Positions 1-51,782 of a stretch of DNA of 51,782 nt are shown one piece after another. This stretch comes from Deltaproteobacteria bacterium (GTDB taxonomy: Bacteria; SZUA-79; Acidulodesulfobacterales; Acidulodesulfobacteraceae). The number at the start of each line of letters is the position of its first letter. Position 1 is the stretch's first letter. The position numbers were made by a program, and so were the translations under genes. Where the stretch lies: contig JAMDCP010000005.1 in NCBI GenBank assembly GCA_023489335.1, forward strand, positions 1 through 51,782, read 5' to 3'. The notes under the pieces are model-generated. The model made no database searches. It saw nothing but the letters and a program-made list of their open reading frames with translations, and had not been told where the DNA came from.

Positions 1-822
1 ATGATGCACTTGAATTTTATCTAAGTTTTTATCGCCTATATTCATATGCATATGCAATATATCCCTTTCCTTTACATAATCCTTAATTTTTTGCCAGTTG
101 TGAATAGATTCCATTTCAATAACATTTTTCCCATCGATATTAACCATGACATTTTTAAACCCGTCGGTCGTCTTTTTGTAATCCCGCAATATTCCAAGGG
201 ACGGTTTTTGATTGCCAGGGTTGCCCTTACCGGTTTGCAGCTCATTATTGAAATTATAGACAGACGGCATTTCAGTTATAGAGTATTCCACTTTTTTATA
301 ATTATTCGGATGCTTAATTGTAATAATTCCGGGAGAAATGTTATCAGGATTGATATTTATATTATTTTGCTTTAATGAAAAATAGTTTTTTAAAGTTAAA
401 TCCGATAATTTAAATTCGTTATTAAAATTATTGTCCGCCCCAAAATTATTTTCCTTTCTTTTAAGATTAATTTCCATAAATTTATCTTTAGACATTATTA
501 TGTTTTTAATTGTGGTATTCCTTCCATATGCCGTCATTGATTGAAACGACGCCCCCTGAACTTCCACAAAATTATTTTTAAGAAATATATCATTGTAATT
601 ATTTCTGACATCTTTATCGATAAAGCCATAAGTATTGCACAAAAAATCCTCGCCGTTTTTAATTATAAAACCGGCATTCAAAAGCGATTTAATCTCCCGT
701 TCCCCGTTCGCGATATCTTTGAGTTTACTTTTGTTTTCTAAAGAACGAGATAAACCCTCTTTACCTTCATTTTTGATTTTACCGCCTAAAAATTTATTGT
801 CTTCACCGATATTAAGTTCCAT
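1..822 (-). CDS. Unrecognised protein, 3' end cut by the left window edge
   Basis: An open minus-strand frame of 274 codons runs from an ATG to the window edge without a stop. The ATG is preceded by AAGGAG (832-837) at 9-nt spacing, which fixes the start. The protein begins MELNIGEDNKFLGGKIKN. It is rich in Asn, Lys and Ile, hydrophilic, and shows no signal peptide, membrane segment or catalytic motif that I know. The Asn-rich composition resembles the FliK-like proteins elsewhere in this window, so a flagellar or secreted role is possible, but that is only a guess. It is divergent from cysS across a 256-bp gap. The plus-strand ORFs overlapping it are shadows. Confidence 0.72.
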   Translation of the reverse strand, partial: MELNIGEDNKFLGGKIKNEGKEGLSRSLENKSKLKDIANGEREIKSLLNAGFIIKNGEDFLCNTYGFIDKDVRNNYNDIFLKNNFVEVQGASFQSMTAYGRNTTIKNIIMSKDKFMEINLKRKENNFGADNNFNNEFKLSDLTLKNYFSLKQNNININPDNISPGIITIKHPNNYKKVEYSITEMPSVYNFNNELQTGKGNPGNQKPSLGILRDYKKTTDGFKNVMVNIDGKNVIEMESIHNWQKIKDYVKERDILHMHMNIGDKNLDKIQVHH

Positions 823-919
823 TAGGCATTGCTCCTTATCATTTTTCGAACAATATTACGATAAATATTTATGATAAAATTAATATATCATTATAATATT
901 TCAATATTATGACAGTTCT

Positions 920-950
920 GTTAAATTTGCGTTAAATTTTTGTTAAATTT
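920..950. promoter_or_regulatory. Three direct GTTAAATTT repeats with 11-bp period
   Basis: GTTAAATTT occurs at 920-928, 931-939 and 942-950, so the units are in phase with one helical turn. The array lies in the 256-bp gap between the divergent left-edge gene and cysS. Direct repeats at 11-bp steps are the known operator layout of OmpR/PhoB-family regulators (for example the TTAACA-type PhoP boxes of Bacillus). Which regulator binds here, and which gene is controlled, is inference. Apart from this array I see only AT-rich sequence in the gap; it may contain the divergent promoters. Confidence 0.5.
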
Positions 951-1078
951 ATGTGTAAAAATGATTAAAAAAATTAGGCAAATATGTTAATATATAACAT
1001 TGCCGTCATTATTTAAGGCCTAAATATAAATAACAGGATTAAAATTAAAATGAATCAAAAAGGCAGTTTATAAAAAAT

Positions 1079-2563
1079 ATGAATAAAAATAATAAGTTAT
1101 ATATTTATAATACCATTGCTTCATCGAAGGAGCTTTTTAAGCCTATCGAGGGGAACAGGGTCTTAATGTATGTTTGCGGAATTACCGCTTATGACCTGTC
1201 CCATATCGGGCATGCCCGCGCATACATTACATTTGATATAATATACAGATACTTAAAACGGCTTGGTTATGATGTTATATATGTAAGGAATTTTACCGAT
1301 ATCGACGATAAGATAATTAAAAGGGCGAACGAAGAGAACACCGCCGTAAGTTCGATTTCCGCAAAATATATAGACGAATACCATAAAGATATGAATGCTC
1401 TTTCCGTTTTACCGCCCACATATGAACCAAGGGCTACCGAAACCATTAAAGAAATGATTGATTTAATAAAAGGCCTTATAGATAAAGGCCATGCGTACGA
1501 GAAAGACGGGGATGTTTTTTTTAGGGTGAACTCTTATAAAGGATACGGAAAACTTTCGCACAAAAACATCGGTGAACTTTTGGCAGGCGCAAGAATCCCT
1601 TTAAACGAAGAAAAGGAAAACCTTCTCGATTTTGCTCTCTGGAAGAGGTCCAAGCAAGGCGAGCCGTCATGGGACAGTCCGTGGGGAAAGGGGAGGCCGG
1701 GCTGGCATATAGAATGTTCTGCAATGAGTATGAAGTTTCTGGGAGAAACCATAGATATTCACGGGGGAGGGTCCGATTTGATATTTCCGCATCATGAAAA
1801 CGAGATAGCCCAATCCGAAAGCTATACTGGAAAGAAGTTTGTAAATTACTGGATTCACAATGGATTTGTCAATATAAACAATGAAAAGATGTCCAAATCG
1901 CTTAAAAATTTTATTACTGTCAGGGATTTGCTTGAAAGATACCATCCCGAGGTTATAAGGCTTTTTTTTATGTTTACCCATTACAGGTCGTTTATAGATT
2001 TTTCGTTTGAGGGGCTTGAAAGCGCAAAACACAGTCTTATGAGGCTTTATCAGGCCATAAATTTATATAAAGGCTTTAAAGATAAGGTAGATAAGGGCAA
2101 TATTAAGATTAATTATTTAAATAGGGAAACGGAAGAAATTAAAGATTTTAATAACGATTTTTATGATGCAATGAATGACGATTTTAATACCCCTTCGGCT
2201 TTATCGGTAATTTTCAACCTTGTAAGAAAAATTAATAAAATTATTAATGATTCTTTATTAAGCGGTTTTATAAATCATAACGATTTAAACTTTTTAGATG
2301 AAGCGCTATTATTCATTTCCTTAGTTTCGGACATATTTGGAATTTTAAAAGCAAATCCGGAACTTTTCATTGAAACGAACCTTAAGGATATATCAAAAAT
2401 ATCTTTAACGGAAGAAGAAATACAGGCTTTCATCGAAAAACGGAATATGTTAAGGCAAAAAAGGGAATATAAAATGGCGGACGAAATTAGGAATATGCTG
2501 CTGGAAAAAGGGGTATTGCTGGAAGATTCCAATTATGGAACTACTTTTAAAATAATAAACTAA
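1079..2563 (+). CDS. cysS: Cysteinyl-tRNA synthetase
   Basis: Class I aminoacyl-tRNA synthetase that attaches cysteine to tRNA-Cys in the cytoplasm. The 494-residue length is normal for the family. Visible marks are the N-terminal YVCGITAYDLSHIGHAR block with the HIGH motif (residues 42-45) and a zinc-ligand Cys at 33. The HIECSAM and GGGSDLIFPHHENE blocks carry the remaining zinc ligands, and KMSKS is at 270-274. A helical anticodon-binding tail follows. It is first in a row of plus-strand genes. The ATG has no clear Shine-Dalgarno sequence in front of it. No frameshift or missing catalytic block is seen. Confidence 0.97.
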   Translation: MNKNNKLYIYNTIASSKELFKPIEGNRVLMYVCGITAYDLSHIGHARAYITFDIIYRYLKRLGYDVIYVRNFTDIDDKIIKRANEENTAVSSISAKYIDEYHKDMNALSVLPPTYEPRATETIKEMIDLIKGLIDKGHAYEKDGDVFFRVNSYKGYGKLSHKNIGELLAGARIPLNEEKENLLDFALWKRSKQGEPSWDSPWGKGRPGWHIECSAMSMKFLGETIDIHGGGSDLIFPHHENEIAQSESYTGKKFVNYWIHNGFVNINNEKMSKSLKNFITVRDLLERYHPEVIRLFFMFTHYRSFIDFSFEGLESAKHSLMRLYQAINLYKGFKDKVDKGNIKINYLNRETEEIKDFNNDFYDAMNDDFNTPSALSVIFNLVRKINKIINDSLLSGFINHNDLNFLDEALLFISLVSDIFGILKANPELFIETNLKDISKISLTEEEIQAFIEKRNMLRQKREYKMADEIRNMLLEKGVLLEDSNYGTTFKIIN

Positions 2564-2676
2564 TAAAAAGAAGACACTCCCCCTATTATAATGTTAGGAT
2601 ATAAAAGCAGAGCACCCAGAGGGATAAAGCGATGCTTTTATTGGTTGGGGCGGGGTGCGGGGAGGTCTGGGAATAT

Positions 2677-2892
2677 ATGAATATTAAAGAAATGGTAGAG
2701 GAATTTCTTGTTTGCCCAAAATGCCATGGGCATCTTGAGTTCACATCCTTGCCGGAGGATGACAGGAATGGAATTGAAAATCAGCGAAGCTCAAAAAAGA
2801 TATTGGTTTGCAATGCCTGCGAAGTGTATTATCCAATAGAGGATGACATCCCGATACTTCTCATAGAAGAAGCCAAAAAAATAAATGAATAA
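2677..2892 (+). CDS. Trm112/YcaR (UPF0434)-like zinc-ribbon protein
   Basis: Small protein of 71 residues with the two zinc knuckles of the family: CPKC near residues 13-16 and CNAC about 35 residues later. These are followed by the hallmark YYPIEDDIPILL. The bacterial role is poorly defined; the eukaryotic and archaeal relatives activate methyltransferases. The ORF can be extended 15 codons upstream to 2632, but GGAGGT at 2661-2666, 10 nt before the ATG at 2677, decides for the shorter start. In many bacteria this family sits near LPS genes such as lpxK, and here the next gene is a Kdo transferase, so a link to envelope synthesis is plausible. Confidence 0.87.
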   Translation: MNIKEMVEEFLVCPKCHGHLEFTSLPEDDRNGIENQRSSKKILVCNACEVYYPIEDDIPILLIEEAKKINE

Positions 2893-2911
2893 TCTGCGAA
2901 TTAACCCATAA

Positions 2912-4225
2912 ATGGATAATTTTGTAAAAATCAAACAAACTCTGGCGCTTGACAATACCCTTTTTTTAAAAATAAAAGAAAATATTTATGGCGCCGGCTT
3001 TGCAAACGGGGTTCGTTTCAAGCCTAAAAAGTTCTGGCTTTTTGCCGAATCGCTTGGCGAATTTAGATTGGCTTTATACATTATAAACATTATTAATGAT
3101 ATATCGGAAAGAAATAGCGATAAAAATAAACCGCTATTTTTTATTAGCTTCAAGACCAATTCTGTTTACACCCTTGCTAAAAAAATATTAAGTCAGTCCG
3201 CAGATTCTAATAATATAATATATTTTTTTCATCCGGCAGGCATTTTTAAAAAATTATCAAACCTTTATGTATCGGCAATTAAGCCGGATTATTTTATATC
3301 TATCGAACATTTCGTATCTAATAATTTAACCAGGGAACTTTTAAATATTAATGCAAGGATGTGTTTCCTCGATATAAACCCGCTCTTTTTTAAAAAAATC
3401 AAGGCCTTGCCCGTAAAGCATGCACAAACTATTTTTATAACGGTATCCGGCGAGGACAATAAAATTTTTTTAGAAAAAATCATATCTTCAAGTGCTTTAG
3501 ATAATCCATTTCGGATAACCGTTTTACCAGCTCCTTTAAAATTTAATTTAAATTTGGGTAACGGGGATAATGGGAAGAATACCGAAGTTAAACGGGGTAG
3601 CAATAAGGATTTAGTTATATCTTTCGTATCCATTCATAAAAATGAATCAAAATTTATCTTTAATATGATTAAAGAAATTGCGCTCGATAAGGACTTAAAT
3701 AAAAACCGTAATTTAAAATTTATCTTTGCTCCAAGAAACATAAAAATTTCATCAAAATTATTTAAAATTGCCTTAAATTTAAATCTTAAACCTGCATACC
3801 TTAAAAATATTAACGATAAAGACATATCGGCGGGATTTTTGAAAAATAATAGTTTTCAATCGCTTATCGTCAACGATTACGGCAGTCTTGACGCCATATA
3901 TCCGTTGTCGGATATCGTCTATGTCGGGAAAAGCCTGTACGAAAGCGAAAAAGGGGGGCATAATATATTAGAACCGGCCTCGTTCGGAAAAGCTGTAATA
4001 ACGGGAAGTTATGCGTCTAATTTTCGCGATATTATTACCCCTATGGTAAAAAACAACGCCATAACGATTATCACGGAGCACGATTTTAAAAATACTTTAT
4101 ATAAACTTATAAATGACGATAAATTCAGGCGGGATACCGGCTTAAACGCTTTAAAATATTATCTCGAAAAAAGGGATAAATCAAAAGAGGCTTTAATTAA
4201 CTATTTATCCACTAATTTTATATAA
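2912..4225 (+). CDS. waaA: 3-deoxy-D-manno-octulosonate (Kdo) transferase, divergent
   Basis: GT-B glycosyltransferase (GT30) expected to add Kdo to lipid A precursors at the inner membrane. Of 437 residues, the N-terminal half has AESLGEFR, matching the usual HSVGE active-site block. The C-terminal half has FAPRNIKI, then NDYGSL, DIVYVGKSL and the strongly conserved GGHNILEPASFGKAVITG. The usual N-terminal membrane anchor is not obvious; the protein starts MDNFVKIKQTLALDN. The middle is diverged and Asn/Lys-rich, as is general for this genome. Its presence argues for an LPS outer membrane. Start ATG chosen by family fit; no Shine-Dalgarno sequence is visible. Confidence 0.88.
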   Translation: MDNFVKIKQTLALDNTLFLKIKENIYGAGFANGVRFKPKKFWLFAESLGEFRLALYIINIINDISERNSDKNKPLFFISFKTNSVYTLAKKILSQSADSNNIIYFFHPAGIFKKLSNLYVSAIKPDYFISIEHFVSNNLTRELLNINARMCFLDINPLFFKKIKALPVKHAQTIFITVSGEDNKIFLEKIISSSALDNPFRITVLPAPLKFNLNLGNGDNGKNTEVKRGSNKDLVISFVSIHKNESKFIFNMIKEIALDKDLNKNRNLKFIFAPRNIKISSKLFKIALNLNLKPAYLKNINDKDISAGFLKNNSFQSLIVNDYGSLDAIYPLSDIVYVGKSLYESEKGGHNILEPASFGKAVITGSYASNFRDIITPMVKNNAITIITEHDFKNTLYKLINDDKFRRDTGLNALKYYLEKRDKSKEALINYLSTNFI

Positions 4226-4268
4226 CCTTAAATCTAAGGTAAAAAAAACTTTTGCCTATACCAATAAT

Positions 4269-5555
4269 ATGAACCTGCCGATAATAATTTTAACCACTAA
4301 ATTGGCTTTGCTCTTCTTAATATTTTTCTTTTTATTTTTATATATAAGGGTAAGGCTTTTTAAATTAAAAATTAATTTTTTAAATTTTGAACCGTCTAAA
4401 AGGCACAAAAACCTTGTTGAGTTAAACGGGATAATACATTTTCACACTGTTTATTCGGACGGCTCTGGAAAAATAGAGTATATTATTAAAATTGCAAAAA
4501 GGCTCAAAGCCGATTTTTTAATTTCATCCGACCATAATACCTTAAAGCCAAAATATGACGGCTTAGAAGGTTATTACGGCAGACTTCTTTATTTTGCCGC
4601 CGAAGAAATAAATACCGAGTTCGGACATCTTTTGGCGATTGGCATAAATGACGAGGTTAAAAGGGGAAATTACTTTGATGTGTTGTCCAACATTAAAAAA
4701 CAAAACGGCGTTTCTATAATTTGCCACCCGCACAACTGGTGGACTCCCTGGAAAAATTTTAAGGTGAAAGGTTATGACGGGATTGAAATTATAAACCTCG
4801 ATTCCCAATGGAGAGGGATGAACCCGTTGTATATACTGCTTGTTCTTTTAACATACAGGATAAACCCGTTTTATGCGATGCATTTTTTATCGCATAAGCC
4901 GAAAAAAACCATAAAATTTTGGGATAGCGTTCAAAAACATAGGGATTTAAAAACAGGCATAGCCTCGACGGATGCGCATTCCAATGTTAAAATAACAAAA
5001 AATTTTAAAATTAAAATGCCCAGATACGAGGAGTTATTTACGGTTGCAAGGACTCACATTTTGCTTCCCCAAAAGCTCTCGGGGCATCCTGATGCCGATA
5101 AAAAACTTATAGCCGGAGCGATAAAAAACGGTAAATGCTATTTTTCATACGATATGTTTGGCCACCCGCAAGGTTTTTATTTCGAGATATTTTACGATGA
5201 CAGGTTTTATGTTAGCGGCGATACATTAAATATGGATATGGACAAAAAAGATAAAAATGCTATAATATACTCCGGCATTAAGATTAATCCTAAAAGAAAT
5301 ACATTCATTATAAACCTGTTCCAAAACGGCAAAAGAATATATTCTTCAAAAAATAAAGATTTGATATACGAAATAAAATCCGCCGGAATTAAAAACGAGC
5401 CGAAGCCTAGCACAAGCTCACTTCAGCGCAGCGCACCTGAGCCGCAAAATAATATTTCGCGTTCATCTTTTTTTAGGATTGAAATCGATGTATATTTCGG
5501 ATATAAAAAGATAACATACCTTTATTCGAATAACATCGAAGTTTATGAGATTTAA
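4269..5555 (+). CDS. Membrane-anchored PHP-domain metal-dependent phosphoesterase
   Basis: An N-terminal hydrophobic segment (about residues 5-28) is followed by a PHP domain. Metal-ligand motifs are IHFHTVYSDGSG, SSDHNT, a Glu in AAEEINTEFGHLLAIG, ICHPHNWW and STDAHSN. PHP domains hydrolyse phosphoesters using up to three metal ions; the substrate of this branch is unknown. The region after about residue 290 looks like a beta-rich C-terminal domain. It is interrupted near residues 377-394 by a linker (KPSTSSLQRSAPEPQ) whose DNA is GC-rich against its surroundings. It lies between waaA and bioA, so an envelope or metabolic role cannot be chosen. Confidence 0.83.
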   Translation: MNLPIIILTTKLALLFLIFFFLFLYIRVRLFKLKINFLNFEPSKRHKNLVELNGIIHFHTVYSDGSGKIEYIIKIAKRLKADFLISSDHNTLKPKYDGLEGYYGRLLYFAAEEINTEFGHLLAIGINDEVKRGNYFDVLSNIKKQNGVSIICHPHNWWTPWKNFKVKGYDGIEIINLDSQWRGMNPLYILLVLLTYRINPFYAMHFLSHKPKKTIKFWDSVQKHRDLKTGIASTDAHSNVKITKNFKIKMPRYEELFTVARTHILLPQKLSGHPDADKKLIAGAIKNGKCYFSYDMFGHPQGFYFEIFYDDRFYVSGDTLNMDMDKKDKNAIIYSGIKINPKRNTFIINLFQNGKRIYSSKNKDLIYEIKSAGIKNEPKPSTSSLQRSAPEPQNNISRSSFFRIEIDVYFGYKKITYLYSNNIEVYEI

Positions 5556-5574
5556 TTGAACCGATAAAATAAAA

Positions 5575-6924
5575 ATGATTGACATAGAGAAATTAGATAA
5601 AGAATTTGTCTGGCATCCCTTTACTCAGATGCTAAACTGGGAAAGCGAGCAAAACATTGTTATAGAAAGGGGTGAAGGGGTTTATCTTTACGATATTCAC
5701 GGCAACAGGTACATAGACGGCGTATCGTCTCTCTGGGTAAATATCTTTGGACACAATAACAGGGAATTAAACGAAGCTATTAAGGAACAGGTTGACAAAA
5801 TATCCCACAGCACGCTTTTGGGGCTTGCAAATGTTCCATCCGCTATCCTTGCCCAAAAACTTATAGAAATTGCCCCCAAAAATCTTAAAAAGGTTTTCTA
5901 TTCCGATTCCGGTTCAACATCGGTTGAAATAGCCTTAAAGGTTGCGTTTCAATATTTCAAGCAAAAGGGCGCAAAGTTTAAAAATAAGAAAAAAATAATA
6001 GCGGCAACCTCCGCCTATCACGGAGATACCCTGGGAAGCGTTTCCGTCGGCGGGGTAGAACTGTTTCATTCTATTTATAAGCCGCTCCTTTTTGATACTA
6101 TAAGAATTACATACCCTTATTGTTACAGGTGTCCGTTTAATCTTAAATATCCGGAATGCGAACTTCACTGCGCTAAGGAGGCCGAAAAGGTTATCGGCTT
6201 TCATGCGGACGAGGCATGCGCACTAATTATCGAACCCATGATACAGGGAGCTTCGGGTATGATAACTATGCCGGCTGGATATATGAAAAGAATAGAAAAG
6301 GCATGCAAGGATAATAATGTGCTCCTGATATTAGACGAGGTTGCCACCGGGTTTGGCAGAACCGGCAAAATGTTTGCCGCCTTTCACGAGGATATTCATC
6401 CCGATGTAATGTGCATTGCCAAAGGGATTACAGGCGGCTATCTTCCAATGGCGGCAACACTTTTTACCAAGGAAATTTATGAAGGGTTTTTGGGAAATTA
6501 TGAAGACAACAAGACTTTTTTCCATGGACACACTTATACGGGGAACCAGCTTGCCGCAAGCGCAGCCGTTAAATCCGCCGAGCTTTTTGAAAAATATGGC
6601 CTGCTCAATAAAATTAAGCCGTTAATATCTTCTTTCGAGGAAACGCTTAAGGACTTTAAGTCATTGGATATTGTAGGGGATATCAGGAGCATAGGACTTA
6701 TGGCGGGCATAGAATTAGTCAAGAACAGGAAAACGAAGGAGACTTTCGAGCAAAAAGAAAGAATAGGGCATAAAGTTATTCTTAAAGCGCGGGATAATGG
6801 TGTTATTATAAGGCCGCTCGGCGATATTATCGTCATAATGCCGCCTCTCATTATTGACAGGCAAACCCTTGACGAACTTCTATGGGTAGTTTATGATTCT
6901 ATCAAGTCCATAAACATAAATTAG
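5575..6924 (+). CDS. bioA: Adenosylmethionine-8-amino-7-oxononanoate aminotransferase
   Basis: PLP enzyme of biotin synthesis that uses SAM as amino donor to convert KAPA to DAPA. It has 449 residues and opens with the BioA-typical FVWHPFTQM. PLP-site marks are the glycine-serine turn YSDSGSTSVE, the AYHGDTLGSVSVGG block, LILDEVATGFGRTG near 249-260 with the PLP-contacting Asp, and the Schiff-base Lys at 283 in IAKGITGGYLP. Two Cys pairs in YPYCYRCPF and YPECELHCAK are also seen in some BioA-type enzymes. No other biotin gene is nearby. It starts 19 nt after the PHP gene, without a clear Shine-Dalgarno sequence. Confidence 0.95.
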   Translation: MIDIEKLDKEFVWHPFTQMLNWESEQNIVIERGEGVYLYDIHGNRYIDGVSSLWVNIFGHNNRELNEAIKEQVDKISHSTLLGLANVPSAILAQKLIEIAPKNLKKVFYSDSGSTSVEIALKVAFQYFKQKGAKFKNKKKIIAATSAYHGDTLGSVSVGGVELFHSIYKPLLFDTIRITYPYCYRCPFNLKYPECELHCAKEAEKVIGFHADEACALIIEPMIQGASGMITMPAGYMKRIEKACKDNNVLLILDEVATGFGRTGKMFAAFHEDIHPDVMCIAKGITGGYLPMAATLFTKEIYEGFLGNYEDNKTFFHGHTYTGNQLAASAAVKSAELFEKYGLLNKIKPLISSFEETLKDFKSLDIVGDIRSIGLMAGIELVKNRKTKETFEQKERIGHKVILKARDNGVIIRPLGDIIVIMPPLIIDRQTLDELLWVVYDSIKSININ

Positions 6925-6933
6925 CGGGGAAGC

Positions 6934-7563
6934 ATGACTTTCAATCTTAAAGATTTAAATAAAGGCTATATTGGAATTTTTCTACATTGGGCGCTTTCCT
7001 TAGGGTATCCGGGCATTATTTTTTTAATGATTCTGGAGTCCTGCGCCCTTCCGGTTTCATCCGAGGTTGTTTTAGGGTTTTCGGGTTTTTTATCGGGAGA
7101 GGGCAAGATAAACTTTTATCTTGTGGTCTTGAGCGCAACTATTGGAACATTTATCGGCTCATCCCTGCTCTATTATATCGGAAAAAAAGGGGGGAGGCCG
7201 CTAATCGAAAAATACGGGCGATATTTTCTTATTAATAAAAACGATATGGACAAAGCAACCGCATGGTTTAAAAAATATGGAGGTTTTGCGGTATTTGTCG
7301 GTGTCTGTCTGCCTGTCATAAAAACTTACATAGGTTTTCCGCCGGGCGCTTCCCTTATGAATTATAAAAAATTTAGCCTTTACATCATCGCAGGTTCCAT
7401 TATTTATAATACCGGCATAACATACTTAGGTTTGATAGCGGGGGAAAATATAAAGGTTATACTCCCATACTTTAGCAAATTTGGGATTTTCATAATATTG
7501 CTCGTTGCAATATTTATAATGATATACCTTTACAGGCATATCAAACCTTTGCTCAAAAATTAA
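6934..7563 (+). CDS. DedA-family (VTT domain) membrane protein
   Basis: 209-residue integral membrane protein. The DedA signature appears as YPGIIFLMILESCALPVSSEVV near the N-terminus. Later come GSSLLYYIGKKGGRP and the amphipathic FVGVCLPVIKTYIGFPPGASLMNYKKF, a re-entrant-loop block containing the usual Arg/Pro-Gly pattern in altered form. About five hydrophobic segments are seen. Members act as lipid scramblases or flippases, including for undecaprenyl phosphate, and in envelope maintenance. GGGGAAGC just before the ATG may serve as a ribosome site. It follows bioA by 9 nt, so co-transcription is likely. Confidence 0.92.
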   Translation: MTFNLKDLNKGYIGIFLHWALSLGYPGIIFLMILESCALPVSSEVVLGFSGFLSGEGKINFYLVVLSATIGTFIGSSLLYYIGKKGGRPLIEKYGRYFLINKNDMDKATAWFKKYGGFAVFVGVCLPVIKTYIGFPPGASLMNYKKFSLYIIAGSIIYNTGITYLGLIAGENIKVILPYFSKFGIFIILLVAIFIMIYLYRHIKPLLKN

Positions 7564-7589
7564 CATAACCGTCGCGAGTCGTTATTGGC

Positions 7590-9407
7590 ATGGATATATT
7601 TTTTAATAATAATAAGAACCCCCACCCTGCCGCAACCGCCCGCTTTGCCGCTTACGGAGAAATAGTTTCCAATTTTGCCTATATGCCTTTTAGTTTTAAA
7701 AAACAAAAGGGGATGCGAAACGGTGATGCCTTTAAGAATGAAAATCCTGTAAATTCGAATATCTTATTGCTGGCGGTGTCTTTAATTTTATCCATAATTC
7801 TCACGATTTTATTGAATAAAAATATAATTATTAATCCCGCCTTTATTTTTATGGAATATATTTGCATATGGGTAATATTGTCCTTATTTTTAATTGTTTC
7901 TAAAAATAAAATTAATAATATAAATATAAGTCAAAAAATTGACGCAAAAAGTTTACCCGGTAATTTTAAAAATAGCGCAGGCAATATATCTTGTCAAACC
8001 GGGATTTATAAAAAAAATAAGCCGTTTGACCTGGGTATTTTAAGCGGAAATAAAAAATTTCCGAATATGCTAATCGGGCTTGACAGGAAAAAAAGGTTTG
8101 AACATACGCTTATTGTGTCTCCCACCGGCGGCGGAAAAACATCCCGCTACATAATTCCTAATATTATAAATGACGCAAAATATGCCAATTTAAGCATATT
8201 TACGATAGACATCGACAGCCCTTACCTTTATGAATCCGTTAAAAAAGAATGGATGGAAGCCGGGAAAAGGATTATACATTTTGACCCTTACTTTCATGGA
8301 GGGCAGGGCGGCGCCCTTCCAAAAATCCATTTTAATCCTTTAATAGACAAACAAAAAAAGCATCTTTCAAATGATAAACTGTATAATTTGTCTTCCCTGC
8401 TTTTTTATCCCGACAGGGCGGAAATAAACGGCGGCGATGTTCACGCCCACAAATATTATTCTAAAAGGTCGTCGGATATATTTTACGGGTGCCTTTTATA
8501 TCTTAAATATAAATATGAGGTTAAATATTTCAATCTTATTACCGCTAAGAGTTTCTTTGAAAAGGGCGTTAAGTTCATCGAAGGAGAAATAATAAAATTT
8601 AATGGGGAAAATAATAAAAAGATAAAAGAGTTATTTAATAACTTTTTGGAACTTCCGCCTTTCGAAAGGGCAAAAATTATCACGGATATACTAAACGCCC
8701 TTGACTTTTTGAATGACGAAAATGTTACGGCTTATTTTAAAAGTAATACCGGTATTGATAAGGATAAAATGGGGAGCGGGGATTTTTTTATAGAGGATTT
8801 TTTCGATTCGGACACTCTCTTTATAATCGGCATACCGAAGGAAAGGATAAATTCCGGGGGAGCAAAGCTTATGTCGTTTATAACCAATATTTTTATAAAC
8901 GGGATATATGAGGATAGAAGAAAAAGATTAAGAGCTGATATTAACCAAATTAGCGGCAGCGAAAACAAGGATGAACCCCGCGACATATTTATGTACTTAG
9001 ACGAGTTTCCCGCATTATCCTTAAATAACTTCGATGTCGAACTTGCAAACTTAAGAAAAACAAACACGGCCGTGTGTTTAACCGTGCAGGATATTGCCTT
9101 TATAAAAAGCAAATACAGGGATACTTCTTTAATTACGGCTAATATAGGAACCCATATCGTAATGGGACATGCAAGCCATGGAACTTGCGAATATTATTCG
9201 GGCATGTCGGGGGAAAAATATGTATTTCACAAAGAATTAATAAAAAGGGATACCCAATCTTTATGGTATGACGCCCTCCACGAAACACCCGTTGCATCTG
9301 GTTTGTATCCGCTGATATCTGCGGATGAAATAAAAAATATGGACGGCGGCAGCGTCTTAATCTATACGAAATACATTAACCCTTTTATATTAAATTTAAA
9401 GCCGTAA
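7590..9407 (+). CDS. VirD4/TraG-type conjugative coupling ATPase, solitary
   Basis: 605 residues. After a polar stretch of about 55 residues there are two hydrophobic segments (about 57-75 and 82-105). The ATPase domain follows, with Walker A SPTGGGKT at 177-184 and Walker B MYLDEFPAL with D471/E472. RKTNTAVCLTVQDIAFIK and the THIVMGHASHGTCEYYSGMSGE segment are typical of TraG/TraD/VirD4 proteins. Such proteins hand DNA-relaxase complexes or effectors to a type IV secretion channel. No relaxase, T4SS, transposase or integrase gene is visible here, and it follows dedA by only 26 nt. It could be a remnant of an integrated element or a repurposed ATPase. No Shine-Dalgarno sequence is seen at the ATG. 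Confidence 0.85.
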   Translation: MDIFFNNNKNPHPAATARFAAYGEIVSNFAYMPFSFKKQKGMRNGDAFKNENPVNSNILLLAVSLILSIILTILLNKNIIINPAFIFMEYICIWVILSLFLIVSKNKINNINISQKIDAKSLPGNFKNSAGNISCQTGIYKKNKPFDLGILSGNKKFPNMLIGLDRKKRFEHTLIVSPTGGGKTSRYIIPNIINDAKYANLSIFTIDIDSPYLYESVKKEWMEAGKRIIHFDPYFHGGQGGALPKIHFNPLIDKQKKHLSNDKLYNLSSLLFYPDRAEINGGDVHAHKYYSKRSSDIFYGCLLYLKYKYEVKYFNLITAKSFFEKGVKFIEGEIIKFNGENNKKIKELFNNFLELPPFERAKIITDILNALDFLNDENVTAYFKSNTGIDKDKMGSGDFFIEDFFDSDTLFIIGIPKERINSGGAKLMSFITNIFINGIYEDRRKRLRADINQISGSENKDEPRDIFMYLDEFPALSLNNFDVELANLRKTNTAVCLTVQDIAFIKSKYRDTSLITANIGTHIVMGHASHGTCEYYSGMSGEKYVFHKELIKRDTQSLWYDALHETPVASGLYPLISADEIKNMDGGSVLIYTKYINPFILNLKP

Positions 9408-9432
9408 GCGCTGGGCTTTCCCGCTTATTTTT
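9406..9432 (+). terminator. Possible terminator between convergent genes
   Basis: AAGC (9406-9409) and GGG (9413-9415) pair with CCC (9420-9422) and GCTT (9423-9426) around a CTTT loop, leaving a 3-nt bulge. The short T-run at 9428-9432 follows. It lies at the stop of the coupling-protein gene and overlaps the stop codon of the opposing TPR gene. The stem is short and bulged, so the call is tentative. Confidence 0.35.
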
Positions 9433-11335
9433 GCAGATTAACGGCGCTAATCATTGAGGCGGCAAGACTTTTATATATTCCGGAGACTGCCGTCAGGTTA
9501 AGTTTCTCATAATATTTTAATGCCTGCGTCCTGTTATTTAAGTATTTCAGGTAGATAAAGGCTATTTGGGACAGCTCGTATTGGAAGTGCCTTCCGGATT
9601 TGTCAAGCGCGTATCCCTTTTTAAAATCTAAAAGCGATGCTTTATAGTTATAAAATTTATAGTTTATAATGCCAAGATAATAGTATGTGTTATATAAAAT
9701 ATTTTCATAGCCCTTTTTTTTCGAGTATCCGTTTTTAACGACATCGTTAAAATAAGCGTATGCCGTTTTTGTGTTGTTTTGATTATATTCATAAAGAGCC
9801 AAAAGATAAAGATTTTTTATTTTTTCTTTCCGGGACGATATGCTAACGCTTCTTCTTAAAAGATTTATAAGCCTATTTTTATAATTCAACTTTTTATATA
9901 ATTTTAATTTTAAATTAATTATACGCCTTTTTAGTTTATTCTTTTTTACTTTTTCCACTGGTATCCGGTTTATCAAAGGTAATGACTTTTTGTATTCCCC
10001 GTTTTTATAATATATTTCTGCTAAAAATAATTTTGAGCCGAGGATCAGCGAAAACCCATTTATATTTTTACTTAAATCGTAATATTTTTTTGCATAAACT
10101 AATGCCCCCTTTTTGTTATTTTCTTTAAGTTTAATTTTGGCAAGATATAAATAAATTTCGGGATTTATAAATTTGTCCGGAATTAAAAATTCCATTTTTT
10201 TCATTATTTTAAACGGGTTTTTAAGGTCATTATGCTTATACATATTTTTTATTATTTTAAATAATAAATTTGATGCCGATTTTTCATAGATAGCCATATC
10301 TTTTTCGGGCAGCAGGTAACGGTAGCTAAACAATATTCTTTTTAAATATTCAAGATGCGTCTCATATTTTTTATTTTTTTTATAAAATTCCGCTAAAAAT
10401 TTCAAAGCGGATAATTTAATTTTGGGATAATCTATTTCCAGCGACTCCTGCTTTACATATTTAAGCCCCGCCGGATTATTTTGTTTTACTAACGATATTC
10501 CGTAATATAGCGCCGAACTGTGATAATAGTAATCCGAACAATATTTAGAGGAATTTGCAAAAAGGTTTTGCGCAGTTGCATATTTTTTTTCTTTTAAAAA
10601 GACAAGCCCTTCAAAATAAGATTTATAGCATAAATCCTTTTTCTTTGGATAAAATAAATTTTTATTATTTAAAATTATTAAAGCAGCGGATAAATTATTT
10701 CTGTTTATAAGATAATTCAAATAGACCGATTTAAAATAATTTCCGCGTTTTTTCAAATATTCTATTTTTTTTAAGATGGCCTTGACGCTATCCTCGTTGA
10801 ATAATTTATTTGCTTCTTTTACTTTTTGATAAGCCGCATAAGAAAGGGTTAAATAAATAAGGGACCTGTCATTCAACCCGGTTCCCTTTTCCGTTTTTTT
10901 TAGTAAAAAATCAAAATCCCTTATAGAGCGTCTGTAATTTTTAAGATTAAAATCGCACCTTGCCATATAAAATATGACATCATAAATTTTTTTATAATCA
11001 GGGTTTTCATATATAATTCTTTGAAAATATGGCTTTGCCATAAAAAAATCCCTATATTTATAAAGTATTTTGCCGTATAAGTAATATACATCGGATGAAA
11101 ATGTTTTTTGGAGCGGATAGTTGTTCAATATAAATTTAACCCCGCTCAATGCGCTTTCTAAGTCGCCCGCATTATAATAGCCATCCGCTTTTCGATATAG
11201 CATAAGGGCTTTTTTATTTTCAACCAGCGTCGTTTTTCCATAAACTTTATTTAGAAAAAAAGAGCGCGTTGCTAATAAAATTATCAGGGCGGTAAAAAAT
11301 AGGCCGATTTTTTTATTTCTTTCTGCTTTTTTCAT
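9425..11335 (-). CDS. Tetratricopeptide-repeat protein with N-terminal membrane anchor
   Basis: 636 residues. A basic start (MKKAERNKK) and a hydrophobic segment at about 11-26 suggest a signal anchor that places the rest in the periplasm. The body consists of many helical repeats with TPR signatures such as the A.G.Y..A...F pattern (AYYNAGDLESALSG-like at the start, YYLGIINYKFYNYKASLLDFKKGY near the end). It is strongly basic (Lys/Tyr-rich). Its start overlaps the last 23 nt of the FlrA-like gene, so the two are probably translationally coupled. A scaffold role in flagellar assembly or regulation is inferred from that coupling only. Confidence 0.8.
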   Translation of the reverse strand: MKKAERNKKIGLFFTALIILLATRSFFLNKVYGKTTLVENKKALMLYRKADGYYNAGDLESALSGVKFILNNYPLQKTFSSDVYYLYGKILYKYRDFFMAKPYFQRIIYENPDYKKIYDVIFYMARCDFNLKNYRRSIRDFDFLLKKTEKGTGLNDRSLIYLTLSYAAYQKVKEANKLFNEDSVKAILKKIEYLKKRGNYFKSVYLNYLINRNNLSAALIILNNKNLFYPKKKDLCYKSYFEGLVFLKEKKYATAQNLFANSSKYCSDYYYHSSALYYGISLVKQNNPAGLKYVKQESLEIDYPKIKLSALKFLAEFYKKNKKYETHLEYLKRILFSYRYLLPEKDMAIYEKSASNLLFKIIKNMYKHNDLKNPFKIMKKMEFLIPDKFINPEIYLYLAKIKLKENNKKGALVYAKKYYDLSKNINGFSLILGSKLFLAEIYYKNGEYKKSLPLINRIPVEKVKKNKLKRRIINLKLKLYKKLNYKNRLINLLRRSVSISSRKEKIKNLYLLALYEYNQNNTKTAYAYFNDVVKNGYSKKKGYENILYNTYYYLGIINYKFYNYKASLLDFKKGYALDKSGRHFQYELSQIAFIYLKYLNNRTQALKYYEKLNLTAVSGIYKSLAASMISAVNLQK

Positions 11336-12821
11336 ATCTTTTTAATTTTTCTATAAGGGTGGTTCTGTTTAAGCCAAGCATTCTGGCGGCTTTTTCTTTT
11401 ACCCCGCCGGATGTTTCCATAGCCTTTCGTATAAATTCAAACTCGATTTCTTCTATTTTATCCTTAAGATTGAACTCACAATCAGCTGGGCTTATCTGTG
11501 CGTCTTTGATATTCGGCATGGTTAAACCTTCAATCGTATCTTTTTTTTCTATCCGGTTATTACCTGTATTTGCGCCGCTTTTAAAATATTTTTCGGGTAT
11601 ATCTTTGTTTGTGATTAAACCGCTTTCGTTTAAAACTACAAGCATCTCGATAAGATTTTCTATTTCCCTGATATTTCCGTACCATTCATAATTTAAAAGG
11701 GTTAAAAGCGCATCTTTCGACATGCCGTATATCTGATTATTTTGATATGCGCTAAACTTTTTTAAAAAATAATATATTAGTATAATAATATCAGTTTTTC
11801 TCTCTCTTAAAGGGGCTAAATGAATCGGGATAACATTAATTCTGTAATAAAAATCCTCCCTGAACAGATTTTTTGAAATCAAATCTTCAAGATTTTTATT
11901 CGTTGCCGAGATAATTCTTGCATCTATTTTTTTTGCCTTTATAGCGCCGATAGGCTCTATTTCGCGTTCCTGAATTACCCTTAAAAGTTTTACCTGAAGC
12001 GAAAGGCTCATATCGCCGATTTCGTCTAAAAATATGGTAGATTTATCGGCAAGCTCGAATCTTCCTGGTTTATCGTTAAAAGCCCCGGTAAAAGCCCCCT
12101 TTTTGTATCCGAAAAGTTCGCTTTCGAGAAGCCCTTCGGGGAAAGCTCCGCAATTTATGGAAACCATCGGCTTTTGATTTCTATTGGATTTGCCGTGTAT
12201 TAACCTTGCTATAAGCTCCTTTCCCGTTCCGGATTCCCCCGTTATTAACACATTGCTCTCGGATTGCGCTATTTTATAGGCTTTTTCAACGGTTGTCCTG
12301 ATGTGGTTTGAAATCCCGTATATATTAATTCCGCGAGAGCCTTCGGCTCCCATATCAGTGTCGTCAAATCTTTGACATAAATCTGCCAAAAGGGTGGATT
12401 CTTTATCGATAAAAGTATTATGATGTTTTTTCTTAAAAATTTTTGAATCTATAAATTTTTCATAAGTAAGATATTTAATATTTTCAGGGTGAATTATATG
12501 GTCGATATCATGTTCTATGAGAGAGATTAAATCATCCGTATTTAAATTATAAATGCTCTCGATATACACGAAAAGTTTTACATTTCTTTTGGGAGATATT
12601 TTTGATACTTTAGATATAAAATTTTTGTTATGTTCTATGATAATGTAAGTATTGTTATCGAAATTGGCGGGAAGATCTTCAATGTTTTTTAGTGCGCTTA
12701 TCCTGTCTTCGCCTATAGTTTTTTTCAATTCGTTTTTCAGGAGGCTAACTGCCTTATTTGATTTAATTATAATATAAACTAAGGACTTAAAGTTTTTTTC
12801 GGTTTGACTAAAGTTATTCAT
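11313..12821 (-). CDS. flrA: Sigma-54-dependent activator, FlrA/FleQ-like
   Basis: 502 residues. The first 140 or so form a receiver-like domain without the acidic pocket and acceptor Asp of true response regulators, as in FleQ/FlrA. The AAA+ domain has Walker A GESGTGKE at 195-202, the sigma-54-contacting GAFTGA at 242-247, and Walker B with D266/E267. A Fis-type helix-turn-helix closes the protein (about 465-500, GGVKEKAARMLGLNRTTLIEKL). It is expected to open sigma-54 promoters of early flagellar genes; four such promoters are present in this window. Its start is 21 bp from that of divergent yacP, without a clear Shine-Dalgarno sequence. The symbol follows function; orthology is not proved. 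Confidence 0.85.
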   Translation of the reverse strand: MNNFSQTEKNFKSLVYIIIKSNKAVSLLKNELKKTIGEDRISALKNIEDLPANFDNNTYIIIEHNKNFISKVSKISPKRNVKLFVYIESIYNLNTDDLISLIEHDIDHIIHPENIKYLTYEKFIDSKIFKKKHHNTFIDKESTLLADLCQRFDDTDMGAEGSRGINIYGISNHIRTTVEKAYKIAQSESNVLITGESGTGKELIARLIHGKSNRNQKPMVSINCGAFPEGLLESELFGYKKGAFTGAFNDKPGRFELADKSTIFLDEIGDMSLSLQVKLLRVIQEREIEPIGAIKAKKIDARIISATNKNLEDLISKNLFREDFYYRINVIPIHLAPLRERKTDIIILIYYFLKKFSAYQNNQIYGMSKDALLTLLNYEWYGNIREIENLIEMLVVLNESGLITNKDIPEKYFKSGANTGNNRIEKKDTIEGLTMPNIKDAQISPADCEFNLKDKIEEIEFEFIRKAMETSGGVKEKAARMLGLNRTTLIEKLKRYEKSRKK

Positions 12822-12842
12822 ATTATTTATAATCTATATATT

Positions 12843-13367
12843 ATGATAACAATTATAATAGACGGATATAACTTCATTTTCAACTCATATTTTAAAATCA
12901 ATGTTAAATCCGAGAAACTCCAAAAACTTAGAGATGATACCGTCAATTTTTTATCAAAATATTATAATGTAAAAAGAAATAAAGTGATAGTGGTTTTTGA
13001 TGGGTATAATACGCTTGAATTGTCTGAATCCAAGTATGTTCTTCAAAATATCGAAGTAATATATTCCAAAAAGGACGAAAAGGCGGACGATGTTATTATA
13101 AGGCTTGCAAAAGGGTGTGAAAATTCTATTGTCGTTACGAATGACAATGAAATCAGGAGGAGCGTCGAGGGCATAAATTGTTCATGTATGAGTCCCGAAG
13201 AATTTAAAATACTGGCAGGAAATATTATTAACGGCGATTATAATGGTATTGCTCCGTATAGCGCCCCGGATGAGGACTGGGATATGCCAAATCGTAAGAA
13301 AAAAGGGAATCCACACAGGCTTTCAAAGAAGGAAAGGCTTAAGATTAAAAAAATTAAAAAAATTTAA
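12843..13367 (+). CDS. yacP: YacP-like NYN-domain ribonuclease
   Basis: 174 residues. The N-terminal IIIDGYNFI and VVFDGYNT are the two acidic strands of the NYN (PIN-like) nuclease fold. KADDVIIRLA and VVTNDNEIRR supply the further acidic residues. The Bacillus homologue (Rae1) is a ribosome-associated endoribonuclease. The C-terminal tail is very basic (KKKGNPHRLSKKERLKIKKIKK), fitting RNA or ribosome binding. The frame can be extended 13 codons to 12804, but the family begins at MITIIIDGYN and the longer form would overlap the divergent gene. It is convergent with fliH with only 8 bp between stops. Confidence 0.87.
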   Translation: MITIIIDGYNFIFNSYFKINVKSEKLQKLRDDTVNFLSKYYNVKRNKVIVVFDGYNTLELSESKYVLQNIEVIYSKKDEKADDVIIRLAKGCENSIVVTNDNEIRRSVEGINCSCMSPEEFKILAGNIINGDYNGIAPYSAPDEDWDMPNRKKKGNPHRLSKKERLKIKKIKKI

Positions 13368-13375
13368 ATATTTTA

Positions 13376-14104
13376 TTAATTGGGCGTTATTTTTGTAAAG
13401 GCTTTTTTTATTTGTAATATTTGCGAAGCTAATCTTGCGTCTATTTCGCCAAAATCGGTTTTTATTATGACATCTCCAGGCAGGATGTTTGGGTCGGGCA
13501 AAAATTCTATATTAGTCTTTTTTGTTATAGAATCTTTTATTAAGTCAGGGTTTTTATTTATTGTATTATAATCGGCGGTGTTTAAATAAATCTTAAAATT
13601 TACCGTTGCCGATGCTTCATTTATTGCATCTGCAATTATGCTCCTCAACGCATCATAATTTGTAGAAACAATTTGTTTTGTAATGATTTGAGCAATATTA
13701 AAAGTTAATTCTATTACATCTGCTTTTACATCCTCGTACAGTATATTTTTAAACTGTTCGATGGAATTTGCGGCCTTCCGAATGTTTTTGATGCTGTCTT
13801 CCGACAATTTTAACGCCTCGCTCCTGCCCTCGTTAAAGCCAGCTTCGTAGCCGCTTTTTCTGGCGTTGTCGAAGACGGCTTTCTCTCTGTCCTGATACTC
13901 TTTTCTTAGTTTATTTTTATAATTTTCTATATAGCTTAATATATATTTTTGAAGCGAAACAGGAACAGGTTCCAAAGCCGCCATTAATTCACTATTCTCG
14001 TCTTTAGCTTCGTTTTGCAAGACATTGACCAATAGCGTCTTATTTCCGTCATATACGGTTTTGCCCTCCATGTTGACGCCATCGCCTTTTATAATTTCAG
14101 CCAT
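13376..14104 (-). CDS. fliH: Flagellar export-ATPase regulator FliH
   Basis: About 242 residues. A charged helical region (about 60-110, including YEAGFNEGRSEALKLSE) is followed by the conserved C-terminal FliH/V-ATPase-E-like domain. That domain has DVIELTFNIAQIITKQIV, FLPDPNILPGDVIIKTDFGEIDARLASQI and a short tail. FliH is the peripheral stalk that holds the FliI ATPase to the export gate and C-ring. The ATG at 14104 is chosen; a TTG at 14125 would overlap fliG by 8 nt. It is the last gene of the flgB operon, and the usual next gene, fliI, is absent: convergent yacP follows instead. Confidence 0.9.
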   Translation of the reverse strand: MAEIIKGDGVNMEGKTVYDGNKTLLVNVLQNEAKDENSELMAALEPVPVSLQKYILSYIENYKNKLRKEYQDREKAVFDNARKSGYEAGFNEGRSEALKLSEDSIKNIRKAANSIEQFKNILYEDVKADVIELTFNIAQIITKQIVSTNYDALRSIIADAINEASATVNFKIYLNTADYNTINKNPDLIKDSITKKTNIEFLPDPNILPGDVIIKTDFGEIDARLASQILQIKKAFTKITPN

Positions 14105-14117
14105 TATTTTAATTGCT

Positions 14118-15119
14118 TTAAACAAGTTTTTCGCTTTCGCTTTTTACGGCCAAGCTGATTTTGCCTTCATCCTCAAGCCTTCTTGCAATCTTTAAAATTT
14201 CGTGCTGCACCTTTTCCACCTCGGAAAGTTTTTTTGGTCCCAATGCTTCTAAATCATCCGCTATCATTTCCTGAGCCCTTTTTGATACATTGGAAAGAAT
14301 CTTATTTTTGAGCTCCTCTGAAGCAGTTTTGAGCGCCATAACAATCTGGTCGTGCGATATCTCTCTAAGCATTAACTGCATAGATTTATCGTCGACCATT
14401 GCAAGATCGTCAAATGTAAACATAAGCTCTCTTATCTTTTCCGCCTCTTCTTTGTCCATCGTTTCGATATCGTTTAGTATCGGCTCCTCTATGGATTTAT
14501 CCATATTATTTAAAATATCTGCCACGATTCTTACGCCGCCTACCAGCCTGCTCTGGGTAGAACCGGTCGATTTTAGCTGCTCCTGAAGAACTTCGTCAAG
14601 GTCCTTGATTATACCCGGCGGGACCCTTTCTAATTTGGACAGCCTGAAGACCACCTGCGACCTTATCGACGAGGGCAGGAGGCCGATTACCGTCGCCGCC
14701 TGCATAGGTTCTAAGTGCCCCAGTATTAAGGCAATGGTTTGGGGATGTTCGTTTTTTACGAAATCTGCGATAACATGTGGGTCAAGCCACTTTAATGTTT
14801 GAAGGCCTTCTTCTTCTATCGGGCCGTGCAGGTTATCTAATATTTTTTTTGCTTTATCGGGGTCAAGAGACTTGGCTATAAGGTTTTTAACAAAATCATC
14901 ACCTTTAACGACTATGCCGACTTTTGAAAAATTGGAGTTAAAATCTCTCAGAACCGATTCGGAATCATCTTTTTCGATAGTCGGAAGCTGATCCATATAC
15001 TTCGTAATTTTCTGTATCTCCATTAACTCGAGCCTTTTTATAATTTCGGAGGCGGCGTCTTCGCCAACCGAAACAAGAAATATTGCCGCCTTTTCCGGAC
15101 CTGAAAATTTTCTCGCCAT
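14118..15119 (-). CDS. fliG: Flagellar motor switch protein FliG
   Basis: 333 residues, the normal size. It forms the upper C-ring, joins the MS-ring (FliF) and meets the stator. Visible are the N-terminal GPEKAAIFLVSVGEDAASEI, the central EHPQTIALILGHLEP (EHPQR-like motif, with T for R) and the C-terminal charged helix MFTFDDLAMVDDKSMQLMLREIS with torque-generating acidic and basic residues. RAQEMIADDLEALGP follows. Its ATG lies 2 nt after the fliF stop, which implies coupled translation. Confidence 0.97.
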   Translation of the reverse strand: MARKFSGPEKAAIFLVSVGEDAASEIIKRLELMEIQKITKYMDQLPTIEKDDSESVLRDFNSNFSKVGIVVKGDDFVKNLIAKSLDPDKAKKILDNLHGPIEEEGLQTLKWLDPHVIADFVKNEHPQTIALILGHLEPMQAATVIGLLPSSIRSQVVFRLSKLERVPPGIIKDLDEVLQEQLKSTGSTQSRLVGGVRIVADILNNMDKSIEEPILNDIETMDKEEAEKIRELMFTFDDLAMVDDKSMQLMLREISHDQIVMALKTASEELKNKILSNVSKRAQEMIADDLEALGPKKLSEVEKVQHEILKIARRLEDEGKISLAVKSESEKLV

Positions 15120-15121
15120 TT

Positions 15122-16723
15122 TTATACTTCTCTACCCGTTTCTTTTAATAAATTTTTTACATAATTTGTTGCGGCATCGGGGTCGGTTTTAACAATGTTC
15201 GTCGCGACATCCTTCATATTATGCTCTGGTTTTGGAACAGACTCCTGTTTTATCTGCGTTAAGGCTTCAAGCCTTTCCTCCTCCGCGGTTTTTCCCCTCT
15301 GTTTTGATTCATAGGCGGTGATATATTTTATGAGCGGCCTTAAAACAAAAAATATTAAAAGGAGAACGCCAAGCAAAATAGCGGCATATTTTATTATTTC
15401 CCCCAAATTGGATTTGATAATCGCCGTAAGCGTTTTTCTGGGCGGCGGAGCTACGGCATAGTGAATTTTTTTGAACGGAATATTTGCCACCACAACCTTG
15501 TCGTTGGAGGCTTTTGAGTACCCGATAGCCGTTTCGACGATGCTTTTAAATAAACTCATTTCGGTGGATGATCTGGGTATATATTGTAGAGATATTTTGC
15601 CTTGCGGCGATTTTATTTCCTTATATGTCCCGTTTATGAGAACGGAAGCATAAATTCTTTTTATGGTTCCGGCTGGATATGAAATTTTTTCGATTTTTTT
15701 GGAAACATCATAATTGGTGGTATCTTTTTTTACGGTATGAACGCTTGGTTTTACAACAGGAATAGGGGTTTTGCCCGGCGGGAGATTGGACTTTGCTCCC
15801 GGAATGCCGTACGGTTTTACGGACCCTACCTGTGAAGACCTATAAGTCTGCTGTGAAACAATCGCCGTAGTATTAGGGTTGTAAGTTAATTTTGATTCCG
15901 TTTTTTTTGAAAAATCAGCTTTTACATAGACTTTAGAGTTGACATTACCCTCTCCGACCACCGGTATCAGCATCGAATTTATCTTGTGCTCAAGGCTTTG
16001 TTCTATTTTATGAACATAGGTTAATTGATTGACGGTGTATTCGAATGTCTCTTTTGTCGGGACAGATAAAACCTGCCCGTCGGTATCGACTATCGTTACA
16101 TTTTTAGGCTTTAGCCCTTCGACGGCGCTTGCTACCAGGTGTATAATGCCGTTTACCTGCATTTTGTTTAAATGCATTCCAGGTCTTAGCTTTACGATGA
16201 CCGAAGCTTTGGCGGGAACTCTTCTGTTTACGAATATCGATTGTTGCGGCAGGACAATCAGGACTCTGGAATATTTAACCTGGCTGAGTTCGTTTATCGT
16301 TCTTTCAAGTTCGCCCTGAAGGGCTCTTTGATAATCTACATGCTGGATAAAGTCCGTCATTCCTATTTGAACCTTATCGAATATGGAAAACCCGACCCCT
16401 TCCTGATGGGGGAGCCCTATGGATGCCAGCTTTAAACGCGTCTCGTAAACCTTATTTTCCGGAATTAATATTGTTTTTCCCTGATTCGAAAGCTTGTACG
16501 GAATAGAGTAAGAATGCAGCTTGCCAATTATGGCAGAGGCGCTTGACGAATTTAAATTAGAATAAAGAACGCTGTATCTGGGGGTTAGGGCATATATAGA
16601 TGTAAAATAAACGGCTCCCCCCACGGCTAAAATCAAAAGAGAGAATACGATCTTTCTTTCTATCGACAGTTCGGCGTAAAATTTTGCTAATTGGGAACCG
16701 AAATCTTTAAAAGACGCTGCCAT
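15122..16723 (-). CDS. fliF: Flagellar MS-ring protein FliF
   Basis: 533 residues. One membrane segment lies near the N-terminus (about 25-45, VFSLLILAVGGAVYFTSIY) and one near the C-terminus (about 445-465, YAAILLGVLLLIFFVLRPL). The periplasmic ring-building (YscJ-like) domain lies between them, with LYSNLNSSSASAIIGKL, VGFSIFDK, QRALQGELERTI and RVLIVLPQQSIF. A Pro/Lys-rich loop precedes the second segment. The short cytoplasmic tail would bind FliG, encoded next. It lies 37 nt after fliE. Confidence 0.97.
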   Translation of the reverse strand: MAASFKDFGSQLAKFYAELSIERKIVFSLLILAVGGAVYFTSIYALTPRYSVLYSNLNSSSASAIIGKLHSYSIPYKLSNQGKTILIPENKVYETRLKLASIGLPHQEGVGFSIFDKVQIGMTDFIQHVDYQRALQGELERTINELSQVKYSRVLIVLPQQSIFVNRRVPAKASVIVKLRPGMHLNKMQVNGIIHLVASAVEGLKPKNVTIVDTDGQVLSVPTKETFEYTVNQLTYVHKIEQSLEHKINSMLIPVVGEGNVNSKVYVKADFSKKTESKLTYNPNTTAIVSQQTYRSSQVGSVKPYGIPGAKSNLPPGKTPIPVVKPSVHTVKKDTTNYDVSKKIEKISYPAGTIKRIYASVLINGTYKEIKSPQGKISLQYIPRSSTEMSLFKSIVETAIGYSKASNDKVVVANIPFKKIHYAVAPPPRKTLTAIIKSNLGEIIKYAAILLGVLLLIFFVLRPLIKYITAYESKQRGKTAEEERLEALTQIKQESVPKPEHNMKDVATNIVKTDPDAATNYVKNLLKETGREV

Positions 16724-16760
16724 AATTTATAAAATTTTTAATTGGAATAAGGGAATCAGG

Positions 16761-17087
16761 TTAAACTTGCATATTTATAATTTGATTATATGCCGTTATA
16801 ATTTTATTTCTAACCTGCATCATTAATTCGAAAGAATTGTTAGCTTTCTCCATATCTATCATTGCCTGATGAATGTTCGAGGATTGTCCCGTTGCAATAG
16901 CCGCCGCCTGATTATTGGCGCTCTCCTGAAGATTGTTTACTTTACCTATGTAATCTAAAAGAGTATTTGCAAAAGAACCGCCTTCGCCTGAACCTGCGGA
17001 CTGGCTCACGCCGCCCGTAATATTATTCGGGTTAAGTTCTTTAATGGCGCCTGGATTTAAATTGCTCGCATTTATAATTGCCGACAT
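16761..17087 (-). CDS. fliE: Flagellar hook-basal body complex protein FliE
   Basis: 108 residues. It is the junction protein between the MS-ring and the proximal rod, exported by the flagellar type III system. The family-typical second half reads GSFANTLLDYIGKVNNLQ, then SNIHQAMIDMEKANNSFELMMQVRNKIITAYNQIINMQV to the end. The N-terminal half is a Gly/Ser/Asn-rich leader. AAGGAG precedes the ATG at good distance. It lies between flgC and fliF, the usual order. Confidence 0.96.
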   Translation of the reverse strand: MSAIINASNLNPGAIKELNPNNITGGVSQSAGSGEGGSFANTLLDYIGKVNNLQESANNQAAAIATGQSSNIHQAMIDMEKANNSFELMMQVRNKIITAYNQIINMQV

Positions 17088-17170
17088 AAAATCACTCCTT
17101 AAAATTTAAAAACAATCTATTTTAATATTATATTATTTAACATTATATCACAAATTTTTTCGACATAGCG

Positions 17171-17563
17171 TCAAATTTTTAACGAAGCCTGAGACATGGC
17201 TTTTGACTCAGCTATAACCTGCGCATCAGCTTGATATGCCTTTGTCGCCGATATCATATCTACAAGCTCCCTTATAGATGAAATATTTGGGATTTTCACA
17301 TATCCCGCCTTGTTTGCCAGCGGACTGCCGGGGTCGTATTTTTCCGAAAATGGATTTTTTGCATTTTCAATCCTTTCAACCTCGACGCCAAAGTAGTTTT
17401 TAAATTTAACTGTTTTAAACAGCGGTTCTTTTTTGACATAAGGCAGTCCGTTTCCCGCATTATCCGTATTGATGTTTGCAAGGTTGGAAGCGATAACATT
17501 CATTCTAATTCTTTCGGCGTTAAGCCCCTGGGCGGCGATACTTAAAGAATCGTTAAAACTCAT
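17171..17563 (-). CDS. flgC: Proximal rod protein FlgC
   Basis: 130 residues, a normal FlgC. The N-terminal rod motif is LSIAAQGLNAERIRMNVIASNLANINT, and the C-terminal helix is RELVDMISATKAYQADAQVIAESKAM. The middle carries VKKEPLFKTV and a short variable loop. AGGTGG lies just upstream of the ATG. The gene is separated from flgB by 118 bp that hold an extragenic palindrome, yet both should be on the same sigma-54 transcript. Confidence 0.96.
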   Translation of the reverse strand: MSFNDSLSIAAQGLNAERIRMNVIASNLANINTDNAGNGLPYVKKEPLFKTVKFKNYFGVEVERIENAKNPFSEKYDPGSPLANKAGYVKIPNISSIRELVDMISATKAYQADAQVIAESKAMSQASLKI

Positions 17564-17608
17564 AATCCCACCTGATTTATTTTATATTGTTTATATTGTT
17601 TAAATGTC

Positions 17609-17628
17609 ATTCCCGCAAAAGCGGGAAT
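17609..17628. repeat. Extragenic palindrome (8-bp stem, AAAA loop)
   Basis: ATTCCCGC (17609-17616), AAAA, GCGGGAAT (17621-17628) forms a perfect hairpin in the flgB-flgC gap. The wider TCATTCCCGCAAAAGCGGGAATC form is a type of palindrome dispersed in many bacterial genomes. It has no T-run in either direction, so termination is unlikely. It may protect or process the flgB-flgC mRNA. Confidence 0.75.
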
Positions 17629-17681
17629 CTATATAATGTAAAAGTTGAGCTTCTCCGGCCTTCGGCCCCACTTCTAATTAA

Positions 17682-18107
17682 CTAAGGATTGGCCTGCGTT
17701 ATGGCATAATTTAACATGGTGAATTTCTTTGTCAGGAGACCTGCCGCCGCTTCAAATCTGATAGCGTTAGATGCCATATCCGTCATTTCTTTGCTTAAAT
17801 CCACGGTGTTGCCGTCCAACGGGGGAATGGATTCGTCTGTTTGATTATGAACAAAAGACTTTATAAATCCTGAACCGTCAGGCGCGCCGCCGTTCATGTA
17901 ACCGTTCGATAAATCTTTTACGGAATTTGTTTTCATGGGCAGGGACGACTCCGACAGCACCAGGCTCTTCATAACATCTTCAAAATTTAAGGTTTTAGCC
18001 TTGTATCCCGGCGTATTAGCATTAGCGATATTGGAAGCTATTATGTTTTGCCTGTCGTCAAGCACATTTAAACTTTCGCCCAGTATGTCGTAAATTTTAC
18101 TAAACAT
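17682..18107 (-). CDS. flgB: Proximal rod protein FlgB
   Basis: 141 residues. The rod-protein motif LNVLDDRQNIIASNIANANTPGYKA is near the N-terminus. The C-terminal MTDMASNAIRFEAAAGLLTKKF helix pairs with it in the rod. FlgB is the most proximal rod subunit. It is the first gene of flgB-flgC-fliE-fliF-fliG-fliH. A sigma-54 promoter lies 53-69 bp upstream, with GAAGGG as ribosome site. Confidence 0.96.
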   Translation of the reverse strand: MFSKIYDILGESLNVLDDRQNIIASNIANANTPGYKAKTLNFEDVMKSLVLSESSLPMKTNSVKDLSNGYMNGGAPDGSGFIKSFVHNQTDESIPPLDGNTVDLSKEMTDMASNAIRFEAAAGLLTKKFTMLNYAITQANP

Positions 18108-18159
18108 AAATTATTATTCCCTTCATAAGAGAATTATCTTAACTGATATTAATATTTTA

Positions 18160-18176
18160 TGCAATATTTATGCCAA
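18160..18176 (-). promoter_or_regulatory. Sigma-54 promoter of the flgB operon
   Basis: Minus strand TTGGCATAAATATTGCA: the -24 GG and -12 GC are separated by exactly 10 nt, as sigma-54 requires. It overlaps the stop codon of the kinase gene and would start transcription near 18148, about 40 nt before the flgB ATG. It is likely activated by FlrA or the FlrC-like regulator. Confidence 0.85.
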
Positions 18177-19346
18177 AGCCGGCAAAAAAACGCTAATTTT
18201 GGCGCCATTCATTTCGGACGAATTTTCCGCATTAATATAGCCCCCATGAATTATGACATTATTTAAAGCGATTGGCAGCCCCAGACCTGTTCCGCCGCTT
18301 TTTTTAGTAGAAAAGAAGGGGTTAAAAATGTTTTGGATTATATCTTTTGAAAATCCCATTCCATTATCTTCAAAGTCGATACAAACATAATTACTCTCCC
18401 CGTCTTTGGCATTTTCTCCGGCAAAACGCGATGTTATTCTTATTAGCCCGCCATTTTCCGGAACTGCATGGGCGGCGTTTATTAAGATGTTCAAAAATGC
18501 CTGGCCTAATAAATTTTCGTCAACCTCGAGGATTAAATCATCGTCTATTTCTTTAATTATTCTAATATTTTTTTGTTTTATCAGGTATGAAGCGAAGATA
18601 AGGGATTTGTCGATAATTTCCCGCAAATTGTATTTTGAAACGGAAGGATTTAATGCCTTAGAAAATTCCAGTATATTTGTTATCGTAGCGTTCATATTTT
18701 TAACGGCGGATACGATATTGGAAACAATCTCTTTGTGTCCTTCATTATTAAGCTCTTTTTGCAAAATAGAAGCGAATAAGTCGATAGAACCGAGCGGATT
18801 TCGTATTTCATGGGCAATTTTTGCGGACATTTCGCCTAATTCCGCTAATCTTTTAAACTTTTTTATTTCTTCTATGTTTTGAAATATAAAAATTCTTCCC
18901 GAATATTTTCTATTATTCCCGTAAACGGCCTTTGTGTATAAAAATATATGGATATGTTTGCCTTCGCCGATTTTCATTATTTTTTCTATCGGATTAAAAA
19001 TAGGCTTTATAAAATCGATAGTTTTAGAATTACTAAAAAACATTTTTATAAAATCTTCGATATCTTTATTTAAATAACTTACTAAATCGTACTCGGCCAT
19101 AAGCTCGGTCAAAAATTTGTTGATAAATTTAACCCTGTTTTTTTCATCCGTAATAATTATCCCGAGAGGCAAACTTTCAAGGACGGTGCTGAGATTTTCT
19201 TTTAAATCTTTAATTTCTTCTTCCAGATTTTTATAGTTTTCCGAAAGTTTCTGCGAGGCTATTTCAAAAGATTTAAATGCTTCCCTTAACTCGTCTTTAC
19301 CTATAAATGGCCCTGCGCCGCCATTAATACCTATATTTTCTTCCAT
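18168..19346 (-). CDS. flrB: PAS-histidine kinase, FlrB/FleS-like
   Basis: 392 residues from MEENIGING. It has an N-terminal coiled coil (about 15-50), a PAS domain (LESLPLGIIITDEKNRVKFIN onward), H-box MSAKIAHEIRNPLGSI, N-box NILINAAHAVP, G1 DNGMGFSKD and G2 GGTGLGLPIALN. No membrane segment is present, so it is a soluble kinase, as are FlrB, FleS and AtoS-like flagellar kinases. An in-frame extension to 19553 would cover the divergent gene and is rejected. It is divergent from its presumed partner, the FlrC-like regulator, with 64 bp between starts. Confidence 0.88.
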   Translation of the reverse strand: MEENIGINGGAGPFIGKDELREAFKSFEIASQKLSENYKNLEEEIKDLKENLSTVLESLPLGIIITDEKNRVKFINKFLTELMAEYDLVSYLNKDIEDFIKMFFSNSKTIDFIKPIFNPIEKIMKIGEGKHIHIFLYTKAVYGNNRKYSGRIFIFQNIEEIKKFKRLAELGEMSAKIAHEIRNPLGSIDLFASILQKELNNEGHKEIVSNIVSAVKNMNATITNILEFSKALNPSVSKYNLREIIDKSLIFASYLIKQKNIRIIKEIDDDLILEVDENLLGQAFLNILINAAHAVPENGGLIRITSRFAGENAKDGESNYVCIDFEDNGMGFSKDIIQNIFNPFFSTKKSGGTGLGLPIALNNVIIHGGYINAENSSEMNGAKISVFLPALA

Positions 19347-19410
19347 AACATAAAATTTTATCATAAAAATAAAAAATGCTATAATGAAAAAAAATAAAGG
19401 ATACAAAAAT

Positions 19411-20865
19411 ATGGCGCAGGATAAAATATTAATAGTGGATGACGACCAGCATATGCGCTCGGCGCTGAACTTAAGCTTAAAAAAGATAAGCAAGGAGGGT
19501 GAAATATTTTCATCCGCCGAAGATGCTTTAGAATTCATCGATATGACGGGCAAGGATAACCCTGAAAGCCCGTTTTTTCTTATAGTAAGCGATTTAAATC
19601 TCCCAAAAATGGACGGCGTGGCCTTTTTGCAGGAAATAAAAAAAAGGGAAAATTACAAAAATATCCCGTTCGTGATTATTACGGCATACGGGACGATAGA
19701 GAGCGCAGTTCTGGCTATGAAGCTGGGCGCGGCGGATTACCTTTTAAAGCCCTTTAATATAACAGATTTTGAAAGGGTAATAAAAAATGCGGAAAAAATT
19801 TCCCATATTTTAACTAAAGATGTTAAAAATATAGAAACATTATCTTATAACGGTGACAAACCCGCTTTTATTTACAAAACGGACAAAATGAAACAAATAG
19901 ACTCCTTTATAAATATAATCGCTCCTTCGGATGCAACTATTTTAATAATGGGGGAATCCGGAACGGGCAAGGAGGTTGTCGCGAGGAGGATACACGAACT
20001 CAGCAAAAGGAAAGGCAAGTTTATCGGGGTTAATTGTTCCGCTATCGTGCCGACCCTTTTGGAAAGCGAACTTTTTGGCCATGAAAAGGGCGCTTTTACG
20101 GGGGCGGCGGCGAGAAAGCCCGGAAAATTAGAACTTGCAAATAATGGAACTATACTGCTTGACGAGATAGCCGATATGGATAAAAATCTTCAATCAAAAA
20201 TATTGCGAACCCTTCAGGAAAAAACTGTCGATAGGGTAGGGGGAGACGAGCCTGTCAAAGTGGATGTCAGGGTTATAGCCGCTACAAACAGGGATATCGA
20301 AAAGATGGTTTCGGAAGGCGCTTTCAGGGAAGACCTTTTTTATAGAATTAATGTTATCCCCATACACCTGCCGCCTTTAAGGGAAAGAAAAGAGGACATT
20401 CCGCTGCTTGCAAAGTATTTTATGGAAAAATATTCCAAAAAATACTATCGAAACTGCATTAAAATATCGGAGGATGCTTTAAATTATTTAGCGTCCTTGA
20501 AGTATCCGGGAAACATCAGGGAACTTGAAAACATAATAGAAAGGGCAGTGATTCTTGCCCAGAAAGACGAAATCATAGACATTGCCCACTTCGGCAGTTT
20601 CGGTTTATCCGGTTGCAGCAGTTCCGCCGCCATCTTGAATGAAGTGGAAATAGGGGATATTACAAATGTTTCGTCCGCTGCGGCGGTAATCGGGAAAAAC
20701 GAATCCGGCATTACAAGTTTAAGCATTAAAGAAATGGAAGAGAAACTCATTATTTCCGCTCTTAAAGAAACAAACGGGAACAGGACAAAAGCCGCCGAAA
20801 AGCTGGGAATAACCACAAGAACCTTAAGAAATAAACTTAAAGAACTTAATCTAAACGATGCTTAA
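19411..20865 (+). CDS. flrC: Sigma-54 response regulator, FlrC/FleR-like
   Basis: 484 residues. The receiver domain has DDDQHMRSA and the acceptor Asp in VSDLNLPKMDG, then ITAYGTIES and the conserved Lys in LLKPF. The AAA+ domain has GESGTGKEVVARRIH, GAFTGA and LLDEIADM. The C-terminal Fis-type helix-turn-helix is GNRTKAAEKLGITTRTLRNKL. It should be phosphorylated by the adjacent FlrB-like kinase and activate class III flagellar genes with sigma-54. AAAGGA lies about 10 nt before the ATG at 19411 and decides this start over one 9 codons upstream. A sigma-54 promoter for flgD begins 4 nt after its stop. Confidence 0.92.
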   Translation: MAQDKILIVDDDQHMRSALNLSLKKISKEGEIFSSAEDALEFIDMTGKDNPESPFFLIVSDLNLPKMDGVAFLQEIKKRENYKNIPFVIITAYGTIESAVLAMKLGAADYLLKPFNITDFERVIKNAEKISHILTKDVKNIETLSYNGDKPAFIYKTDKMKQIDSFINIIAPSDATILIMGESGTGKEVVARRIHELSKRKGKFIGVNCSAIVPTLLESELFGHEKGAFTGAAARKPGKLELANNGTILLDEIADMDKNLQSKILRTLQEKTVDRVGGDEPVKVDVRVIAATNRDIEKMVSEGAFREDLFYRINVIPIHLPPLRERKEDIPLLAKYFMEKYSKKYYRNCIKISEDALNYLASLKYPGNIRELENIIERAVILAQKDEIIDIAHFGSFGLSGCSSSAAILNEVEIGDITNVSSAAAVIGKNESGITSLSIKEMEEKLIISALKETNGNRTKAAEKLGITTRTLRNKLKELNLNDA

Positions 20866-20869
20866 GGGT

Positions 20870-20886
20870 TTGGCATAATATTTGCT
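20870..20886 (+). promoter_or_regulatory. Sigma-54 promoter of the flgD operon
   Basis: TTGGCATAATATTTGCT, with GG at 20872-20873 and GC at 20884-20885 (N10 spacing). Transcription would start near 20897, giving a leader of about 150 nt that includes two hairpins. It should serve flgD-flgE-fliK-fliJ-motE. Confidence 0.85.
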
Positions 20887-20953
20887 CTTACATGAATAGC
20901 ATTAAATTAGCTTTATTTTATGGGAAAAATTTTCCCGCTTTTTAACATATCCC

Positions 20954-20996
20954 GATATTTTGCCGAAGCAAAATATCACCCCTTTTAAAAAAGGGG
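20954..20996. repeat. Two adjacent palindromes in the flgD leader
   Basis: GATATTTTGC (20954-20963), CGAA, GCAAAATATC (20968-20977) is a perfect 10-bp stem. One base later CCCCTTTT (20979-20986), AA, AAAAGGGG (20989-20996) is an 8-bp stem. Neither is followed by a T-run. Both would lie in the transcribed leader of flgD. They look like dispersed intergenic repeats or RNA stability elements. Confidence 0.7.
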
Positions 20997-21048
20997 AATA
21001 TATTTTAATTGAAATGAATAAATATTAATAAATTATAGGAGAGAAAAA

Positions 21049-21732
21049 ATGTCGGTAAATTCACTTTTTCCCACGACGACATCTGCTACGGCTGCCAATG
21101 CCGCCGCCGCGGCTAATTCTGCAAATTCAAATAGCCTTATAAGCGAAAATACATTTATGAAATTAATGGTCCAGGAGCTTCAAAACCAGAATCCGTTGGA
21201 CCCGATGTCTAATACTAATTTTATCGCCGAACTTGCCCAGTTTAACTCTATGAACCAGCTTACCTCTATGAATTCGACCCTTAAAAGCCTTGTGTCGTCC
21301 CAAAACCAGGCGGCTCTGGGCAATGCCGTAAATCTTATCGGCAAAACGGTTCAGGCAAACGGCAACTCTTTCGGGTTTACGAAAGGCAGCACGGCTAATC
21401 TCAACTATTCGCTTCCTCAAAATGCTAATTCCGTGTCCTTAGATGTTTATGACAGTTCGGGAAATCTTGTTTATAATACGAATCTGGGTCAGCAAAACTC
21501 AGGCTCTCAATCATTCAACTGGGACGGGCTTGAAAGCGGCGGTTCCCCTGCTCCTACGGGGAGCTATTCATTTTCGGTTAACGCAACGGACGCTTCGGGC
21601 AATCCGATAACCGCAACCACTTATTCGAATGCCGCGGTTATGGGGCTGACCACATCGAACAGCGGAGCCGTGGAGCTTGAATTGAGCAACGGTACGACCG
21701 TTCCGTTATCGAGCGTTACGAATGTTAATTAA
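21049..21732 (+). CDS. flgD: Hook-capping scaffold protein FlgD
   Basis: 227 residues. The N-terminal conserved part is ENTFMKLMVQELQNQNPLDPMSNTNFIAELAQFNSMNQL. The hook-cap domain has NLIGKTV, a Tudor-like portion, and the FLG-type SVSLDVYDSSGNLVYNTNLG with FNWDGLESGGSPAPTGSYSF. FlgD caps the growing hook and directs FlgE assembly, then leaves. AGGAG precedes the ATG. It is the first gene after the sigma-54 promoter at 20870. Confidence 0.96.
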   Translation: MSVNSLFPTTTSATAANAAAAANSANSNSLISENTFMKLMVQELQNQNPLDPMSNTNFIAELAQFNSMNQLTSMNSTLKSLVSSQNQAALGNAVNLIGKTVQANGNSFGFTKGSTANLNYSLPQNANSVSLDVYDSSGNLVYNTNLGQQNSGSQSFNWDGLESGGSPAPTGSYSFSVNATDASGNPITATTYSNAAVMGLTTSNSGAVELELSNGTTVPLSSVTNVN

Positions 21733-21797
21733 TAAAATATATAATTGTGTCGATTATTTATATTATACTAGTATTACTTTAACAAGGAGAAATAAAA

Positions 21798-23561
21798 ATG
21801 GGAGCAAATGCACTTTTTACCGCGGTATCGGGCTTAAACGCCAATCAGACATACCTTGGGGTCATAGGAAACAATATTGCAAACTCTAATACAATCGGTT
21901 TTAAAAGCTCCGACCCGATTTTTCAAAATCTTGTGAGCCAGACATTAAGCGGAGTCTCAAGTTCTCAGGAAGGGCTTGGAACCTCGGTTTATTCTATTCA
22001 ACAGCAGTTCGGGCAGGGGGCATTGGAGACTACTTCAAATCCTTTGAATATGGCGGTTGACGGAAGCGGGTTTTTTATAGTGCAGTCGCCAAACGGTTCG
22101 ACCTATTATACAAGAAACGGGCAGTTCAGCGAAAATGCGCAGGGTCAGATAGTCGATTCGACAGGTCAAAATGTCGTTCAAGGTTATCCTTTAAATGCCC
22201 AGGGGGTTTCTACATCCGGAACCCCGCAGCCTATAAGCCTTACGACATCGGCAATTCCGCCGCTTGCCACGACAACGGCCACCCTTACGGCAAATCTTAA
22301 TTCTAATATATCGCCGCAGACGACGCCTACGACAACGACTGGGACATTTATGGGCGGGTATCTTACATCAAGCGCTTCTGCCGGTTCATCAACCGTTAAT
22401 GTCGATATGACTTATAACGGCGCTACGGGAAGCGCTCCGACCTCTTTGCTTATAGGCAACGGCGACGGAACCACTAATCTATACACGGTTAAATATTATT
22501 ATGTTGGAGCTACTCAATATACCCCGGCGACTTTGCCGTCGGGTTCAGCCGTTACATCCGTTACCTTATCTTCTCCTTTAACCTCTTCGGTTCTTCAAAA
22601 TACGGCAATTTCGCAAAATACTCTTGGCCTTACAAGCACATCCGGCGTTTTGCAGGGTTCGGATATCCAGATAAATACGAACGGGACGGCGGCTTCCAGT
22701 ACGGTTGATCCTTACCAATTTGTTAATACCGTCGCAAGCGTTAATTCTAACAGCACGGTTAACCTGTCAAATGCTATGCCGATTCCTTCGGGCGGCTCAT
22801 TTACGGCAGGCGGAGGCGTTATATCCGGTCCCGCAAGCGATTACTATTCCACGACGATTAATGTTTACGATTCTCTGGGGAATTCGCTGCCGATGACCGT
22901 TACTTTTGCGCCGTCGTCTTCAACCGCCGGCGATTGGAATGTTTATTATACTATTAACGGAACCGCCGCTCAAAGACAGTCTCTAACTTCGACGACCCCG
23001 GATGTTATTTTTAATTCGAACGGTCAGATTACATCGGGAACATCTCAAACGTTGACGGATGTTCCTGCTTATGTAAGCCCAACTCCGGCGACGCTTCCGG
23101 ACGGCGCATCCGAACCGTTAAATGTAGCTTTAAACTTAAATAACCTGACCCAGTATGCCGCAACTTCCGCTACGACGGCATTCACCCAGAACGGCTATTC
23201 TACGGGAACGCTTACAAGTTTTACGGTTGACCAGAACGGAAGGATTTCGGGGCTTTTTTCGAACGGACAGACAAAATACTTATATCAGGTAGCTTTAGCA
23301 AACTTTATCGCCCCCACGGGGCTTGTTTCGGAAGGGAACAGCCTTTTCGCTCAGAGCTATTCATCTGGACAGCCAGCCGTGGGCGTTGCAAACTCCGGAA
23401 ATTTCGGCTACATTACGGATTCGGCATTAGAGCAGTCCAATGTCAATATTTCATCCGAATTTACTAATATGATAATTGCGCAGAACGCTTATGTCGCCAA
23501 TTCAAAGGTTCTGACGACCGAAAATGCGGTATTGACAGCCCTTGAAACCGCTATTCCATAA
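21798..23561 (+). CDS. flgE: Flagellar hook protein FlgE
   Basis: 587 residues, longer than the roughly 400 of enteric FlgE; the extra length is a Thr/Ser-rich variable domain (about 160-370). The N-terminal motif is ALFTAVSGLNANQTYLGVIGNNIANSNTIGFKSS. NPLNMAVDGSGFFIVQ follows, and the C-terminal EQSNVNISSEFTNMIIAQNAYVANSKVL is the rod/hook coiled-coil helix. Codon use and GC content rise over this gene, as is common for highly expressed surface proteins. AAGGAG lies before the ATG. Confidence 0.95.
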   Translation: MGANALFTAVSGLNANQTYLGVIGNNIANSNTIGFKSSDPIFQNLVSQTLSGVSSSQEGLGTSVYSIQQQFGQGALETTSNPLNMAVDGSGFFIVQSPNGSTYYTRNGQFSENAQGQIVDSTGQNVVQGYPLNAQGVSTSGTPQPISLTTSAIPPLATTTATLTANLNSNISPQTTPTTTTGTFMGGYLTSSASAGSSTVNVDMTYNGATGSAPTSLLIGNGDGTTNLYTVKYYYVGATQYTPATLPSGSAVTSVTLSSPLTSSVLQNTAISQNTLGLTSTSGVLQGSDIQINTNGTAASSTVDPYQFVNTVASVNSNSTVNLSNAMPIPSGGSFTAGGGVISGPASDYYSTTINVYDSLGNSLPMTVTFAPSSSTAGDWNVYYTINGTAAQRQSLTSTTPDVIFNSNGQITSGTSQTLTDVPAYVSPTPATLPDGASEPLNVALNLNNLTQYAATSATTAFTQNGYSTGTLTSFTVDQNGRISGLFSNGQTKYLYQVALANFIAPTGLVSEGNSLFAQSYSSGQPAVGVANSGNFGYITDSALEQSNVNISSEFTNMIIAQNAYVANSKVLTTENAVLTALETAIP

Positions 23562-23600
23562 TTAATAATTAACTCATCATAATTAAATTTTTGCAATCAT

Positions 23601-25229
23601 ATGTTAAATAATTTGCAATCCGGGTTTGCGAGCGGTAAAATCGATATAAACAATGATACCTCTTTTGGGGTTCAGGGAGGCGAATCCGTTTATTCCAATA
23701 ATGCCCCTCCTTCGGGCAACGGGCGCAAACCTGTTTCTTCCGGGCAAAATCCTCATCCCCGCGTTGCCGGAAACTTTAAAAATATGCTAAACAGGGCGTC
23801 TGATACAGGGTCTTTATCCGGAGAAGGCGGGCCCGTGAAAAATAAACCCGGCGATAGAAATAACAAACATAATAATTTTGGCTTTGTTTTATACGCAAAT
23901 TCACCTTTAAATACGGACAAAAAACAAAACCGGGTTATTTTATCGCTTAATAACAATGGCAAAGATTCGGGCAAGGATATTAAAGGCAATGAAGCCTCTA
24001 ACGGGGATATAAATACTTTGCAGGGCAATAAAAAATCGACCCAAAACCCGGATAATGATAATAAGGATAATTTTTCCGGCGGAAATAATACCTTAAGCAA
24101 AAGCGGGACAACAGGTATTAATAATAGTGGTATTAATCTTACCATTATTCCAGATGCCGCCGATTTAAAACTTTCTCCAGATTTAACCTCTAATAATAAA
24201 AATGATAATAAAAAAATTGGCAGTAATGCAGATACAGCAGGTACGCAAACAAACCAGAACCGCGAATCAAATTTATCTTTATTAAAACCGGCTTCGGATA
24301 ATTCAATCAATCCTAATGTAAACATAACGGATAGCATAAATAACATATTAAGTAAAAAAGGCGGGGATAGCATCCAAAATAATAAAGGCAAAAACAATCT
24401 AAATGCAATATCCAGAGATACCAAAGATGCGGCAAATACAAATTCAGACAAAAAAAATATAAATTCTGCCGGAAGCACAGGCATTGAAAACAGGGTTAAT
24501 TCCGGCAGTATTAACAATAATAATATTAAGCGGGATATTTCAAATATATTTAATTTTACCGTTCAAAATTATGAAACAAAATTGGATTTAGCCCGTTCAA
24601 ATCTTAAAAACGATAATAACTTGACTATAAATAAAAGCATTGATTTTCTGAATAATCCCGGTTTATCTAATTCAAATTCCGGCAATTTAAACGGAAAACA
24701 ACAAGGGTTTAACGCAGGCAGCGGACAGGTAAATGTAAACGGCCTTAATAATGCGGAAAACGGTGAGCCGTCGGGGAAAATTGCCATAAACTCCGTTATG
24801 TTTATGGTTAAAAAAAATATTCAGTCGGCTACCATAACGCTAAAACCACCTTCGCTGGGAAATGTCAAGATTGACATCGTGTTAAAAAATCTTCAGTCTA
24901 ATCTTATAACTGCCGACGGCGGCAAGGCCATTACGATTAATATGCTTGCCCAAAACGATGCCGCAAAGAATATGCTTCAATCGTCGTCGTCAAATCTTCA
25001 AAATGCGCTGAAAGGGCAGGGGTTTTCACAGGTTAATTTAAATGTTAACCTGGATTCCGGCAGGAATAATCAAAACGGCAATAATAACGAGGAAATTAAT
25101 AAAAATAAGCTTTTCAAAAATTATCCGGGCGGTTCCGTTAACGGCGGCAAAGCCGTCCCCGGCGGTTCCTTTTCAGGTTTTAATTTGGCGCATTATAACC
25201 CTGACGCAATAATAGACTATTTTATTTAG
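23601..25229 (+). CDS. fliK: Hook-length control protein FliK
   Basis: 542 residues. The first 390 or so are low-complexity and Asn/Ser/Gly/Asp-rich, which fits an unfolded molecular ruler. The C-terminal domain (about 395-500) carries the hallmark ATITLKPPSLGNVKIDIVLKNL and AKNMLQSSSSNLQNALKGQGFSQVNLNVNL. It switches export specificity by acting on FlhB. It is followed by fliJ 9 nt later. A 254-residue open frame on the opposite strand is a composition artefact of the Asn-rich part. Confidence 0.92.
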   Translation: MLNNLQSGFASGKIDINNDTSFGVQGGESVYSNNAPPSGNGRKPVSSGQNPHPRVAGNFKNMLNRASDTGSLSGEGGPVKNKPGDRNNKHNNFGFVLYANSPLNTDKKQNRVILSLNNNGKDSGKDIKGNEASNGDINTLQGNKKSTQNPDNDNKDNFSGGNNTLSKSGTTGINNSGINLTIIPDAADLKLSPDLTSNNKNDNKKIGSNADTAGTQTNQNRESNLSLLKPASDNSINPNVNITDSINNILSKKGGDSIQNNKGKNNLNAISRDTKDAANTNSDKKNINSAGSTGIENRVNSGSINNNNIKRDISNIFNFTVQNYETKLDLARSNLKNDNNLTINKSIDFLNNPGLSNSNSGNLNGKQQGFNAGSGQVNVNGLNNAENGEPSGKIAINSVMFMVKKNIQSATITLKPPSLGNVKIDIVLKNLQSNLITADGGKAITINMLAQNDAAKNMLQSSSSNLQNALKGQGFSQVNLNVNLDSGRNNQNGNNNEEINKNKLFKNYPGGSVNGGKAVPGGSFSGFNLAHYNPDAIIDYFI

Positions 25230-25238
25230 ATATTATAT

Positions 25239-25673
25239 ATGGCGGCATTCAAATTTCAAAATATATTGAATCACAGAAAATTAATACTCGATGAGCATTA
25301 TATCGAATTGTCGAGGGTTCAGGATGAATTGGTCAAGATAAATTTAAGAATAAACAGCGTCCAGAATTCTATCAATTTATTTAAAGAAACTTTCCCCGAT
25401 AAAGTGTTAAATATTACGAATATTAACGACTATAACTCATTGGATGCCCAATACAGGACTCTTTTGGCAAAATTGGACGACTTATTAAAAATAAAAGATT
25501 CTATCTCGGTAGATTTGGAGAACAAAAAGGCTCAAACAATAAGCGCCAGGGTGGAGTGCGAAAAAATAGATAAACTCAGGGAAAAATATCTTGCGATAAA
25601 TAAAATAACGGAATTAAAACATGATGAAGCTATCGCAAACGATTTTGCTTCAAATCGCCACAATCAAAGATAA
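25239..25673 (+). CDS. fliJ: Flagellar export chaperone FliJ
   Basis: 144 residues, almost entirely helical, beginning AAFKFQNILNHRKLILDEHYIELSRVQ, the typical FliJ start. Long heptad patterns follow to LREKYLAINKITELKHDEAI. FliJ is the central stalk of the FliI ATPase and links it to FlhA. Sequence identity in this family is low, so the call rests on length, coiled coil, the N-terminal pattern and its place between fliK and motE. The partner gene fliI is not in the window. Confidence 0.8.
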   Translation: MAAFKFQNILNHRKLILDEHYIELSRVQDELVKINLRINSVQNSINLFKETFPDKVLNITNINDYNSLDAQYRTLLAKLDDLLKIKDSISVDLENKKAQTISARVECEKIDKLREKYLAINKITELKHDEAIANDFASNRHNQR

Positions 25674-25713
25674 CCCTTAAAACCCCGGAAATAATGTTAT
25701 AAATTTTGTTATT

Positions 25714-26094
25714 ATGACGAAAACTTTATCCTCTTTGATAATCTTTATCATATTGTCCATATTCCCTGCTAACGCTTTTGCCTCCGGAGTAAGCGCCAAA
25801 AAAGATGAAATCAAAACCCTTGAAAAACAGATAAAATTGGAACTGAAGGAATTAAAAAACATAGAGTCCAAAATCCATCGTATCAAAGCCGAACAAAAAG
25901 CAAAAATTAAAAATCTCATAACTTTGTATTCCTCCATGAGTCCGAAAAGCGCCGCAAATATTCTCCCGCATATCGATAAAAATGTTGCCGTGTATATTCT
26001 TTCCCATATGTCCCCCAGAACCGCTTCAGCCATTATCTCGAGGATGCCCACCACCGATGCTGTATTTTTTACGAATAGCATCGCGGGAAAATAA
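25714..26094 (+). CDS. MotE-like periplasmic flagellar protein
   Basis: 126 residues. A signal peptide (about 1-24, MTKTLSSLIIFIILSIFPANAFA) is followed by a coiled coil (about 30-65). An MgtE N-terminal-like helical module completes it: LITLYSSMSPKSAANILPHIDKNVAVYILSHMSPRTASAIISRM. This is the MotE/FlgX arrangement; those proteins help stabilise stator or MotC-type components in alphaproteobacteria and occur in many flagellar operons after fliJ. It is last in the flgD operon. Confidence 0.85.
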   Translation: MTKTLSSLIIFIILSIFPANAFASGVSAKKDEIKTLEKQIKLELKELKNIESKIHRIKAEQKAKIKNLITLYSSMSPKSAANILPHIDKNVAVYILSHMSPRTASAIISRMPTTDAVFFTNSIAGK

Positions 26095-26189
26095 AAATAA
26101 ATCCCTGTTGTCAAATTAATGACGATATAAAAAACCCTTCATATTTATATATCTTACCGATATTATTATAAAATTATCATAAATAATAA

Positions 26190-26206
26190 ATGGCATAAAC
26201 ATTGCA
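26190..26206 (+). promoter_or_regulatory. Sigma-54 promoter of the fliL operon
   Basis: ATGGCATAAACATTGCA, with GG at 26192-26193, exactly 10 nt, then GC at 26204-26205. It lies in the 209-bp gap after motE, about 100 bp before the fliL ATG. It would drive the long fliL-fliM-fliN-fliO-fliP-fliQ-fliR-flhB-flhA-flhF-flhG run. Confidence 0.82.
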
Positions 26207-26303
26207 TTATTCCAGATAAAATTATACTATTGAAATTATATTATGGCTTATGAATATAAAATTTTGTTAAATAAAATTTATAAGGTATAAGGCGGGCGTA
26301 AAA

Positions 26304-26867
26304 ATGGCGGAAAAATCAAGCAAAGCACAATCCAATAACAATAACGGTAATAAAGAAATTGGTGGTGTAAGCGAAGACGACATTTCAGCGGTTTCGCAGA
26401 TCGAATCCGCTAAGAAAAAGGGTGGAATAAAAAAGCTCCTTTTTATATTGATACCTGCAGTACTCATTCTTGGCGGCGGGGGCTTTGCGGCTTATCATTT
26501 TTTATTTGCCAAAAGCAATAAAAATAAGAATATGGGGAAACTAACCCTTCCGTCCTCAACCGCTCCCGGGCCGATGATTGAACTTAAGCCGTTTTTAACC
26601 AATCTTGCCGATAAGAATAAAACCTCCTATATCAAAGTTTCTATGTCGATAGAACTTAAGGCAGGCGGAAACGCCGGTCTCTTTAAGCAGCTTACTCCAA
26701 AAATCAGAAACAGCATAATTATGATTTTAAGCTCTAAAACAACAAGGGAAATTGACACCCCGGAGGGAATAGTTTCTTTAAGGCACCAAATTGCAAGAAG
26801 CCTTAACAGAATTCTTGGAGACGGAACGGTTATAGGCGTTTATTTTAATAACTATCTGGTTCAATAA
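26304..26867 (+). CDS. fliL: Flagellar basal body-associated protein FliL
   Basis: 187 residues. A cytoplasmic polar tail of about 45 residues is followed by one membrane segment (about 48-70, LLFILIPAVLILGGGGFAAYHFLF). The periplasmic stomatin-like FliL domain begins MIELKPFLTNLAD and has SYIKVSMSIELK, LTPKIRNSIIMILSSKT and TPEGIVSLRHQIARSLNRIL. FliL forms rings around the stator and affects torque. It is the first gene after the sigma-54 promoter at 26190. Confidence 0.95.
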   Translation: MAEKSSKAQSNNNNGNKEIGGVSEDDISAVSQIESAKKKGGIKKLLFILIPAVLILGGGGFAAYHFLFAKSNKNKNMGKLTLPSSTAPGPMIELKPFLTNLADKNKTSYIKVSMSIELKAGGNAGLFKQLTPKIRNSIIMILSSKTTREIDTPEGIVSLRHQIARSLNRILGDGTVIGVYFNNYLVQ

Positions 26868-26914
26868 AATTATAAGATTATTGTAAATCAAAACTACTAA
26901 TCCATGGGTAAAAA

Positions 26915-27910
26915 ATGCCTGAAATTTTATCTCAAGAAGAAGTAAACGCCCTGTTGAGAGGAATATCCTCCGGTTCCATAGAAACCGAAAAACAGGAAGA
27001 GGTGGGAGGCGTAAGGGCGTATGATCTGACTTCCCAGGACAGGATTGTCAGGGGCAGAATGCCTACCCTCGAGATAATAAACGAAAGATTTGCGCGGCTG
27101 TTAAGAAACGATTTAACTTCCGCATTGCGAAAGGTTGCGGAAGTGACCGCTACATCGGTCGATATGCAAAAGTTCGGGGAATTTTTGAAGAATATTCCTC
27201 TTCCCACAAGTTTAACAATATTTAAGATGCCGCCGCTTCGCGGTTACGGAATTTTTGTTCTGGATGCAAGATTGGTTTATAACCTTATAGATATATTCTT
27301 TGGGGGAACCACCGATTTACATGTTAAGATAGAGGGAAGGGATTTTTCCCCGATCGAATCCAAAATAATTAAAAAAATTATCGATATGGCTTTTAGCGCG
27401 ATGAAGCAGGCGTGGTCGCCCGTTTCTCACGTCGATATCGAATTTCAAAGAAGCGAAATAAATCCTCAATTCGCTACTATAGTAACTCCTACGGAGGTTG
27501 TTATAATCAGCAGATTTGAGGTTGACATAGAAGGAGCGATATCAAAATTTATGATATGTATTCCTTATTCCATGGTAGAGCCTATTAAAGAAAAATTGTA
27601 CAGCGGCTTCCAAAGCGAACAATTAGAGGTTGACATAAGGTGGATTGAGAGGTTTAAAGAAAGGCTTAAGGAATCTGAACTGGATATAAAAGTCGATTTA
27701 GGGAAAGCCGAAATAATGGCAAGGGATTTTTTAAGGGTAAAACCGGGAGATGTAATAGTGCTCGATAAAGAAATCGATGAGCCGTTAGTCGTCAAATTTG
27801 AAAATATTCCGAAATTTATAGCTTATCCCGGAAAGATTAACAATCAAATTGCCGTAAAATTAATATCCGATATACCGATTGGAAAAGAGGGTTATTATGA
27901 ACGAAACTGA
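26915..27910 (+). CDS. fliM: Flagellar motor switch protein FliM
   Basis: 331 residues. The N-terminal ILSQEEVNALLRGI is the CheY-P binding helix. The middle domain includes GRMPTLEIINERFARLLRNDL, MPPLRGYGIFVLD, the FFGGTTD loop, and RDFSPIESKIIKKIIDMA. The C-terminal SpoA domain has LGKAEIMARDFLRVKPGDVIVLDKEIDEPLVV. It forms the C-ring with FliG and FliN. It overlaps fliN by 14 nt. Confidence 0.97.
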   Translation: MPEILSQEEVNALLRGISSGSIETEKQEEVGGVRAYDLTSQDRIVRGRMPTLEIINERFARLLRNDLTSALRKVAEVTATSVDMQKFGEFLKNIPLPTSLTIFKMPPLRGYGIFVLDARLVYNLIDIFFGGTTDLHVKIEGRDFSPIESKIIKKIIDMAFSAMKQAWSPVSHVDIEFQRSEINPQFATIVTPTEVVIISRFEVDIEGAISKFMICIPYSMVEPIKEKLYSGFQSEQLEVDIRWIERFKERLKESELDIKVDLGKAEIMARDFLRVKPGDVIVLDKEIDEPLVVKFENIPKFIAYPGKINNQIAVKLISDIPIGKEGYYERN

Positions 27911-28502
27911 AAATCAGCAGAGCCCGGACGAAAAAGACGAAAAAATTGCCGAACCTGATGCGCAGGTACAGGAAGCAACCCAAAAAGACATTGTGTCCGG
28001 ACAGGAACAGCTTGGACAGGAAGATAATAATGTCAGCTGGGAAGATGCATTTAAGGAAGAGGCTATGGCCAATCAAAAATCAGGCGAAAATTCTTCCACC
28101 GTAAATACGGCGGAAGCAGGCAGGGAAAATTTAGATTCAGATGTCGAGGATGTCCGTGAAGCCGCCAAAAATGTGAATATCAGAAAGCCTGTCAAAAAAG
28201 TGGAATTTTCCTCATTCAACGAAACCGACAAGACCGCAGAGCCGCCCAAAAATTTGGATTTTATTCTCGATATTCCGCTTACCATATCCGTTGAGCTCGG
28301 CAGAACAAAAATGGTTATAAACGATATGCTTCAATTGGGGCAGGGCTCGGTAATAGAACTTGCCAAATTGGCTGGAGAACCGCTCGATGTTTATGTCAAC
28401 GGCAAGTTAATGGCGCGCGGAGAAGTTGTTCTGGTAAACGATAAATTTGGCGTCAGGCTCACGGATATTATCAGCCCTGCGGAGAGAATTAAAACATTAT
28501 GA
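27897..28502 (+). CDS. fliN: Flagellar motor switch protein FliN
   Basis: 201 residues. An acidic, Gln/Glu-rich N-terminal extension of about 115 residues is followed by the SpoA domain (LDFILDIPLTISVELGRTK, LGQGSVIELAKLAGEPLDVYVNGKLMARGEVVLVNDKFGVRLTDI). The long extension resembles the FliY/FliN forms but has no CheC-like phosphatase motif. GAGG 6 nt before the ATG at 27897 fixes the start inside the end of fliM; a TTG at 27879 is rejected. It overlaps fliO by 4 nt (ATGA). Confidence 0.95.
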   Translation: MNETENQQSPDEKDEKIAEPDAQVQEATQKDIVSGQEQLGQEDNNVSWEDAFKEEAMANQKSGENSSTVNTAEAGRENLDSDVEDVREAAKNVNIRKPVKKVEFSSFNETDKTAEPPKNLDFILDIPLTISVELGRTKMVINDMLQLGQGSVIELAKLAGEPLDVYVNGKLMARGEVVLVNDKFGVRLTDIISPAERIKTL

Positions 28503-29686
28503 GTAAAACATTATTTATCGCGATAATCATTTTTGCCGCCCTTGCCAGGTTTTCTTATGCCGCAAACGCAAATAATAATAAAAATCTATATTTAAAAAAT
28601 ATTTCGGTTTCGAAAAGCGCGGACAGCTATTTCATCTGGTTTAAATTTAACGGTAAAGAAGGTAATTTTACTCCTAAGTATATATTAAATAATTATAGCC
28701 TTGAACTTACATTTAAAAATACATATCCGGCTATTGATTCAAAATTCATTAAATTTAAAAATAGGTTATTTAGGGGAATAGAGCTTATACCTTTAAAAAA
28801 TTTAAATTTAAATGCGATAATCTACTTTAACAAAGGTATCTCGGTAAACAAAAAAGATATTAAAGGGTCTTTTTATAAAGACTATTTTGTAATTAAAATT
28901 TTCCATAAATTTGCAGGCAGTTTATTTAAAAATATCGGAAAAGAACCCGTTTCACCGGCTTCGCCTGTAAAGCTAAAGCCTCCCGCCGTTAATATAAATA
29001 ATATAAATAATACCCCAAAAAACACGGCTTTTTCTTTAAATGCGGGTTCCAAAAATGGCGGCAATTTAAATGTAGGCTTCGAGGTAGTAAAAACAGTCGT
29101 ATATTTGGCGTTAGTTCTTGGGTTAATTTATGTTATATATTTCTTATTGCTTAAATTTAAAGGAAGAGTTGCGGTAAAGAAAAATGTGAATAATTTAAAA
29201 ATAATATCTTCTTTAAATTTGGGAAACAAAAAATCTGTTTTTCTTATAGAGGTTAATAGCGAGCTTTTTCTGGTCGGCGTATCCCAATCTAATATCCAGG
29301 TTATAGGACATATTAAAGATTTAAATCATGGTTCCGCTGCAGGTAATATCTCCCAAACGCATCCCGAAGGCGGCGAAACCGCCCCTCCTTTTACAGGTTT
29401 TAACCGCGGCGGGCGGGACCAGATTTACCCTGATGTGCCGCCAGGTCAGCCGCCGTCTTATGGCAATTTTGCGAAAGTTTTAAAAAATCAGGTTGATTCG
29501 AAAGAGAGTTTAAATTTAAATACGAATATCAAATCTGATACCGGCAAATTAGACAGGGAAGGTAATTATAAGATAAAAAACATATCGGAAGCCAGATTTA
29601 AAAATAAGGCCGACAATGTATTTTTCGATATAGAGGAAAAATTAAAAGGGCTGATAGAAAACGATGGCAATATTAAAAAATTTTAA
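28499..29686 (+). CDS. fliO: FliO-like export-gate assembly protein, enlarged
   Basis: 395 residues, much longer than the usual 100-150. It has a signal peptide (1-21), then a periplasmic beta-rich domain of about 120 residues that looks AMIN-like (YFIWFKFNGKEGNF, YSLELTFKNTYP). A membrane segment follows near 200-218 (TVVYLALVLGLIYVIYFLLL). The FliO core has NNLKIISSLNLGNKKSVFLIEVNSELFLVGVS. A Pro/Gly-rich linker and a charged tail ending in FFDIEEKLKGLIE complete it. FliO stabilises FliP during gate assembly. Its position between fliN and fliP supports the call. It overlaps both neighbours. Confidence 0.85.
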   Translation: MSKTLFIAIIIFAALARFSYAANANNNKNLYLKNISVSKSADSYFIWFKFNGKEGNFTPKYILNNYSLELTFKNTYPAIDSKFIKFKNRLFRGIELIPLKNLNLNAIIYFNKGISVNKKDIKGSFYKDYFVIKIFHKFAGSLFKNIGKEPVSPASPVKLKPPAVNINNINNTPKNTAFSLNAGSKNGGNLNVGFEVVKTVVYLALVLGLIYVIYFLLLKFKGRVAVKKNVNNLKIISSLNLGNKKSVFLIEVNSELFLVGVSQSNIQVIGHIKDLNHGSAAGNISQTHPEGGETAPPFTGFNRGGRDQIYPDVPPGQPPSYGNFAKVLKNQVDSKESLNLNTNIKSDTGKLDREGNYKIKNISEARFKNKADNVFFDIEEKLKGLIENDGNIKKF

Positions 29687-30371
29687 AAATGCGAACTTGA
29701 TTGCTTTACCTGCAATAACTATGACGGGGCACCCTCATCATTCGGAAGTTTCGATGCTTATCCAGATACTCCTTATTTTTACCGTCATATCCATTGCGCC
29801 GTCTATTTTAATAATGATGACATCTTTTATCAGAATAGTCGTGGTTTTGTCTTTTCTAAGAACATCGCTGGGACTTACGACCGAGCCGCCCAATCAGGTA
29901 ATTATAGGCTTAAGCCTTTTTCTTACATTTTTCATAATGGCGCCCGTGATAAATAAGATATATAAGAATGCTTATATTCCATATACAAAAAAGGCGATAG
30001 GTATTAACAGGGCATACAAAACAGGATTAAAACCGCTTCGAGGTTTTATGTTAAAACAGACGCGGATGAAAGACCTGGAACTTTTTGTCAAAATGGCTAA
30101 GATAAAGCATATAAACTCCCCGAAGGATGTCCCGACCTATGTTCTTATTCCCGCATTCATTACCAGCGAGCTGACGACGGCGTTCGAGATAAGTTTTCTT
30201 ATCTATTTACCCTTTTTAATAATAGACCTTGTGGTTTCAAGCCTTTTAATGTCTATGGGAATGCTTATGCTGCCGCCGACCATGATTTCGCTGCCGTTTA
30301 AACTTATGCTTTTTGTTCTGGTTAACGGCTGGTATTTAGTTATCGGTTCATTGGTTCAAAGTTTCAGGTGA
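29664..30371 (+). CDS. fliP: Flagellar export gate protein FliP
   Basis: 235 residues. The membrane core includes LLIFTVISIAPSILIMMTSFIRIVVVLSFLR, TEPPNQVIIGLSLFLTFFIM, PAFITSELTTAFEISFLIYLPFLIIDLVVSSLLMSMGMLMLPP and LPFKLMLFVLVNGWYLV. Five FliP subunits form the gate with FliQ and FliR. The usual cleaved signal peptide is missing: the first 30 residues are polar (MAILKNFKNANLIALPAIT). The start overlaps fliO by 23 nt; a later Met (residue 20 or 31) is possible. Confidence 0.95.
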   Translation: MAILKNFKNANLIALPAITMTGHPHHSEVSMLIQILLIFTVISIAPSILIMMTSFIRIVVVLSFLRTSLGLTTEPPNQVIIGLSLFLTFFIMAPVINKIYKNAYIPYTKKAIGINRAYKTGLKPLRGFMLKQTRMKDLELFVKMAKIKHINSPKDVPTYVLIPAFITSELTTAFEISFLIYLPFLIIDLVVSSLLMSMGMLMLPPTMISLPFKLMLFVLVNGWYLVIGSLVQSFR

Positions 30372-30397
30372 ACGGAATGGACTTATGAGAGGTAAAA

Positions 30398-30676
30398 ATG
30401 TCCGTAGCATTTGTTAATTTTATAATACAAAAGGTAATAATGACCGTTCTTTATTTAAGCGCGCCGCCCCTTATCGCCAGCCTTGCAATCGGCATTACGA
30501 TAAGCGTTTTTCAGGCGGTAACGCAGCTTCAGGATCAGACGCTTACCTTTGTTCCGAAAATTATTGTCGTCATAATAGTTTTATTGATTTTTGGGCCATG
30601 GATGCTTAGCATATTGGTTGATTTTACCAAGGTGATTTTTATACATTTTCCTCAATATATCCGCGGGGGCAGTTAA
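30398..30676 (+). CDS. fliQ: Flagellar export gate protein FliQ
   Basis: 92 residues with two membrane helices (about 15-40 and 50-76). The family marks are APPLIASLAIGITISVFQAVTQLQDQTLTFVPKI and FGPWMLSILVDF. Four FliQ copies wrap the FliP-FliR core. GAGAGGT precedes the ATG. It lies in the usual order fliP-fliQ-fliR. Confidence 0.95.
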   Translation: MSVAFVNFIIQKVIMTVLYLSAPPLIASLAIGITISVFQAVTQLQDQTLTFVPKIIVVIIVLLIFGPWMLSILVDFTKVIFIHFPQYIRGGS

Positions 30677-30682
30677 TTTAAA

Positions 30683-31468
30683 ATGATAATTATCCACACG
30701 CGCCTTCTTATAGAATTTATCTTGATTTTTTTCAGGGTCATTGCAATGATCCTTATTATGCCGTTTGTGGGCAGTTCCGCCGTTCCCAAATGGGCAAAGA
30801 TTGGAATGGCGTTTTTTATTTCCTTAACTATCTACCCTTTAGTCGTTAAAACTCAAATAATCCCCTCTATGTCTTTTCCGGCGCTGGTTTTATTTATTCT
30901 TTCCCAGACTTTAATAGGACTGATTTTCGGATTTTTGGTTCTTATAATCTTTACGGGGGTTGAATTAGCGGGCCAGTTTATGGGCCTTCAGATAGGTTTT
31001 GGCATGATAAGCCTTTTAAATCCGTTAATTTCAAATCAACAGGTCTCTCTTATTGCAAATATGCAAAATTTTATTGCACTGATGATTTTTATAGAAACAT
31101 CGGCTTTTTTCTTTGTTATCGAAGGGTTGTATAAAAGTTTCGAAACTATACCTTTAACTTTTATACAATTTTCCCCGTCCATTTTCAAATACTTAGTTTT
31201 AAAAGCGGGCGATATTTTTATAATCGGTTTCGATTTAAGTATTCCAATTGTAATAGTGGCCATTTTGCTGAATGTAATTATTGCCTTAATGGGAAGATTG
31301 GCGCCGCAATTTAATATTTTTGCGGTAGGTTTTCCGCTGATGATATTTGTCGGGCTTTATATTTTATACATCGCCGAGCCTTATTTTACGGACTATATCA
31401 TTCAATCTTTCATACACCTTAGATTTGAGTACTATCGTTTAATAAATTCTCTGGCTTTATTAAGTTAA
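30683..31468 (+). CDS. fliR: Flagellar export gate protein FliR
   Basis: 261 residues, hydrophobic throughout with about six helices. Typical stretches are FFRVIAMILIMPFVGSSAVPKWAKIGMAFFISL and ELAGQFMGLQIGFGMISLLNP. Near the end come ALMGRLAPQFNIFAVGFPLMIFVGLYIL and the final short helix. FliR completes the spiral of the export gate. It follows fliQ by 6 nt. Confidence 0.95.
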   Translation: MIIIHTRLLIEFILIFFRVIAMILIMPFVGSSAVPKWAKIGMAFFISLTIYPLVVKTQIIPSMSFPALVLFILSQTLIGLIFGFLVLIIFTGVELAGQFMGLQIGFGMISLLNPLISNQQVSLIANMQNFIALMIFIETSAFFFVIEGLYKSFETIPLTFIQFSPSIFKYLVLKAGDIFIIGFDLSIPIVIVAILLNVIIALMGRLAPQFNIFAVGFPLMIFVGLYILYIAEPYFTDYIIQSFIHLRFEYYRLINSLALLS

Positions 31469-31493
31469 TTAAAAAATGAATTAAATTAAAACT

Positions 31494-32576
31494 ATGGCAG
31501 AAGACCAGTTTGACAAAACGGAACCAGCGACACCAAAACGAATACAGGATGCCAGAAGCAAAGGGCAGGTGATGAAATCGAGGGAGGTAAACACCGCCTT
31601 TGTGCTTATAACCATTTTAATCTATTTATACTTTAACATTTCGTCAATCGGCAATATTATAACTTCAGAGATAGTTTATTTTTTATCCAACTCCTTTTAT
31701 ATAAGTTTGAATTATGCGGGGATGCTGCAAATATTATACCGGCTCATTTATATCGTAATATTTGCCGTCCTTCCGTTTATTTTAATCGTCTTTTTTGCGT
31801 CCATCGTTTCTAATCTGTCCCAGGTCGGCCTGCTGTTTACCTTAGAGCCGTTAATTCCAGATTTTACAAGGATAGACCCTATGTCCGGATTAAAGAGATT
31901 TTTCTCATACCAATCCGTCAATGAATTGTTTAAATCTGTTTTTAAATTTTTTGTTTTAGCCGTGGTAGCCTATTTCACATGTATTCCGTACATTAAAAAA
32001 ATTTTTGCTTTGCAATATGCCGCTCCGTCTTACGACCTGCTTTTCACGGTTGAGCTTTTATATAAGCTCTTTTTTAATATTATATTCGTAATGATTATAT
32101 TAAGCATTATCGATTTTTTCATACAGAGGCATCAATATAACAAAGGCTTAATGATGTCCAAACAGGAGGTTAAAGATGAGGCGAAGCAATATGAGGGAAA
32201 TCAGCAAATAAAGGGAAAAATCAGGAAAATGCAAAGGGAGATAGCAAGGAGGAAGATATTGAAGGAGGTTAAAAATGCCCATGTCGTCATAACGAATCCG
32301 ACGCACTTTGCGGTGGCCGTTAAATATGACAATAAAAAATATAACGCCCCGGTCGTAGTTGCAAAAGGAGCCGATAATTTAGCCTTTCTGATAAAAAAGA
32401 TAGCATCCGAAAACGATATTCCGACGGTTGAAAATAAATATATAGCAAGAATGCTTTACGATATGTGCGAGCCCGGGCAATTAATTCCCGAAAGTTTATA
32501 TAAGGCGGTAGCAGAAATACTTGCGCATTTATATCTTACAAATAAAAAATTTAAAGAAATATGGGGTTTAATTTAA
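31494..32576 (+). CDS. flhB: Export switch protein FlhB
   Basis: 360 residues. It starts EDQFDKTEPATPKRIQDARSKGQVMKSREV, the hallmark N-terminus. Four membrane helices span about 30-210. The cytoplasmic domain follows, with the self-cleavage site NPTH at 268-271 in VVITNPTHFAVAVKYD and the KYNAPVVVAKGADNLAFLIKKIA segment. It sets export specificity together with FliK. A free-standing copy of its C-terminal domain is encoded at 47602-47907. Confidence 0.97.
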   Translation: MAEDQFDKTEPATPKRIQDARSKGQVMKSREVNTAFVLITILIYLYFNISSIGNIITSEIVYFLSNSFYISLNYAGMLQILYRLIYIVIFAVLPFILIVFFASIVSNLSQVGLLFTLEPLIPDFTRIDPMSGLKRFFSYQSVNELFKSVFKFFVLAVVAYFTCIPYIKKIFALQYAAPSYDLLFTVELLYKLFFNIIFVMIILSIIDFFIQRHQYNKGLMMSKQEVKDEAKQYEGNQQIKGKIRKMQREIARRKILKEVKNAHVVITNPTHFAVAVKYDNKKYNAPVVVAKGADNLAFLIKKIASENDIPTVENKYIARMLYDMCEPGQLIPESLYKAVAEILAHLYLTNKKFKEIWGLI

Positions 32577-32579
32577 ATA

Positions 32580-34682
32580 ATGGCGAATCAAGTCGAATCC
32601 GTGCCGGTCCCGGGTAATTTTATATTAAAGAACTCCGATATAATACTGGCTTTGCTTTTTGTAATGGTAATCATCCTTATGGTTATACCGATAACCACCT
32701 GGATGCTCGATATATTTTTAACTTTTTCCATATCTTTTTCTATAATCGTGCTTCTCGTTTCCATATATGTCCTGAGGCCTCTGGAATTTTCCGTATTTCC
32801 CACAATACTTTTGGTTGCCACCCTGTTTCGCTTATCGCTCGAAATAGCCGCCACAAGATTAATACTTTTGTACGGATATAAGGGGCCGGATGCCGCAGGC
32901 ATTGTAATCGAATCGTTCGGAAAGTTTGTGATCGGCGGCAACTATGCAGTCGGTATTATTATATTTATTATTTTTATCGTAATTAATTTTGTAGTTATAA
33001 CAAAGGGCGCAACCAGGGTAGCGGAGGTTTCGGCCAGATTTACCTTAGATGCTTTGCCGGGCAAACAGATGTCCATCGATGCCGAGCTTAATTCAGGTTT
33101 TATAACCGAGGAAGAGGCAAGAAAAAAACGGACGGATTTGACAAAGGAGGTTGATTTTTACGGGTCGATGGACGGCGCAAGCAAATTTATCAGGGGCGAT
33201 GTAATCGCCGCTATAATCATAACAATCGTAAATATTATAGGCGGCCTTTTAATAGGCATCATCCAGCATCATTTATCCATAATAAGAGCGGCTTCCGATT
33301 ATACCCTTCTTACCGTCGGAGAAGGGCTTGTCGTTCAAATTCCCGCTTTAATAGTTTCGACATCGAGCGGTATAATAATTACCAGGGCTACAAGGGAAAG
33401 CAACCTTTCAAGGGACTTTTCGTATCAATTTTTGTCTAATCCGAGAGCTCTATATACCGCAAGCGGCGTTCTTTTCTTTTTCGGCATTATTCCCGGACTT
33501 CCGCACTGGCCTTTTATCCTTTTCGCAATACTTGCCGGATTAGTTGCATATTTAATATCTAAAGAAATGGGTAAAAAGAAGACCGCATTAAGCAAAAAGG
33601 AGCTGGAAGATAAAAAGAGCATTCCCGAATCGCAAATTATAGAAAGCGTTATGCAAGTCGATATTCTCGAACTTGAGGTCGGTTACGGCCTCATATCTTA
33701 TGTCGATGCTTCAAGAAACGGAGAGCTTTTGGAAAGAATTAAAGGCATTAGAAAACAGTTGGCGGGGGATTTAGGAATTATAGTTCCCCCTATCCACATT
33801 AAAGACAATCTCAATTTAAAGCCGAACGAGTATCTCTTTTTAATCAAGGGCGCTCCGGTGGCAAGATACGAGGTAATGCCGAATAAACTTCTCGCCATGA
33901 ATCCGGGGAATGTGACCGAGAATATTCAGGGTATTGTTACAAATGAACCGGCGTTCAACCTTCCCGCCTTATGGATAGATGAAAGCCTGAAACAAAAGGC
34001 GCAGATGGCTGGTTGGACGGTTGTCGAAATACCAGCGATTATAGCAACCCATATAGTCGAGCTCATAAAGGCAAATGCGCCCGAACTTCTCACAAGGCAG
34101 GATGTTCAGAAACTTTTGGATATGCTTTCCGCTAGATATCCAAAAATAGTCGATGACCTTATCCCGAATATCCTTTCCTTAAGCGCCGTTCAAACCATTC
34201 TTGAAAATTTGCTTTCGGAGGGCGTTCCAATTAAAGATATGCTTACAATCGTGGAGACGCTTCATAATTACGGTCCAGGCATCAAAGACCCTGCCGCATT
34301 AACCGAATATGTCAGGGCGGCGTTAAAAAGGACTATAACCAAAATGGCTATGGGAGCGGATAATTCTCTCAGGCCTTTAATATTAGGAAAGAATTTCGAA
34401 TCGCTTATGATTAACGAATACAATAAAACAAAAGAGAAGGGGGGATATGCGGGAATCGACCCATCTTATTACAATAAAATAATTTCGGCCGTCAAAGAAG
34501 GAGTAAAAAAATCTGCCGAAATCGGTTTATCTCCCGTCGTATTAACCTCTCCTCAGATAAGGTTGTTTTTAAAAAATATTTTAAACGAAATAGTTCCGGG
34601 GATAATGGTTATTTCATCCAATGAACTGTCGCCGAATTCCAAAATTAAACCGTTGGGAAGTATAGAAATTTATGCAGATTAA
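32580..34682 (+). CDS. flhA: Flagellar export apparatus protein FlhA
   Basis: 700 residues. About eight membrane helices fill the first 330. The signature between them reads RVAEVSARFTLDALPGKQMSIDAEL, followed by the cytoplasmic nonameric ring domain (SVMQVDILELEVGYGLI, PIHIKDNLNLKPNEYLFLIKGAPVARYEV, VVEIPAIIATHIVELIKANAPELLTRQDVQKLLD). The conserved FPT..L..TL.RL.LN..STR motif reads FPTILLVATLFRLSLEIAATRL, with Glu in place of the usual Asn. It begins 3 nt after flhB. Confidence 0.97.
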   Translation: MANQVESVPVPGNFILKNSDIILALLFVMVIILMVIPITTWMLDIFLTFSISFSIIVLLVSIYVLRPLEFSVFPTILLVATLFRLSLEIAATRLILLYGYKGPDAAGIVIESFGKFVIGGNYAVGIIIFIIFIVINFVVITKGATRVAEVSARFTLDALPGKQMSIDAELNSGFITEEEARKKRTDLTKEVDFYGSMDGASKFIRGDVIAAIIITIVNIIGGLLIGIIQHHLSIIRAASDYTLLTVGEGLVVQIPALIVSTSSGIIITRATRESNLSRDFSYQFLSNPRALYTASGVLFFFGIIPGLPHWPFILFAILAGLVAYLISKEMGKKKTALSKKELEDKKSIPESQIIESVMQVDILELEVGYGLISYVDASRNGELLERIKGIRKQLAGDLGIIVPPIHIKDNLNLKPNEYLFLIKGAPVARYEVMPNKLLAMNPGNVTENIQGIVTNEPAFNLPALWIDESLKQKAQMAGWTVVEIPAIIATHIVELIKANAPELLTRQDVQKLLDMLSARYPKIVDDLIPNILSLSAVQTILENLLSEGVPIKDMLTIVETLHNYGPGIKDPAALTEYVRAALKRTITKMAMGADNSLRPLILGKNFESLMINEYNKTKEKGGYAGIDPSYYNKIISAVKEGVKKSAEIGLSPVVLTSPQIRLFLKNILNEIVPGIMVISSNELSPNSKIKPLGSIEIYAD

Positions 34683-35859
34683 AAGATACGAAGTTTTAGA
34701 TATGCAGGATGCGATAGAGCTTATAAAAAGAGACCTTGGGGAAGATGCCGTTATTATTTCCACAAGGCAGGTCAACAGTTCAAACGACCTTGGTTTTTTC
34801 GGAAAACCGTTTTTGGAAGTCGTAGCTGCGGCAGATTATAAGGATGAAGATCTAATGCCTCCCCGGCAGAATAATAATTTTAATCAAAACCTTCTAAGCC
34901 CCTTATACGACGATATAAAATTTTTAAAAGACAACTTCGAAAGCATTGTGGAGGATAAGGTTATACACATTTTAAATACAAAGTTCGAAGAGATTAAACA
35001 AAACATGGATGAAATTAAGTTTAATTTAAATTTATTAAAAGACGAAAAGACAAAAGTCAGGGAAAAAGAAAGCGATTTACTTGCGTATCTCGATAATCTT
35101 TCTTTCGATAGAAAAATATCTGCCAAATTAATAGAAATATTCTTTAAAGATATTAAATTGACAAACTTTAAGACCGAAGAAAAAATTAACTATTTTAAAA
35201 AGTTTTTCAAAAAAATAATCGAGAAAAAGATAGAAAAGAAAAAGTTAACGCCTTTTATGGGCAATAAAATAGTTATCGCCCTTGTCGGAAACAGCGGGGT
35301 GGGAAAAACCGTTACAGCCGCAAAGCTATGCGCTAAATTCCTGTTCGAAAAAAATATGCATTTATCCGTATGCTCGCTTGATTCACTAAAACTGGGCGGA
35401 TATGAAACATTAAAAAATTACGCCAAAAAACTTAAAATAGATTTTGCGGCAATAAAAGATGCGGAAGACTTAAAAACATTTATTTCAGGTTCTCCTTCCG
35501 ATGTTATAATAATCGACACATTTGCGGTCAACCACAACAGCGTTTTTCAACTGAATAATCTGGCAAAATTTTTGGGTATGTTCGAAGGAAAAATTAAAGT
35601 GGAGCTTCTTTTGCCGGCGCAGCTTAAAAATGCGGATGCTATCAGGACTTACGAATCGTTCAGGAATAAAGTCGGGGTGAATGGGGTTATTATCACAAAA
35701 ACGGATGAATCCTATTGCTTGGGCAACCTTGCGGAAATATTTTTACTTACCGATTCAACGGTTGATTTTATTACAAAAGGAGGGAATGTTCCCGAGGATA
35801 TCGAAGATGCGGCTGCCCACAATATTTATTCTTTATTTTTCCCTTCACCCAAATATTAA
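34672..35859 (+). CDS. flhF: SRP-type GTPase FlhF
   Basis: 395 residues. The basic N-terminal part (MQIKRYEVLDMQDAIELIKRDLGEDAVIISTR) is the conserved B-domain start. A charged helical region follows, then the NG GTPase domain with P-loop ALVGNSGVGKTVTAAKLCAKF near 203-222. VIIIDTFAVN is a modified G3 motif (Phe-Ala where DTAG is usual), and GVIITKTDES (TKTD, G4) follows. FlhF places the flagellum at the pole and recruits early basal-body parts. The altered DTAG motif may lower GTPase activity. It overlaps flhA by 11 nt. Confidence 0.93.
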   Translation: MQIKRYEVLDMQDAIELIKRDLGEDAVIISTRQVNSSNDLGFFGKPFLEVVAAADYKDEDLMPPRQNNNFNQNLLSPLYDDIKFLKDNFESIVEDKVIHILNTKFEEIKQNMDEIKFNLNLLKDEKTKVREKESDLLAYLDNLSFDRKISAKLIEIFFKDIKLTNFKTEEKINYFKKFFKKIIEKKIEKKKLTPFMGNKIVIALVGNSGVGKTVTAAKLCAKFLFEKNMHLSVCSLDSLKLGGYETLKNYAKKLKIDFAAIKDAEDLKTFISGSPSDVIIIDTFAVNHNSVFQLNNLAKFLGMFEGKIKVELLLPAQLKNADAIRTYESFRNKVGVNGVIITKTDESYCLGNLAEIFLLTDSTVDFITKGGNVPEDIEDAAAHNIYSLFFPSPKY

Positions 35860-35895
35860 AATTTAAAAAATTTAAATAATTTCAAGAATAAGATT

Positions 35896-36744
35896 ATGAA
35901 AAAACAAAAAGCTCAAAATAGCTATACAAAAATCATTTCTATAACCAGCGGGAAGGGAGGGGTCGGTAAAACTAATATAGTTTGCAATCTTGCATGCTGT
36001 TTTGCCTCTATGGGTAAAAAGGTAATGATAATGGATGCCGACTTAAGCCTTGGAAATGTTTCCGTAATTCTCGGCATTATTCCAAAATATAACATTTCCC
36101 AAGTAATTTACGGCGATAAACAGCTTAAAGATATTATAATCTCCGATTCTAACGGCGTTCTGGTTCTTCCTGCTTCAGCGGGCATACCAGAGTTGTCCAA
36201 TCTCTCAGAGCCGCAAAAAATTGCTTTAATGTCAAGGTTCGATGAATTTGCCGGGGATATGGAAGGTTTGGGAGAACCCATAGACATTCTTTTAATAGAC
36301 ACGGGAGCGGGAATTTCTTCGAATGTTTTATATTTTAATCTTGCCGCAAGCGAAATATATGTCGTCGTAACTCCGGAACCTACATCGATAACGGATGCTT
36401 ATGCGTTAATAAAGGTTTTAAGCTTGAAATACGGAGAAAAATATTTTCGGATTATAATCAATAATGTTAAAAGCGAAAGGGAAGCCAAGGAGGTTTACAA
36501 ACACTTAAGCCTTGTTTCCGATAAATTTCTTAAGGTAACCTTAAATTATTTAGGGCATGTTTTGAATGACAAGAATATTCCAAGGTCGGTTATTATGCAG
36601 AAACCGGCGTTAAGCCTTTTCCCTGATTCCAAATCGTCCGAATGTATTAAAAAATTGGCTTATAATATACTTTCCCAGAAAGATAATAAAATATCCAACG
36701 GCAATATCCAATTTTTTCTGAATAAACTTTTAAGGGCATTTTAA
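35896..36744 (+). CDS. flhG: MinD-like ATPase FlhG (FleN)
   Basis: 282 residues. A deviant Walker A ITSGKGGVGKTNIVCNLA starts at about residue 15. MIMDADLSLGNVSVILGI is next, LLIDTGAGIS is the Walker B side, and VVVTPEPTSITDAYALIKVLS follows. A C-terminal amphipathic helix (about 265-282, NIQFFLNKLLRAF) would bind membrane. FlhG limits flagellar number through FlhF and often through FlrA/FleQ. The N-terminal DQAxxLR motif that stimulates FlhF is not present, and an in-frame stop at 35857 with no upstream start excludes a longer N-terminus. Confidence 0.93.
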   Translation: MKKQKAQNSYTKIISITSGKGGVGKTNIVCNLACCFASMGKKVMIMDADLSLGNVSVILGIIPKYNISQVIYGDKQLKDIIISDSNGVLVLPASAGIPELSNLSEPQKIALMSRFDEFAGDMEGLGEPIDILLIDTGAGISSNVLYFNLAASEIYVVVTPEPTSITDAYALIKVLSLKYGEKYFRIIINNVKSEREAKEVYKHLSLVSDKFLKVTLNYLGHVLNDKNIPRSVIMQKPALSLFPDSKSSECIKKLAYNILSQKDNKISNGNIQFFLNKLLRAF

Positions 36745-36754
36745 TCTTTGTCAA

Positions 36755-37465
36755 ATGGAAAAAATAAATTTTGAATCAAGAAGACTGATCGAGGAAAATT
36801 TTAACCTCGTAAATAAGGTTGCAAATTTTATGATGATGAGATTTAACGGAATCGTGAACAGGGACGATCTTATAGAATTTGGCATAGGGGGACTAATAGA
36901 TGCCGCTATTAAGTTCGATCCGTCAAAAAATGATAACTTTAAGGTATATGCGATAACAAGGATAAAAGGTTCCATTTTAGACGGCATAAGAAAACTTGAC
37001 TATATGCCGAGAAATGTTCGCGAGTTAGCGGGAAGGATAGAAAAGGCATACTCCAAATTGGAACAAAAATTAGGGGAAATGCCCACGGATGACGAGGTGG
37101 CACTGGAACTTGGCGTTAATTCGGAAGAATTTGGCGAAATGCTATATAAGATAAGGGGAGCATCATTTCTAACCGATAAAGATTTTATCGGTTTTGACAA
37201 AGGACGCGCCGAATCTATAGAGACAATGGAGAGCAAAGAACCGCAAGTTATAGACAGCCTTTTGATGAACGAGAGAAAAAATATTTTAAAGACATGCATC
37301 GATATGCTTAGCGAGGTTGAAAAAAATGTATTGATGATGTATTATTATGACGAATTAACCTTGAAAGAAATCGGAGGTATACTGGATTTAACCGAATCCA
37401 GAATTTGTCAGATCCACTCTAAGGCAATAATAAAATTGAGATCAAAATTGAAATCATATGAATAA
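36755..37465 (+). CDS. fliA: Flagellar sigma factor FliA (sigma-28)
   Basis: 236 residues. Region 2 is LVNKVANFMMMRFNGIVNRDDLIEFGIGGLIDAAIKFDPSKNDNFKVYAITRIKGSILDGIRKLDYMPRN, close to the FliA/WhiG pattern but with several changes. Region 3 has GEMPTDDEVALELGVN. Region 4 is LSEVEKNVLMMYYYDELTLKEIGGILDLTESRICQIHSKAIIKLR. It should transcribe late flagellar and chemotaxis genes; flgM is not seen here. It follows flhG by 10 nt and overlaps the HEAT gene by 8 nt. Confidence 0.94.
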   Translation: MEKINFESRRLIEENFNLVNKVANFMMMRFNGIVNRDDLIEFGIGGLIDAAIKFDPSKNDNFKVYAITRIKGSILDGIRKLDYMPRNVRELAGRIEKAYSKLEQKLGEMPTDDEVALELGVNSEEFGEMLYKIRGASFLTDKDFIGFDKGRAESIETMESKEPQVIDSLLMNERKNILKTCIDMLSEVEKNVLMMYYYDELTLKEIGGILDLTESRICQIHSKAIIKLRSKLKSYE

Positions 37466-39461
37466 ACAAGATAAACAAAGGGACATGCTTTTTTCTGATA
37501 ATGTCGATGTCGTTAGAAATGCAATCGAAACAATAGCAAAATACGGAACCGCAAAAGATAAAAAACTCATAGTCGATTTGTTGGGATCGGGCAGCCCCGG
37601 CATTGTTGAATTTGCCGAAAATACCATTATTAAACTAAATGAAAAGGGGCTTATAAAAAAGCTGTTCGAGATTTCCGCCTCAAGCGGCAGCGGCATTAAA
37701 ATCAGGTCTAATGCATTTGATACTATAAAGCAAATTGCTATGAAGAACGGAAATTTTCTAACCGAATATTTTGATAAAAAGAGCGGTAAATACAACAGGA
37801 TAATTTCGGAGCTGGTAAGGTACGGCAATTTTACCCCCAATGATTATCCAAAACGGATTTTAGTCAAGCTTTCAAAAGATAAAGACGAAATAACCAGGGC
37901 TAACGCGATTGAATCGATAGGAATATTAAAACTTAAGCTTGGCAGCGTATTGTTAAAGGCGCTGGATGACACATTCTTTGTTTCTTCGTCGGCAATTTTT
38001 TCCATAGGGGAAATAAGATTGAAAAGAGCGTTTCCAAAGTTAAAAGAATTATTTTTAAAATCTAATGACAGGGTTACCAGAAATATAATAGTCGATTCTC
38101 TGTCGAAAATGGGCGGAAACGAAATATTAGATTTTTTATTAAATATTCTCGGTAAAAATAATAGATATATGGTCGATAAGATTTATATACTTAAAAGTAT
38201 ATATAAAATATGCATGCTGGATTGTAGAAAAAGCGGAATGAAAGAGTCGTTACTCCAAAAAATATCCAATTTAAATCTTAAAATATCCATATTTTCTATA
38301 GAAGAGTATGAGGAAAAAGAGGCAATAGATTCTATCCTTTGTTATTTTTCTTTGTTGAATCATAAAAAGTCGGAAAAAGTGTTTAAATTTTTATTTGAAT
38401 ATTATGTTAAAAATGAGAATATCGGTGAATTAGAATATCTGTACATAAAAAATATTCTTAAAAAAATTGCAAGGCCTAAGTATATAATGAATTATATAAA
38501 ATCGTTAAAACCGTCGTCAGATTTTAATAAATATGATTTGCTGATAAATGTTTTGTCCGAGATTTCGCCAAGGGATATAATAAACCTTTTAGATTTTTTT
38601 AAGGATAAAAAATTATTTTTAGAGGCAAAAATATCTCTTTTAAGTTATGCATGCCAGGTTTACGCAGGTAAAAATTTTAATTACAAAACCGCTTTTTACG
38701 ATATTATTCTTCACTATTTAAGCAATGGAAGCGGAAATGTTAGAAAAGCCGCAATTAATTTATCGGGATGTTCGAAAAACGGCGTTTACATAGATAAACT
38801 TTTTACCCTTCTTCTTAAGGAAAACCTCCCCGATGCAACCTCTGCATTTATAAATACTATAGCCAATCTTTTAAGCCTTAAGCGAAATAAAAAATATTTT
38901 TATTTTTTTGCGGATAATCTGTCATTAAAAAACGATAAAATAATAGAATATTCGTTAAAAATACTCGAAGAGGCGAAATTACCTTTAACGGATGATGAAA
39001 TTTCGAATTTATATTCTAAATTTGCTAATTTTAAATATGTTAAGTCCATACCGTTAAAAAGACTGCTGGCGCGTGTTTTAAGAAAATACGACCTGGCAAA
39101 GCATAAAGAGGCTGTATCTTTTTTACTTGACGAAAGCGACGAAGAGGTTAAATTTAATTATCTGAATTCCCTTTTCCTATCAGGGGTTAAAGAATTGAAA
39201 CTATATCTGGATGTTCTCGGCTCAGGAGATTTTTCAGACGAATTTAGATATAAAATAGTGGAATTAATCGAAAAATTAAGAGACCCAAAGAGCTTTGACT
39301 TTCTTGTTTCCATGCTTAATAAAGAAAAAAACAAAATGGTAAAAATCGCCATACTGAGAGCCATTCATACCATCAATAAGGAAAAGGCGTCGAATATAAT
39401 AAAAAAATACAATTCATCCAAAGATAAAGATTTAAGGATTTATTCCTTAGAATTAATGTAA
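37458..39461 (+). CDS. HEAT-repeat scaffold protein
   Basis: 667 residues made largely of paired helices. HEAT-like repeats are clearest in the first 250 residues (NVDVVRNAIETIAKYGTAKDKKLIVDLLGSG, DEITRANAIESIGILKLKLGSVLLKALDD) and in the last 100 (DPKSFDFLVSMLNKEKNKMVKIAILRAIHTI). No membrane segment or catalytic motif is seen. Such proteins act as protein-protein scaffolds. Its start overlaps fliA by 8 nt and cheR follows 23 nt after its stop, so it is made together with the flagellar sigma factor and chemotaxis proteins. Its exact role is unknown. Confidence 0.82.
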   Translation: MNKQDKQRDMLFSDNVDVVRNAIETIAKYGTAKDKKLIVDLLGSGSPGIVEFAENTIIKLNEKGLIKKLFEISASSGSGIKIRSNAFDTIKQIAMKNGNFLTEYFDKKSGKYNRIISELVRYGNFTPNDYPKRILVKLSKDKDEITRANAIESIGILKLKLGSVLLKALDDTFFVSSSAIFSIGEIRLKRAFPKLKELFLKSNDRVTRNIIVDSLSKMGGNEILDFLLNILGKNNRYMVDKIYILKSIYKICMLDCRKSGMKESLLQKISNLNLKISIFSIEEYEEKEAIDSILCYFSLLNHKKSEKVFKFLFEYYVKNENIGELEYLYIKNILKKIARPKYIMNYIKSLKPSSDFNKYDLLINVLSEISPRDIINLLDFFKDKKLFLEAKISLLSYACQVYAGKNFNYKTAFYDIILHYLSNGSGNVRKAAINLSGCSKNGVYIDKLFTLLLKENLPDATSAFINTIANLLSLKRNKKYFYFFADNLSLKNDKIIEYSLKILEEAKLPLTDDEISNLYSKFANFKYVKSIPLKRLLARVLRKYDLAKHKEAVSFLLDESDEEVKFNYLNSLFLSGVKELKLYLDVLGSGDFSDEFRYKIVELIEKLRDPKSFDFLVSMLNKEKNKMVKIAILRAIHTINKEKASNIIKKYNSSKDKDLRIYSLELM

Positions 39462-39484
39462 AAAATTTTTAAAATAAGACTAAA

Positions 39485-40327
39485 GTGGAATATCCAAACA
39501 CTAATTTATCCGATGAAATATTCTATAAATTAAAGAACTTAATATATGATATTTCAGGTATTTATTTTAATGAGCAAAAAAAATATCTCCTTGAAGCAAG
39601 GTTATCCAGAAGGCTTTCCATTTTAGATCTGCCCAACTTTGAGGATTATTATAATTATTTAAAATATTCGCCAAAAAAAAAATCTGAAATAAAGGAGCTT
39701 TTAAATAGTGTAACAACTAATGAAACCAGTTTTTTCAGGGACTCGCCGCAGCTCGATGTTTTTATGGATGTTTTAAAACAAATTGTTATTGCGCCGAGCG
39801 TGAGTCCTAACAAGAAGATTAGAATATGGAGCGCCGGATGCTCCACGGGTGAAGAACCATATACTATTGCCATGATGATAAAAGAGAACTTCCCTTTTTC
39901 CAATGCAAAGTTTGATATAATCGGTTCCGATATTAGCGAGCATGTTTTGGATTCGGCAAAAAGAGGAATATATAATGATTATACTTTACGTAATGCAAGT
40001 AAAGGCATTATAGCTAAATATTTTAATAAAGCAGATAACGATTCCTTTGCTTTAAAGGACGAAATTAAAAATATGGTCGGTTTTTACAATGTCAATCTTG
40101 TAGATGCGAAAGAAGTAAAAAACTTAGACATTTTTGATATCGTTCTTTGCAGAAATGTTATAATATACTTCGATGACGAGTCAAAGAAAAGGGCTATTTC
40201 AAACATATACGAAAGTTTAAAAATAGGGGGACACCTTTTTTTGGGCCATTCGGAATCTTTACATTTTATATCTACATCGTTTAAATTGGTTGGTTTCGGA
40301 AAAACACCCCTATATAGGAAAGAATAA
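39485..40327 (+). CDS. cheR: Chemotaxis protein methyltransferase CheR
   Basis: 280 residues. The N-terminal helical domain (FYKLKNLIYDISGIYFNEQKKYLLEARLSRRL) is followed by NSVTTNETSFFRDSPQ. The SAM-binding domain has IRIWSAGCSTGEEPYTIAM, DIIGSDISEHVL, FDIVLCRNVIIYFD and LFLGHSESL. It methylates receptor glutamates using SAM. The start codon is GTG, with no clear Shine-Dalgarno sequence. No chemoreceptor gene is in the window, so its targets are elsewhere. Confidence 0.96.
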   Translation: MEYPNTNLSDEIFYKLKNLIYDISGIYFNEQKKYLLEARLSRRLSILDLPNFEDYYNYLKYSPKKKSEIKELLNSVTTNETSFFRDSPQLDVFMDVLKQIVIAPSVSPNKKIRIWSAGCSTGEEPYTIAMMIKENFPFSNAKFDIIGSDISEHVLDSAKRGIYNDYTLRNASKGIIAKYFNKADNDSFALKDEIKNMVGFYNVNLVDAKEVKNLDIFDIVLCRNVIIYFDDESKKRAISNIYESLKIGGHLFLGHSESLHFISTSFKLVGFGKTPLYRKE

Positions 40328-40702
40328 ATGAAAATGCTATACACGGTATTAATTGTCGAGGACTCGTTAGTCGTGGTTAAGTTTTTATCGATTGCCTTTA
40401 AAAACGCGGGTTTTAAAGTGAAAACAGCTTCAGATGGTTATGAGGCCCTGGAAAAAGCCATTAAAGACGATATAAACCTGATCGTTACGGATTTAAATAT
40501 GCCTGAGATGGACGGGATTACGCTATTAAACAGTCTTAAGGAAAATTTATCGACCAAAAATATACCCGTTATTCTTATGTCTTCAAATACGCCGGGCGAA
40601 AACGAAATATCTAAAAGTTATGCTTTTTTACAAAAGCCGTTTAACGATGAAAAAATAATAAGCATTGCGAAAAAAGCAATAAAAGAAGTTTACGGTACTT
40701 AA
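40328..40702 (+). CDS. Single-domain response regulator, CheY-type
   Basis: 124 residues, one receiver domain: acidic pocket VEDS (only E-D), acceptor Asp in IVTDLNMPEMDG, Ser in ILMSSNTPG, and Lys in FLQKPFNDEK. No output domain is fused. It begins at the base after the cheR stop and is followed by a second, more typical CheY. It may be a phosphate sink or act on another target. The beta4-alpha4 part is shorter than normal CheY (SKSYAFLQKPF), which may change the binding face. Confidence 0.88.
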   Translation: MKMLYTVLIVEDSLVVVKFLSIAFKNAGFKVKTASDGYEALEKAIKDDINLIVTDLNMPEMDGITLLNSLKENLSTKNIPVILMSSNTPGENEISKSYAFLQKPFNDEKIISIAKKAIKEVYGT

Positions 40703-40750
40703 CCCGTTATTAATTTTGTAATAATTTATAATTTAAAAGGTGCTAAAGTC

Positions 40751-41134
40751 ATGGCTCTGGATCTGTCGATGAAAATTCTTGTGGTAGATGATTTTTCCAC
40801 TATGAGAAGGATTATTAAGAATATTTTAAAACAGATAGGTTTTGTGAATGTGGACGAAGCTGAAAATGGGCAGGTCGCCCTTTCAAAAATTGCGGACGGA
40901 AATTACGATTTTGTCATTTCGGATTGGAATATGCCTGAAATGAACGGAATAGAATTATTAAAGAGCGTCAGGGCAAATGAAACAACGAAAGATTTACCGT
41001 TTTTAATGGTTACTGCCGAGGCAAAAAAAGAAAATGTGGTCGAAGCCGTTAAAGCAGGGGTTAACAATTATATCGTAAAGCCCTTTACGGCGGAAACCCT
41101 TCAGGAAAAGATTTCAAAAATATTTCCGGATTAG
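40751..41134 (+). CDS. cheY: Chemotaxis response regulator CheY
   Basis: 127 residues and very close to canonical Che[26 protein letters not shown], acceptor Asp in [47 protein letters not shown] with conserved Thr and Lys. Phospho-CheY would bind FliM, whose N-terminal binding helix is present in this cluster. AAGGTG precedes the ATG. It lies immediately upstream of cheA. Confidence 0.96.
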
Positions 41135-41163
41135 CCTATGACATATTGCGGAGGAAATTGTTA

Positions 41164-43239
41164 ATGATGGACGACTCGATGAAAGAAATAGTCAACGATT
41201 TTGTTCAAGAAGCGCTGGAACTCCTTGAAAGCCTTAATGAAAACTTTGTCGAACTTGAGAAAGATCCAGGGAACAAAGACCTGTTGAATACTATTTTCAG
41301 GGCAGCGCATACGATAAAGGGTTCCGCTGGTTTTTTGGGTTTTCAAAGCATTGTCGAGCTGGCGCATAGCGCGGAAAATATTTTAAATAAACTCAGGCAG
41401 GGCGAAATCAAACTTATCCCCGATATGATGGATTACTTGCTTAAGGCCATAGACATATTAAAGACTATGATAATATCCGTATCGGAAACAGGAATGGAAG
41501 GGCTTTCACCTGTAGATAACACGGAACTTATCAAAAGGCTTGACGGTCTGGCAGAGGGAATAACCCTGCCCAGCGAAGAAAAGTTAAAACAGCCGGAGGC
41601 CGGTGAGACGCAAGTCCGGCAGAGCTTGCCTCAAGCGGCGGTTGAAAGCGGTAAAGCAGGTATGCAAAAAGAAAAGGCGGCAGGCGAAATTACCAATGAA
41701 GAAAACCATAAAGAAAATCATGCTAAAACGGTTCAAAGAAAGGTAAGGAACCTTGGCGATATCCTTCTGGAAGACAACCTTATTTCCAAAGAGGAACTGG
41801 AGCAGATTTATAAAGAGAAAGAAGAAGAAACGAAACAACCTGAAACCGCAGGCTCCCCTCCCCTTGCGGGGGAGGTTAGGGGAGGGGTAGAAGAAACGAA
41901 ACAGCCTGAAACCGAAGGGCAAAAACCGGAACGGAATAGGCAGGATGCGCCGATAAGGGAAGTCCCTAACATTAAGCAAACGGAGGCGGCCTTACCTGGT
42001 CCAAAATCGCCTGCCGCCAGAATACCCGAGGTTAAAGAGACGACGATAAGGGTTGACATTGATAGGCTTGATAATGTTATGAATCTCGTCGGCGAACTTG
42101 TCCTTGCAAGAAACAGGTTGTTTAATATTTCTTCCAAATTAGAGTTGAAATATGCGGGCGACGATCTTTCCTCTGCGTTGGCGCAGGTTGTATCCAATTT
42201 AAATCTTGTTACTACCGACCTTCAGCTGGCGGTAATGAAGACAAGGATGCAGCCGGTTAAAAAGGTGTTTAGCAAATTCCCCAGAATGGTAAGAGACCTT
42301 TCAAGGGAACTTGGCAAAGAGATTGAACTTCAAATATCCGGCGAAGAGACGGAGTTAGATAAGTCGGTTATCGAAGAGATAGGAGATCCGCTTGTCCATT
42401 TAATAAGAAATAGCGTTGACCATGGGATAGAAACAAAAGAGGCGAGAAAAAGATTAGGAAAACCTGAAACGGGAACTATTAAATTAAGCGCCGAACACGA
42501 GGGAAATTATATCGTTATAACCGTTTCGGACGATGGAAAAGGAATGGACCCGGACATCTTAAAAAAGAAGGCCGTGGAAAAAGGGGTGATAGATGAAAAA
42601 ACGGCTTTTGGCCTTTCCGATAAGGATGCTTTAAGCTTGATTTTCACGCCGGGGTTTAGCACCAAGGAGAAAGCGACCGAAATTTCAGGAAGAGGGGTCG
42701 GGATGGATGTCGTTAAGACAAATATACAGAAAATAAACGGTATTATAGATATAGAATCTCAAATCGGGCATGGTTCGAAGATAGTATTAAAACTTCCGCT
42801 GACCGTTGCCATAATTCAAACCCTTATTGTCGGGGCGGGAGAAGATATTTTTGCCATTCCTCTTAATTCCGTCGTTGAAACCTTAAGAATATCCGAGTCG
42901 TCTATTCAAACAATTGATAAACATGAGGTTATAAATTTAAGAAAATCGGTTTTATCCCTGTTAAGATTAGGAGAAGAATTTGGCATAAAAGAATCAAGCA
43001 TCCTTGACTCCAATGCCTCGTTAAAAAAAGAAATTTACATAGTCGTCGTTGCATTGGCCGAAAAAAAGATTGGCATAGTGGTTGATAATCTGTACGGACA
43101 GGAAGAGGTTGTGATTAAATCTCTGGGGGATTATCAATTAGGATATAAAGGCATATCGGGCGCAACAATCACCGGCGACGGAAAGGTTGTCCTCATCATA
43201 GATGTAGCCTCTATGATAGAATCTGTCGCAATAAGATAA
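41164..43239 (+). CDS. cheA: Chemotaxis histidine kinase CheA
   Basis: 691 residues. The HPt domain has the phosphorylated His near residue 49 (NTIFRAAHTIKGSAGFLGF). A long linker (about 125-285) contains a small module, NLGDILLEDNLISKEELEQIY. The dimerisation helices begin IRVDIDRLDNVMNLVGELVLARNRL. The ATPase has HLIRNSVDHGIE, VSDDGKGMD, FTPGFSTKEK and SGRGVGMDVV. The CheW-like tail runs from LPLTVAIIQTLIVGAGEDIFAIPL. A palindromic insert lies in the linker (see 41824-41918). GGAGGA 8 nt before the ATG fixes the start; the TTG at 41146 is rejected. No separate CheY-binding P2 domain is obvious. Confidence 0.96.
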   Translation: MMDDSMKEIVNDFVQEALELLESLNENFVELEKDPGNKDLLNTIFRAAHTIKGSAGFLGFQSIVELAHSAENILNKLRQGEIKLIPDMMDYLLKAIDILKTMIISVSETGMEGLSPVDNTELIKRLDGLAEGITLPSEEKLKQPEAGETQVRQSLPQAAVESGKAGMQKEKAAGEITNEENHKENHAKTVQRKVRNLGDILLEDNLISKEELEQIYKEKEEETKQPETAGSPPLAGEVRGGVEETKQPETEGQKPERNRQDAPIREVPNIKQTEAALPGPKSPAARIPEVKETTIRVDIDRLDNVMNLVGELVLARNRLFNISSKLELKYAGDDLSSALAQVVSNLNLVTTDLQLAVMKTRMQPVKKVFSKFPRMVRDLSRELGKEIELQISGEETELDKSVIEEIGDPLVHLIRNSVDHGIETKEARKRLGKPETGTIKLSAEHEGNYIVITVSDDGKGMDPDILKKKAVEKGVIDEKTAFGLSDKDALSLIFTPGFSTKEKATEISGRGVGMDVVKTNIQKINGIIDIESQIGHGSKIVLKLPLTVAIIQTLIVGAGEDIFAIPLNSVVETLRISESSIQTIDKHEVINLRKSVLSLLRLGEEFGIKESSILDSNASLKKEIYIVVVALAEKKIGIVVDNLYGQEEVVIKSLGDYQLGYKGISGATITGDGKVVLIIDVASMIESVAIR
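41824..41918. repeat. Palindromic element with flanking duplication, in frame in cheA
   Basis: Two copies of a 29-nt unit (41824-41852 and 41890-41918, starting GAAGAAACGAAACA and ending AGG, with two mismatches) lie 66 nt apart, exactly 22 codons. Between them CCCCTCCCC (41855-41863) and GGGGAGGGG (41879-41887) form a perfect 9-bp inverted repeat around a 15-nt loop. The DNA is far more GC-rich than its surroundings. It is translated as SPPLAGEVRGGVEETK. The sequence resembles palindromes dispersed between genes in many bacteria. Confidence 0.85.
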
Positions 43240-43270
43240 ATTTTGAAGGAGTAGAAGGAGTATTTGATTT

Positions 43271-44326
43271 ATGAGAGAGCCTGTGAGAGTTTTAATTGTC
43301 GATGATTCCGCCTTTATGAGGAGGGCGATAGGTTCCCTTTTAGAAGGAGAAAACGATATCAAAGTTGCAGGATTTGCAAAGGATGGGGAAGACGCTATCA
43401 GGCAGATTCAGGATTTTAAGCCCGATATTGTAACGATGGACATAGAAATGCCTAAGATGGATGGGCTAAAGGCTCTTAAAATTATTATGGAAAAATTCCC
43501 GCTGCCCGTAATAATGATTAGTTCGCTTACGGAGGAAGGGGCAAAGGCTACTTTAGACGCCCTTGATTTGGGGGCGGTCGATTATATTCCTAAAAATCTT
43601 TCGAATGTTTCATTAAATATATTAAAAATAAAAGACGACCTGCTTTCTAAAATAAGGGCTGTTACGGCAAAAAGATATGTTTTTCACCCGTTAGAAGAAG
43701 ATATTTCAATTTATTCAACGAAATTACTTAAAGATGGTTCATGGAATAAAAGAATCAATATTGTTGCGATAGGTTCGTCAACAGGCGGTCCAAAAGCGCT
43801 TCAGGATGTTATACCTAAAATTCCGGGTAATTTTCCGGTTCCTATAATTTTAGTTCAACATATGCCTAAAGCTTTTACGGGACCTTTTGCCGAAAGATTG
43901 TCGCAGATGTCCCATATCAAGGTTATAGAGGCTTCCGGAAGCGAGATTATTAAGCCTGGAACGGCTTATTTGTCGCCCGGCGATAAACATCTTACCGTTA
44001 AAAAAACAGGGGAGAACGGAACAAAAATATCTCTTTCGAATGAACCTGCCGATTTAATAAATAGGCCGTCGGTTAGCGTTATGATGGAATCGGTGGCGAA
44101 CGCGTATCCCGGAAGCGCATTGGGCGTTATACTGACTGGCATGGGCTCGGACGGGCTGTCGGGTATGAAAAGCATTAAGGAGTCGGGCGGAAAAACTATC
44201 GCTCAGGATGAAGCTACCTGCGTCGTATATGGCATGCCAAAAGCCGTTGTTGACGCCGGGCTTGCCGATACCGTTCTTCCTATATACAAGATAGGCGATG
44301 AAATTATCAAGGAAACTTTATTGTAA
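43271..44326 (+). CDS. cheB: Chemotaxis response regulator protein-glutamate methylesterase CheB
   Basis: 351 residues. The receiver domain (VRVLIVDDSAFMRRAIGSLL, acceptor Asp in IVTMDIEMPKMDG, ISSLTEEGAKATLDALDLGAVDYIPK) is joined to the methylesterase. The latter has catalytic Ser in IGSSTGGPKALQ, His in LVQHMPKAFTGPFAERL, and Asp in LTGMGSDGLSGM. It removes methyl groups added by CheR. GAAGGAG repeats lie before the ATG, which is 31 nt after the cheA stop. Confidence 0.97.
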   Translation: MREPVRVLIVDDSAFMRRAIGSLLEGENDIKVAGFAKDGEDAIRQIQDFKPDIVTMDIEMPKMDGLKALKIIMEKFPLPVIMISSLTEEGAKATLDALDLGAVDYIPKNLSNVSLNILKIKDDLLSKIRAVTAKRYVFHPLEEDISIYSTKLLKDGSWNKRINIVAIGSSTGGPKALQDVIPKIPGNFPVPIILVQHMPKAFTGPFAERLSQMSHIKVIEASGSEIIKPGTAYLSPGDKHLTVKKTGENGTKISLSNEPADLINRPSVSVMMESVANAYPGSALGVILTGMGSDGLSGMKSIKESGGKTIAQDEATCVVYGMPKAVVDAGLADTVLPIYKIGDEIIKETLL

Positions 44327-44392
44327 CTTTAGAATTATATTTAAAAAATATACTATGCAAGTTATATAATTTTATTAATCGGAGGAAAATTT

Positions 44393-44917
44393 ATGGAGGC
44401 CGTTAAGGAAGCCAATAATCAAATTAATAGAACAGGTAAAGCAGAAAGCGATCCGGGATTAGAGGAAATAGTTCAACTTGTTACCTTTCGCCTCGGAAAT
44501 GAAGAGTTTGCCCTCGATATTTTAAAGGTTCAGGAAATAAATAGAATCGTCGAAATAACTAAGGTCCCAAAGGCCCCTGATTTTGTCGAAGGCGTTATTA
44601 ATTTGCGGGGCAGGGTTATTCCGATAGTCGATATCAGGAAAAAATTTCATTTGAAGACAAAAGAAGCCACAAAAGAGACAAGAATTATTGTGGTAAATAT
44701 AATGAATAAAACCATAGGTCTTATTGTTGACTCCGTTTCGGAAGTTTTAAGGATTGATTCAAGCACTATTCAGCCCCCGCCCCCCTTAATTGCAGGTCTC
44801 GATTCCGATTACATCAAAGGGGTCGGCAAATTAGACGACAGGCTTATAATATTGTTAGATATCGATAAGATATTTACGAGCGGAGAACACAGACTTATCG
44901 ATGGCATAACGGGTTAA
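44393..44917 (+). CDS. cheW: Chemotaxis coupling protein CheW
   Basis: 174 residues. A polar start of about 25 residues is followed by the SH3-like CheW fold: QLVTFRLGNEEFALDILKVQEINRIVEITKVPKAPDFVEGVINLRGRVIPIVDIRKKF, then GLIVDSVSEVLRID and GVGKLDDRLIILLDIDKIF. It bridges receptors and CheA. GGAGG precedes the ATG. The ParA-like gene starts 3 nt after its stop. Confidence 0.96.
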   Translation: MEAVKEANNQINRTGKAESDPGLEEIVQLVTFRLGNEEFALDILKVQEINRIVEITKVPKAPDFVEGVINLRGRVIPIVDIRKKFHLKTKEATKETRIIVVNIMNKTIGLIVDSVSEVLRIDSSTIQPPPPLIAGLDSDYIKGVGKLDDRLIILLDIDKIFTSGEHRLIDGITG

Positions 44918-44920
44918 TTT

Positions 44921-45730
44921 ATGAAAACCCCGTATATTTTTGCAACCGCAAATCAAAAAGGGGGGGTAGGAAAAACAACAACGGCGATTACGCTGGGGAG
45001 TTCCTTGTCGCTTTTTGGGCACAGGGTACTTTTGATAGATCTTGACCCTCAGGCAAGCCTTACCAATCATTTAGCTGTTGAACCGGAGAAGCTTGAGTAT
45101 TCCGTCAGCAATGTTATACTCTCCGAATCTTTTCAGCCGGACGATGTGATTATAAATAAATACCGATTAAAAACAGGCGGATGCATCGATCTGATACCGT
45201 CAAATATAAACCTTGCAAGGATTGAAGCGGAGCTTTCGGTTTCAAAAGGCGGGGGATTAAGACTTAAAGAAAGATTAAAGTTTTTACCGAATAATTACGA
45301 TTACATAATAATAGATTCATCGCCTGCGCTAAGCGTTCTTCTTATCAGCGCTATCGCAGCAAGCGATGAGGTTATTATTCCCGTTATGTCCGATTTTTTA
45401 TCGGCAAGGGGCGTTGAATTGTTACTCTCGACCATAGGCAAGATTGAAACGGCGATAAATATTAAATGTAATTATAAGCTTTTAATCACTATGTTTGATA
45501 GAAGGACAAATTCGTCATGGAAGTCTCTGGATTATTTTAAAAATAAGTATCAAAGCCGTCATTTTAATAGTATAATAAATATAGATACAAGATTCAGGGA
45601 TGCGAGCTTAATAAGGAAGCCTTTAACATATCTTGATGCTAATGCAAGGGGATCCTTAGATTATATTAATGTTGCGAAAGAGATAATAAACCGCCTTCAT
45701 AGCGAGATTAAGGGGGTAAAAGATGAATAA
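44921..45730 (+). CDS. ParA-family ATPase, ParC-like chemotaxis positioning protein
   Basis: 269 residues. Deviant Walker A NQKGGVGKTTT (K13 to T20), VLLIDLDPQASLTNHL, DYIIIDSSPALS and IPVMSDFLSARGVELLL are the ParA/Soj hallmarks. No ParB or parS-like repeat is nearby, and the gene sits between cheW and a CheW-domain gene. That matches the parC-parP layout known from Vibrio, where ParC places chemotaxis arrays at the pole. The assignment as ParC-type is inference from context. It overlaps the next gene by 8 nt. Confidence 0.85.
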   Translation: MKTPYIFATANQKGGVGKTTTAITLGSSLSLFGHRVLLIDLDPQASLTNHLAVEPEKLEYSVSNVILSESFQPDDVIINKYRLKTGGCIDLIPSNINLARIEAELSVSKGGGLRLKERLKFLPNNYDYIIIDSSPALSVLLISAIAASDEVIIPVMSDFLSARGVELLLSTIGKIETAINIKCNYKLLITMFDRRTNSSWKSLDYFKNKYQSRHFNSIINIDTRFRDASLIRKPLTYLDANARGSLDYINVAKEIINRLHSEIKGVKDE

Positions 45731-46433
45731 GAGCGCAGAGTTATACGATATGGAAGGTTTTAAATTCAAAGATTCTGATTTAGTGTCTTCATGGATAGGC
45801 AGTCTTTTAGATGAAACTCAAAATCAGCAAAGCTCAAAAAATTCGGACTATCTAAAAGAACCCGCTCAAATTATTGCTTATCCGGTTGAAAGAATATTAA
45901 CCCCTCGAAACGAAGCGGCAGTTGTCTTAAATCCCGGGGATTTTTATTTAGAAGAGGTCAAAAAGCCGGAAATTTCTCCGGAGGTAAAAATAGACCCCGA
46001 AAAAGAGCTGCCCTATTTTACCTTTACTTCAGGCAATTCTCTTTACGGCATACCCGTCCTTCATATAAATGAAATAATCAAATATAAAGAACCCGTGAAT
46101 ATCCCTTCAAAAAAGATTGGATTATTGGGGCTGATTCCTTACAGGGCAAAGATAATACCCATTTATAATTTTTCTTCTTTAGCAGGGGCTTCGCTGGATG
46201 TTAAAACTATTTTTAAATATATCGTTATTTGCGTCTATGAAAGCAAATTATTCGGCCTATGCGTAGATGATATTAAGAATATAATTAAAGTTAAAAATAA
46301 AAATCTTATTTCATCCGCCACATTTAAGTTTTGGAGTTCCAATAAAATATCTACCGATGTTTTTGAAGGCGAAAACGGAAAATTTTATTCGCTGGTTGAC
46401 ATAAAAAGCATTTATAATTATTTAAAATCATGA
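45723..46433 (+). CDS. CheW-domain protein, ParP-like
   Basis: 236 residues. The first 100 are polar and low-complexity. The C-terminal 135 form a CheW-like fold: LPYFTFTSGNSLYGIPVLHINEIIKYKEPVNIPSKKIGLLGLIPYRAKIIPIYNFSSLAG, then VICVYESKLFGLCVDDIKNIIKV. The disordered-N/CheW-C architecture next to a ParA ATPase is that of Vibrio ParP, which binds CheA and receptors and keeps arrays at the pole. It overlaps the upstream gene by 8 nt and the next by 4 nt (ATGA), so the block is translated together. Confidence 0.8.
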   Translation: MNKSAELYDMEGFKFKDSDLVSSWIGSLLDETQNQQSSKNSDYLKEPAQIIAYPVERILTPRNEAAVVLNPGDFYLEEVKKPEISPEVKIDPEKELPYFTFTSGNSLYGIPVLHINEIIKYKEPVNIPSKKIGLLGLIPYRAKIIPIYNFSSLAGASLDVKTIFKYIVICVYESKLFGLCVDDIKNIIKVKNKNLISSATFKFWSSNKISTDVFEGENGKFYSLVDIKSIYNYLKS

Positions 46434-46717
46434 TAGATTTAGTCGAAGTTCAACAAATTATTTCGAATATGCCTTCGGTTGAAAAGATTGCCTCCACGCC
46501 CCAGGTTCTGGCGGTTAATTCAAACAATATCATCCAAAAAGAGATGGAAAATGTAGATATGGAAAAACTAAGCACGGTTGTTGAATTAAGCGAGGTTTTA
46601 GAGCCTGTTAACGATAAAAATAAAAATTCGAAAGAGGAAAAGGAATTTCCATCCGAATCCAAAGAAGAAAAAGAAACCGCCGAAAATAATATACCCCATA
46701 TTAATATAACTGCATAA
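46430..46717 (+). CDS. Small acidic protein of unknown function
   Basis: 95 residues, no recognised family. The first 50 residues may be helical (MIDLVEVQQIISNMPSVEKI); the rest is Glu/Lys/Ser/Asn-rich and probably disordered. A start MIDxxxxQ with a disordered acidic tail occurs in small proteins of flagellar operons, but I cannot name one. The ATGA overlap with the ParP-like gene and the 10-nt gap to the FliK-like gene support it being real. Confidence 0.65.
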   Translation: MIDLVEVQQIISNMPSVEKIASTPQVLAVNSNNIIQKEMENVDMEKLSTVVELSEVLEPVNDKNKNSKEEKEFPSESKEEKETAENNIPHINITA

Positions 46718-46727
46718 TGAGCAGGCG

Positions 46728-47615
46728 ATGAATGACAATCCCGCGATTTTTTTTAACGACATTCAATCCACGGCGCAATTTCAAGCGCTGCAGGGTAAGA
46801 TAACTTCCCTCGACAAAAATTTAGCTTCGTTTTTAGAACTTACAAATTCCGGAAAAATTTTAGATGTAAAATTAATAGACTCCCTTGATAATTTAACGGG
46901 CATATTCAGTTTTAACGGCAAACTATTTAGCGCCCGGATTCCGGAAGATTTATATAATGAGTTTGTTTTAAGTTCGGCCGCTGCCGGCGCCAGTTTTAAC
47001 ATGAGGGTAAAATTACAGCTGAGCAAGATTGATAATAACGAGGTAACTTTTCGAATCGTTAACGATTTAAATAACGAGAATATCCAAAAAGCCGTGGAAT
47101 TATACGGCAAGGCATATTCTAATGATATTGCCGGTAATTTTAAAACCGCCTTAAACGAAGATTTAAACCTTAATACGGGAAATATCGGCGTTTCGGTTAA
47201 AGGTAATTTTTTATTTATCCACTTCAATTTTAATGCAGGGTTGGGAAGCGGCGCCGTTATCCTGACGACTAATCAGGCTGACGGTAAAGAACTTAACGCT
47301 CAAAAGGACGGCAAAAAAAAATTAAACAAAATGCCTGCGGGGTATTCGTTTATGCTGGAAATAAACCTTGAGCCTCTTGGATACATTAAGGTATTTTCAT
47401 ATTATTCTAACAAAACATTAACCGTTAATTTTAAAGATTATTCTAAAATTGCGCATAACGCCATAACCAAGAACCTGAAGGTATTTAAAGATATGTTGTT
47501 ATTGGAAGGGATTGCGCTTAAAGAAGTCTCGTTTTACAATAAAAATAATAATAAAAATACAGGCATGCCTGACGGCGTTTTATCGGATAATCACATTATA
47601 AATGAAAGAATATAA
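46728..47615 (+). CDS. Second FliK-like protein (YlqG-type)
   Basis: 295 residues. The last 90 or so match the FliK C-terminal domain pattern: FMLEINLEPLGYIKVFSYYSNKTLTVNFKDYSKIAHNAITKNLKVFKDMLLLEGIALKEVSF. The N-terminal part is a beta-rich region (VKLIDSLDNLTGIFSFNGKLFSARIP), unlike the unfolded ruler of the main FliK at 23601. It overlaps the FlhB C-domain gene by 14 nt. The same pairing is known from Bacillus ylqG-ylqH. Function unknown; a modulator of export switching is a fair guess. Confidence 0.75.
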   Translation: MNDNPAIFFNDIQSTAQFQALQGKITSLDKNLASFLELTNSGKILDVKLIDSLDNLTGIFSFNGKLFSARIPEDLYNEFVLSSAAAGASFNMRVKLQLSKIDNNEVTFRIVNDLNNENIQKAVELYGKAYSNDIAGNFKTALNEDLNLNTGNIGVSVKGNFLFIHFNFNAGLGSGAVILTTNQADGKELNAQKDGKKKLNKMPAGYSFMLEINLEPLGYIKVFSYYSNKTLTVNFKDYSKIAHNAITKNLKVFKDMLLLEGIALKEVSFYNKNNNKNTGMPDGVLSDNHIINERI

Positions 47616-47907
47616 GAATTATAAAAATATTAAGGCTTCGGCTCTAAGATACGATAAAGAAAAAGAAGATGCCCCGATTTTGATTGCGAAGGGACAGGGT
47701 AAAATCGCCGAAAAAATAATAGAAATTGCAAATAAAGAAAATATCCCGGTGGTAAAGAATAAAGCGCTTGCCGACATTCTGGATAAACTTGACATATATG
47801 ACGAGATCCCGCCAGAACTTTATAAAGTCGTTGCACGGCTATTTGCGTTTATTTATAAATTAAACGAAAAGGCATCGGAAGATTTAAAATTCAAACATCC
47901 CTCATAG
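47602..47907 (+). CDS. Free-standing FlhB C-terminal-domain protein (FlhX/YlqH-type)
   Basis: 101 residues that align with the FlhB cytoplasmic domain after its cleavage site: ALRYDKEKEDAPILIAKGQGKIAEKIIEIANKENIPVVKNKALADILDKLDIYDEIPPELYKVVARLFAFIYKL. FlhB in this cluster has the matching KYDNKKYNAPVVVAKGADNLAFLIKKIA. The NPTH site itself is absent, so it imitates the cleaved form. In other bacteria such proteins can partly replace the FlhB C-terminal domain. It is coupled to the FliK-like gene, and its end overlaps the convergent PilZ gene by 17 nt. Confidence 0.88.
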   Translation: MKEYKNYKNIKASALRYDKEKEDAPILIAKGQGKIAEKIIEIANKENIPVVKNKALADILDKLDIYDEIPPELYKVVARLFAFIYKLNEKASEDLKFKHPS

Positions 47908-48628
47908 CCCCCACAATTTCCCTTTGTCTTTTAAATATATATTTAAATATTATATCCTGTTCTTTCGGTTTCAGGTTAATCAGTTGTGCGCCGGTTTTAT
48001 ATTTAAGGTTATCAAGCCTCGTTACCGCCCTTATTTCCATTCTAACGGTTATTGCCTGAATATTTCCGGGGAATTCTATTTTTACTCCCTCCAATACCGT
48101 ATGCTTTTCTATGGGAAAATCTAATAAGAATGAAATCCCTTCTCCCGCAATGTCGTAAATGTTTGCGTTAAAATACTTATTATTTAAGAAAAAACTTAAT
48201 CTCACCGGTTCCTTCAAAGACGGTTCTATTCTAAAATATTTTCTCTTTTCTAAAGAGAGTATCTCTATGGGTTTATAAATATTAAATGTAAAATAATCAT
48301 TATTTCTACTGAAGCCATAGAGTTTTGATAAAAAGAAGTGTTCGCTGTTTTTAAATTTAAAGCTAAGTTTAAGATATGAAGATTCCAAAAGGTTCTGGTT
48401 GCCGTTTTGCGGCACAAGGGAGTCTATGGTAATATAATCCTGAGCTACTTTTATTATACTGCTCGAATATGTGCTGCCTTCGAACTTTGTTTCGTTATTA
48501 AACTGGACAGGGCTGACTATGAGGCTTTTTTTTAAACCGAGAAACCCTTTTAAAATACTGTCTATTTCCGACCTTCTGGAATAAATATTTACATTAGGGT
48601 CTTCTTTTAATTTTTTAATATCGAACAT
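47891..48628 (-). CDS. PilZ-domain protein, YcgR-like
   Basis: About 245 residues. The N-terminal part (about 20-125) resembles the YcgR/PilZN flagellar-brake domain. The PilZ domain starts at LEKRKYFRIEPSLKEPVRLSF, where the usual RxxxR reads RKYFR, and continues with NIYDIAGEGISFLLDFP (D/N-x-S-x-x-G variant lacking the Ser). It probably senses cyclic di-GMP and acts on the motor, though the changed second motif makes binding uncertain. The ATG at 48628 is preferred to a TTG at 48688. TATAAT at about 48640-48645 suggests a nearly leaderless transcript. Confidence 0.85.
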   Translation of the reverse strand: MFDIKKLKEDPNVNIYSRRSEIDSILKGFLGLKKSLIVSPVQFNNETKFEGSTYSSSIIKVAQDYITIDSLVPQNGNQNLLESSYLKLSFKFKNSEHFFLSKLYGFSRNNDYFTFNIYKPIEILSLEKRKYFRIEPSLKEPVRLSFFLNNKYFNANIYDIAGEGISFLLDFPIEKHTVLEGVKIEFPGNIQAITVRMEIRAVTRLDNLKYKTGAQLINLKPKEQDIIFKYIFKRQREIVGAMRDV

Positions 48629-48813
48629 AATAGGCGTATTATATTTTAAATATTCTATAGTATAAATCAAGTTTTTAAATAATATCAATATTTTTTATTT
48701 CTGCGGCATATTTTTCCTTTAGTTCAAAAAAATAAGGAAATTTTTTCCTTTTACTTTACAAGAAAGGGCAGCAAAAGAGCAGTTAATCATTTGTTTTTAA
48801 TTTCTCTTCATTT

Positions 48814-48830
48814 TTGGCACATTTTTTGCT
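48814..48830 (+). promoter_or_regulatory. Sigma-54 promoter of the flgF operon
   Basis: TTGGCACATTTTTTGCT, with GG at 48816-48817, 10 nt, then GC at 48828-48829. This is the closest of the four to the consensus TGGCAC-N5-TTGCW. The start would be near 48841, 40 nt before the flgF ATG. It should serve flgF-flgG-flgA-flgH. The rest of the gap to the PilZ gene is AT-rich with no gene. Confidence 0.92.
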
Positions 48831-48880
48831 TGCTATCTAATTAATTTCAAAACATTAATAAAATCTAAGGGGTCGTTATT

Positions 48881-49657
48881 ATGAACGGCGGTTCGTATGT
48901 TGCTTTAAGCGGAATAATTGCCGAAGGGCAAAAACTTAACATGATTACGAATAATCTGGCTAATGCAAATACTGTCGGATATAAAAGCAACGGTTCCCTG
49001 TTCGGTGAATTTTTATCGCGTAAAGCTATTCAAACTTTAGATTCGGGAAATAATAAGCCGTTTGTCGATAAGGCTTATCCGATAACCCTTAACAGTTATA
49101 TAAATAATTCCCAGGGGCCACTTAAGAAAACAGGCAACAGGCTTGACCTTGCAATAAACGGGGATGGGTTTTTTGTTTTACAAACGCCGGACGGAATTAA
49201 ATTTACAAGAAACGGGGTGTTTTCTCTAAACAGCGCAGGAGAGCTTGTAAACCAGGATGGTTTTCCTGTTTTAAACATTCGTAAAAAACCGATATTCTTA
49301 AATGAAAGAGGTTCAGATGTTACGATTACAAAGAATGGCATAATAAACCTGACCGACCCGCTGACAAACAATGAAATGTATTACGGGCAAATTCTTACGG
49401 TAAATTTTAACAATCCGAAGTATTTGTCGAAATACGGCGGCACCATGTTTTCGGCAACCAAAAATTCCGGAGCACCTGTCTTAAATAAAAACCCCGATAT
49501 CTTACAGGGTTATGTCGAGGAGTCCAATGTAAACGAAATTAAAGATATGGCGGAAATGATAAATGTTTCCCAGGTTCACAACAATATGGTAGAAGTGTTA
49601 AAATCGTATTCAAATGTAAATAATACTACGATTAATACTATCGGCGCACCGGTTTAG
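48881..49657 (+). CDS. flgF: Distal rod protein FlgF
   Basis: 258 residues. The rod motif SGIIAEGQKLNMITNNLANANTVGYKS opens it. GNRLDLAINGDGFFVLQTPDGIKFTRNGVFSLNSAGELVNQDGFPVL is in the middle, and the C-terminal helix is GYVEESNVNEIKDMAEMINVSQVHNNMVEVLKSY. FlgF joins the proximal rod to FlgG. AAGGGG lies before the ATG. It is the first gene after the sigma-54 promoter at 48814. Confidence 0.93.
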   Translation: MNGGSYVALSGIIAEGQKLNMITNNLANANTVGYKSNGSLFGEFLSRKAIQTLDSGNNKPFVDKAYPITLNSYINNSQGPLKKTGNRLDLAINGDGFFVLQTPDGIKFTRNGVFSLNSAGELVNQDGFPVLNIRKKPIFLNERGSDVTITKNGIINLTDPLTNNEMYYGQILTVNFNNPKYLSKYGGTMFSATKNSGAPVLNKNPDILQGYVEESNVNEIKDMAEMINVSQVHNNMVEVLKSYSNVNNTTINTIGAPV

Positions 49658-49691
49658 AAATTTTAAAATGTAATCGGAGGAAATTTAAAAT

Positions 49692-50477
49692 ATGAGGGCG
49701 TTATGGACGGCTTCCACAGGCATGGAAGCGCAGCAATTGGAAATAGACAATATTGCAAACAATCTTGCCAATACCAATACGACTGGTTATAAAGAATCAA
49801 GGGTTAATTTCGAGGATCTTTTTTATCAAACCATTAAGTCTCCAGGGGCATACTCTTCCGAATATACCCAGGTGCCGACGGGTATTCAAATCGGCTTAGG
49901 CACCAAGGTATCTTCTATAGAAAAAGAATTTACGCAGGGCGATCTTCAGCAAACATCCAATCCCTTGGATGTTGCAATATCGGGGCAGGGTTTTTTTCAG
50001 ATACAGATGCCTAACGGCGAGGCTGCATATACAAGAGACGGTACTTTTCAAACAAATTCCCAGGGCCAGCTCGTCGATGCAAACGGTTATCAACTTGTGC
50101 CGCCCATTACTATACCGCCAAACGCCACCTCCGTTACCATTTCGCAAAACGGTACTGTATCGGCGGTTGTTTCCGGCCAAACAAGCCCTGCCCAGATTGG
50201 CACGATAACTCTTGCTAATTTTATTAATCCTGCGGGCCTTAACAGCATTGGCCACAATCTTTACCTTCAGACTTCGGCTTCCGGAGTCCCGCAGATTGGA
50301 ACCCCGGGACAGAACGGCGTCGGCACGATTCAGCAGGGTTTTTTGGAAATGTCCAATGTAAATTTGGTGGGTCAGATGGTATCTATGATAACAGCCCAAA
50401 ACGCTTATACCATCGATTCAAAAGCGATAACAATCGCAAATCAGATGCTCCAAACGGCCGCGGCCTTGATACCGTAA
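49692..50477 (+). CDS. flgG: Distal rod protein FlgG
   Basis: 261 residues, the standard size. It begins MRALWTASTGMEAQQLEIDNIANNLANTNTTGYKESRVNFEDLFYQ, which is nearly invariant in FlgG. NPLDVAISGQGFFQIQMPNGEAAYTRDG follows, and EMSNVNLVGQMVSMITAQNAYTIDSKAI ends it. GGAGG precedes the ATG. GC content is higher than in the flanking genes, as with flgE. Confidence 0.97.
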   Translation: MRALWTASTGMEAQQLEIDNIANNLANTNTTGYKESRVNFEDLFYQTIKSPGAYSSEYTQVPTGIQIGLGTKVSSIEKEFTQGDLQQTSNPLDVAISGQGFFQIQMPNGEAAYTRDGTFQTNSQGQLVDANGYQLVPPITIPPNATSVTISQNGTVSAVVSGQTSPAQIGTITLANFINPAGLNSIGHNLYLQTSASGVPQIGTPGQNGVGTIQQGFLEMSNVNLVGQMVSMITAQNAYTIDSKAITIANQMLQTAAALIP

Positions 50478-50484
50478 TCTTATT

Positions 50485-51219
50485 ATGTTAAATAAAAACT
50501 TTTATAAAAATCCGATTTTTATTTTCATTTTTTTAGGGTTTATTATTGCGTGCTGGGGGAAAAATTCCTATGCGAAAGGTTATAGGGAAAACCCTGTAAA
50601 ATTAAAACAGATGATAATAAATTCTTATTTAAAAGAAATACCGCTAAAATTCAAAAAATATTTTCACTTTAGCGGTTTCACGTTTACCGGACCGCTTAAA
50701 AATGTTTCTAAATATTCTATAAAACCGATAACTTATAACCCTGGATTCGCAGGGTATCATACGGCTATAATCAAATTAACGGATAAGAACAAAGGCTTGC
50801 TTAGAGGAATTGCCTATGCCGCTTTTAAAGTGAGAATTTATGCGCCTGTTGCGGTTGCCTCTCAAACCATTGGAAAATTTCAAATATTAAAGGCAAACGA
50901 TGTCGAAATTGCTTATGAAAACATTCCCGACATATATTCGGGGTATTATCTGAATAAAAAAGATGTTATCGGTAAAGAGGCTAAATTTGTTATTATCCAA
51001 AACTCTATCCTGTCAAAAATAAATACGGAAAGGAAAAGGATAATAAATTTTGGGAATATGGTTTATATTGTTTATAAAAGATATGGATTAAATCTAAAAA
51101 CAAAGGGAATGGCGCTTCAAGCCGGTCATTATAATTCTACTATAAGGGTAAAAAATATCGAGTCTGGATTGGTTGTGGACGGAATTGTTAAATCGAATAA
51201 AATGGTGCTCGTCAGGTAA
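50485..51219 (+). CDS. flgA: P-ring assembly chaperone FlgA
   Basis: 244 residues. The N-terminus has a hydrophobic segment (about 12-27, IFIFIFLGFIIACWGK), a signal peptide for export to the periplasm. The SAF-like C-terminal half has VAVASQTIGKFQILKANDVEIAYENIPDIYSGYYLNKKDVIGKEAKFVI and then GMALQAGHYNSTIRVKNIESGLVVDGIVKSNKMVLV, typical of FlgA. It helps FlgI form the P-ring. It follows flgG by 7 nt and precedes flgH by 6 nt. Confidence 0.93.
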   Translation: MLNKNFYKNPIFIFIFLGFIIACWGKNSYAKGYRENPVKLKQMIINSYLKEIPLKFKKYFHFSGFTFTGPLKNVSKYSIKPITYNPGFAGYHTAIIKLTDKNKGLLRGIAYAAFKVRIYAPVAVASQTIGKFQILKANDVEIAYENIPDIYSGYYLNKKDVIGKEAKFVIIQNSILSKINTERKRIINFGNMVYIVYKRYGLNLKTKGMALQAGHYNSTIRVKNIESGLVVDGIVKSNKMVLVR

Positions 51220-51225
51220 ATATCT

Positions 51226-51782
51226 ATGAAAAAATTGAAATTTAAAAAGTGGATATTTTTATTCGTTATGTTCTCCTCTTTAGCGTTATCTTTAAGCGGG
51301 TGCGGCACAGGTTTTGTCACGCCGCCAAAATCTATGGTTCCTCCCACCTATGTTAAACCTACGGCGAAAAACGGCGGAATCAAGAGCAAGCCGGTTTTAG
51401 GCTCTTTATGGAGCGGTTCGCAAAACGGGACGAATCTATATTCCGATAATGTCGCATATCAGCTTAACGATATAGTCACCATAATCGTAAACGATCAGAC
51501 GCAGGCGCAGGATTCCTCCGGAACAGTGCTTTCTAAAAATTCTTCGGGGCAGGGGAGCATCGCCTTCGGTAGTCTTTCGACCGCAAAACCCACAGGTTAT
51601 CAAGGGTCGAATGTGGAAAGTTTTAACGGCGGAGGCGGAGTAGCCGAAAGCGGGCAAATATCCACTATGATAGAGGCGCAGGTTGTGCATGTTTTTCCAA
51701 ACGGCAATCTGGAAGTTAAAGGCGAAAGAGAGGTCTCTATTAACGGGGAAACAAGATATATTTTAATTAAAGGCATTGTCAG
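51226..51782 (+). CDS. flgH: L-ring lipoprotein FlgH, cut by the right window edge
   Basis: 185 codons are visible. The N-terminal MKKLKFKKWIFLFVMF segment with lipobox LSLSGCG gives a lipoprotein signal peptide. SLWSGSQNGTNLYSDNVAYQLNDIVTIIVNDQTQAQDSSGT and IEAQVVHVFPNGNLEVKGEREVSINGE are FlgH hallmarks. FlgH forms the L-ring in the outer membrane. flgI and flgJ probably follow beyond the edge. The minus-strand frames over it are shadows. Confidence 0.95.
   Translation, partial: MKKLKFKKWIFLFVMFSSLALSLSGCGTGFVTPPKSMVPPTYVKPTAKNGGIKSKPVLGSLWSGSQNGTNLYSDNVAYQLNDIVTIIVNDQTQAQDSSGTVLSKNSSGQGSIAFGSLSTAKPTGYQGSNVESFNGGGGVAESGQISTMIEAQVVHVFPNGNLEVKGEREVSINGETRYILIKGIV

What the first reader, a model, noticed from the sequence alone, without database searches (positions are those of the whole stretch)
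41824..41918. Palindromic repeat element translated in frame inside the CheA linker
A GC-rich palindrome (CCCCTCCCC ... GGGGAGGGG) sits between two near-identical 29-nt direct repeats exactly 66 nt apart, adding 22 codons without breaking the frame. This looks like a dispersed intergenic palindrome that entered a gene and duplicated its target, comparable to the Rickettsia palindromic elements found inside proteins. The insertion is in a flexible linker, where it could be tolerated, and it may be recent because the two flanks differ at only two positions.
Basis: partly seen in the sequence, partly recalled or inferred. Interest (0 to 1): 0.62.

Follow-up and report, generated by a model that had tools for sequence, protein, structure and literature searches.

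The report
Nuclease-linked palindromic repeat inside cheA
A short mobile palindrome has inserted into the chemotaxis kinase gene cheA without breaking it, and the same kind of palindrome brackets the genes of a little-studied DNA-cutting enzyme family (DUF559) in bacteria of several phyla, which makes that enzyme a candidate for what spreads these repeats.

Summary
cheA carries a 36-nt C-rich/G-rich palindrome between two 30-nt direct repeats (28/30 identical, 66 nt apart), adding 22 in-frame codons in the Hpt-to-dimerisation linker. The closest relative (90% identical gene) and the other aligned relatives lack it, so it is a lineage-specific insertion. The genome holds six further copies: one also in frame, in the same frame and orientation, inside an lptA-like gene (again absent from relatives), the other five intergenic. 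The architecture (CCCCTCCC-loop-GGGAGGGG-TTAGGGG-A-GGG) recurs across unrelated bacteria.

The unexpected result: genes of the Vsr-like endonuclease family DUF559 (PF04480) are bracketed by such palindromes. Of 30 DUF559 loci, 20 have a palindrome within 150 nt on both sides and 26 on at least one; PIN-gene controls give 0/30 and 2/30. Bracketed DUF559 units are multicopy in one genome, and present or absent at operon junctions in Deinococcus.

Best reading: the cheA insert is a solo, non-autonomous copy of a DUF559-associated palindromic repeat. DUF559 as mobilising enzyme is inferred, not shown; it is not found in this 92%-complete genome. No paper found links DUF559 to palindromic repeats.

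The parts
41173..43236 (+). cheA coding region (688 aa read from 41173; Hpt, H-kinase_dim, HATPase_c, CheW)
   Evidence: Pfam; ORF
41823..41852 (+). first copy of the 30-nt flanking direct repeat (EETKQPETAG)
41853..41888 (+). 36-nt inserted palindromic element CTCCCCTCCCCTTGCGGGGGAGGTTAGGGGAGGGGT, read in frame as SPPLAGEVRGG
   Evidence: absent from relatives
41855..41863 (+). C-rich arm CCCCTCCCC
41868..41887 (+). G-rich strand with two arms, GGGGGAGG and GGGGAGGGG, separated by TTA
41889..41918 (+). second copy of the 30-nt direct repeat (EETKQPETEG)

Best explanation
The segment is a solo, non-autonomous copy of a mobile palindromic repeat that inserted into the cheA linker after the split from its nearest sampled relative, duplicating 30 nt of target and adding 22 codons in a disordered region where they are tolerated (shown by comparison). 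The repeat belongs to a broadly distributed class (Y-rich arm, short loop, R-rich arm, TTAGGGG-R-GGG tail) that also forms bracketing, mostly inverted copies around genes of the DUF559 Vsr-like PD-(D/E)XK endonuclease family (shown as a statistical association). Inferred: a bracketed DUF559 gene is the autonomous form; the nuclease recognises or makes a nick or break at such hairpins or at target DNA, and repair copies the palindrome (alone or with the gene) into the break. A widely staggered break with fill-in, or repeat-level template switching, would give the 30-nt duplication seen at cheA but not at lptA.
For: Empty sites for cheA in G001, G002 and the other aligned family genomes and for lptA in G001 and G002. 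Seven copies in G000; the C8 copy is shared in position with G001 and G003. Same pattern in 16 of 242 genomes with essentially no hits to the reversed control except one genome, and on plasmids of Deinococcus, Azospirillum, Rhizobium, Capnocytophaga. DUF559 loci: 20/30 palindrome on both sides, 26/30 on at least one, against shifted windows in the same loci 2/111 and 14/111, cheA 0/19, lptA 0/17, PIN genes 0/30 and 2/30; Fisher p 1.4e-8 against PIN. The cheA 36-mer itself aligns better to DUF559 flanks than to shifted (p 1e-10) or PIN flanks (p 5e-9), e.g. the 3' bracket in D. proteolyticus CCCCTCCCCCCTTGCGGGGGAGGCTGGGAGGGG. Bracketing seen in Deinococcota, Alphaproteobacteria and a cyanobacterium. 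Bracketed DUF559 multicopy plus solo palindromes in G144; the S. meliloti bracket recurs as ~45-nt solo copies in over 100 plasmid records. DUF559 units present in D. proteolyticus and D. wulumuqiensis, absent at the same hpaB junction in D. radiodurans, D. ficus and D. deserti, and at another junction in Deinococcus NW-56. DUF559 profile matches PDB 3hrl (1.7e-36) and 3r3p 'mobile intron protein' (9e-5), and weakly Vsr 1cw0 (0.06).
Against: No DUF559 gene is found in G000, G001 or G003, although G002 and three family members have one. The lptA insert and the intergenic copies lack a long target duplication. The tail points inward at 27 and outward at 21 bracket palindromes, so the bracket is not a uniform terminal structure. 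No cleavage or movement was observed. In G144 the copies have additional GGTAGTGTC ends, so another transposase may move them there.
Confidence: 0.6

Rival explanations
1. DUF559 genes are passengers or target-seekers: the nuclease inserts next to pre-existing palindromes, which spread by some other enzyme or by replication errors.
For: DUF559 absent from three palindrome-bearing genomes of the genus; many more palindromes than DUF559 genes; tail orientation mixed.
Against: Bracketing is two-sided in most loci, often with the two brackets as inverted copies of one another including outer sequence (D. proteolyticus, D. psychrotolerans, S. meliloti); units sit at operon junctions where relatives have neither gene nor palindrome.
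Confidence: 0.25
2. The cheA structure arose by replication slippage or serial template switching: polymerase copied a palindrome from elsewhere and returned 30 nt upstream, with no dedicated enzyme.
For: Long duplication at cheA only; tandem palindrome-plus-flank arrays with 65-67-nt period at DUF559 loci of the same family, and a 67-nt pair in G000, show that this kind of sequence also expands by tandem duplication; cheA has the same 66-nt period.
Against: Two independent in-gene copies with the same boundaries, and dispersed copies with unrelated flanks, point to movement of a defined unit.
Confidence: 0.3
3. Off-target integration by a CRISPR Cas1-Cas2 integrase (30-nt repeat, 36-nt spacer geometry).
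For: Lengths match repeat-spacer-repeat geometry.
Against: No array with three or more repeats at 55-84-nt period in G000; the insert has the boundaries of a dispersed repeat.
Confidence: 0.02
4. Ordinary RAYT-mobilised REP element.
For: A Y1 transposase gene is present (C16:9818-10180).
Against: It lies beside a TnpB-like gene, as in IS605-type elements; the element has no GTAG tag in the REP position.
Confidence: 0.08

Closest known systems
Rickettsia palindromic elements (RPE) and Wolbachia palindromic elements
   Same: Palindromes that lie in frame inside unrelated protein genes as well as between genes
   Different: 36 nt and G/C-only arms; no CGTC tag, which PMC3733652 reports at the end of R. 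conorii RPE sequences; different phylum; sequence relation not tested
CGTC-tagged REPs (PMC3733652)
   Same: Small palindromes in several phyla, partly intragenic, 'apparently lack a dedicated transposase'
   Different: The cheA element has no CGTC tag. A second, abundant palindrome of this genome does carry CGTC (AAATACCCCGTCAGTCCGCC...), and DUF559 loci of the same phylum contain similar CCCCGTCAGCC... sequences
GTAG REPs and RAYTs (REPtrons)
   Same: A single-gene enzyme bracketed by palindromes, with many solo copies elsewhere
   Different: The bracketed enzyme is a PD-(D/E)XK Vsr-like endonuclease, not a HUH tyrosine transposase; no GTAG tag
Vsr-like homing endonucleases (I-Bth0305I type, PDB 3r3p)
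   Same: DUF559 profile matches 3r3p; selfish nuclease gene inserted where relatives have none
   Different: No intron or intein; the unit is bracketed by palindromes, and solo palindromes are dispersed

Membership tests
Rickettsia palindromic elements | In-frame insertion in protein genes, with empty alleles in relatives | tested here: met
   cheA and lptA
Rickettsia palindromic elements | Sequence similarity to the RPE families | not tested
   No RPE sequences were compared
CGTC REPs | CGTC tag beside an 8-9 bp stem (PMC3733652) | tested here: not met
   No CGTC in 41845-41895
GTAG REPs / RAYT system | GTAG tag next to the stem | tested here: not met
   The GTAG letters at the 3' junction (GGGGTAG) are not in REP orientation and are absent from the other copies
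GTAG REPs / RAYT system | RAYT gene flanked by the element | tested here: inconclusive
   One intact Y1_Tnp gene, beside a TnpB-like ORF; one fragment; its flanks were not scanned for the element
MITE | Terminal inverted repeats plus a target-site duplication of fixed length at several copies | tested here: not met
   Duplication only at cheA
DUF559-associated palindromic repeat (proposed here) | Y/R palindrome with T(T/A)(A/G)GGG tail, resembling the brackets of DUF559 genes more than chance | tested here: met
   p 1e-10 against shifted windows, 5e-9 against PIN loci
DUF559-associated palindromic repeat (proposed here) | Cognate DUF559 gene in the same genome | tested here: not met
   No PF04480 match in G000 (92% complete); present in G002 of the same genus
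CRISPR repeat-spacer unit | Array of repeats | tested here: not met

The most novel reading that the evidence does not exclude
DUF559 Vsr-like endonucleases are the missing mobilising enzymes of a very large, cross-phylum class of bacterial palindromic repeats (including tag-less Y/R palindromes and perhaps CGTC REPs), which spread by nuclease-triggered break repair and occasionally add new in-frame segments to proteins.
Probability: 0.35. Interest if true: 0.9.

Novelty: new variant of a known kind. Interest (0 to 1): 0.72.

Why it matters
Short palindromic repeats are dispersed through many bacterial genomes, but an enzyme is known or proposed only for the GTAG/RAYT class; for CGTC REPs, which include R. 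conorii RPEs, the literature states that a dedicated transposase is apparently lacking (PMC3733652). A strong, cross-phylum bracketing of DUF559 nuclease genes by such palindromes supplies a concrete candidate that can be tested biochemically, and the cheA and lptA inserts show directly how the repeats add in-frame peptide segments to conserved proteins.

Tried and rejected
(1) An exact 9-mer repeat at the same 66-nt offset around the lptA copy looked like a second 30-nt target duplication. Rejected: G002, which has no insert, already has both motifs 21 nt apart, so 21 + 45 = 66 is coincidence. (2) CRISPR integrase geometry: no array in the genome. (3) Exact 23- and 27-mer scans of genome and viral contigs found nothing; the core varies too much, and a generalised pattern was needed. 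(4) Rfam: nothing near the gathering score at the element or at DUF559 loci. (5) Clean empty site for the G016/G033/G041 DUF559 unit in G000: the region is rearranged, so not used. (6) Tail orientation as a defining terminal feature: mixed, 27 inward and 21 outward.

Full report
Observation. The window is one contig (C5) of a 1.80-Mb, 21-contig, 37.5% GC, 92%-complete genome, here G000. Its phylum is represented in the held set by 30 genomes of one family. In cheA, 30-nt direct repeats at 41823-41852 and 41889-41918 (28/30 identical, spacing 66) enclose a 36-nt palindromic insert. The pattern is unique in the window and absent from 100 shuffles. Pfam places Hpt at 5-96 and H-kinase_dim at 290-357, so the insert (about residues 227-249) is in the variable linker.

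Insertion. cheA relatives were found in the genus and family. At the insert, G001 (90% DNA identity) reads KEKEEEIKQPETGTFEQKQERN where G000 reads KEKEEETKQPETAGSPPLAGEVRGGVEETKQPETEGQKPERN; G002 and the other aligned family genomes also lack it. It is therefore an insertion in the G000 lineage, and its 30-nt flanks are a duplication of a sequence present once in the relatives.

Other copies. A 33-mer search with up to 3 mismatches finds one further copy in G000 and none in 385 other genomes. That copy is also inside a gene, an lptA-like gene of 214 aa, in the same orientation and frame (SPTLAGGVRGG against SPPLAGEVRGG). G001 and G002 lack it; the net difference is 45 nt, and there is no long duplication, because both halves of the apparent 66-nt-offset repeat already exist in G002. 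With the whole of G000 fetched in stretches, five more diverged copies appear (7-9 mismatches; none for the reversed pattern), all between genes, and most between co-oriented genes 5-30 nt from the neighbouring ORFs. The C8 copy has positional counterparts in G001 and G003. Taking copies of the genus and family together, the element has the orientation of the neighbouring genes in nearly all informative cases; the binomial value was computed on 12 of 13, but one case is convergent and three are orthologous, so about 9 of 10 independent cases is the fair count.

Distribution. A loop-tolerant pattern matches 16 of 242 genomes across the domain, in up to 14 copies each; the reversed control hits one other genome. 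Related palindromes occur on plasmids of Deinococcus, Azospirillum, Rhizobium, Sphingomonas and Capnocytophaga, and in alphaproteobacterial contigs. The shared plan is CCCCTCCC-loop-GGGAGGGG-TTAGGGG-A-GGG.

DUF559. Several of these copies lay beside DUF559 genes. A search by Pfam family, blind to palindromes, gave 30 DUF559 loci. Scanning for Y/R-rich hairpins (arm 8 or more, one mismatch, loop 3-9), 20 of 30 have one within 150 nt on both sides and 26 on at least one, with counts by 150-nt distance bin of 56, 13, 6, 3, 3, 4. Controls: shifted windows in the same loci 2/111 both and 14/111 one; cheA 0/19; lptA 0/17; random G000 windows 0/300 both and 4 one; PIN-domain genes 0/30 both and 2/30 one. 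The PIN loci come largely from the window's own family, so the shifted windows are the better-matched control. The cheA 36-mer itself scores higher against DUF559 flanks than against either control.

Named examples show the arrangement directly. In Deinococcus proteolyticus the gene lies between ...CCACCCCCCTCCCGGCCTCCCCCGCAAGGGGGGAGG and CCCCTCCCCCCTTGCGGGGGAGGCTGGGAGGGGGGTGG..., and the inverted similarity extends outward. Sinorhizobium meliloti, Azospirillum lipoferum and Sphingomonas parapaucimobilis (between sufB and sufC) show the same; in Pseudanabaena C-rich/G-rich hairpins also stand near the gene. In Deinococcus hpa operons the unit is present at the hpaB junction in D. proteolyticus and, decayed, in D. 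wulumuqiensis; it is absent there in D. radiodurans, D. ficus and D. deserti; and it is at another junction in strain NW-56. In G144 the DUF559 unit has ten or more full or partial copies plus many solo palindromes, 102 matches in all. The S. meliloti bracket occurs as solo copies in over 100 plasmid records. The DUF559 profile matches PDB 3hrl, the mobile-intron endonuclease 3r3p and, weakly, Vsr; a Caulobacter DUF559 protein is described as Vsr-like (PMC12907096).

Mechanism. Shown: insertion at cheA and lptA, dispersal of the element, bracketing of DUF559 genes, presence/absence and multicopy state of DUF559 units. Inferred: that DUF559 cuts or nicks and so drives insertion. The 30-nt duplication at cheA could come from a widely staggered break filled in on repair, or from template switching. 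Tandem arrays of palindrome plus about 40 nt of flank with 65-67-nt period at DUF559 loci of the same family (G016 67 nt, 3.9 copies; G033 66 nt, 3.6 copies), and a 67-nt pair in G000, show that palindrome-plus-flank units of about 66 nt do get duplicated; cheA is formally the smallest such case. Effect on CheA function: probably neutral (inference from linker position and open frame).

Literature. DUF559 appears in 14 papers of the searchable library, none linking it to palindromic repeats as far as the searches show. PMC3733652 describes GTAG and CGTC REPs, intragenic cases, and the lack of a dedicated transposase for the CGTC class. The library omits most subscription journals, so prior description cannot be excluded.

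Noticed in passing
G000 contigs C1, C2, C8, C11, C20 and others, e.g. C1:112468-112521: An abundant second palindromic element, TTCCCCTTTTTTAAAAGGGGTGTCAGTCCGCC..GGCGGACTGACGGGGTATTT, with a CGTC-type tag; 41 copies in the strict search.
   Followed up: partly
G000 C12:19911-19970: One copy of that CGTC-type element lies inside a 1345-aa ORF on the same strand, a possible third palindrome-containing gene in this genome.
   Followed up: no
L213 1189-1447, L216 1205-1440, G000 C1:112395: Palindrome plus ~40-nt flank in tandem arrays with 65-67-nt period beside DUF559 genes; the period stays near 66 although palindrome lengths differ.
   Followed up: partly
L209, L245-L274 (G144): DUF559 units and solo palindromes carry an extra conserved end GGTAGTGTCAAAAA about 55 nt outside the palindrome, possibly a second mobile system.
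   Followed up: no
G000 C1:98996, C8:247884, C18:23563: Intergenic copies end in GGGGAGGG(TG) or a close variant a few nucleotides before start codons, where they could serve as or sequester a Shine-Dalgarno sequence by alternative pairing.
   Followed up: no
L280 (Neisseria gonorrhoeae): Y/R palindromes in a 281-nt-period tandem arrangement downstream of a DUF559-like gene.
   Followed up: no
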